A stretch of DNA of 24,496 nt from a virus. The stretch lies in the IMG/VR virus record IMGVR_UViG_3300045135_001772, positions 1 to 24,496 of that record. One strand, written 5' to 3'. The notes below the pieces were generated by a model. That model searched no databases, was not told where the DNA came from, and saw only the letters and a list, made by a program, of their open reading frames with translations. Of the stretch, positions 1-24,496 are shown in pieces (positions within the stretch are counted from its first letter, which is position 1; each line of letters begins with the position of its first letter). Both the position numbers and the translations under genes were made by a program.

Positions 1-2
1 CA

Positions 3-356
3 AGTCGGTTAGACGCCAACGAACTTTACACTTTCGGTTCCCCCCGTGTAGGTAATAGAGATTTCGTCAAGGAAATGAAAAAGGACGGTGTTAAACACTA
101 TCGTTTTGTAAATAATAATGATATTGTAACATCTATACCTTTTCCAATACGCTTTAGACATAGTGGTAACTTAGTTTACATAAATCACTATGGCAACATT
201 AGAAAAATGACACTTTGGCAGCGCACTAAGGATAAATATAGAGGTCGCTGGAGAGCCTTGAAAAAAGGTCAACCGTTTGATGGTGTCTTTGATCATAGCG
301 TAAATTTATATTATGAAAAATTAAAAAATGTACAAACCTCACAGGGCGAGAACTAG
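3..356 (+). CDS. Class 3 lipase, C-terminal part (cut by window edge)
   Basis: The reading frame is open from the window edge, so the gene starts upstream and only the last 117 residues are seen. It matches the end of the alpha/beta-hydrolase class 3 lipase family: the strand after the nucleophile elbow reads YTFGSPRVGNRDF, followed by HYRFVNNNDIVTSIP, which holds the likely catalytic Asp, then FRHSGNLVYIN. The His in FDHSVNLYYEKL near the end is the likely catalytic His. The nucleophile Ser (GxSxG) must lie upstream. Such enzymes hydrolyse ester bonds in lipids; a role in lysis or in host lipid use is inference only. An ATG at 75 is internal and should not be taken as the start. Confidence 0.85.
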   Translation, partial: SRLDANELYTFGSPRVGNRDFVKEMKKDGVKHYRFVNNNDIVTSIPFPIRFRHSGNLVYINHYGNIRKMTLWQRTKDKYRGRWRALKKGQPFDGVFDHSVNLYYEKLKNVQTSQGEN

Positions 357-543
357 TTGCCCTTTATGCTCAACTGAAGAGGAAGTTTGGTTTCAGGCTG
401 GAAAAATTCAACCACTTGATATTGTTGAATGTGTTAAGTGTAAGAATGTCTATGAAGCTGGTGATTTTATCAGTTCCTTTCTTGAGTTACGTCAAAACTC
501 AACTGTCTCATCTAATTATGCTGTAATGACTGCAACTCTTTAA
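328..543 (+). CDS. Small zinc-ribbon-like protein
   Basis: A 71-residue protein overlapping the lipase end by 29 bases. It has two CxxC pairs (CPLC near residue 11 and CVKC near residue 35), the usual layout of a small zinc ribbon that binds one zinc ion and often contacts nucleic acid or protein. No other domain is visible and the C-terminal third has no recognisable motif. No good Shine-Dalgarno sequence precedes the ATG, so translation may be coupled to the lipase gene. Exact function unknown. Confidence 0.65.
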   Translation: MYKPHRARTSCPLCSTEEEVWFQAGKIQPLDIVECVKCKNVYEAGDFISSFLELRQNSTVSSNYAVMTATL

Positions 544-572
544 TTGCTTGTTGCTTAAAAATATACTATATT
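544..572 (+). promoter_or_regulatory. Sigma70-like promoter for 602 gene
   Basis: TTGCTT at 544-549, a 17-base spacer, and TATATT at 567-572. Transcription would start near 579, about 23 bases before the ATG at 602, which has AAGGAG as its ribosome binding site. This is one of a series of near-identical promoters in the window. Confidence 0.6.
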
Positions 573-601
573 AAGTTATATTTTAATCAAGGAGAAAAGC
601 A

Positions 602-865
602 ATGGGTAAGAAAAGTTCTGGCAAACATTATGTGTCTAAAGGTGAGCGTCCTAATGTAACACGTTCTGTGTTAAATGCTCTTCGTCGTGAATATCTAACC
701 TCAGATGCTCGTCTTAATAACCAAGTCAAAGCATGGCGTCGCGGTAAAAACGTAATGCTTACTGTAAAAAACCCTGACAAAAAGAATACAAAAGAGCGCA
801 TGATTCGAGTTCCAGCTATTGATGTATGGGGTTTTCCACGTCAAGCTAATTTAAAGATGCGGTAA
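602..865 (+). CDS. Conserved basic phage protein, unknown function
   Basis: An 87-residue, strongly basic protein beginning MGKKSSGKHYVSKGERPNV and ending near VWGFPRQANLKMR. From memory, proteins with this N-terminal pattern are common among marine T4-like phages, but no function is established and I see no catalytic motif. Its high Lys/Arg content would fit nucleic-acid binding (inference). It has its own promoter (544-572) and the strong ribosome binding site AAGGAG, and its stop overlaps the next start by one base (TAATG), so it likely leads the operon running to about 3693. Confidence 0.75.
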   Translation: MGKKSSGKHYVSKGERPNVTRSVLNALRREYLTSDARLNNQVKAWRRGKNVMLTVKNPDKKNTKERMIRVPAIDVWGFPRQANLKMR

Positions 866-1095
866 TGACTGAATTTAAAAATGGCATGGTTAATACAACT
901 AAAAGGTTGATGACTAGCGGGAGTCTGACTCTTGCGGTCATCTTCTTTTTTGGACATGTGTTGATTGCTATGTGTGTTGTAAGTATAATAACAGGTGCAA
1001 GCATCTGGGAAGCAGGTGCAGTTGCTGTTATAGAACCTGCTATCAATAGTGTTTGGTTTTATGTTTTGCACAAATTGTGGAGTAAGTTTAACTAA
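865..1095 (+). CDS. DUF2061-like small membrane protein
   Basis: A 76-residue protein with two predicted membrane segments: roughly residues 20-42 (LTLAVIFFFGHVLIAMCVVS) and 48-66. The second segment, running into EPAINSVWFYVLHKLWSK, resembles the DUF2061 signature in which a polar residue sits in the helix and a YxLHxxxW motif follows. DUF2061 proteins are small integral membrane proteins of unknown role, found in bacteria and many marine phages. It is coupled to its neighbours on both sides by one-base stop/start overlaps. Confidence 0.75.
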   Translation: MTEFKNGMVNTTKRLMTSGSLTLAVIFFFGHVLIAMCVVSIITGASIWEAGAVAVIEPAINSVWFYVLHKLWSKFN

Positions 1096-1292
1096 TGGAA
1101 TTTTTATGGGCAGTCTACCTAACCACTTGTTTAAAGGGTAATTGTTATACACAAGAAATTCATCGCTATGATCCGCCTATGGCTCAATATAAGTGTGAGC
1201 GTCTACTAGAAGTGTATGCTTCAATTCCAGCTGATGGCAACTGGGACACTATTGAGTGGGTATGTAAACCGCTAAACAGTGAGGGAATATAA
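1095..1292 (+). CDS. Small cysteine-containing protein, unknown
   Basis: A 65-residue protein with four cysteines (near residues 12, 17, 34 and 57), a hydrophobic first dozen residues (MEFLWAVYLTTC) and the segment SIPADGNWDTIEWVCKP. The hydrophobic start and paired cysteines would suit an exported disulfide-bonded protein, but there is no clear signal-peptide n-region or cleavage site. I do not recognise the family. Start and stop both overlap neighbours by one base, so it belongs to the same operon. Confidence 0.65.
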   Translation: MEFLWAVYLTTCLKGNCYTQEIHRYDPPMAQYKCERLLEVYASIPADGNWDTIEWVCKPLNSEGI

Positions 1293-2158
1293 TGCCTGAA
1301 GGACCAGAGTGTACTCGCACCGCTAAACAAGTTGATAGAGCAGTTCGCGGCAAAAAACTTGTAAATATTAATATTATCTCTGGAAGGTACACTAAAAAGC
1401 TTCCAGACGGTTTTGCTGATTTTTATATTGCTTTAGAGGAGCAAAATCTACCTGTTAAAGGCGTATTCAACAAAGGCAAATTCATATGGTGGGAGTTTGG
1501 AGATATGCTTCCAATTTGCTACATGTATACTACCCTAGGAATGACAGGTAACTTTAAACTAAAACCTTCCAAACACACTCGATTTGCTCTATACTTTGAT
1601 GATGATTCATCTATCTACTACAACGATATGCGTAATTTTGGGACTATTAAGTTTGTTCATAAAGAATCGGATTTACAAGCAAAACTTAGATCAATCGGAC
1701 CTGATATGCTTAATAATCCTTGTACTCTTGACGAATTTAATACCCGCGCACGAAGTTATCCCTCCTATTCGGTGGTCAAATGGCTAATGGATCAAAAGAA
1801 AATATCTGGTGTAGGTAATATCTACAAATCAGAATCACTGTTTTTAGCTGGCATAGCTCCGCACAGAACAATGGGAAGTCTAGATGAAGAAGAACTTGAA
1901 AAACTTTATTACGCAATTTGCAAAGTATTGGCAGCATCGTATGAGTCAGGCGGAGCAACTATCCGTAATTATAGTGATTTATATAATAATCATGGCAAGT
2001 ATACACGGTTTGCATCACATCCTGATGAAATAGTTGAAGCACGGGGAGGGCATGTAATGGTTTATAACCAAAAACAAGATATATACGGACATCCAGTTGA
2101 GAGAATTAAACTAGATGACGGACGTACAACTTTTTGGTCACCGGCGGTGCAGTTTTGA
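1292..2158 (+). CDS. Formamidopyrimidine-DNA glycosylase (Fpg/Nei family), zincless
   Basis: A 288-residue base-excision repair glycosylase/AP lyase that would remove oxidised bases such as 8-oxoguanine and cut the backbone. The N-terminus MPEGPE supplies the catalytic Pro (after Met removal) and Glu. NKGKFIWWEF near residues 60-69 holds the conserved beta-loop Lys. The helix-two-turn-helix domain is clear at about 163-190 (WLMDQKKISGVGNIYKSE). The C-terminal finger near 256-288 keeps the Arg of DGRTTFW (Arg278) but has none of the four zinc-binding cysteines, so it is a zincless finger of the kind known in plant Fpg and NEIL1. TAATG coupling places it in the operon. Fpg versus Nei specificity cannot be decided by eye. 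Confidence 0.92.
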   Translation: MPEGPECTRTAKQVDRAVRGKKLVNINIISGRYTKKLPDGFADFYIALEEQNLPVKGVFNKGKFIWWEFGDMLPICYMYTTLGMTGNFKLKPSKHTRFALYFDDDSSIYYNDMRNFGTIKFVHKESDLQAKLRSIGPDMLNNPCTLDEFNTRARSYPSYSVVKWLMDQKKISGVGNIYKSESLFLAGIAPHRTMGSLDEEELEKLYYAICKVLAASYESGGATIRNYSDLYNNHGKYTRFASHPDEIVEARGGHVMVYNQKQDIYGHPVERIKLDDGRTTFWSPAVQF

Positions 2159-2373
2159 AAGATAATATTATCTTACTTTCAGACATCATAGAACATAAAC
2201 TACAAAAAGAACGTGAACTACAGTTTTATCAACAAGAGTTAGAAAAACTCAAACAGAAAATGTTCTTTTTAGAAAAAGATATTACAATTACTAACATGTG
2301 TATTGAGATTATTGAAAAAGAAAAACTTGTTAGCGTTCCAAATCTATTAGGAGAAAAAGATGACTTGGGATAG
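2155..2373 (+). CDS. Small coiled-coil protein
   Basis: A 72-residue protein if started at the TTG at 2155, which overlaps the stop of the glycosylase gene; another TTG at 2134 would add seven residues. Residues about 15-45 are rich in Glu, Lys, Leu and Gln with heptad-like spacing (KERELQFYQQELEKLKQKM), so a coiled coil is likely. It overlaps the start of the next gene by 14 bases. From memory, similar short coiled-coil proteins occur in marine T4-like phages; function unknown. Confidence 0.65.
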   Translation: MKDNIILLSDIIEHKLQKERELQFYQQELEKLKQKMFFLEKDITITNMCIEIIEKEKLVSVPNLLGEKDDLG

Positions 2374-3304
2374 TTATAATCCAATTAAACAAATGTCAGC
2401 TGTCTACGCTGGAGTTTCTGATGATGATACAGTGATTCCAACTACAGATGAGGTAGCTTGGGAATATTTTCACGAGTTTCGTTGGGTATATAACAAGATG
2501 GATTTGTGTGAGACTTTAGGTGTACCTTATGGTCCAATAGGTACTAAGCCGTCTACTTACCCTGTTTGTGTTAAACCTATTATTAATTTGATGGGTGGTT
2601 CCGTAAAATCACAAGTTTGTCATAATCCAGAAGAGTATGCAAAAGTAACAGATCCTGGCTTGTTTTGGTCTTCGTACGCGATGGGTGATCATTATTCTGT
2701 TGACTATGTGATGTGCAGAGGTGTACCAACAGAATATTTTGCTTTTTATGGTGAAAAGCTTCAGCATGGGGCGTTTGACTTTTGGTCATTACAACAAGAC
2801 CTACCAGAAGAGGTTCATAGAACAATTTATAATTGGCTAGAGGAGAACCTTGAGGAGTACACTGGTATTGTAAATATTGAGATAATTGGGCATCAAATTA
2901 TTGAAGCTCAACTACGCATGGGTGATTTAGACCGTCTTGGAGACGCTACTTTGATGGAAGCTATTCACACCCTGTACAGTAAACACACTTGGGAGTGGAC
3001 AAAAGACTCTGGTTTCTTCCCAGAAACCTTCTATCTAGCCGCTTTGTTTGCACAACCAAACACTACATATCATATTAATACTACTCTTGCTAAAAAAGTT
3101 TTTGGTGATTTAACTTACTATCAAATAGATAAACCAGAGTTATATCACTCTAATCCTGCACATGGAAATAGAATTGCTATATTCTGTGATCAAAACTGGG
3201 AAAAAGTTGCTCGTGCTCGTAACATTGCAGTTGCTCTTTTCACTCCTGATATTGACGGGAAATATGTTGACTGCTTACGAGATTATGAGGAGCTTAGACT
3301 ATGA
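2360..3304 (+). CDS. ATP-grasp-like ligase (putative)
   Basis: A 314-residue protein whose middle section has the layout of an ATP-grasp fold. VCVKPIINLMGGSVK (residues 69-83) resembles the ATP-binding strand and glycine loop with Lys72; YSVDYVMCRGVPTEYFAF (112-129) resembles the next core strands; YTGIVNIEIIGHQIIEAQLR (167-186) resembles the metal-binding strand with Glu182 and Arg186. ATP-grasp enzymes join a carboxylate to an amine or thiol through an acyl-phosphate; the substrate here is unknown. About 115 residues follow with no recognised motif (residues 200-314). The ribosome binding site AGGAG precedes the ATG. Assignment rests on motif pattern only. Confidence 0.6.
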   Translation: MTWDSYNPIKQMSAVYAGVSDDDTVIPTTDEVAWEYFHEFRWVYNKMDLCETLGVPYGPIGTKPSTYPVCVKPIINLMGGSVKSQVCHNPEEYAKVTDPGLFWSSYAMGDHYSVDYVMCRGVPTEYFAFYGEKLQHGAFDFWSLQQDLPEEVHRTIYNWLEENLEEYTGIVNIEIIGHQIIEAQLRMGDLDRLGDATLMEAIHTLYSKHTWEWTKDSGFFPETFYLAALFAQPNTTYHINTTLAKKVFGDLTYYQIDKPELYHSNPAHGNRIAIFCDQNWEKVARARNIAVALFTPDIDGKYVDCLRDYEELRL

Positions 3305-3693
3305 AAGACGATGACCCATTTAAAAAAATAGATAAATTTGGAATTCAACTACTTGTTGCATTTTTTATTAGCATCAGTGTTATTGTAATTTCAAATGTAG
3401 TTTCAGCTGAACCAGTTTGGGCAGAAAAACCAATACAGTGCGCAAGCTATCAAGAAGTTGCTGCTAGGGCTAAAGCAGATGATATGTCTCCTTTGATGAC
3501 CATGGAAGGTAATGCGCGCATAGGGGATAATATGTACTCTTTGCCGTATGTTTTTTATTATAACCAAAACACGTCATATTGGCTAATTGTAGAACTTCAC
3601 TTAGACAACACAGCTTGTATTATAGCAGTAGGCGATAAAGTTAATTTTGATGTATCTGATTGGGAACAACCTAGTTACAAAAGAAACTGGTAA
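3301..3693 (+). CDS. Secreted or membrane-anchored protein, unknown
   Basis: A 130-residue protein with a charged N-terminus, a hydrophobic segment at about residues 16-35 (LLVAFFISISVIVISNVVSA), then AEPVWAEKP. This is a signal peptide with a possible cleavage after VSA, or a signal anchor. The exported part has two cysteines (CASYQ and TACII) that could form a disulfide. It probably acts in the periplasm or at the inner membrane. The ATGA overlap couples it to the ATP-grasp-like gene. Family not recognised. Confidence 0.7.
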   Translation: MKDDDPFKKIDKFGIQLLVAFFISISVIVISNVVSAEPVWAEKPIQCASYQEVAARAKADDMSPLMTMEGNARIGDNMYSLPYVFYYNQNTSYWLIVELHLDNTACIIAVGDKVNFDVSDWEQPSYKRNW

Positions 3694-3694
3694 C

Positions 3695-3723
3695 TTGCTA
3701 AATGCTTCTATATTTAGTATTAT
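3695..3723 (+). promoter_or_regulatory. Sigma70-like promoter for 3746 gene
   Basis: TTGCTA at 3695-3700, a 17-base spacer, and TATTAT at 3718-3723. Predicted start near 3730, leaving a short leader with AGGAGA before the ATG at 3746. Confidence 0.55.
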
Positions 3724-3745
3724 TTATTAAATATAGGAGATATGT

Positions 3746-4027
3746 ATGAAGAGACAGCAGAAACTTGAGTATCATGATAATTGGCTTCGTCGTATGGGTG
3801 TTCATCCCACACAGCTAAAATCTCAACCTAAATATCGTGCCCCACTTCCAGACTACTCTGTATCTGAAACACTACCGACATCTGATCGTGTAGGCAATGG
3901 TTTTGTACGCGGTAAGTCTAAGTATTCTGGTCAAGGAGTTTTTGTCGGTCAGGCATACAACAAAGGCAACCTTGTCGTACTTTCTTCAAAGGAAGCGTCC
4001 GACTCAGCAACAGGAAAAAGACGATGA
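3746..4027 (+). CDS. Basic hypothetical phage protein
   Basis: A 93-residue basic protein beginning MKRQQKLEYHDNWLRRMGV, with a low-complexity Ser/Lys C-terminus and no catalytic motif. An overlapping ATG at 3742 lies in another frame; 3746 is chosen because it opens the long frame and sits 5 bases after AGGAGA. It is first in the transcription unit from promoter 3695-3723. Similar short proteins seem familiar from marine T4-like phages, without known function. Confidence 0.65.
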   Translation: MKRQQKLEYHDNWLRRMGVHPTQLKSQPKYRAPLPDYSVSETLPTSDRVGNGFVRGKSKYSGQGVFVGQAYNKGNLVVLSSKEASDSATGKRR

Positions 4028-4251
4028 AATATACAGTACGTATAACAATGACACTTACTGATATCGAAGCAGAAGACGAGGATGAGGCTTGTATTAAAGC
4101 CGCTGAGTTGTTTGATTTTGGTTCAGCAGATTATGAGTATGAAATTGAAGATGATATAGTTTATTTAGAAGACGTAGTAGATGAAACAGAAGGTGATGTT
4201 TATGCAGAGGATATTGAAGATGAAGTACACGATCTCACGAACTCTAACTGA
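4024..4251 (+). CDS. Small highly acidic protein
   Basis: A 75-residue protein with about a third acidic residues. The first 20 residues (MKYTVRITMTLTDIEAEDED) look like a beta strand pair, and the rest is a run of Asp/Glu-rich stretches. Such proteins can act as DNA mimics or inhibitors of DNA-binding enzymes, but that is a guess. Its start overlaps the previous stop (ATGA), and its end overlaps the next gene in another frame. Confidence 0.65.
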   Translation: MKYTVRITMTLTDIEAEDEDEACIKAAELFDFGSADYEYEIEDDIVYLEDVVDETEGDVYAEDIEDEVHDLTNSN

Positions 4252-4363
4252 AATTAAATACTTTCTAAAAACACATGATGATATTGAGATGTTTGTTATA
4301 GCATCTCTACTTGGCACTATTGCCGCCTTTTATATTTATTGCGTTTGGAGTTTAATTACATGA
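4220..4363 (+). CDS. Small single-pass membrane protein
   Basis: A 47-residue protein beginning MKYTISRTLTEIKYF with one hydrophobic segment at about residues 25-44 (VIASLLGTIAAFYIYCVW). I chose the ATG at 4220, although an ATG at 4181 is in the same frame, because AGGA lies 8-9 bases upstream and the shorter form overlaps the acidic gene less. The stop overlaps the next start. Function unknown; a small inner-membrane protein. Confidence 0.55.
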   Translation: MKYTISRTLTEIKYFLKTHDDIEMFVIASLLGTIAAFYIYCVWSLIT

Positions 4364-4914
4364 CAGGTTTAGAACAAGCAAGATGGAACTTTTTTGCTCA
4401 ACAATATATTAAAGATGTTGAGGCATTTGCTATTAAAGAAATATTTCCAAAGTTTAAACTCGCTAGTGTTAACTTAGATTGGAGTCCAAAACGCAGATCA
4501 TCACGCGGTGGAATGTATGCTGATGGGCCAGGAATAAACATGGCTATGAATCATCTTTGTAAAGAGCGTGACGGTAATGTGTATAGAGTGTATGAATACA
4601 AATCATTTGATTCTGATCCAATAATTGGTGGCTTTTATACTCGTGATAAACATGATAGACTTAGAATGGTAATTGTTCATGAAATTGCACACGCACTACA
4701 GTACTATTCATACAAACTAAATAACTTCAGGTGCAAGCCCCACGGTCCTGCATGGAAAAATTTGTACAAGAGATTAAGACAGGAGTTCATCAACCCACGT
4801 CTTGAAGATCAACGTGGATTAAAAAGTGAGTACTTACTGATGATTAAAAAGGTTGAAGGCACTAGATGTGAAGAACTCATCACAGAAATCTTACAAAGAG
4901 CAGCCAGTAAGTAA
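4360..4914 (+). CDS. SprT-like zinc metallopeptidase
   Basis: A 184-residue protein with the zinc-protease motif HEIAH at residues 107-111 (VIVHEIAHALQ), catalytic Glu108, and a third likely ligand His128 in CKPHGPAWKNLYKRLR. HExxH followed by HGxxWKxxxxxLR about 17 residues later is the pattern of SprT/Spartan-like proteins, which cleave protein from DNA-protein crosslinks in eukaryotes and are of uncertain role in bacteria and phages. No C-terminal zinc ribbon is present, so this is the catalytic core only. The ATG at 4360 is preferred over the in-frame codon at 4339 because it overlaps the previous stop. Confidence 0.75.
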   Translation: MTGLEQARWNFFAQQYIKDVEAFAIKEIFPKFKLASVNLDWSPKRRSSRGGMYADGPGINMAMNHLCKERDGNVYRVYEYKSFDSDPIIGGFYTRDKHDRLRMVIVHEIAHALQYYSYKLNNFRCKPHGPAWKNLYKRLRQEFINPRLEDQRGLKSEYLLMIKKVEGTRCEELITEILQRAASK

Positions 4915-6040
4915 AACTTATTGTGACAGACTTTATACGGAATTACATATCGAGGAGGACGGGAGCGTCACTCCTTGTTGTGTTATGCCATCAAACCGTT
5001 TTCCGATGGGTTCAAACCTTAAGGAGTATATATCAGGCAAACCTCTCAAAGAATTACGTAAAGCCTTAGATTCTGGAATACAGCATAAAAACTGTGAGTG
5101 GTGTTGGAAAAATGAAGCCGCAGGTCTTAAGACACATAGAGTCTCAACACCTCGTAAACGTGAATTAAACTCAATACACATTAGATTAAACAATGTTTGT
5201 AATTTTAAATGTCGCATGTGTAATCCTTCATTTTCTTCTACATGGGCAGTAGAAAATAAAAAACACAACTATTTTGTGTTTGAAGACAATGCTGTTTTTA
5301 AGGACGCTATTGAACATAACGGTGATTATCTGTTTGATATGCTTAAATCAGGTATCGAATCTGGTTCTCTTAAACACATCAGTTTATCTGGTGGAGAACC
5401 ATTGATTACTGATTCACACATAAAGTTGATGAATTTTTTACTTGATAACGATTTAGTCAATGTTAGTCTTGGTTACTCTACAAATCTCTCAAATCTAAAC
5501 TATAAAGGTTTTGATTGTGTGGTTGCTTGGGAACAATTCAGATCTGTCAGTGTTGAAGCTAGTGTTGACGGGTGGGGAGATGCTGTTGAATATTCAAGAA
5601 CTGGTTTTAATATGAAAACTTTTTTAGACAATTTTAAAGAAGCACACAGGTATGTTGATACTATTAACTGTGTAGTAAGCATTTACAGTATTTGGACTTT
5701 ACCTATCATTGAAAGATTTAGAAAACAAGGTATTAAAATAATATATTCTCCTTGTCGCTTGCCAATTCATTGTAATCCTCAAATATTGATGAGAGAGGAT
5801 AAACAAAAGCTGTTCAATCTTTACTCAGATTATCCAGCTTTGTTAGACATTTTCAAAAAATTTATAGACATTGACCTTGAAAATGGTTATACTCAAAGTG
5901 ATCCAAATGGGTTAGTTAAGCATAATACCCTAGATGATATACGAAAAGAAATGATTTCATACAACTTACTCTTAGATAAATACAGAGATACTAACTTCTT
6001 TGAGGTTTTTCCAATGTATGAAAAGTATAAGGAGATTTAA
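4868..6040 (+). CDS. Radical SAM protein with N-terminal twitch/SPASM-like domain
   Basis: About 390 residues from a GTG at 4868, overlapping the peptidase gene by 47 bases; a TTG at 4853 is an alternative start. The N-terminal 85 residues carry GSVTPCC (Cys37, Cys38) and NCEWCW (Cys76, Cys79), a likely auxiliary Fe-S cluster site of the twitch/SPASM type, here in front of the radical SAM core instead of behind it. The core motif CNFKCRMC (CxxxCxxC, Cys111, 115, 118) binds the [4Fe-4S] cluster that cleaves S-adenosylmethionine. SLSGGEPLI is the GGE SAM-binding motif. Twitch radical SAM proteins modify peptides or small molecules; this domain order is seen in marine T4-like phages, but the substrate is unknown. 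Confidence 0.88.
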   Translation: MKNSSQKSYKEQPVSKTYCDRLYTELHIEEDGSVTPCCVMPSNRFPMGSNLKEYISGKPLKELRKALDSGIQHKNCEWCWKNEAAGLKTHRVSTPRKRELNSIHIRLNNVCNFKCRMCNPSFSSTWAVENKKHNYFVFEDNAVFKDAIEHNGDYLFDMLKSGIESGSLKHISLSGGEPLITDSHIKLMNFLLDNDLVNVSLGYSTNLSNLNYKGFDCVVAWEQFRSVSVEASVDGWGDAVEYSRTGFNMKTFLDNFKEAHRYVDTINCVVSIYSIWTLPIIERFRKQGIKIIYSPCRLPIHCNPQILMREDKQKLFNLYSDYPALLDIFKKFIDIDLENGYTQSDPNGLVKHNTLDDIRKEMISYNLLLDKYRDTNFFEVFPMYEKYKEI

Positions 6041-6358
6041 ATGTCTGCAATTTGGTCATGTGATGATTATGACATAATGAAGGTAAGTGCAAATTTATCA
6101 GCATCAACTAACAATTATTGTTATTTAGTTGAAATACAGAGGAAACCTATTGAACTAAATGGAGAGCTTACTTACGCTCAACTTGGTGCAAATGATCATA
6201 ATGTACCGGTAGATACTGCTGATGATGCCTTACTTGATCTACTAATTCCCAGTGTTAACACTTTTATTTCAGGTTTGGCTGCTTCATATGACGGTTCAAT
6301 CTTTGCTCCTCCTGATCTCAACACCCCTATAAAGTTTACTGAAAAAACTGGAATATGA
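6041..6358 (+). CDS. Hypothetical protein
   Basis: A 105-residue acidic protein starting directly after the radical SAM stop, with AAGGAG before its ATG. It reads MSAIWSCDDYDIMKVSANLS and contains no motif I recognise. As it sits between the radical SAM gene and an SGNH-like gene and is coupled to both, it may act with them (inference). It could be a substrate or partner protein, but it has neither a leader-like N-terminus nor a Cys- or Gly-rich core. Confidence 0.65.
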   Translation: MSAIWSCDDYDIMKVSANLSASTNNYCYLVEIQRKPIELNGELTYAQLGANDHNVPVDTADDALLDLLIPSVNTFISGLAASYDGSIFAPPDLNTPIKFTEKTGI

Positions 6359-7074
6359 TTCTATTCGCAAATGGTTGCTCTCACACTTCAGGTGCTGAAA
6401 TACAGCGACCAAAATCAGGTAGTTGTTATGAGAAAGCTTGGCCGTCTACTCTGGCCAAGCTTTTAGACTTTGATGATGTTTTAAATCTAGCAATATCTGG
6501 AGCTTCTTCAGATAGAATTGTTAGAACAACTATGGAATTCTTTTTAAAAGAGTTCATCGAGCCTTCATATAATCATAAAGATTACTTTGTAGTAATAAAC
6601 TGGCCAGGTATGTTTCGCACTGAGATTTACAATGAACATAATGGTTGGAAAGATGGCTTTCAACCCTTAGTAGTAGGCAATGATGAAAATTATAAAAGGG
6701 ATATGGATATAGTTTCATATGGTTATTACAAAGCTTGGACAACTTTTGCAAAACCTCTCCCACAAACTATAAATTATATGCACAATATTCTTTTACTCCA
6801 ATATTTTTTAACTCTTCACAGAATTAAATATTTATTTTGGAGTGCAACATTAAGTTGTCCTTATAAAAAAGGGTATTTGTATCAGTATTATAAACAAGTT
6901 TATACAAAGCGTTATCCTTTTATTGAAGACCCTAAGCATTCGTACTCCAATCTATTAAAAAGTAACGGATTTGATTTTGGGGAGAATAGTGTATATATGC
7001 ATTATGGTCAAGAAGCTCAAGATTGGTTTGCAAGGTTTTTAAAGAGGTATGTAACCAATCATAAGTTACTTTAA
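6355..7074 (+). CDS. SGNH-hydrolase-like protein
   Basis: A 239-residue protein with the pattern of GDSL/SGNH esterases: FANGCSHTSG at residues 4-13 puts the likely nucleophile Ser9 in block I, NLAISGASSDRIVRTT resembles block II with its oxyanion Gly, and MHYGQEAQDWFARFL near residues 215-229 supplies the probable catalytic His216. The NGCSHTxG/SSDRIVRTT pairing resembles a phage-associated family (I believe DUF6071). It may hydrolyse esters on sugars or lipids. The ATGA overlap couples it to the gene before it. A strong terminator-like hairpin lies inside its reading frame at 6433-6463. It is last in its operon. Confidence 0.65.
   Translation: MILFANGCSHTSGAEIQRPKSGSCYEKAWPSTLAKLLDFDDVLNLAISGASSDRIVRTTMEFFLKEFIEPSYNHKDYFVVINWPGMFRTEIYNEHNGWKDGFQPLVVGNDENYKRDMDIVSYGYYKAWTTFAKPLPQTINYMHNILLLQYFLTLHRIKYLFWSATLSCPYKKGYLYQYYKQVYTKRYPFIEDPKHSYSNLLKSNGFDFGENSVYMHYGQEAQDWFARFLKRYVTNHKLL
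6433..6463 (+). repeat. Intragenic inverted repeat, terminator-like
   Basis: AAAGCTTGGCC (6433-6443) is the perfect reverse complement of GGCCAAGCTTT (6453-6463), with a 9-base loop and a short T run ending at 6464. In RNA it forms an 11-bp stem followed by U residues, inside the SGNH-like coding sequence. Confidence 0.7.
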
Positions 7075-7076
7075 TC

Positions 7077-7105
7077 TTGCTTAACAATTAATCTTTTGAT
7101 ATTCT
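7077..7105 (+). promoter_or_regulatory. Sigma70-like promoter for small RNA
   Basis: TTGCTT at 7077-7082, a 17-base spacer, and TATTCT at 7100-7105. It predicts a start at about 7112, exactly the first base of the GACTC hairpin. Confidence 0.6.
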
Positions 7106-7111
7106 AAATAA

Positions 7112-7180
7112 GACTCGAAAGAGTCACAGAGGGGAAACGGAGAGACAGGTACAGTTCAGAACTTACCTGTCTTTCTTTTT
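7112..7180 (+). ncRNA. Candidate 65-70 nt small RNA
   Basis: Bounded by promoter 7077-7105 and an intrinsic terminator at 7143-7180, with no start codon between. The 5' end folds as a perfect 5-bp hairpin, GACTC (7112-7116), a GAAA tetraloop, GAGTC (7121-7125). A purine-rich single-stranded linker follows (7126-7142, containing GAGGGGAAACGG), then the terminator hairpin. A stable 5' cap hairpin, an exposed G-rich linker and a terminator is the usual form of a trans-acting bacterial sRNA. A second promoter right after it (7184-7212) drives the next gene, so this is unlikely to be just an attenuator leader. Class unknown. Confidence 0.65.
7143..7180 (+). terminator. Intrinsic terminator of the small RNA
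   Basis: AGACAGGTA (7143-7151) pairs perfectly with TACCTGTCT (7164-7172), and AGTT (7153-7156) pairs with AACT (7160-7163) to extend the stem. TTTCTTTTT follows directly. Strong rho-independent terminator. Confidence 0.85.
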
Positions 7181-7183
7181 ACA

Positions 7184-7212
7184 TTGCTTGTTACTGAATT
7201 TTATGATACTAT
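7184..7212 (+). promoter_or_regulatory. Sigma70-like promoter for SWIM gene
   Basis: TTGCTT at 7184-7189, a 17-base spacer, and TACTAT at 7207-7212, starting four bases after the T run of the previous terminator. The leader to the ATG at 7231 is about 12 bases. Confidence 0.6.
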
Positions 7213-7230
7213 ATAAAAAATGAGGGAATT

Positions 7231-7461
7231 ATGGCACAGTATATTATCAGAAAAGGTAGATTAAAGTATGAAGTGGCAAAATTTGATGACTCGTCTTTAC
7301 CCTTGGATATCTACAGCATTAGCGATAGAGGGTGCAATTGTCCTGCTCGTAGTCGTAGTTGTAAGCACACTCGCATGGTAAAAGCTTGGCAAAAGAATGG
7401 TAGTTTATTAGGCGAGGTGTATGATGATAACCTTAATGTTATAGGATATATTTTTAGTTGA
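7231..7461 (+). CDS. Small SWIM-type zinc-finger protein
   Basis: A 76-residue protein containing CNCPARSRSCKHTRMV: Cys35, Cys37, Cys44 and His46 follow the CxCx(n)CxH pattern of the SWIM zinc finger. SWIM domains bind DNA or proteins and occur in transposases, SWI2/SNF2 proteins and small stand-alone proteins. A short beta-rich N-terminus (MAQYIIRKGRLKYEV) precedes it. A regulatory or DNA-binding role is plausible. Its own promoter (7184-7212) drives it, and its stop overlaps the next ATG by one base. Confidence 0.75.
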   Translation: MAQYIIRKGRLKYEVAKFDDSSLPLDIYSISDRGCNCPARSRSCKHTRMVKAWQKNGSLLGEVYDDNLNVIGYIFS

Positions 7462-7685
7462 TGAGAGCTGCATACATATATTTTACAAACGGTGTTGACT
7501 TTATCGTTCCAAAAGATGAAGTTCATGTCTATCTATACTACATACTAAAATGGGTTGCATTTTGGTATTTAATGACTGGTATTTTTATTGGTGAATACCA
7601 CTTGGCTTGGTTTGCTTTATCTGTGTGGCACGCTGATTTCAAATTTTTTACTGATGTTATAAACGAACAGTTGTTTTCTGATTAA
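7461..7685 (+). CDS. Small hydrophobic membrane protein
   Basis: A 74-residue protein from the ATG at 7461 (TGATG overlap with the SWIM gene). Residues about 24-60 are aromatic and hydrophobic (YLYYILKWVAFWYLMTGIFI), giving one or two membrane segments. No motif is recognised. Co-transcription with the SWIM protein is likely. Confidence 0.6.
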   Translation: MRAAYIYFTNGVDFIVPKDEVHVYLYYILKWVAFWYLMTGIFIGEYHLAWFALSVWHADFKFFTDVINEQLFSD

Positions 7686-7692
7686 ATTTATC

Positions 7693-7721
7693 TTGCACTT
7701 TTCATAATAATTTTATACAAT
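7693..7721 (+). promoter_or_regulatory. Sigma70-like promoter for hsp20
   Basis: TTGCAC at 7693-7698, a 17-base spacer, and TACAAT at 7716-7721. Start near 7728, giving a leader of about 54 bases. A perfect TATAAT at 7750-7755 also exists but lacks a matching -35. Confidence 0.5.
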
Positions 7722-7727
7722 GTCTAT

Positions 7728-7781
7728 GTAAGTTGCCGTTAGGGACTTATATAATTTCTTGCTGTTATAAAGGAGAAAAAA
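7728..7781 (+). promoter_or_regulatory. ROSE-like RNA thermometer in the hsp20 leader
   Basis: The leader folds into two hairpins. The first pairs TAAGT (7729-7733) with ACTTA (7745-7749), then U34-G44, a bulged G35, and CC (7736-7737) with GG (7742-7743). The second hides the ribosome binding site: TTTC-TT-G-CT (7755-7763) pairs with AGGAGAAA (7771-7778), leaving G7761 bulged. The stretch CUUGCU facing AGGAG is the signature of ROSE elements, the heat-labile thermometers before small heat-shock genes in alpha- and gammaproteobacteria, where UUGCU pairs weakly with the Shine-Dalgarno sequence. Melting at higher temperature would allow translation. Motif and gene context agree; function is inferred. 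Confidence 0.6.
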
Positions 7782-8186
7782 ATGACAGGACAATTCGCTA
7801 TTCGTAAAGCTGGATTTATCGGCTTTGATCATATTCTAAATGAATTAGAACAAATCTCACAACATGCTATGGATCACTATCCACCTCACAACATCGTCAA
7901 GTACGATGAGCATGAGTTTGCCATTGAGATTGCAGTTGCGGGCTTCACAAAAGATGAAGTATCAGCTGAACTTAAAGAAGGAGTGTTAACCGTAGTAGGT
8001 GAACATGTATCTCGTGGTCGTGAGTTTATTCATCGTGGAATTAGTACAAAGAAGTTTAAACGTCAGTTTCGTCTGTCTGAGCACACTCAAGTGCATGGAG
8101 CTGAAATTAAGGATGGTCTACTAGTGATTAATCTCAAAGTAGTTATTCCTGAAGAGCAGCGTCCTCGTTTAATTGAGATCAAATAA
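7782..8186 (+). CDS. hsp20: Small heat-shock protein Hsp20 (alpha-crystallin family)
   Basis: A 134-residue IbpA/Hsp20-like ATP-independent chaperone that would hold unfolding proteins. The alpha-crystallin domain runs from about residue 38 to 132: NIVKYDEHEFAIEIAVAGF is the first strand pair, ELKEGVLTVVGEH the next, and GAEIKDGLLVINLKVVIPEE contains the conserved A-x-x-x-G-x-L. The tail ends RPRLIEIK, with a degenerate I-x-I-like anchor. The N-terminal arm (GFDHILNELEQIS) matches IbpA-type arms. Hsp20 is a common auxiliary gene in marine T4-like phages. It has its own promoter and a candidate thermometer leader. Confidence 0.95.
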   Translation: MTGQFAIRKAGFIGFDHILNELEQISQHAMDHYPPHNIVKYDEHEFAIEIAVAGFTKDEVSAELKEGVLTVVGEHVSRGREFIHRGISTKKFKRQFRLSEHTQVHGAEIKDGLLVINLKVVIPEEQRPRLIEIK

Positions 8187-8207
8187 TCAATATTCGAGGA
8201 GAATACA

Positions 8208-8471
8208 ATGACTACACTTACCCAAACATGGGGCTACACTTGTTCGTTTTGCATCAAGGTAGCTAATATGATTCGCAATTCGTTTGTTGCAACACTGTTC
8301 GCATGGATGGTTGGTCACTTAGATGCAATGAATCGTGCGGTTCAAGTTTCTAGACAAATAGAAGCTAATCAAAAACTGGCTCATATGCTTCGACATGAGT
8401 ATCCACAGGAAGACTATGCAGGAATTTTAGCAATCCTTAATGATAAAACATTAAAGGAGTACTACAAATGA
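8208..8471 (+). CDS. Hypothetical protein downstream of hsp20
   Basis: An 87-residue protein with GAGGAG as its ribosome binding site. Residues 10-40 are moderately hydrophobic (FVATLFAWMVGHLDAMNRAV), possibly an amphipathic or membrane-associated helix, and the rest looks helical (SRQIEANQKLAHMLRHEYP). No motif is recognised. It lies 21 bases after hsp20 and its stop overlaps the next ATG, so it begins the chain of tiny genes ending at 8711. Confidence 0.65.
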   Translation: MTTLTQTWGYTCSFCIKVANMIRNSFVATLFAWMVGHLDAMNRAVQVSRQIEANQKLAHMLRHEYPQEDYAGILAILNDKTLKEYYK

Positions 8472-8614
8472 TCGCTAATATGTGGAAAGCACTTCTTAAC
8501 CTTGACTTTGGAACACCATCAAACCCATTGAAATACCGTGAATATCAGTACACAGTTGCCGAATTAGAACGCCGACTTGTTGCTGAGGTAAATCAACTTG
8601 ATAGGAATAACTAA
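8468..8614 (+). CDS. 48-residue conserved-looking small protein
   Basis: Starts at an ATG overlapping the previous stop (ATGA) and ends at 8614, where TAATG begins the next frame. The protein begins MIANMWKALLNLDFGTPSNP and ends in a helical YTVAELERRLVAEVNQL. Short proteins with this LDFGTPxNP pattern seem familiar from marine T4-like phages. No function known. The coupling at both ends supports real translation. Confidence 0.6.
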   Translation: MIANMWKALLNLDFGTPSNPLKYREYQYTVAELERRLVAEVNQLDRNN

Positions 8615-8670
8615 TGAATCCGTTCATTATTGAACAGATAAGTTTATATTTGAAGAAAAGGAAAAAATAA
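8614..8670 (+). CDS. Micro-ORF, 18 residues
   Basis: ATG at 8614 overlaps the stop of the 48-residue gene by one base (TAATG); the stop at 8670 again overlaps the next ATG. The peptide is MNPFIIEQISLYLKKRKK: a short amphipathic segment and a basic tail, which could bind membrane or RNA. Evidence is the stop/start chaining only; it may be a translational relay. Confidence 0.35.
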   Translation: MNPFIIEQISLYLKKRKK

Positions 8671-8711
8671 TGTGGCCTTATACTGATGAAGAAGCTAAGT
8701 TTTTAAACTAA
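8670..8711 (+). CDS. Micro-ORF, 13 residues
   Basis: Reads MWPYTDEEAKFLN from an ATG overlapping the previous stop (TAATG), preceded by AAAAGGAAAA, which may serve as a ribosome binding site. A terminator starts seven bases after its stop. Very short MWPYT-type peptides seem to recur at small-gene loci of marine T4-like phages, from memory and not checked. Confidence 0.4.
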   Translation: MWPYTDEEAKFLN

Positions 8712-8717
8712 TAGTAT

Positions 8718-8755
8718 AGAAGGGGGTTATAAGTTAACTCCCTTCTTGCTTTTTA
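8718..8755 (+). terminator. Intrinsic terminator after the hsp20 operon
   Basis: AGAAGGGGGTTA (8718-8729) pairs with TAACTCCCTTCT (8735-8746) with a single G-U pair and a 5-base loop, followed by TGCTTTTTA. Its T run overlaps the -35 of the next promoter. Confidence 0.9.
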
Positions 8756-8774
8756 CTCTATTTTCTTGTATAGT
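8746..8774 (+). promoter_or_regulatory. Sigma70-like promoter for 8795 operon
   Basis: TTGCTT at 8746-8751, a 17-base spacer, and TATAGT at 8769-8774. The -35 lies within the terminator tail. Start near 8781, just before TAGGAG and the ATG at 8795. Confidence 0.65.
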
Positions 8775-8794
8775 ATAAAAAATAGGAGATTTAG

Positions 8795-8995
8795 ATGATT
8801 GCACTTATGACTAAAACTGACTCTGGTTGGGAGCCAGATAAATTCTTATCACAACCTAATGAGGGTTTAATAGAACAACAACTGGTCACAACTTATCGTG
8901 ATCTTGACGGTCAGATTTGGCAAAAGACTATGACCCGTAAATTTTTTGATAGTGAAGACTATCTTGATTCAACCTCACACAAACTGTTAGGATAA
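8795..8995 (+). CDS. Hypothetical protein
   Basis: A 66-residue protein with AGGAG upstream, first gene of a new transcription unit. It reads MIALMTKTDSGWEPDKFLSQ and ends DSTSHKLLG, with no recognised motif. It looks like a compact alpha/beta protein. Co-directional tiny genes follow closely up to 10022. Confidence 0.6.
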   Translation: MIALMTKTDSGWEPDKFLSQPNEGLIEQQLVTTYRDLDGQIWQKTMTRKFFDSEDYLDSTSHKLLG

Positions 8996-8999
8996 TGAG

Positions 9000-9212
9000 A
9001 TGAGAGCAGCAAATATGGATGGAATGATTGCAAGCAAACTTGCAAAAGTAAATGAAGATCTTACAGTCAGGCGAGCTGACAATGGTTGGGTTGTTGAGTT
9101 CGGTGGACGATCTCACGATGATGATTGGAAACACTATAAGATTGTTTGTACTGAGATGGAAGAAGTAACCACTCTTGTTTTGGAACACTCAGCTGTGGAG
9201 TTAGATAACTGA
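9000..9212 (+). CDS. Hypothetical protein, two-strand small fold
   Basis: A 70-residue protein beginning MRAANMDGMIASKLAKVN. The middle reads RRADNGWVVEFGGRS, then HYKIVCTEMEEVTTLV, which looks like a beta hairpin followed by a helix. This resembles the later protein at 9810-10022 (strand pattern NVWYVNMIIGGQ), so the two may be distant relatives. Function unknown. The stop overlaps an in-frame ATG of the next reading frame at 9212. Confidence 0.6.
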   Translation: MRAANMDGMIASKLAKVNEDLTVRRADNGWVVEFGGRSHDDDWKHYKIVCTEMEEVTTLVLEHSAVELDN

Positions 9213-9235
9213 TGCACTATAACGGAGAACGTCAC

Positions 9236-9490
9236 ATGTATGAGCGTGTAATTCATCTACTCCGTGAAGTTGAATACGCAAAGTCACAACTGCAACCACA
9301 TGATACAGGTCATATCAGCACTGCTATTTCTTGGATGGAGTCAAGAATCAATAAAATCATGACTGATATTGATAAGACTCCAGAGCCTGCTCCAAAAGAC
9401 AGACCAATGTGGCGAGAAAATCTTCAGCGTAAAAAAGCTGGTATGGGGGAGTTACCAACTTATGAAAGAACCTGGCAAGAAGAACACTGA
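9236..9490 (+). CDS. Hypothetical helical protein
   Basis: An 84-residue protein from the ATG at 9236, chosen over an in-frame ATG at 9212 because GGAG lies 8 bases before it. The sequence MYERVIHLLREVEYAKSQL and then HDTGHISTAISWMESRI looks like a two-helix hairpin, with a proline-rich tail (TPEPAPKDRP). Its last 29 bases overlap the next gene. Family not recognised beyond resembling short phage proteins. Confidence 0.6.
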   Translation: MYERVIHLLREVEYAKSQLQPHDTGHISTAISWMESRINKIMTDIDKTPEPAPKDRPMWRENLQRKKAGMGELPTYERTWQEEH

Positions 9491-9617
9491 TACAGGTTTA
9501 GAGGGAATAGTTGATCGCCATCCTGAGTTAGCTATTCCTCTTAAACTCGTAAAGTTTCCAGATAAAATTCGTTATAAAAAACGACCAAAGAGAAAACTTG
9601 CACTAAGAAGCTACTAG
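9462..9617 (+). CDS. Small basic protein
   Basis: A 51-residue, very basic protein from the ATG at 9462, in the frame +1 to its neighbour and overlapping it by 29 bases; GGGGGAG lies about 10 bases upstream. It begins MKEPGKKNTDTGLEGIVDRH and ends RYKKRPKRKLALRSY, a cluster suited to nucleic-acid binding. An in-frame codon at 9369 would extend it deep into the neighbouring gene and is less likely. Confidence 0.5.
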   Translation: MKEPGKKNTDTGLEGIVDRHPELAIPLKLVKFPDKIRYKKRPKRKLALRSY

Positions 9618-9631
9618 CTTTTGGAGAAGCA

Positions 9632-9838
9632 ATGTATGTATACAGCAACTACAAAGACACAGAAAGTGATTTTTACGTGTACCAGAAAAGATTAGATAAT
9701 GTGTTGGCTATATTAGCGACACTTGATGAAGATACGTGGGCAAAATGGTATTGGAATAAAGTGTTTAATGAATTACACAGACGAATGAATACAATGTATA
9801 GGAGCGATTATGACCGATATAAAACAAGTGATGCTTAG
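9632..9838 (+). CDS. Hypothetical protein
   Basis: A 68-residue protein with GGAGAAGC before its ATG. It is rich in Tyr, Asp and Trp (MYVYSNYKDTESDFYVYQKR, then DEDTWAKWYWNKVFNELHRR) and is probably helical. It overlaps the next gene by 29 bases. Function unknown. Confidence 0.6.
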   Translation: MYVYSNYKDTESDFYVYQKRLDNVLAILATLDEDTWAKWYWNKVFNELHRRMNTMYRSDYDRYKTSDA

Positions 9839-10022
9839 TGAAGATAAGTTACGCCGCGCTGAGATCTTTCAAAAAGATAATGTATGGTATGTCAATATGA
9901 TCATTGGTGGGCAGTTGATTGAGTCTCGTCCAATGATTAGTGGAACCACTGTTCATTCTTTATCTTACGCTGAAGATGCAGCAGAAAATTGGTGTATCGG
10001 AGTGATACAACCAGATGATTAG
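9810..10022 (+). CDS. Hypothetical protein, beta-hairpin plus helix
   Basis: A 70-residue protein with AGGAG before its ATG. The pattern is helix (SEDKLRRAEIFQKDN), beta hairpin (VWYVNMIIGGQLIESRP), and a C-terminal helix (LSYAEDAAENWCIGVI). The DAAENWC ending resembles many small phage proteins that share this three-element fold. It overlaps the oxygenase gene by eight bases. Function unknown. Confidence 0.6.
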   Translation: MTDIKQVMLSEDKLRRAEIFQKDNVWYVNMIIGGQLIESRPMISGTTVHSLSYAEDAAENWCIGVIQPDD

Positions 10023-10551
10023 ATCTGTAGACATTGACTACAACTGGTCAATCTTTTTGAATGGCGACTATGATATACCAGCATATTCTTGTGCCACATA
10101 CCAACCACAGGACATGCCTGACATATATGAACCTTATGGAGGCTTTCCTGATAGTTATGTACTAGAAAATACTACAATATATCAGTTGTGGTGGGATGAT
10201 AAAAAACTATTTAGCGATTTAGGTGAATTACTTGATATTGATGTAGTTTCAATTTCTACTATTAAACAACCTTGTGGTTCGGCTGTTGCTAGACATCGTG
10301 ATTTTTTCTATAAAATCAAATCAGAATTTCCAAATGATACAAGAGATCCTGTTAGAGCTAATATCTACCTTGAAGACTGGGACCCAGGGCATATGATTCA
10401 ATATGAAAAAGACGGTAACTGGTTAAACTCAACACATTGGAAGGCTGGTCAAGGATTCACATGGGATCAAAATCATGAGCATATATCAATGAATGCTGGT
10501 TTAAAACCAAAATATACATTACAAGTTTCTGGATTTGACATAAAGGAGTAA
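10015..10551 (+). CDS. 2OG-Fe(II) oxygenase-like protein (1 of 7)
   Basis: A 178-residue jelly-roll protein of the aspartyl/asparaginyl-hydroxylase type. The iron-binding HxD is at His94-x-Asp96 (VARHRDFF). The distal His is probably His156 in HEHISMNAGLKPKYTLQVSG. The position that usually holds the Arg binding 2-oxoglutarate is Lys166, as in two other members here. DWDPGHMIQYE is the family's typical middle strand. Such enzymes hydroxylate amino acids, peptides or nucleotides. This copy lies 6 kb upstream of the other six. Confidence 0.7.
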   Translation: MIRSVDIDYNWSIFLNGDYDIPAYSCATYQPQDMPDIYEPYGGFPDSYVLENTTIYQLWWDDKKLFSDLGELLDIDVVSISTIKQPCGSAVARHRDFFYKIKSEFPNDTRDPVRANIYLEDWDPGHMIQYEKDGNWLNSTHWKAGQGFTWDQNHEHISMNAGLKPKYTLQVSGFDIKE

Positions 10552-10554
10552 GCA

Positions 10555-10767
10555 ATGCAAGATCTAAGAGAAGAAATTTTAGTAGCGTTTGAATCACACG
10601 CTAGAGGTCATATTGATAAACATAAAATGAACGTCGAGGTATATTTAGCCCACCCCGTAGGTGTAGGTGAGCATCCTGACATAATGGAAGCGATTGAAAA
10701 AGAGATGGAAGAAATCGCTCGTTATGACGATATGTTAGAGATGGTCACAAAATATTTTGCTGAATAA
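10555..10767 (+). CDS. Conserved small phage protein
   Basis: A 70-residue protein with AAGGAG before the ATG. It begins MQDLREEILVAFESHARGHI, continues NVEVYLAHPVGVGEHPDIM, and ends in EKEMEEIARYDDMLEMV. I recall near-identical small proteins in T4-like marine phages, all of unknown function. It is probably helical with a short strand. It overlaps the next frame by 11 bases. Confidence 0.65.
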   Translation: MQDLREEILVAFESHARGHIDKHKMNVEVYLAHPVGVGEHPDIMEAIEKEMEEIARYDDMLEMVTKYFAE

Positions 10768-11434
10768 AATAAATAACTTTGATTATCCTGAAGTAAACAT
10801 CAAAAACAATCCAGGTAAGCTAGTTATTTTAAATTTTATTTTGTCCAAATTACTTGACCATGAACGACCTGCTGTGAATTTAGGGTCATATACAGCTCGT
10901 GATTTAGATTATCTATTACCTTTATGTAATATTATCTCTAAATCTATAGAGTGTGTTGAGTCTTTCACCGAAGTAGCAGATGATATTCGTGGTAAGTTAA
11001 TATCAGAAATAGAATCTAACTATACCTCTCCCCTAATTACTTGGACATGGGATGATGCGCACAATTCTAAATATTTAAGAAGTGCTGATTATGTTTTTAT
11101 TTCTACAGACTATAGATTCCCAGTTGAAGATTATATACTATCTACTAATCATCCCTGTGTTTGGTCAACTACTACTCCTTCATGGATTTGGGTTAGATTA
11201 GGACAGGCATTATATAATCAACAGCTACACTTAATTATTGATTGTAATGGTTTGTTTTTCTTCACAAATTCACTCGAACTCAAACAACAGTTTGAACAAA
11301 ATATTCCTTATCTTGATCAGATGTTAAAAAAGCACAATGCTTATATTGATTATAGTGGCGAGTTATATAAGCTAAGAAATAATAAACCTGGTAGTGGGAT
11401 GAATCCGCAATGGGAGTTCATAAATAGACAATGA
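10757..11434 (+). CDS. Hypothetical protein next to aminotransferase
   Basis: About 225 residues. No ATG lies near the start, so the likely initiator is TTG at 10757 (overlap of 11 bases). The N-terminal half has NLGSYTARDLDYLLPLCNII, then a run resembling alternating strands and helices: LITWTWDDAH, DYVFISTDYRFP, and LHLIIDCNGLFFF. This looks like a Rossmann-type or glycosyl-transfer-like fold, but I recognise no catalytic motif. It is coupled by ATGA to the aminotransferase-like gene, which suggests a shared pathway. Confidence 0.6.
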   Translation: MLNKINNFDYPEVNIKNNPGKLVILNFILSKLLDHERPAVNLGSYTARDLDYLLPLCNIISKSIECVESFTEVADDIRGKLISEIESNYTSPLITWTWDDAHNSKYLRSADYVFISTDYRFPVEDYILSTNHPCVWSTTTPSWIWVRLGQALYNQQLHLIIDCNGLFFFTNSLELKQQFEQNIPYLDQMLKKHNAYIDYSGELYKLRNNKPGSGMNPQWEFINRQ

Positions 11435-12273
11435 GACCTAAATATAAACAAGGCAAGTGCATTGATGATCCAAATGTTCAAGGACTTTTACAATTGAAGA
11501 TGAGTCCTAGTATTTCAAATGTACTGATGGAAGATGATTTTTGCAACATCTATCATAAATGGATTTCATCAAATGTAAACAATCAAATTCTAGGATTAGA
11601 TGATTTTCCCTATAGAGCATTTTCTAATGGAACTACTGAGGCTTTTGACAAGTTTTATATTAGACACGCAAAAAGACGTTTTAGAATTTGGCGAGGAGAA
11701 TATGCCTATCACAAAATCATGTTCAACTCTGGTTTAGATTGGTGTTGGTTAGATGATGAACCTCTCAAGTCTAATGATGTTGTGATCATTTCAGTTCCTT
11801 TTGCTGATTCAGGAAATGAGTATCAATATACAGCAACTCTTGAGCAGTGTGAAGCACTTGAAATACCTGTGTTAGTTGACATGTGTTGGTTTGGAACTTG
11901 CCACAGTTTGTGCGTCAATCTTGCGTATCAGTGCATTGAGGAGGTTACTTTTTCACTATCAAAAACTTTTCCAGTGTCACGACTTAGAATTGGTATGCGA
12001 TATTCAAAATCAAACTATGAAGACGATGGGTTATTTGTTTACAGAAAAGATCATTATCTAAACTACTTTTCTCAAAAAGTTGGACTTGCAATTATGCTAG
12101 CCTTTTCTTCTGACTATATTGTGAACACATACAAAACTGCTCAGATTGAACTGTGCTCTAAGCTAGGCGTAACTCCATCAAACTCTGTTTGTCTAGCTAC
12201 TGGTGACAATTCATGGTCACACCTAAACCGTGGAGGACCACACAATAGATTATGTTTAAGTGAGGAATTATGA
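11431..12273 (+). CDS. PLP-dependent aminotransferase-like protein (fold type I)
   Basis: A 280-residue protein with the main landmarks of class I/II aminotransferases. SNGTTEAFDKF (65-75) resembles the phosphate-binding Ser/Gly-Thr loop. VLVDMCWFG (147-155) contains Asp150, expected to contact the pyridine nitrogen. TFSLSKTFPVSRLRIGMRYS (173-192) contains Lys178, the probable Schiff-base lysine in the SxSKxF..RxG context. It lacks roughly the last 80-100 residues of a full aminotransferase, so the C-terminal small domain is short or missing. It may be active on a small-molecule amine, or be a degenerate PLP protein. Coupled to both neighbours by ATGA. Confidence 0.65.
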   Translation: MRPKYKQGKCIDDPNVQGLLQLKMSPSISNVLMEDDFCNIYHKWISSNVNNQILGLDDFPYRAFSNGTTEAFDKFYIRHAKRRFRIWRGEYAYHKIMFNSGLDWCWLDDEPLKSNDVVIISVPFADSGNEYQYTATLEQCEALEIPVLVDMCWFGTCHSLCVNLAYQCIEEVTFSLSKTFPVSRLRIGMRYSKSNYEDDGLFVYRKDHYLNYFSQKVGLAIMLAFSSDYIVNTYKTAQIELCSKLGVTPSNSVCLATGDNSWSHLNRGGPHNRLCLSEEL

Positions 12274-13055
12274 AAAAACGTGTATTATACAATGTTGGAC
12301 TAAGCAATGCCAATGGTGATTATTCTTGGGTAGATCCAACTAAACAAGATAAGTTCATCAGAGATACTCAGTATATGCCTGAGACTGCTTATATGATGCA
12401 AATTGGTCAGTGGTTGAATATTGACTATTATCAGTGGTTAACTAGTGGTGAAGAACCTACTAATCAGTTTGCTATCAATCGTTTGAAGAAGACTATTACT
12501 CAAAGTGGATTAGACTTTTTAAGGGACAATGACTGTATTTGTTTTTGGTCTGTGTCCTCTATTACACGTTTACATCTAAACAACGATGTGGTCTTTGCTC
12601 ATCTCGACGGCGAACATTTTGACAGCTGTTCGTATCACAAAGGTTTAAACCAACTAAGAGATGAGCATATCAACGAAACTACACGCTTTAGAGAGTTTCA
12701 AGAAAAATATTTACCGTTTAACTATGAACTTCAAAAGTTGCAACAAGACTTGAACTTCTTCCGCACAATATTTGAAGGCACAGGCAATCGATTCTATGTG
12801 TATTGTTCTCAAACCACCTATGATCTAGGCATACCTGAGAAAAACTGGTTGTTCAAAGACAACAATCTATTTGATGCAGTGTTACAAGAAGCGGGTGTGT
12901 TCAAAGACTTTGCAACACTTGAAGAGCGTGCTCAAACAATGGTTGACGCACACTTAGCCGAACCGTGGACTTTTCACTTTTCTTTACAAGGAAATAAACT
13001 TATCAGTAAAATGATTAAAAAAGAACTTCAGTTCAAACTCATAGCTGAAACGTAA
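12270..13055 (+). CDS. Hypothetical protein, possibly SGNH-like
   Basis: A 261-residue protein starting at ATGA overlap. The ending AEPWTFHFSLQGNKLISKMI resembles the block V region of SGNH hydrolases (a catalytic His followed by a Gly and a helix), and LRDNDCICFWSVSSITRLH could be a central strand with a Ser, but the block I nucleophile motif is not visible near the N-terminus (VLYNVGLSNANGDYSW). The family is uncertain. Function unknown. It ends the operon. Confidence 0.55.
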   Translation: MKKRVLYNVGLSNANGDYSWVDPTKQDKFIRDTQYMPETAYMMQIGQWLNIDYYQWLTSGEEPTNQFAINRLKKTITQSGLDFLRDNDCICFWSVSSITRLHLNNDVVFAHLDGEHFDSCSYHKGLNQLRDEHINETTRFREFQEKYLPFNYELQKLQQDLNFFRTIFEGTGNRFYVYCSQTTYDLGIPEKNWLFKDNNLFDAVLQEAGVFKDFATLEERAQTMVDAHLAEPWTFHFSLQGNKLISKMIKKELQFKLIAET

Positions 13056-13067
13056 AAATTTTAATGA

Positions 13068-13096
13068 TTGCTAATGCTCATCAGCTGTGCTAATTT
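13068..13096 (+). promoter_or_regulatory. Possible promoter for structured RNA
   Basis: TTGCTA at 13068-13073, a 17-base spacer, and TAATTT at 13091-13096, predicting a start near 13103. The -10 is weaker than in the other promoters, and it lies inside a 10-bp inverted repeat (13081-13111). Confidence 0.35.
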
Positions 13097-13230
13097 ATAG
13101 GCACTAGCTGAATTCGATTAAAAACGCTGGCGAACAGCGCGGCACAGGCTATCGAAACACTGTGCGACCGTAGGGAGCTAGGGTGGAAACGTAGTTTCTT
13201 AGTGTCTACGCCACACTTGCGTCTTATTTA
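13081..13230 (+). ncRNA. Candidate structured RNA, class unknown
   Basis: This 243-base gap between genes is visibly GC-richer than the genes (13141-13200 counts 32 of 60). Helices seen: TCAGCTGTGC (13081-13090) with GCACTAGCTGA (13101-13111); CGCTG (13125-13129) with CAGCG (13135-13139); GCACAG (13142-13147) with CTGTGC (13160-13165); GTGG (13183-13186) with CCAC (13211-13214) enclosing CGTAG (13190-13194) with CTACG (13206-13210), leaving an AAA bulge. A second CGTAG at 13169-13173 could compete for the same CTACG. The next gene has its own promoter at 13234, so this may be an independent RNA. No ORF is supported here. Not a tRNA; no known class recognised. Confidence 0.6.
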
Positions 13231-13233
13231 TAC

Positions 13234-13262
13234 TTGCCTTTTAATCAGTTTTTTGGTATTCT
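13234..13262 (+). promoter_or_regulatory. Sigma70-like promoter for 13298 gene
   Basis: TTGCCT at 13234-13239, a 17-base spacer, and TATTCT at 13257-13262. Start near 13269; the ATG at 13298 follows TAGGAG. Confidence 0.55.
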
Positions 13263-13297
13263 TTACAAGATGAAAATTTAGCTTGTAGGAGATTTCA

Positions 13298-13828
13298 ATG
13301 CCAAACTGGTGTAACAACTCACTCACTCTCACCGCCGCTTCTAAAGAAGAAGCAGACGAACTTCACAAACATTTTGAAAATGAAGATAATGATGATAATT
13401 GGACGTTCTTTGGGTTTTTTGTTCCAGAAGAATGGGACAGAGATGATTGGTATTGGTCACGTGTCAACGCTTGGGGAACTAAGTGGGATGCTTCAATGAG
13501 TCACGCTGAGTGGGTTGATGATTTTACTGTTGTAATGTCTTTTGATACAGCATGGGGTCCTCCGATTGGTGTGTATGAAGCTGCCGTAGAGCAAGGTTGG
13601 GGAGTTCATGCTACTTATTATGAGCCTGGTATGGGTTTTGTTGGTAGCTTCGTAGACGGTGATGATGAACACTATGATTATCATGAATGTGATACACCAG
13701 AAGAGGTTCGTGAACTCGTTGGTGATGATCTTGATGACGAGTTTGGCATCTCTGACTGGATGCAACAAATGATCGATGAGGAAGAAGAAGAAAATCGTAT
13801 GGACGGAGGCAGAGAGCACTTTGGATAA
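13298..13828 (+). CDS. YubB/Api92-like ferredoxin-fold protein (DUF1281)
   Basis: A 176-residue protein starting MPNWCNNSLTL, the hallmark of the DUF1281/Api92-like family. WYWSRVNAWGTKWDAS and then SFDTAWGPPIGVYE match the conserved WGTKWD and DTAWxPP signatures, and YYEPGMGFVGSF is the following strand pair. The last 50 residues are strongly acidic (DDLDDEF, then EEEEENRM). The family is found on plasmids and phages; its biochemical role is not established. First gene of the unit from promoter 13234-13262. Confidence 0.88.
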   Translation: MPNWCNNSLTLTAASKEEADELHKHFENEDNDDNWTFFGFFVPEEWDRDDWYWSRVNAWGTKWDASMSHAEWVDDFTVVMSFDTAWGPPIGVYEAAVEQGWGVHATYYEPGMGFVGSFVDGDDEHYDYHECDTPEEVRELVGDDLDDEFGISDWMQQMIDEEEEENRMDGGREHFG

Positions 13829-14009
13829 AATTATACTCTTTTGTATGTTATCAGCTTCTCCAGTAGAGGTTGAAGCATATGTCTATGAAACTTACGATTT
13901 GATATCTAGTTGTCATGTTGGAATTACTACTAAAAGTTTTGAAGACGGAAAGAATGAGATTTGTTTTTGTACTGAGCAGGTAGAGAAAGGTCCACAGGAT
14001 AATGGCTAA
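13821..14009 (+). CDS. Small cysteine-containing protein
   Basis: About 62 residues from a TTG at 13821, overlapping the previous stop; the in-frame ATG at 13776 lies deep in the acidic coding region and is less likely. Sequence landmarks are LSASPVEVEAYVYETYDLIS, SCHVGITTKS and EICFCTEQ. Four cysteines are present, but no classical zinc motif. Similar short proteins seem familiar from marine T4-like phages. It overlaps the next ATG. Confidence 0.5.
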   Translation: MDKIILFCMLSASPVEVEAYVYETYDLISSCHVGITTKSFEDGKNEICFCTEQVEKGPQDNG

Positions 14010-14202
14010 ACAACATTTTGGTGAAGCAGTAGGCAAATGTTCAATTTGCACTATCAATCTTTGGGATATGTCTGATGGCGAACCAGCTATCTGGCCTTGT
14101 AATATCAAGGACTGTCCCTATGAATCTTCTGATGAGCAGCACACTCACAATCAAATACATCACGGCAGTGTAGGAAGCGGGTTAGGACAAATTGACTTTT
14201 GA
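14002..14202 (+). CDS. Small putative zinc-binding protein
   Basis: A 66-residue protein with KCSICTINLW (CxxC near residues 13-16) and a later PCNIKDCPYES (two cysteines near residues 33 and 38), plus a His-rich tail (DEQHTHNQIHHG). The paired cysteines suggest one zinc site, and the tail could bind more metal. It is upstream of and overlaps the ferredoxin-NADP reductase gene, so a metal or electron-transfer partner is possible (inference). Confidence 0.6.
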   Translation: MAKQHFGEAVGKCSICTINLWDMSDGEPAIWPCNIKDCPYESSDEQHTHNQIHHGSVGSGLGQIDF

Positions 14203-14908
14203 TCAAGTAGAGATTATTGATATACATCATTATACTGACCGTCTTTTTGTTTTCAGAACTGAACGACCTCAAACTCATCGGTTCAACGCTGGTGAGTTTA
14301 CTATGCTCAGTTTAGATGGAAAACTTAAACGAGCGTACTCTTATACCTCTGGTCCATATGATGAGTATTTAGAATTCTTCTCTGTAAATATTCCTGATGG
14401 AGCCTTCACCTCACAACTATCTCAAATGCGTGTCGGTGATGAACTTATGATAGGTAAAAAACCTACAGGTTCTTTGGTTTCTACAAATCTTGATTATGAT
14501 AAGAGTAGCAACCTTTGGTTATTTGCCACTGGTACAGGCATTGCACCTTTTATAAGTATACTAAGAGATCCTTGGTATTATGAGATTTTTGAATGCATCT
14601 TTGTTGTTTGGTCTGTAGCACACAAAGCTGACTTAAAAGCATACGATGCCTTTCTTGGAGATGAAGCAGATATATTGTATTACCCTATTGTGACACAAGA
14701 GCCGTGGTATGATAATACTCGTATCACTTCTTTAATCAAGACAGACAATATTATGAAATATATTTCACCTGATGACAGTAGGGTAATGATTTGTGGTAAT
14801 ATGGATTTTAATTTAGAAATGAAAGACATACTAGAATCAAGAGGATTTTCGGAAGGATCAAAAAATGAACAAGGAACTTACGTACTCGAACGAGCTTATG
14901 TCGGATAG
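14192..14908 (+). CDS. Ferredoxin-NADP(+) reductase (Fpr-like)
   Basis: A 238-residue flavoprotein reductase that would pass electrons between NADPH and ferredoxin or flavodoxin. RAYSYTSGPY (47-56) is the RxYS FAD-binding motif; FTSQLSQMRVGDELMIG leads into the FAD domain end; LWLFATGTGIAPFISILRDP (109-128) is the GTGIAP NADP-binding loop; VMICGNMDFN is the CG motif; the ending YVLERAYVG matches the short bacterial Fpr C-terminus. Length fits the family. Start is TTG at 14192, preceded by AGGA. It could supply electrons to the radical SAM protein or other iron enzymes here (inference). Confidence 0.88.
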   Translation: MTFDQVEIIDIHHYTDRLFVFRTERPQTHRFNAGEFTMLSLDGKLKRAYSYTSGPYDEYLEFFSVNIPDGAFTSQLSQMRVGDELMIGKKPTGSLVSTNLDYDKSSNLWLFATGTGIAPFISILRDPWYYEIFECIFVVWSVAHKADLKAYDAFLGDEADILYYPIVTQEPWYDNTRITSLIKTDNIMKYISPDDSRVMICGNMDFNLEMKDILESRGFSEGSKNEQGTYVLERAYVG

Positions 14909-15053
14909 TTTTAATGATCATCAATTAGCAGAGCTGGTTGATTTACGTGCGGAGGTAGCAGGTCTTAAGGCTGTTATTGAAGCCTTGAAACTAGATAATA
15001 AAGAATTAACAAAATCTTACTATGCAGTGTTAAAAAAACTTGACAATAAATAG
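14865..15053 (+). CDS. Small coiled-coil protein
   Basis: A 62-residue protein from an ATG with AAGGATC upstream, overlapping the reductase end by 44 bases in another frame. Residues 20-60 carry Leu/Ala heptads (LAELVDLRAEVAGLKAVIEA), so a coiled coil is likely. Function unknown. Confidence 0.55.
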   Translation: MNKELTYSNELMSDSFNDHQLAELVDLRAEVAGLKAVIEALKLDNKELTKSYYAVLKKLDNK

Positions 15054-15068
15054 TAAATAACATACAAT
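15040..15068 (+). promoter_or_regulatory. Consensus sigma70-like promoter at PP-loop gene
   Basis: TTGACA at 15040-15045 (perfect consensus -35), a 17-base spacer, and TACAAT at 15063-15068. It predicts transcription starting about at the ATG of 15074. Confidence 0.55.
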
Positions 15069-15073
15069 AAATT

Positions 15074-16030
15074 ATGTTAAACGCGTATTGGGAGTATGCA
15101 GGTACTCGATACAAACATAAATATCAAGCTATTCAAGCATCAGGTAAACATCACAGTGATATTAAATTTACAATGTTTGCTGATGATTCTTTTAATAAGC
15201 TCGATTGGTCTATCGAGCCTGCACAATCACTTAAATCATTAATGTTAACTCGTGCCTTACAATTACGAGATAGTTATAAGTATATAAAGTTTTTCTTTAG
15301 TGGAGGAGCTGACAGCACTACTGTGCTCAATGTATTTTTAGATAATAATATTTTTATTGATGAGATAGTAGTAATTAAATTTTTTGAAGATAATTTAAGT
15401 AATTTTGAGGTTGATAATTTTACGATTCCTTACCTCAAAAGTATAGAGCAACAATTACATCCCACAAAGATTAAAATATACACTATTTATGAAAATTATT
15501 TTGAAGAGTATCTAAGTGATAAATGGTTTTTTACTAGATCAAGCCTATCACCTAGACACTATAATTTGCCAAATATAAAAGGCAAAAACTTTTGTAATTT
15601 AATTTGCGGTTTAGATCCGTTTTTAGAATCAATACATGGAAAACTTCATGCGACTTTTTATGACACCCACGCTGCAAATGAATTAGCTGGTTTTAGAAAT
15701 GTTGAGTTATTTTATACCTCTCCTGATTTACCTGAGCTTCATGTTAAACAATGTCATATGTTAAAAAAACATTTTCAAATTGATTCAGTACATCACCAAA
15801 AAGAACTTATAAAGAAAAACTTAAGAGATACACCAGTTGCACCGGAGCCGGACTTTTTTAAGATTCGTTTGGGTCTTGGTCGAGTTTTTGCTAAAAAAGA
15901 TCCGTTTTTATTTAAAGATAACAATAGATTTTTAGACAGGTGGAGGTATGTTTTGAACACTAAAATTAACGGCACTCCCGTTTTCAGACTTCCAATAGGA
16001 TTTTATCAAGAAAGGTATAGTTTAGAATGA
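15074..16030 (+). CDS. PP-loop ATP pyrophosphatase-like protein
   Basis: A 318-residue protein with FFFSGGADSTTVLNVF: SGGADS at residues 76-81 is the PP-loop that binds ATP and leads to adenylation of a substrate. The family includes QueC, TilS, ThiI, asparagine synthetase and NAD synthetase. The flanking pattern (a strand before the loop and a following DEIVVIKFF) is typical; the rest does not match a specific member. No zinc-finger cysteines as in QueC are obvious. The substrate is unknown. It starts the oxygenase operon; the next ATG overlaps its stop. Confidence 0.8.
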   Translation: MLNAYWEYAGTRYKHKYQAIQASGKHHSDIKFTMFADDSFNKLDWSIEPAQSLKSLMLTRALQLRDSYKYIKFFFSGGADSTTVLNVFLDNNIFIDEIVVIKFFEDNLSNFEVDNFTIPYLKSIEQQLHPTKIKIYTIYENYFEEYLSDKWFFTRSSLSPRHYNLPNIKGKNFCNLICGLDPFLESIHGKLHATFYDTHAANELAGFRNVELFYTSPDLPELHVKQCHMLKKHFQIDSVHHQKELIKKNLRDTPVAPEPDFFKIRLGLGRVFAKKDPFLFKDNNRFLDRWRYVLNTKINGTPVFRLPIGFYQERYSLE

Positions 16031-16599
16031 CATTCAAATGTTTTGGACATAAAGATTACTCTGACATCATACACTTGGCAAAAACCACCTCAGAGACTTT
16101 TTGGCAAAAAAGATGTAGCGCTGTGGACGAATGGTTAAAACCCTCTCGAACTGAATACGAACAAAAATTGCATGAATATTATAATCCTTCTAATTCTACT
16201 TATTTTACTCTCAATGTAGAAAACGATTATTTTTTATCCTTAAAATATAGAGGAGCATTTGACTCAGTTGAGATAGATGATAAAAACTGTAACGCGGTTA
16301 TCATCAAATCACTTCCAGGTAATATTGAGGCAGCACATTATGATTTATACGGATCGTATCTTGGTAGAGATAAAACTTTAGAAGAACTAAAACCTCATTT
16401 AGATAGAGTTAGAAGAGTTTGGATACCACTACAACCTTGGGCACTAGGTCAGATGTTGTTTTGCCCAGATGAAATTCTTACAAAATGGAGTGAATTTTCA
16501 ATGTATGAAATACCTAATAACACTTTACACGGATTCGTGAATGCAAGTAATAAGACTAGATACACACTAGTGCTAACGGGATTTAAAAAATGTCATTAG
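16027..16599 (+). CDS. 2OG-Fe(II) oxygenase-like protein (2 of 7)
   Basis: A 190-residue protein coupled by ATGA to the PP-loop gene. Likely iron ligands are His104-x-Asp106 (EAAHYDLYG) and His168 (TLHGFVNASNKTRYTL); Arg178 is the probable 2-oxoglutarate ligand. RRVWIPLQPWALGQMLF is the central strand pair. It is shorter than the other members but keeps the full triad plus Arg, as in aspartyl/asparaginyl hydroxylases. Substrate unknown. Confidence 0.7.
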   Translation: MTFKCFGHKDYSDIIHLAKTTSETFWQKRCSAVDEWLKPSRTEYEQKLHEYYNPSNSTYFTLNVENDYFLSLKYRGAFDSVEIDDKNCNAVIIKSLPGNIEAAHYDLYGSYLGRDKTLEELKPHLDRVRRVWIPLQPWALGQMLFCPDEILTKWSEFSMYEIPNNTLHGFVNASNKTRYTLVLTGFKKCH

Positions 16600-17459
16600 C
16601 ATGGACTATTGGAACATTGGCTCTAGCAGAGCATGGGAGAGAAAAAAAGATGGAAAAAATTTTACCTAGTAGAGCAACAGGAACCTATAAAGGTATACCT
16701 GATGATATTGATATTTACATCAAAGAAAGCGTAATGGCTAAACACCCAGAGGTTACACTTTGGGATTTTTTAGAGGAGAGACCTGATAAAGAATATGAAG
16801 AGTGGGCTATAGCGATTGGTAGCACTACTACTGAAACATGGGATGCAAAACCTATTTCAAGGTTAGACTTAAATGAGAATGATTTTATTGATTGGATGCA
16901 AGCAAACAAACATACTTGTCAGAAAAAATACTATGAAAGACGTCCCTATCACGGTGATGGTTACAACGAGTTAACTGAGAATATGCCAATGAAGTGTGGG
17001 TATAACCCAAGAAACACCACTGAATATAATTGGGGATTGTACGGAAATTCAAATGAGCAAATCAAAGAATTATTAGGTACACGAGAGGTTTGGGAAGAAA
17101 AGATTGGTATTGATTATGATACCGCGCTTGTTAGACTTTTAGCTTACTTACCAGGTCATACTTTGCCTTGGCATCATGACAATCTAGGAAACTGGGCTAG
17201 AAATAATTCTGAACTCAATCCAAACATAGATTCTCAAATGTGTGATCTTGGTCCGATTCGTCGTCACCTTGTAATGATTTCTGATTGGCATTGGGGTCAT
17301 GTGCTACAAATAGAAAATTCTTACTTTCCTCGTTGGAAGAGTGGTGAAGTATATAACCTACCAATTCCAAGACCTCACTGTAGCACAAACATGGGAATCA
17401 GACTAAAACTTACTTGTAGTATATCAGGAGCAATGACAAATGAAAACGTATCCTATTAA
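16590..17459 (+). CDS. 2OG-Fe(II) oxygenase-like protein (3 of 7)
   Basis: A 289-residue member, the longest, with an N-terminal extension. His195-x-Asp197 (LPWHHDNLG), His263 (RPHCSTNMGIRLKLT) and Arg271 form the expected iron and 2-oxoglutarate site. SDWHWGHVLQIENSYF is the shared central strand. ISRLDLNENDFIDWMQ and NTTEYNWGLYG precede the core. An alternative start at 16650 has GGGAGA upstream. Eight-residue-scale similarity to members 4 and 5 shows they are paralogues. Confidence 0.78.
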   Translation: MSLAWTIGTLALAEHGREKKMEKILPSRATGTYKGIPDDIDIYIKESVMAKHPEVTLWDFLEERPDKEYEEWAIAIGSTTTETWDAKPISRLDLNENDFIDWMQANKHTCQKKYYERRPYHGDGYNELTENMPMKCGYNPRNTTEYNWGLYGNSNEQIKELLGTREVWEEKIGIDYDTALVRLLAYLPGHTLPWHHDNLGNWARNNSELNPNIDSQMCDLGPIRRHLVMISDWHWGHVLQIENSYFPRWKSGEVYNLPIPRPHCSTNMGIRLKLTCSISGAMTNENVSY

Positions 17460-18156
17460 ATCAGATCTTAGCTTGTATATTGATCCATATCAAGCTGTAC
17501 CAAAAGAGGTGATTACACAAAATCCATGGCATTGGGACCCCTCAGAGACTAATCATAAAGATGGAGGATCTTGGTTGTATAGAGATACTTCTATCAAGTG
17601 GTTTAGTCTTGCAGAGTGGGCTGTTGCTAAAGCAAACGAAGTTAGAGTTCCACAAAAATATTGGTGGTGGAATGAAGAGACTGAAGAAGTTATGCACGCT
17701 GAAGATTCTGTCAATCATTGTCCAATATATGAACAAGCTAAACAATGGTTGGTTGAAAATGACTATAATGAGCATAACACTCGCTACTTCAAATTTGCAA
17801 ACGAGGAACTTGAAGACTTTTATGAACCACTGAAAAAAATGTTCGAAGATAAACTTGATGATATGACTATGAGTCTCTTTGTTCAACCTCCAGGTCAGAC
17901 CATTCCTACTCATGTTGATACTTTTTCTTCTTACATGAGAAAGACAGGTGAATACCCAGACTACTCTCGTCTACGTAGATATATGACTTTTGTTTCTGAT
18001 TGGGATTGGGGTCATTATTTTCATTACGGAAATCACGTAATGCAACCGTGGATACAGGGAGATACATGGGATCTTGTGCCTGGCATCTATCATGGTAGTG
18101 CAAACTGTGGAGTGACTCCAAAAATAACTATGCATTGGAGTGGGAAATTAAAATGA
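17440..18156 (+). CDS. 2OG-Fe(II) oxygenase-like protein (4 of 7)
   Basis: A 238-residue member overlapping the previous gene by 20 bases, with AGGAG ahead of its ATG. His158-x-Asp160 (IPTHVDTFS) and His218 (GIYHGSANCGVTPKIT) are the likely iron ligands; the usual Arg is replaced by Lys228. SDWDWGHYFHYGNHVMQPW is the shared strand region. The first 80 residues are unusually Trp-rich (YWWWNEE). Substrate unknown. Confidence 0.78.
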   Translation: MKTYPIKSDLSLYIDPYQAVPKEVITQNPWHWDPSETNHKDGGSWLYRDTSIKWFSLAEWAVAKANEVRVPQKYWWWNEETEEVMHAEDSVNHCPIYEQAKQWLVENDYNEHNTRYFKFANEELEDFYEPLKKMFEDKLDDMTMSLFVQPPGQTIPTHVDTFSSYMRKTGEYPDYSRLRRYMTFVSDWDWGHYFHYGNHVMQPWIQGDTWDLVPGIYHGSANCGVTPKITMHWSGKLK

Positions 18157-18797
18157 ACATCTATGAAAAACAAGACTATTTTCAATCCTATTTAGATGAT
18201 AAAAAGGTATCTCTTGATAATCACTATGAAATATCACCTCTTGAAACCCGAGTTGACTTTAGTGTGTCGTGGGAAAGCATTGTTAAGTGGGCTGATGAAA
18301 ATAGAGATGAAGCAATGTTTAAGTCTATAGAACCCATCAGACCTTTTATTCCTGATGATTCTCTTAGACAATCTGTCATGGCTGTGTGGTGTGGTTATAA
18401 TAAGCATAACTCACAAGAATGGAACTGGGGACTTGAACCGCAACATAATCATGCCTTAAAACTTATGATTGGTCGAGATGCTTTTAAAAAATTGAATTTA
18501 GATATGGAAACTTCTATGGTCAGATTATTACAGTATAATCCTGGTCAAATTCTTCATTTACATACTGACTCTTATAATGGATTTAAAGATAGATATGGTG
18601 ATGGAAAAATTACTAGATGGTTCGTCGCTGTAACTCCGTGGGATTGGGGTCACGTGTTACAGGTTCATGATAATATGATTTCAAAATATGACTCTGGTTA
18701 TGCTGTTGAGATCAAAGAAGGTGTTTTTCATCTCAGTGCAAATGCAGGTATAAATCCAAAATATACCTTTACCATCACTGGTTTTATTCGTGACTAA
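18153..18797 (+). CDS. 2OG-Fe(II) oxygenase-like protein (5 of 7)
   Basis: 214 residues from the ATG at 18153, chosen for its ATGA overlap over an in-frame codon at 18135. Likely ligands are His137-x-Asp139 (LHLHTDSYN) and His193 (VFHLSANAGINPKYTF), with Lys203 in the Arg position. TPWDWGHVLQVHDNMISKY matches members 3 and 4. This is the most canonical of the set and ends TITGFIRD. Confidence 0.8.
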   Translation: MNIYEKQDYFQSYLDDKKVSLDNHYEISPLETRVDFSVSWESIVKWADENRDEAMFKSIEPIRPFIPDDSLRQSVMAVWCGYNKHNSQEWNWGLEPQHNHALKLMIGRDAFKKLNLDMETSMVRLLQYNPGQILHLHTDSYNGFKDRYGDGKITRWFVAVTPWDWGHVLQVHDNMISKYDSGYAVEIKEGVFHLSANAGINPKYTFTITGFIRD

Positions 18798-19335
18798 GAT
18801 TCTTACGATTGGTCATAGAGGATTTTTAGGATCATACTTGCACGATAGGTTTGATACACTTGCTTGGCCTGGTCGTTTTGAATGGCAAGGTGCGTGGTGG
18901 AAATGGGCAGCTAGTACTAGCAATATTGATACAATATTTTATTGTGCTCGTGCTTGTCGTAAAGAATCACCTCGTAGAGATAGAGAGACTGTTATTTTAG
19001 ATACAAAAGGTATTATGAAAACCTGTCATGCTTTTCCCAATGCTCGTATATTTTACTGTAGCACTAAGGTGGTAGATGGTTGGACAAATGATTGGATAAG
19101 ACCTATTTCTAGGGAAGAAATTGGAAATTATTTTGAGCGAGCACTTAATAATGAGTTTGCTAGTCAAACAATACACCTACCAGAAATTTCAGATGAACGG
19201 CTCTGGGAGTTCCCTCTAGAGAATTTATCTGTAGAACACTTGCACTATGCAAGATCCAAAATTATTGGAGAAAACATTGTCAAATCTTGCGCAAAAGATT
19301 ATACTATTTTTAGAATTTGGGACGTTATCCCATAA
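18790..19335 (+). CDS. Short-chain (extended SDR) epimerase-like protein
   Basis: A 181-residue Rossmann protein from a GTG at 18790. ILTIGHRGFLGSYL (4-17) is the GxxGxxG dinucleotide loop of extended SDR enzymes, IDTIFYCARACR the following strand, and YARSK (Tyr153, Lys157) the YxxxK catalytic pair, with ARIFYCSTKVVDG as the Ser-containing strand. It is much shorter than a typical epimerase/dehydratase (about 300 residues); the C-terminal substrate domain is mostly missing. It likely binds NAD(P) and may act on a sugar nucleotide. It interrupts the oxygenase array and overlaps member 5 by eight bases. Confidence 0.72.
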   Translation: MTKILTIGHRGFLGSYLHDRFDTLAWPGRFEWQGAWWKWAASTSNIDTIFYCARACRKESPRRDRETVILDTKGIMKTCHAFPNARIFYCSTKVVDGWTNDWIRPISREEIGNYFERALNNEFASQTIHLPEISDERLWEFPLENLSVEHLHYARSKIIGENIVKSCAKDYTIFRIWDVIP

Positions 19336-19346
19336 AGGAGACACAT

Positions 19347-20057
19347 ATGTCAGAACTTAAACAATATAACCCAGAAGGATACAATCCTTCTACAGGTATT
19401 TATGCAAGTCCATTTGTATTTCAAGGCGATTGGGACAGTGAATTAGCTGCTCTAAAATACACACGCCGTGAAAAAGCTGTGGATGATGCTAACATCGTAC
19501 AATTTGATGAAGAAAAAGGTATCGTAGATGGTTACCTTTACAACGCTTTTCGCTCTGAAGACGGAAACTCACACACCACAGAAATTTCTGATTTTTGGAA
19601 CGAGGAAGATCCAAACAATTTTAAATACACAGAATCTTACTATTCTTCACCTCAGTTAGCTGCTATTTGTGATTGGTTTAAGTGTGAAAAGACTCGTATT
19701 AGAATTTTTCAACAACAACCTGGTCATAAGATGGAGATTCACACTGACTTCGATAATCAAAGAGGCAATGAATTAGGAGAGACACTACGTATCTTCGTTC
19801 AACTCAATGATATGCCTGGAGGTGCTTGGTATCACTTTAAAACTGCTGATTCTCAAGTCTCAATCAACTTGAACAAAGGTCAGTTTTTAATTTTCAATCC
19901 AGATCACACTGGTCATGGTACTGAAAATCTCACTAATGTACCTCGCAATACTTTTATGATGGTTGTTAAACGTAATGAGTGGATTGATAATTTAGTTCAA
20001 CAACAAACTGTTCAATACGTCAATGTAAAGAACTTATCTGAAAAGAAAGCGGCTTAA
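19347..20057 (+). CDS. 2OG-Fe(II) oxygenase-like protein (6 of 7)
   Basis: 236 residues from the ATG at 19347, with AAGGAGA upstream; an in-frame codon at 19317 lies before it. Likely ligands are His132-x-Asp134 (MEIHTDFDNQRG) and His190, with Arg200 in NPDHTGHGTENLTNVPRNTF. Unlike members 3-5 it lacks the DWxWGHxxQ strand, having QLNDMPGGAWYHF in its place, and it lacks their N-terminal lobe. It may therefore have a different substrate. Confidence 0.75.
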   Translation: MSELKQYNPEGYNPSTGIYASPFVFQGDWDSELAALKYTRREKAVDDANIVQFDEEKGIVDGYLYNAFRSEDGNSHTTEISDFWNEEDPNNFKYTESYYSSPQLAAICDWFKCEKTRIRIFQQQPGHKMEIHTDFDNQRGNELGETLRIFVQLNDMPGGAWYHFKTADSQVSINLNKGQFLIFNPDHTGHGTENLTNVPRNTFMMVVKRNEWIDNLVQQQTVQYVNVKNLSEKKAA

Positions 20058-20782
20058 TGTCTACATATCAAGAACTCTATGATCAAGTTGATACTTTACA
20101 AGATTGGATAGATCTAATTCAAGATGAAAATTTTGAGTATGACGACTTTTTACTTTCAATTTCTGAATATAAAAAAGGTGATGAAACTTTTAGAGTTCTT
20201 GGTAATATTGGTGGAGATTGGGAATATGTCCCAGACGATAAAGACCTAATTGCTAGGTTCGATAGTGTATATGATAATAAGTATGTGCTCAAATCTGAAC
20301 TAAGCACTTTTGAAAAATATAATTACAACTACGGATATGATAAATTTGCGCCAGATGAATTAGCTAATCAAATAGCTAAAAGACTCAAGTTCAAAAATTA
20401 TGTTTGTAATGTAAATCGTCAACCTACTGGTTGCCAAGTTAATCTACACGTTGACTCCTTAACCTGTTGGACACTTGATAATCCCGATTATTCACATTTC
20501 AAGTTTGATAAGAAACTAAGACAACCTGTAAATCATCCAACTATGCACAGAGTTTTTGTAGCGTTGTCAGACTGGCAACCTGGTTGGATGTGGCAATTTG
20601 GTCATGATCATTGGACTGAGTGGAAAAAGGGTGATGTTGTATGGTTTAATTGGCGTCATGTTCCACATGCTACTGCTAACTGTGGGTATGCACCACGAGA
20701 TGTTCTCAAAATATCAGGAACCTCTTCTTTTATAGACCAGGCTTTAGATAATTGTGAACAATTTTATTTAGATTCTTTATAA
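20057..20782 (+). CDS. 2OG-Fe(II) oxygenase-like protein (7 of 7)
   Basis: A 241-residue member beginning at TAATG. Likely ligands are His131-x-Asp133 (QVNLHVDSLTCW) and His204 (RHVPHATANCGYAPRDVL), with Arg214 as the 2-oxoglutarate ligand. SDWQPGWMWQFGHDHWTEW is the equivalent of the DWxWGHxxQ strand. The first 100 residues are acidic and helical. It ends the array, 43 bases before dctP. Confidence 0.78.
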   Translation: MSTYQELYDQVDTLQDWIDLIQDENFEYDDFLLSISEYKKGDETFRVLGNIGGDWEYVPDDKDLIARFDSVYDNKYVLKSELSTFEKYNYNYGYDKFAPDELANQIAKRLKFKNYVCNVNRQPTGCQVNLHVDSLTCWTLDNPDYSHFKFDKKLRQPVNHPTMHRVFVALSDWQPGWMWQFGHDHWTEWKKGDVVWFNWRHVPHATANCGYAPRDVLKISGTSSFIDQALDNCEQFYLDSL

Positions 20783-20825
20783 AAATTGTAGTATGATATA
20801 TGTACTAAATTTTAAGGAGATACAC

Positions 20826-21728
20826 ATGAAGAACATCAAATGGATTCTTTATCACGAACCTGTTGAAATTTTCTATCGCACTGCTCAACATTTTGAGCGT
20901 GAGGTGAATCGTCTATCAGGCAATAAATTTAACTTTGAAATTCTTGAGTTGAAAGACTACGAAGCAAAGTATAACAATAATCAACCGTGTGATTTATTAA
21001 ATGAACTACGTACTGGTCGAGTTCAAATGAGTCAAATGTATACGATGGGTCTTGCTTTTTCAAATGCTTCAGACTTTTTAGCATTAGGATTACCTTTCTT
21101 GTTTAGGGACCATGCTCACGCAAGTAGAGTTTTTGAAGGTAAAGTTGGTGAGGAACTATTAGAACACGTTAGAGATACACTAAATGTAAAAGGATTAAGC
21201 TTTACATACTCTGGTGGTTATAAAGTAATGGCAAGTGATACTCCAATCAAATCAATAAATGATTTTAATGGACTAACTCATTCTGGCACTAGTAACTCAC
21301 TTTGGAATGATATTTTTGAACAGCTTGGTTCTAAATCAACTGAGTTTGGTTCTCATAATATCACACAAACTACCTTACCTCGTTATCATGCAGACGCTCG
21401 CTCGACACAAAAGTTCTGTACTGATACACAACACTCTATGTATTTAACTTCTATTCTCATGAATCAAGATATGTGGAGCGACTTTGATGATGAAACTAAA
21501 GCGATTTTTAAAGAATCATCTAAAGTAGTAGCTAGACAAGAGCGTAAACAGAGTGTTGCTGATGCTGAAGAGATTGCATCAACAACTTATCGTGAACACG
21601 GTATTGATCAGATTTTTGACTTGTCTGAATCAGATCAAATGGTATTACGTTCAAAACTTACTCCTTTAATTGAAAAGTGGAAGCCTTATTTCACACCTGG
21701 ATTAGTTGATAAAATACAAGCTGCTTAA
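20826..21728 (+). CDS. TRAP-type DctP-like substrate-binding protein without signal peptide
   Basis: A 300-residue protein with AAGGAG before its ATG. It looks like a DctP-family periplasmic binding protein of TRAP transporters: DLLNELRTGRVQMSQMYTMG is the typical second helix-strand, LGLPFLFRDHAHASRVFEG is the family's hallmark, then SGGYKVMASDTPIKSINDFN and a C-terminal helix (VADAEEIASTTYREHGI). No TRAP membrane subunit is nearby. The protein opens MKNIKWILYHEPVEIFY with no signal peptide, so it should stay in the cytoplasm and cannot serve transport in the ordinary way. DctP homologues are known in marine T4-like phages. TATGAT at 20792-20797 could be part of a weak promoter. Confidence 0.85.
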   Translation: MKNIKWILYHEPVEIFYRTAQHFEREVNRLSGNKFNFEILELKDYEAKYNNNQPCDLLNELRTGRVQMSQMYTMGLAFSNASDFLALGLPFLFRDHAHASRVFEGKVGEELLEHVRDTLNVKGLSFTYSGGYKVMASDTPIKSINDFNGLTHSGTSNSLWNDIFEQLGSKSTEFGSHNITQTTLPRYHADARSTQKFCTDTQHSMYLTSILMNQDMWSDFDDETKAIFKESSKVVARQERKQSVADAEEIASTTYREHGIDQIFDLSESDQMVLRSKLTPLIEKWKPYFTPGLVDKIQAA

Positions 21729-22318
21729 TGATACTTTTAGATTCGACCCTTAGTTCCGTTGACTTTATGTCCTTTGTATCTAAGGGTCGTTCTTTATGTA
21801 TAAACATACATGATATTCAGGATGATGAGTGTCACTTAAATTATTGTAACACTTTATTAGGTACAAAAGTAGATCGTGTGCTAGCTATATGTGGCAGATT
21901 TAATGTACATCACCCAATTATCAGAGTATCTCATCCAAAAATTATAACCCTATCTGATCCTCAACACCTTTGGTTAAAGTCTTTGAAATTTAACTATTCT
22001 ACAACTTTTTTATCTCAGAATCTTCGTTGTCAACAACTTTGGCAGGATGGGGTTTGTAAAAACTTGTGGCACCAACCTTTAAAAAATCATTATGAGGATT
22101 TAGTCCAAACAAAAAATATTACACAGAGAATTTTTAACATAGCTGGAAAGGATGGTGTTAATTTAATTTCGTCTATGAATAAAGATACAATTGAAGATCT
22201 TTTTGTTAAGAGAAGTGACAAATTAATGAATTGTAATACAATGGAGCATGATTACTCATTTGCCCGGGTAATTGACGCATTATTGTGGTATAAACTCATT
22301 CCTAACTACGATCTATAA
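21728..22318 (+). CDS. Hypothetical protein after dctP
   Basis: A 196-residue protein starting at TAATG after dctP. It begins MILLDSTLSSVDFMSF and contains RVLAICGRFNVHH and PKIITLSDPQHLWLKSLKF, suggesting alternating strands and helices; no catalytic motif is recognised. It has several cysteines and is coupled to dctP, so a related role is possible. It ends the operon at 22318. Confidence 0.6.
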   Translation: MILLDSTLSSVDFMSFVSKGRSLCINIHDIQDDECHLNYCNTLLGTKVDRVLAICGRFNVHHPIIRVSHPKIITLSDPQHLWLKSLKFNYSTTFLSQNLRCQQLWQDGVCKNLWHQPLKNHYEDLVQTKNITQRIFNIAGKDGVNLISSMNKDTIEDLFVKRSDKLMNCNTMEHDYSFARVIDALLWYKLIPNYDL

Positions 22319-22330
22319 TACATTTTAAAA

Positions 22331-22359
22331 TTGCTCTTAGGTTTCATTTTTGATATATT
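22331..22359 (+). promoter_or_regulatory. Sigma70-like promoter for 22391 gene
   Basis: TTGCTC at 22331-22336, a 17-base spacer, and TATATT at 22354-22359. Start near 22366; the ATG at 22391 follows AAGGAG. Confidence 0.6.
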
Positions 22360-22390
22360 TATCTTCTGAAACGGAAAAGGAGTATTTTAT

Positions 22391-22558
22391 ATGATCTGGA
22401 AGTTTTTTACATTGAAAGTGGTTGAATCTAATGGTCTTATTCATAAGGCTACTCTTAAAGAGAAGATTCAGTGGTTATTAGGAGGTTGTCACCTGCGCGA
22501 TGAGAAGGTGTGTAGACGCTTCTCTAAAATGAAACTTACAAAGACCCACCAGTCATAA
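22391..22558 (+). CDS. 55-residue basic protein
   Basis: Starts at an ATG eight bases after GGAG and has its own promoter. It reads MIWKFFTLKVVESNGLIHKA, with two cysteine-containing stretches (GGCHLRDEKVCRRFSK), and is basic. No family is recognised. Its strong promoter and ribosome binding site support a real gene. Its stop lies inside an AT-rich inverted repeat that also covers the next -35. Confidence 0.55.
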   Translation: MIWKFFTLKVVESNGLIHKATLKEKIQWLLGGCHLRDEKVCRRFSKMKLTKTHQS

Positions 22559-22594
22559 AATTTTCACTTTTTAATTGCTCTTTGAAAATTTTAT
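22555..22594 (+). repeat. AT-rich inverted repeat over a -35 element
   Basis: ATAAAATTTTC (22555-22565) is the exact reverse complement of GAAAATTTTAT (22584-22594), with an 18-base spacer containing the TTGCTC -35 at 22575-22580. It could be an operator, or a hairpin marking the end of the preceding message. Confidence 0.6.
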
Positions 22595-22603
22595 TGATAT
22601 TAT
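22575..22603 (+). promoter_or_regulatory. Sigma70-like promoter for large structured RNA
   Basis: TTGCTC at 22575-22580, a 17-base spacer, and TATTAT at 22598-22603. Predicted start about 22610, just ahead of the first hairpin of the RNA. Confidence 0.6.
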
Positions 22604-22609
22604 GTTTTT

Positions 22610-23075
22610 AGAAAATGAGATGAGGCATCATCCTCTGGGCATATGCAACCTTCGGGTATACGTGCGAAAGTTAAAACCAGTTAATGATGCAACGGAGTCA
22701 CGGAACCGGTCTCAGCCTCCTCTTCATTTTCCCCTGCTCTGGGTGACTGAGCCGTGTACCAAACGTCATAGGGTATCCAGGCACGGATTAACAGCTTCCC
22801 AAGCCCCACCTACGAGGCTGCTTGTTAAATATCGCTGGAGTAGGCGCATCGCACAACGCGCAACCGTGCCATCGGCTCTTGAGGGGCAGGGGAAACGATG
22901 TAAAAAACATCCCCAGTTTTTCATCAGGTGTGCTCCTTGGCGGCTGTCGCCTACCACCGTTTAAGTTGAGCACCCTACCACGGCAAGGACTAAGACGTTG
23001 GTTTCGTACAACCATTTTTGGGACGTATGGAAACTGTGCGGTTAGTTCACTCAACAGGCGGGCGAGGGGGCTGTG
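22610..23075 (+). ncRNA. Candidate large ornate non-coding RNA (about 470 nt), class unknown
   Basis: This stretch is clearly GC-richer than the genes: 22741-22920 counts 98 of 180. It has no supported ORF. Helices seen: GAGATGA (22617-22623) with TCAT-c-CTC (22628-22635); ACC-UUCG-GGT (22648-22657), a UUCG tetraloop; AGTCAC (22696-22701) with GTGACT (22743-22748); CCGTGTACC (22752-22760) with GGTA and CACGG (22772-22786); TTAAC-AGC (22788-22795) with GCTG and GTTAA (22817-22828), knotted by CCTAC (22809-22813) pairing GTAGG (22840-22844); GGGG-aaac-GATGT (22889-22901) with ACATCCCC (22907-22914); GTGCTC (22930-22935) with GAGCAC (22968-22973) around GGCG/CGCC (22939-22951). Size, pseudoknot and phage setting recall GOLLD or ROOL RNAs, but I cannot assign it. 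Confidence 0.75.
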
Positions 23076-23681
23076 TTGGGATCTCAAAGTGATTTTGTTG
23101 CTGTAGTTTTTGCAAGACAAGGTGCTGGGGGAGAATTTTTAATGTCTCTATTAAAATCTCACAACAGTAATCTTTGGGATGGGTTTAAGTTTCACTGTTT
23201 TCAACATATTTACACAGGTCCAGAAGAACAACTCTTAAAATTACATCATCATAATCCTAAATTTATTAACGACATTCCATTAGAATTACAACAACCTTTT
23301 GACTATACTTTTGATTTTGAAAGTTGGTCTACTACTGTTCCAAATATCTTTTTACGCTTTGACTTTGAATTACTTAAAAGATTTAGGCAGTACAGAATAA
23401 AAAGACATAGATTGGCTCATATGTTTGCAAATTCATGTGAGCAGTTTGATAAATTATTTGATGAGAGCTTGTTTATCTGTGATAAAAATACTACAGTGAT
23501 TGATTACTTCAATCCTTTGGATACCTACGCTGAGATATGTGATAGATTAGCACTATCAAGTAATGTTAAGCATTTTAAAAATGCTTGGATTAGTTACTAC
23601 AAGTTTCAGATGATGACTGTTCCAAAGTCTGATATTGAATTAAGGGATAGATTTAGAACAGCAATTAAAAATTTAGTTTGA
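23073..23681 (+). CDS. P-loop/sulfotransferase-like protein (weak), unusual start
   Basis: About 202 residues. The N-terminus FVAVVFARQGAGGEFLMSLL resembles the nucleotide-binding strand-loop-helix of sulfotransferase-like P-loop proteins, but the loop lacks a Lys. Later segments (FESWSTTVPNIFLRFDFELL, then LFICDKNTTVIDYFNPLD) fit an alpha/beta fold. Start is uncertain: GTG at 23073 or TTG at 23076, following GAGGGGG; an ATG at 23142 would remove the loop. The start lies inside the 3' hairpin of the structured RNA, so its translation may depend on that RNA. Function unknown. Confidence 0.55.
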   Translation: MLGSQSDFVAVVFARQGAGGEFLMSLLKSHNSNLWDGFKFHCFQHIYTGPEEQLLKLHHHNPKFINDIPLELQQPFDYTFDFESWSTTVPNIFLRFDFELLKRFRQYRIKRHRLAHMFANSCEQFDKLFDESLFICDKNTTVIDYFNPLDTYAEICDRLALSSNVKHFKNAWISYYKFQMMTVPKSDIELRDRFRTAIKNLV

Positions 23682-23840
23682 AGTTGAGGTAAGGGATAAC
23701 CTTCATTAAAAAACCCTCCGCAAAGTCCAAGGGCGAGTTGATAGGAGTATGGAAAGCAAGGCAAGCCGATAATGTGTTACACACTAGGCACTATTCAAAA
23801 CAATCCTTCGCTAGTACAAAAACTACTCTCGCCCATGATT
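23682..23840 (+). ncRNA. Possible structured RNA between genes
   Basis: A 267-base gap follows the P-loop gene; this is its first part. GGGCGAG (23731-23737) pairs perfectly with CTCGCCC (23828-23834), closing about 104 bases. Inside are TGTG-TTA-CACA (23773-23783) and TAGT (23812-23815) with ACTA (23822-23825). No ORF is supported. A tRNA is excluded: no T-loop motif, anticodon arm or CCA end fits. No independent promoter is evident; it may be transcribed from upstream. Confidence 0.4.
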
Positions 23841-23846
23841 TTTGAA

Positions 23847-23875
23847 TTGCTTGTAGGTTATTTTTTTGTTAAGAT
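23847..23875 (+). promoter_or_regulatory. Sigma70-like promoter for 23949 gene
   Basis: TTGCTT at 23847-23852, a 17-base spacer, and TAAGAT at 23870-23875. Start near 23882, leaving a structured leader of about 67 bases. Confidence 0.55.
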
Positions 23876-23881
23876 TGTTTT

Positions 23882-23948
23882 ACAAAATGAGGGAACGGCA
23901 ATGCCTCTAACTATTGCCATCACGCTTTAGAGCTAATCGAGGTGAATT
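23882..23948 (+). promoter_or_regulatory. Leader pseudoknot before 23949 gene
   Basis: GGCAAT (23897-23902) pairs with ATTGCC (23913-23918). The loop sequence CTCTAA (23905-23910) can pair with TTAGAG (23927-23932) downstream, forming a compact H-type pseudoknot of 36 bases. The ribosome binding site AGGTG (23939-23943) lies seven bases further on. This is the arrangement of pseudoknot riboswitches and of autoregulatory sites such as that of T4 gene 32, but no ligand or known class is recognised. Confidence 0.5.
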
Positions 23949-24266
23949 ATGGCTGAAGCAACCCAAAAAGCTGCTAATTATACGGCAGAGATGGTCGATT
24001 CGATGATCGAAATGTATAATGAAGTTGGTAATGACGGCTTGGACGATATTGCCGAAACTTTGGGCAAGACTGTACGGTCTGTCCGTTCTAAACTCGTTCG
24101 TGAGGGTGTGTACGTAGCATCACCTAAAAAGACTGCTGCAAAGCAAGATGGTCCATCCAAGAAGGAAATCTTGCGTGATATCGAGTCTCACGGATTCGAT
24201 GTATCTGGTTTCGAAGGTGCAACGAAAGCTGCACTAACTCGTCTAATCAGCGTAGTAGCTCAATAG
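23949..24266 (+). CDS. Conserved small phage HTH-like protein
   Basis: A 105-residue protein. Residues 10-60 read NYTAEMVDSMIEMYNEVG, then IAETLGKTVRSVRSKLVREG, which matches a helix-turn-helix in which the recognition helix is TVRSVRSKLVREG, as in small DNA-binding proteins. A Lys/Ala linker (PKKTAAKQDGPSKKEI) leads to a C-terminal helical domain ending TKAALTRLISVV. This YTAE..VRSVxxKLxREGVYV pattern is widespread in marine T4-like phages, where its role is not established; DNA binding or transcription control is likely. It has its own promoter and a pseudoknotted leader. Confidence 0.75.
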   Translation: MAEATQKAANYTAEMVDSMIEMYNEVGNDGLDDIAETLGKTVRSVRSKLVREGVYVASPKKTAAKQDGPSKKEILRDIESHGFDVSGFEGATKAALTRLISVVAQ

Positions 24267-24275
24267 AGCTACTAC
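24252..24275 (+). other. Perfect 10-bp hairpin at gene end
   Basis: GTAGTAGCTC (24252-24261) pairs perfectly with GAGCTACTAC (24266-24275) around an AATA loop; the stop codon lies within it. No T run follows, so it is not an ordinary terminator. It may be an RNA stability or processing element, or the first helix of the structured tract that follows. Confidence 0.65.
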
Positions 24276-24496
24276 TAAGGCGAACGGGGAAAGCCTGACA
24301 TTCTGTCGAACGTACCCAAATGACTAAACTATAGATGGCTTGAATTCTTAACCTGCGGTACGCCATCAACATCATCAAGGAGAACGTCACGTTCTTAACA
24401 GGTTTCTGAGTTGACCTCTATTAAACAATTCGGGGTGGTCATATTTCGACAATTTACTACCAGAATGTAATACAAGCAAAATCTCAAGCTGGGTTT
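24276..24496 (+). ncRNA. Structured RNA tract continuing past window edge (candidate)
   Basis: No ORF is supported in these 221 bases, and complementary segments are dense. GACA-TTC-TGTC lies at 24297-24307. GATGGC (24334-24339) pairs with GCCATC (24362-24367), while AACCTG (24350-24355) between them pairs with CAGGTT (24399-24404), a pseudoknot that encloses the hairpin AGAACG-TCA-CGTTCT (24381-24395). TGACC (24412-24416) pairs with GGTCA (24437-24441). CGAACGGGGAAAGCC near the start faintly recalls the P4-P5 area of group I introns, but the diagnostic core is not visible before the window ends. Confidence 0.5.

Follow-up and report, generated by a model that had tools for sequence, protein, structure and literature searches.

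The window, the whole 24.5-kb stretch analysed here, is a linear, A/T-rich phage fragment that carries hsp20, a small heat-shock gene, with an intergenic leader directly upstream of it. The features of this leader and its gene are as follows.

7693-7721, + strand: putative sigma-70-type promoter (TTGCAC 7693-7698, 17-nt spacer, TACAAT 7716-7721), read from the sequence and alike in relatives.
7729-7749, + strand: hairpin I, with bulged G7735 and loop GUUA (7738-7741), conserved and covarying across leaders.
7755-7778, + strand: hairpin II, the proposed thermosensing hairpin, with G7761 bulged and loop 7764-7770, based on sequence, RNAfold, covariation and a conserved UYGCU/AGGA core.
7759-7763, + strand: anti-Shine-Dalgarno UUGCU, the ROSE core motif, which fits the published U(U/C)GCU (PMC3669281, PMC11342760).
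7762-7788, + strand: competing start-codon hairpin, CUGUUAU (7762-7768) with AUGACAG (7782-7788), predicted by RNAfold, its sequence common to L001-L006 and to this clade only.
7771-7775, + strand: Shine-Dalgarno (SD) sequence AGGAG of hsp20, from the sequence.
7782-8186, + strand: hsp20, small heat-shock protein of 134 aa (Pfam HSP20 PF00011, E 5.7e-16).

In hairpin I, UUGCC (7733-7737) faces GGGA (7742-7745); pairs U7734-G7744, C7736-G7743 and C7737-G7742 surround the bulge, an outer stem joins 7729-7733 with 7745-7749, and the hairpin may extend to 7725-7753. Hairpin II is built from an inner set of pairs, U7763-A7771, C7762-G7772, U7760-G7773 and U7759-A7774, and an outer set, C7758-G7775, U7757-A7776, U7756-A7777 and U7755-A7778. 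The initial annotation had described the leader as two hairpins, the second setting CUUGCU (7758-7763) against AGGAG (7771-7775) with G7761 bulged and the first repeating the bulged-G motif. A check of the sequence found these base coordinates exact and confirmed the repeat around G7735 (U-G, bulged G, C-G), and both hairpins are present in the RNAfold minimum-energy fold of 7728-7784. The window sequence alone makes a weak case, hardly above chance, since the z-score of this fold is only about −1.5. The predicted fold also flips once coding bases to 7790 are added, freeing the SD and burying the AUG. It is the comparison of sequences across leaders that turns this weak single-sequence case into a strong one.

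Elsewhere in the window, the intergenic segment 7112-7180 (fold z = −5.1) is predicted to fold into two stable hairpins, GACUCGAAAGAGUC and a long stem with UUUCUUUUU at its end, and can be read as a terminator and perhaps also as a small RNA. A GC-rich segment at 22600-23090 is devoid of a convincing ORF, has a fold z of only −0.7 and gave no Rfam match and no tRNA; possible explanations are a large non-coding RNA, an intron and sequence of foreign origin. The product of 20793-21725 is a TRAP-transporter solute-binding protein of the DctP type (Pfam E 9.5e-30), an unusual phage cargo.

The hsp20 gene is widespread in marine T4-like phages, with 507 phage records matching it. An IMG/VR protein search yielded 80 loci whose hsp20 products are 64-98% identical, from which 77 usable leaders, including that of the window, were chosen by protein only. 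All 77 carry U(U/C)GCU 3-12 nt before AGGA. Among cultured phages the motif precedes the SD in 11 of 14 leaders and in 11 of the 12 tabulated (S-SM1, S-CAM1, ACG-2014d, P-SSM2, S-CREM1, S-B05, C48C1, Melnitz-3, HTVC008M, HTVC103P and HTVC115P), and it is also present in the single-cell virus AG-345-L05. In S-B68, the twelfth tabulated, UACGCU faces GAGGU, so that SD and partner have both changed and the pairing is compensated, as it is in HTVC103P, where AUCGCU faces AGGAU. The element is absent from the hsp20 leaders of S-TIM5 and Vibrio phage PWH3a-P1, and therefore not every phage hsp20 bears one. Where hairpin II could be aligned, in 68 distinct sequences, its bulged G is invariant and is flanked by a U-G pair in 61 and a C-G pair in 7. 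Two of these loci have further RNA elements in their neighbourhood: some 400 bases upstream of its hsp20, a close relative of the window carries a glutamine riboswitch (L006:2525-2572) that scores above the cut-off with 43.4 bits, and P-SSM2 carries a manA RNA motif (L227:1-82) upstream of a purL-like gene that precedes hsp20. Genes associated with manA in an earlier survey include ibpA chaperones (PMC2864571).

Hairpin I was never used to pick loci. In a non-redundant set of 106 leaders that are less than 80% alike, a parser that demands an outer stem, a bulged G, a C-G pair and an inner stem recognised it in 102; dinucleotide shuffles processed identically passed in 8.8% of cases. Loops and spacers differ in length, so that RNAalifold found no consensus structure in a MAFFT alignment of the raw leaders, and the alignment was anchored on the two bulges instead. 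In the 68 distinct anchored sequences 98.5% of cells are paired, and double-sided changes occur at five of the seven hairpin I pairs; in hairpin II, where the fixed SD leaves little room for variation, they occur at three pairs. Such anchoring adapts the alignment to the structure and biases the covariation figures upward, and they are therefore read against shuffled and slid controls: the whole-structure score of 0.508 falls to 0.146 when the 3' letters are shuffled and does not exceed 0.097 when partners are slid, and double-change cells number 171 versus 47. The leaders thereby resemble the ROSE-like class, with its two to four hairpins, in having an upstream hairpin, here a covarying one.

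Hairpin I follows the promoter closely. T4 late transcripts begin a few bases past the late box, and a late-promoter box of the T4 type (TATAAATA or a close variant of it) lies upstream of hairpin I in 69 of 102 leaders, ending 3-7 nt before it in 67 of these 69 (mode 5). This would place hairpin I at the 5' end of the mRNA. Within the 25-nt stretch examined, the box occurs in 68 leaders, against 3.8% in shuffles. A sigma-70-like arrangement takes the place of the late box in the window and in its close relatives, with TTGCCC, TTGACT or TTGACA and TATACT at the same place in L001-L006 (TTGACA/TATACT in L006). In the window itself this promoter is weak, and a generic promoter scan of the window did not list TTGCAC/TACAAT (3/6 at −35). 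Its −10-like box ends 7 nt before hairpin I, and the 54-nt length of the leader presumes a start near 7728, with which TTGCAC-17-TACAAT is compatible. A transcription start downstream of 7758, the circumstance that the initial annotation had held against its own proposal, is therefore unlikely given the late boxes upstream of hairpin I. The same boxes bear on a start within the leader at the TATAAT-like sequence 7750-7755, which would leave the mRNA devoid of the anti-SD strand. TATAAT is a perfect −10 hexamer, but it has no −35 hexamer at 16-18 nt and is not kept in relatives, whereas the anti-SD downstream of it is; such a start is highly improbable.

The element is near-exclusively tied to chaperone genes. 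An IMG/VR scan with the pattern UCUUGCU-N4..12-AAAGGAGA (TCTTGCT in DNA) found at least 120 matches, and 82 of the 120 listed lie where an ORF of 60 aa or more begins. At least 76 of these 82 gene starts belong to chaperones (hsp20, dnaK, groES), 75 by an automatic rule and one more being the dnaK of L090; L102 and L144 look like divergent hsp20. When GC was swapped to CG in the control pattern UCUUCGU, 17 of 120 listed matches were at an ORF start and none of the 17 was a chaperone. The comparison of related phage leaders that the initial annotation had proposed thus came out in its favour, with UYGCU opposite the SD throughout the protein-selected set, a covarying hairpin I and a chaperone association that the scrambled control does not share. 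Between promoter and start codon these genes carry a conserved, covarying two-hairpin structure.

A covariance model, R1, trained on 33 hsp20 leaders including that of the window, extends this association to genes outside its training: it scores 41.2 bits before dnaK in L090, 33.4 in L141 and 32.4 in L123, and 26.5 before groES in L186. In complete or long phage records the hsp20 leader is the top match; the two secondary matches examined, in ACG-2014d and S-SM1, were dismissed, both lying inside coding genes. In the window's record the window leader, itself a training sequence, is the sole match at E up to 10 (26.5 bits, E 6.9e-6). Most of the nearest bacterial Hsp20s come from Alphaproteobacteria, and for several of them a UYGCU is visible by eye ahead of the SD; R1 found no match in eight genomes bearing these Hsp20s. 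A further R1 match, L197:278-334 (− strand; 28.8 bits), precedes an 82-aa protein that has no Pfam match, and its leader is the best candidate for a non-chaperone gene behind such an element. The Rhodobacteraceae bacterium Water_Bin34 genome (L202) has six R1 sites on separate contigs, which suggests that phage contigs were binned into this draft genome.

In freshwater phages the same device precedes other chaperones. In contigs L088, L123, L160, L181 and L190 the genes dnaK, hsp20 and clpS follow one another, and dnaK and hsp20 each have an R1 site of their own upstream; one of the two sites in L160 is weak (E 0.086). L186:1327-3294 holds a groES-groEL pair with one R1 site, a ROSE-like leader. 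Neighbours of phage type (a virion protein, exonucleases, ribosomal protein S21) support the phage identity of the dnaK and groES contigs. L123 and L090 additionally bear clpX and ribosomal protein S21 genes. Both dnaK and hsp20 have been reported from large aquatic phages, where thermometers are not mentioned (PMC12619734).

These features suggest a model in which the 5' leader of the phage hsp20 mRNA is probably a two-hairpin ROSE-like RNA thermometer that opens with heat. In ROSE-like elements the SD hairpin opens on warming, and deletion of the bulged G lowers or abolishes induction (PMC3669281, PMC11342760); in Pseudomonas aeruginosa ibpA this deletion leaves only 1.4-fold induction, while hairpin I stays unmelted (PMC3669281). 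In a crystal structure the bulged G lies next to a U-G pair, which weakens stacking (PMC11342760). The phage leaders share these published features, and the same mechanism is therefore the best inference. Transcription would begin just upstream of hairpin I, the more stable, 5'-terminal hairpin, which is likely to assist folding or protect the transcript. Hairpin II would pair UUGCU with the SD at low temperature, its helix kept marginal by the bulged G7761 beside a U-G wobble, and warming would open it and allow ribosomes to start hsp20. We infer that Hsp20 would rise in infected cells in this way, through RNA opening that acts independently of a host heat-shock sigma factor.

Energy modelling gives a different picture of the SD. 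In a melting simulation that included 33 coding bases, the SD had a median unpaired probability of 0.44 at 25 °C versus 0.38 in upstream-shuffled leaders; real leaders were not separated from shuffled ones, and SD occlusion was no stronger in them. Nearest-neighbour energies give the bulged-G motif no special treatment. For the window the modelled SD is free and the AUG paired, and the start-codon hairpin preferred in its clade may be an artefact or a second block to initiation at low temperature. It is possible, if rather unlikely, that in this clade the switch is this hairpin, with the AUG hidden and the SD in the loop, alone or exchanging with hairpin II, which would still be a thermometer, only a different one. 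It is the predicted minimum-energy fold when coding bases are included, its sequence is kept in L001-L006, and an Anabaena thermometer that chiefly blocks the start codon is known (PMC4166951). Against this, the other leaders are devoid of CUGUUA and do not have the hairpin, and it shows no compensatory changes in seven close sequences; ATGACAGG is present in relatives that lack the partner strand and may therefore be retained for coding.

A structured leader that does not sense temperature appears improbable. In such a leader, hairpin I would stabilise the mRNA and hairpin II would set a low, temperature-independent level of translation, or the element would bind a regulatory protein. The place of hairpin I at the predicted mRNA 5' end agrees with this, as does a modelled SD exposure that shifts only gradually with temperature. 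Yet hsp20, dnaK and groES are the heat-shock set, to which a general translational repressor would not stay confined, and the conserved bulged G beside U-G is a known destabilising ROSE feature (PMC11342760). Mere chance complementarity between a U-rich sequence and the SD, for which the single-sequence z of the window leaves room, is scarcely credible, being contradicted by the covariation, the frequency of hairpin I relative to shuffles, the scrambled-pattern control and the R1 results.

If the ROSE-like thermometer reading holds, the mRNA would act as its own heat sensor and tune phage chaperone output by temperature during infection without the host heat-shock sigma factor, and temperature effects on marine phage infection would become directly testable. 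Judged by their leaders, phages appear to bear their own heat sensors: the same device precedes hsp20 across marine T4-like phages, and in freshwater phages it precedes dnaK and groES. A broader proposal is somewhat favoured: that tailed phages carry a heat-shock regulon of their own, with ROSE-like leaders at +1 of late promoters controlling hsp20 throughout marine T4-like phages and, in freshwater phages, dnaK (accompanied by hsp20 and clpS) and groESL, which would keep chaperones temperature-responsive after host transcription is shut off. The conserved pair of hairpins is a ready search tool for more phage cases. The open-access papers on cyanophage small heat-shock proteins did not examine the hsp20 leader, and no report of ROSE elements in phages was found in the open-access literature. 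ROSE has been said to accompany small heat-shock genes of bacteria without exception (PMC4166951). It is not confined to hsp20, as ABC-transporter cases (PMC11342760) and ROSE-G (PMC12857270) show, and ROSE elements on dnaK and groES would, beside the ABC-transporter cases, contradict that statement.

A comparison with known thermometers defines how far the kinship goes. The initial annotation's proposal of a ROSE-like thermometer before a phage hsp20 stands as to structure, position and gene association, but the Infernal search it suggested failed: neither Rfam ROSE (RF00435, gathering score 45) nor ROSE_3 (RF02523, gathering score 43) matches the window. At gathering threshold Rfam gave no ROSE match in the window and 20 loci, and an E-value search of the window leader returned only SD-driven chance matches. 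ROSE_3 nevertheless aligns over its full length (1-69) with the leader of Melnitz, a Methylophilales phage (34.1 bits, E 7.8e-6), the best score among the phage leaders tested, none of which reaches 43, and it aligns at the correct place in S-SM1 with 15.2 bits. Its order is that of the phage leaders, with hairpin I (GAUGCC..GGGUC) and its bulged G followed by CUYGCU..AGGAG and the AUG, and these alignments indicate that both hairpins, with the bulges, are common to ROSE_3 and the phage leaders. The rhizobial multi-hairpin ROSE (RF00435) has the same UYGCU/AGGA core, but with three to four hairpins over 94 positions.

More distant systems share single features. The ROSE-like thermometers of ABC transporters (PMC11342760) and ROSE-G (PMC12857270) have the bulged-G anti-SD motif, but belong to bacterial transporters, and ROSE-G has CUGCU and a double bulge. 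The FourU type was rejected, since it needs four consecutive U paired with AGGA and the anti-SD here is UUGCU. Phage lambda cIII (Altuvia 1989), as far as the account in PMC4166951 goes, likewise has a temperature-responsive leader in a phage mRNA; in that account its structure is unrelated, with two alternative folds and translation that goes down at high temperature.

On its sequence, the element is a phage-borne variant of the short two-hairpin ROSE-like class outside any Rfam family; it is filed as a variant without family membership because its scores lie below the curated cut-off. Its closest counterpart is the short ROSE-like element of Pseudomonas ibpA (PMC3669281), which also has a leader of about 60 nt, two hairpins, a small heat-shock gene, a 3' hairpin in which U(U/C)GCU pairs with the SD, a bulged G and an unpaired AUG. 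The Pseudomonas element is bacterial, with sigma-32 promoters and a GC-rich hairpin I, whereas the phage elements combine sigma-70-like or T4-type late promoters with a shorter, A/U-rich hairpin II.

Follow-up and report, generated by a model that had tools for sequence, protein, structure and literature searches.

The large RNAs of phages known so far fall into only a few classes, whose function is an open question even for GOLLD and ROOL, both of which have been solved as RNA cages. In both, a variable linker (in GOLLD sometimes containing tRNAs) lies between ordered parts, and in the solved cages this linker is found inside the particle (PMC12286853). The RNA described here, designated RNA1, occupies ~480 bases (22609-23080; GC 0.53 against ~0.36) of a record of an uncultivated virus, all 24,496 bases of which were analyzed and are referred to as the window. 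As far as comparative sequence analysis can tell, it most likely represents a new class of large phage RNA, transcribed independently and acting in trans, which is analogous to GOLLD and ROOL but belongs to neither. An earlier note had proposed a promoter-driven, ~470-nt pseudoknotted phage ncRNA outside the known classes at this place, which comparison with relatives supports (covariation, promoter motif, no frame); the accompanying jump to ~54% GC is real as well (0.537 over 22651-22950), whereas “near 30%” was slightly low for the coding lines, the remaining window being mostly at 0.30-0.42. Comparison further revealed a second structured RNA (RNA2), a gene between both RNAs, and a diverged ~1-kb version on another contig (L139).

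The resemblance to GOLLD and ROOL, likewise proposed earlier, holds in kind, but not in family, as neither covariance model matches. Like GOLLD, this is a phage/prophage RNA of hundreds of nucleotides with many helices and pseudoknots, its conserved and variable domains being split by an insertion-holding linker (PMC12286853); unlike in GOLLD, the linker here holds protein genes, the lengths are ~480-650 nt (~1 kb in L139), and the GOLLD model (RF02032; 416 positions, cut-off 150 bits) matched none of nine phage records at E<=10, cmscan of the window, relatives and L139 being negative, too. ROOL, too, is a large phage/prophage RNA (~600 nt) that has pseudoknots and whose linker varies, but the ROOL model (RF03087; 574 positions, cut-off 99.1 bits) matched 0 of 9 records; as the control genomes were silent too, it is the negative cmscan results (window, L139) that carry non-membership in ROOL. 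OLE RNA is a large structured bacterial RNA of ~600 nt as well, but no Rfam match to it was obtained here. Anatomically, as a large, pseudoknotted phage RNA whose two domains flank a variable linker that tolerates insertions, the family is most like GOLLD and ROOL. More generally, Rfam 15 yielded no family at gathering score anywhere in the window and nothing relevant at E<=10 (the near-matches Hrs1, Lnt and STnc170 were below threshold), and the Rfam covariance search of the window, relatives and L139 bears out the earlier remark that no class is matched. ARAGORN found no tRNA or tmRNA in the window, for which there was no Rfam match either; regarding the location of GOLLD near phage tRNAs, a tRNA adjoins RNA2 in L014 and L004 only. 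Literature searches, whose coverage of subscription journals and preprints was thin, so that a prior description is possible, returned no description of the RNA1 family. A relative of the phage carries a sub-threshold match to YrlA (Y RNA-like; L015:2762-2862, 41 bits, E 1e-5).

The minimum folding energy of the single sequence is ordinary on either strand (z -0.34 and -0.27), which makes the claim undecidable from one sequence and comparison decisive. Relatives were sought in IMG/VR using the downstream 105-aa DNA-binding-like protein (23949-24266; phrog_1725) as bait; about a dozen distinct contigs have RNA1 homologues at 70-75% nucleotide identity, with more diverged ones besides. L003-L006 and L009-L011 contain the stretch entirely or for the most part (mostly 70-75% identity), L007 and L008 its end; DNA patterns derived from the alignment added L049, L051, L052, L056, L134, L139, L144 and L145, and a profile of the 105-aa protein added L064 and L065. 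The family is known from ~15 contigs, all uncultivated. No convincing homologue was found by blastn of the window and the L010 RNA against isolate phages (L139 gave weak matches, limited to its promoter stretch), and scanning 84,980 bacterial and archaeal species, each represented by a single genome, for patterns returned chance matches only; the pattern matches L137, L140-L143 and L149-L167 were rejected as chance, mostly coding. The neighboring proteins (23139-23681 and 21728-22318) recovered no useful relatives as bait, distant relatives reached via the 105-aa gene (~70% identity or less) showed neither RNA1 nor RNA2, and the GC islands and GCGGG..GGGGC motifs seen in these are of different sequence, apparently terminators. 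Phage typing by Gp23 gave no match, its control being silent too. A conserved 55-aa protein with third-position bias and no known family is encoded upstream of RNA1 (22391-22558) and was not seen in L064/L065; elsewhere, the DctP-type solute-binding protein gene of the window (20793-21728; Pfam 9.5e-30) and the apparent TctC/TctA-like transporter genes of L003 (by eye) are metabolic cargo.

Readable ORFs of 94-129 aa and the unremarkable folding energy could be taken to mean that the stretch is a protein-coding segment that has diverged or decayed, or is GC-rich by chance, a reading that the comparative data already refute and whose probability is negligible. Changes are spread evenly over the three codon positions between the window and L009 (0.21/0.25/0.25) or L010 (0.23/0.25/0.24), and the indels are mostly non-multiples of three (1, 2 and 5 bases being common) and break the frame, so that coding is excluded for RNA1, no reading frame is conserved, and the earlier statement that the stretch has no supported ORF stands. 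The flanking 105-aa and 55-aa genes differ from RNA1 in this pattern (the former showing 0.15/0.07/0.45 and zero indels), and the covariation set out below is strong.

Structures were derived from sequence-only MAFFT alignments, in which helices were drawn up manually, guided by RNAalifold, and paired cells were counted; the covariance models were short-calibrated, and significance was judged against a tree-aware null (own script in the R-scape manner) preserving both the tree and the number of substitutions on each branch. As the helices were chosen after viewing the same alignments, the structure-restricted test is somewhat favorable to them. All 228 cells of the 5′ domain (12 sequences) are paired, with 16 cells changed on both sides, five pairs double-sided, a covariation of 0.219 (vs. 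0.085 +/- 0.018 shuffled and <=0.042 slid) and two pairs significant among the proposed ones; the UUCG tetraloop pointed out earlier is present, but caps a variable hairpin. The middle domain is weaker than the others (91% of cells paired, 8 changed on both sides, covariation 0.128 vs. 0.079 shuffled), its consensus folding being no better than that of column-shuffled alignments (z -0.67). Its CCUAC/GUAGG pseudoknot sits where the earlier note had placed it, and pairing is kept while both sides change in relatives (end pair CG in 5, GC in 5 and GU in 1): CCUAG/CUAGG, a C-G to G-C swap, is found in L009, L010, L011, L049 and L144, and a UUACUCU/AGAGUAA helix takes its place in L004 (by eye). 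The TTAACAGC helix that it was said to cross proved window-specific; the crossed helix is better described as CAAG/CUUG, which is conserved in 10 of 12 rows and replaced by CGAU/AUCG in the other two.

The three helices of the 3′ domain are 98.6% paired, with 28 cells changed on both sides, covariation of 0.487 (vs. 0.177 shuffled) and four significant pairs (proposed pairs only). The GUGCUC/GAGCAC stem has the alternatives ACGCUC/GAGCGU and GAGCU/AGCUC in alignment A3; the GACUAA/UUAGUU helix is 97% paired, with 5/6 pairs changed on both sides and two significant against the tree-aware null; and the 3′ hairpin stem occurs as CAAC/GUUG, GACC/GGUC or UAAC/GUUA. When all column pairs were tested (12-13 sequences), 0, 1 and 1 were significant in the 5′, 3′ and RNA2 alignments, one of them within the structure. 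Consensus folding energy, a test using no hand-picked helices, lies far below that of column-shuffled alignments, at z of -3.9 (A2), -8.4 (A3), -7.1 (A4) and -8.9 (full RNA1). Covariation, the test proposed with the original claim, is present across domains and significant for proposed pairs of the three main alignments (5′ domain, 3′ domain and RNA2), and the nested, multi-helix and pseudoknotted character of the RNA is confirmed by helices and a pseudoknot that covary among relatives without a conserved reading frame, as befits a large structured phage ncRNA. Judged from these alignments, it is the shape of RNA1 rather than its sequence that is preserved among related phages.

Features of the RNA1/RNA2 locus, in window coordinates
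Feature	Position	Strand	Elements	Basis
RNA1 promoter	22575..22603	+	TTGCTC 22575-22580, 17 nt, TATTAT 22598-22603	Sequence; motif recurs at window ORFs and in relatives
RNA1 5′ domain	22609..22733	+	AGGC 22623-22626/GCCU 22715-22718; AUCAU 22627-22631/AUGAU 22684-22688; CUGG 22635-22638/CCAG 22677-22680; GCA 22639-22641/UGC 22663-22665; GAG 22695-22697/CUC 22711-22713; variable UUCG-capped tip	Five covarying helices; CM R1 127.8 bits
RNA1 middle	22781..22872	+	GGCAC 22781-22785/GUGCC; CAAG 22800-22803/CUUG 22823-22826; pseudoknot CCUAC 22809-22813/GUAGG 22840-22844; GCGC hairpin	
RNA1 hairpin	22927..22975	+	GUGCUC 22930-22935/GAGCAC 22968-22973, enclosing invariant loop UGUCGCCUACC 22945-22955	
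RNA1 helix	22988..23047	+	GACUAA 22988-22993/UUAGUU 23042-23047	Covariation
RNA1 3′ hairpin	23050..23080	+	CAAC 23052-23055/GUUG 23075-23078; conserved GCGGG...GGGGCU	
202-aa ORF, no known family, between RNA1 and RNA2	23073..23681	+	Possible GTG/TTG starts inside RNA1 3′ hairpin	
RNA2 (~160 nt)	23679..23835	+	H-type pseudoknot GAAG 23680-23683/CUUC 23701-23704 and AGGG 23692-23695/CCCU 23714-23717; closing helix GGGCGAG 23731-23737/CUCGCCC 23828-23834	Covariation; CM R2 180.9 bits in window
Promoter and 5′ leader of 105-aa gene, outside the RNA	23847..23948	+	TTGCTT-N17-TAAGAT	phrog_1725 gene match

The loop UGUCGCCUACC is invariant in 12 sequences though the stems supporting it differ, and it is such invariant loops on covarying stems, together with the phage setting and phage-type promoter, that would suit a trans-acting decoy or inhibitor, whose conserved loops (UGUCGCCUACC; GCGGG..GGGGC) titrate or block a host defense protein, RNase, ribosome or RNA polymerase, the RNA then being no scaffold; as no Rfam similarity (E<=10) to rRNA, tRNA, tmRNA, 6S or other known RNAs was seen, this explanation is considered rather unlikely.

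The promoter motif TTGCTC-N17-TATTAT, as read in the earlier note, is present, recurs at six window ORFs and is kept immediately upstream of RNA1 in the relatives holding that stretch; a generic sigma-70 scan made no call on it. The broader motif TTGC-N(18-20)-TATNNT has 9 copies in the window against 4.8 expected (1 of 100 shuffles reaches as many), and of seven plus-strand copies six lie just upstream of an ORF (beginning at 602, 3746, 7231, 8795, 13298 and 22391) and one upstream of RNA1, the phage-wide plus-strand form TTGC[TC]-N17-TATNNT being located at 544, 3695, 7077, 8746, 13234, 22331 and 22575. A terminator was not found in the window; L009 has a terminator-like hairpin after RNA1, followed by another gene. 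Two further leaders were observed: one of ~125 nt (7106-7230), which contains hairpins (GACTCGAAAGAGTC, ACAGGTA/TACCTGT) and separates a phage promoter from a 76-aa ORF, and that of the 105-aa gene (23880-23948), with a possible H-type pseudoknot (GAGG/CCUC, loop GGCAAU pairing AUUGCC) for which relatives carry GGAAC/GUUCC instead (both by eye), which suggests a covarying regulatory leader.

RNA2 has 97.1% of cells paired (13 sequences), 31 cells changed on both sides, 11 pairs double-sided, covariation of 0.244 (vs. 0.094 shuffled) and six pairs significant against the tree-aware null (proposed pairs only), one of them of its pseudoknot, whose stem 1 occurs as GAAG/CUUC, GUCG/CGAC, GAUG/CAUC or AGUG/CACU and stem 2 as AGGG/CCCU, AUGG/CCAU or AAGG/CCUU. 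In L003, L004, L064 and L065 it follows RNA1 by at most ~15 nt with no promoter between, so that both probably belong to a single RNA in these relatives; in L006, L010, L011, L051 and L056 a ~50-nt promoter-bearing linker separates them, and in the several relatives where RNA2 has its own promoter they may be separate RNAs. The 202-aa ORF of the window is absent from L003, L004, L006, L010, L011, L056, L064 and L065, and the linker genes of the window (202 aa), L005 (198 aa) and L009 (211 aa) are different genes at the same site, for whose proteins Pfam offered no convincing family; in L004 and L014 a gene, with a tRNA, lies behind RNA2. Small, differing genes without known family, sometimes with a tRNA, form a hotspot on either side of RNA2 (window 23073-23681; L005:4116-4712; L009:4056-4691; L004:930-1589; L014:279-887).

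Two further explanations deserve mention. Were RNA1 and RNA2 a cis-acting leader or attenuator controlling read-through and translation of the genes behind, it would make sense that in the window and L005 the RNA1 3′ hairpin offers possible starts (GTG TTG) to the inserted ORF, that no promoter is visible for RNA2 in the window, and that in the window lineage RNA2 is followed downstream by the 105-aa gene; there is, however, no constant downstream gene, as relatives have a different one or none, the 105-aa gene is served by a promoter of its own, a terminator-like hairpin follows RNA1 in L009, and the complexity and length of the RNA exceed those of usual leaders, which makes cis control unlikely. 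A ribozyme, or a mobile RNA that resembles a group I/II intron or stems from a mobile element with the inserted gene as its cargo, would account for an ORF that lies between two structured parts and is exchanged among relatives, but is very improbable: Rfam shows no group I or II intron, HEARO or ribozyme family at E<=10, the flanking ORFs are intact and no gene is interrupted, the inserted proteins have no Pfam endonuclease, transposase or reverse transcriptase match, and RNA1 and RNA2 persist without the ORF.

The 3′ neighbor of RNA1 is not fixed, being RNA2, a terminator-like hairpin and a gene (L009), the 198-aa ORF (L005) or non-coding sequence (L139). The last is a 107-kb contig, on which a copy of RNA2 is followed by ~1 kb of GC-rich non-coding sequence; this block starts with the 5′ domain (105.8 bits), holds a second RNA2-like module (43.8 bits) and has a terminator-like end, after which an unrelated gene follows. 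The ~1.5 kb at L139:8438-9960 are a succession of non-coding, GC-rich elements accompanied by promoters of the phage type and by terminator-like sites, and a AATTAGATTCGG[AG]CGAA motif is common to L139 and L059 near position 140. In sequence terms, the RNA1/RNA2 family looks like one built from modules.

Promoter position, helices, two pseudoknots, non-coding nature and variable linker all emerge from comparison. The reading preferred here, with a probability of about 0.5, is that RNA1 is an independently transcribed large structured ncRNA of an uncatalogued family acting in trans, together with RNA2, as a scaffold-type RNA; action in trans is favored because the neighboring gene is not constant and terminator-like sites occur in L009 and L139. 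RNA1 would be transcribed from the phage promoter in the course of infection and act through its fold, and with RNA2 would form one two-domain ~650-nt RNA in some relatives, being split elsewhere by a promoter-bearing linker or an accessory gene, the linker presumably being a tolerant site where small genes lodge. As a scaffold like GOLLD or ROOL, it might, in the form of an RNA oligomer or a ribonucleoprotein, hold something inside the infected cell, the choice of scaffold over decoy being a judgement at about even odds. A bolder version, in which a new class of giant phage RNA consists of exchangeable structured modules (5′ domain, pseudoknot module and 3′ hairpin), forms a higher-order particle in the infected cell and accepts whole protein genes in its internal linker, is doubtful. 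The alignments and models make the RNA class directly testable, and, being unrelated to GOLLD and ROOL, with clear covariation, modular variants from ~480 to ~1000 nt and a gene-taking linker, it would provide an independent test of whether large phage RNAs share a job.
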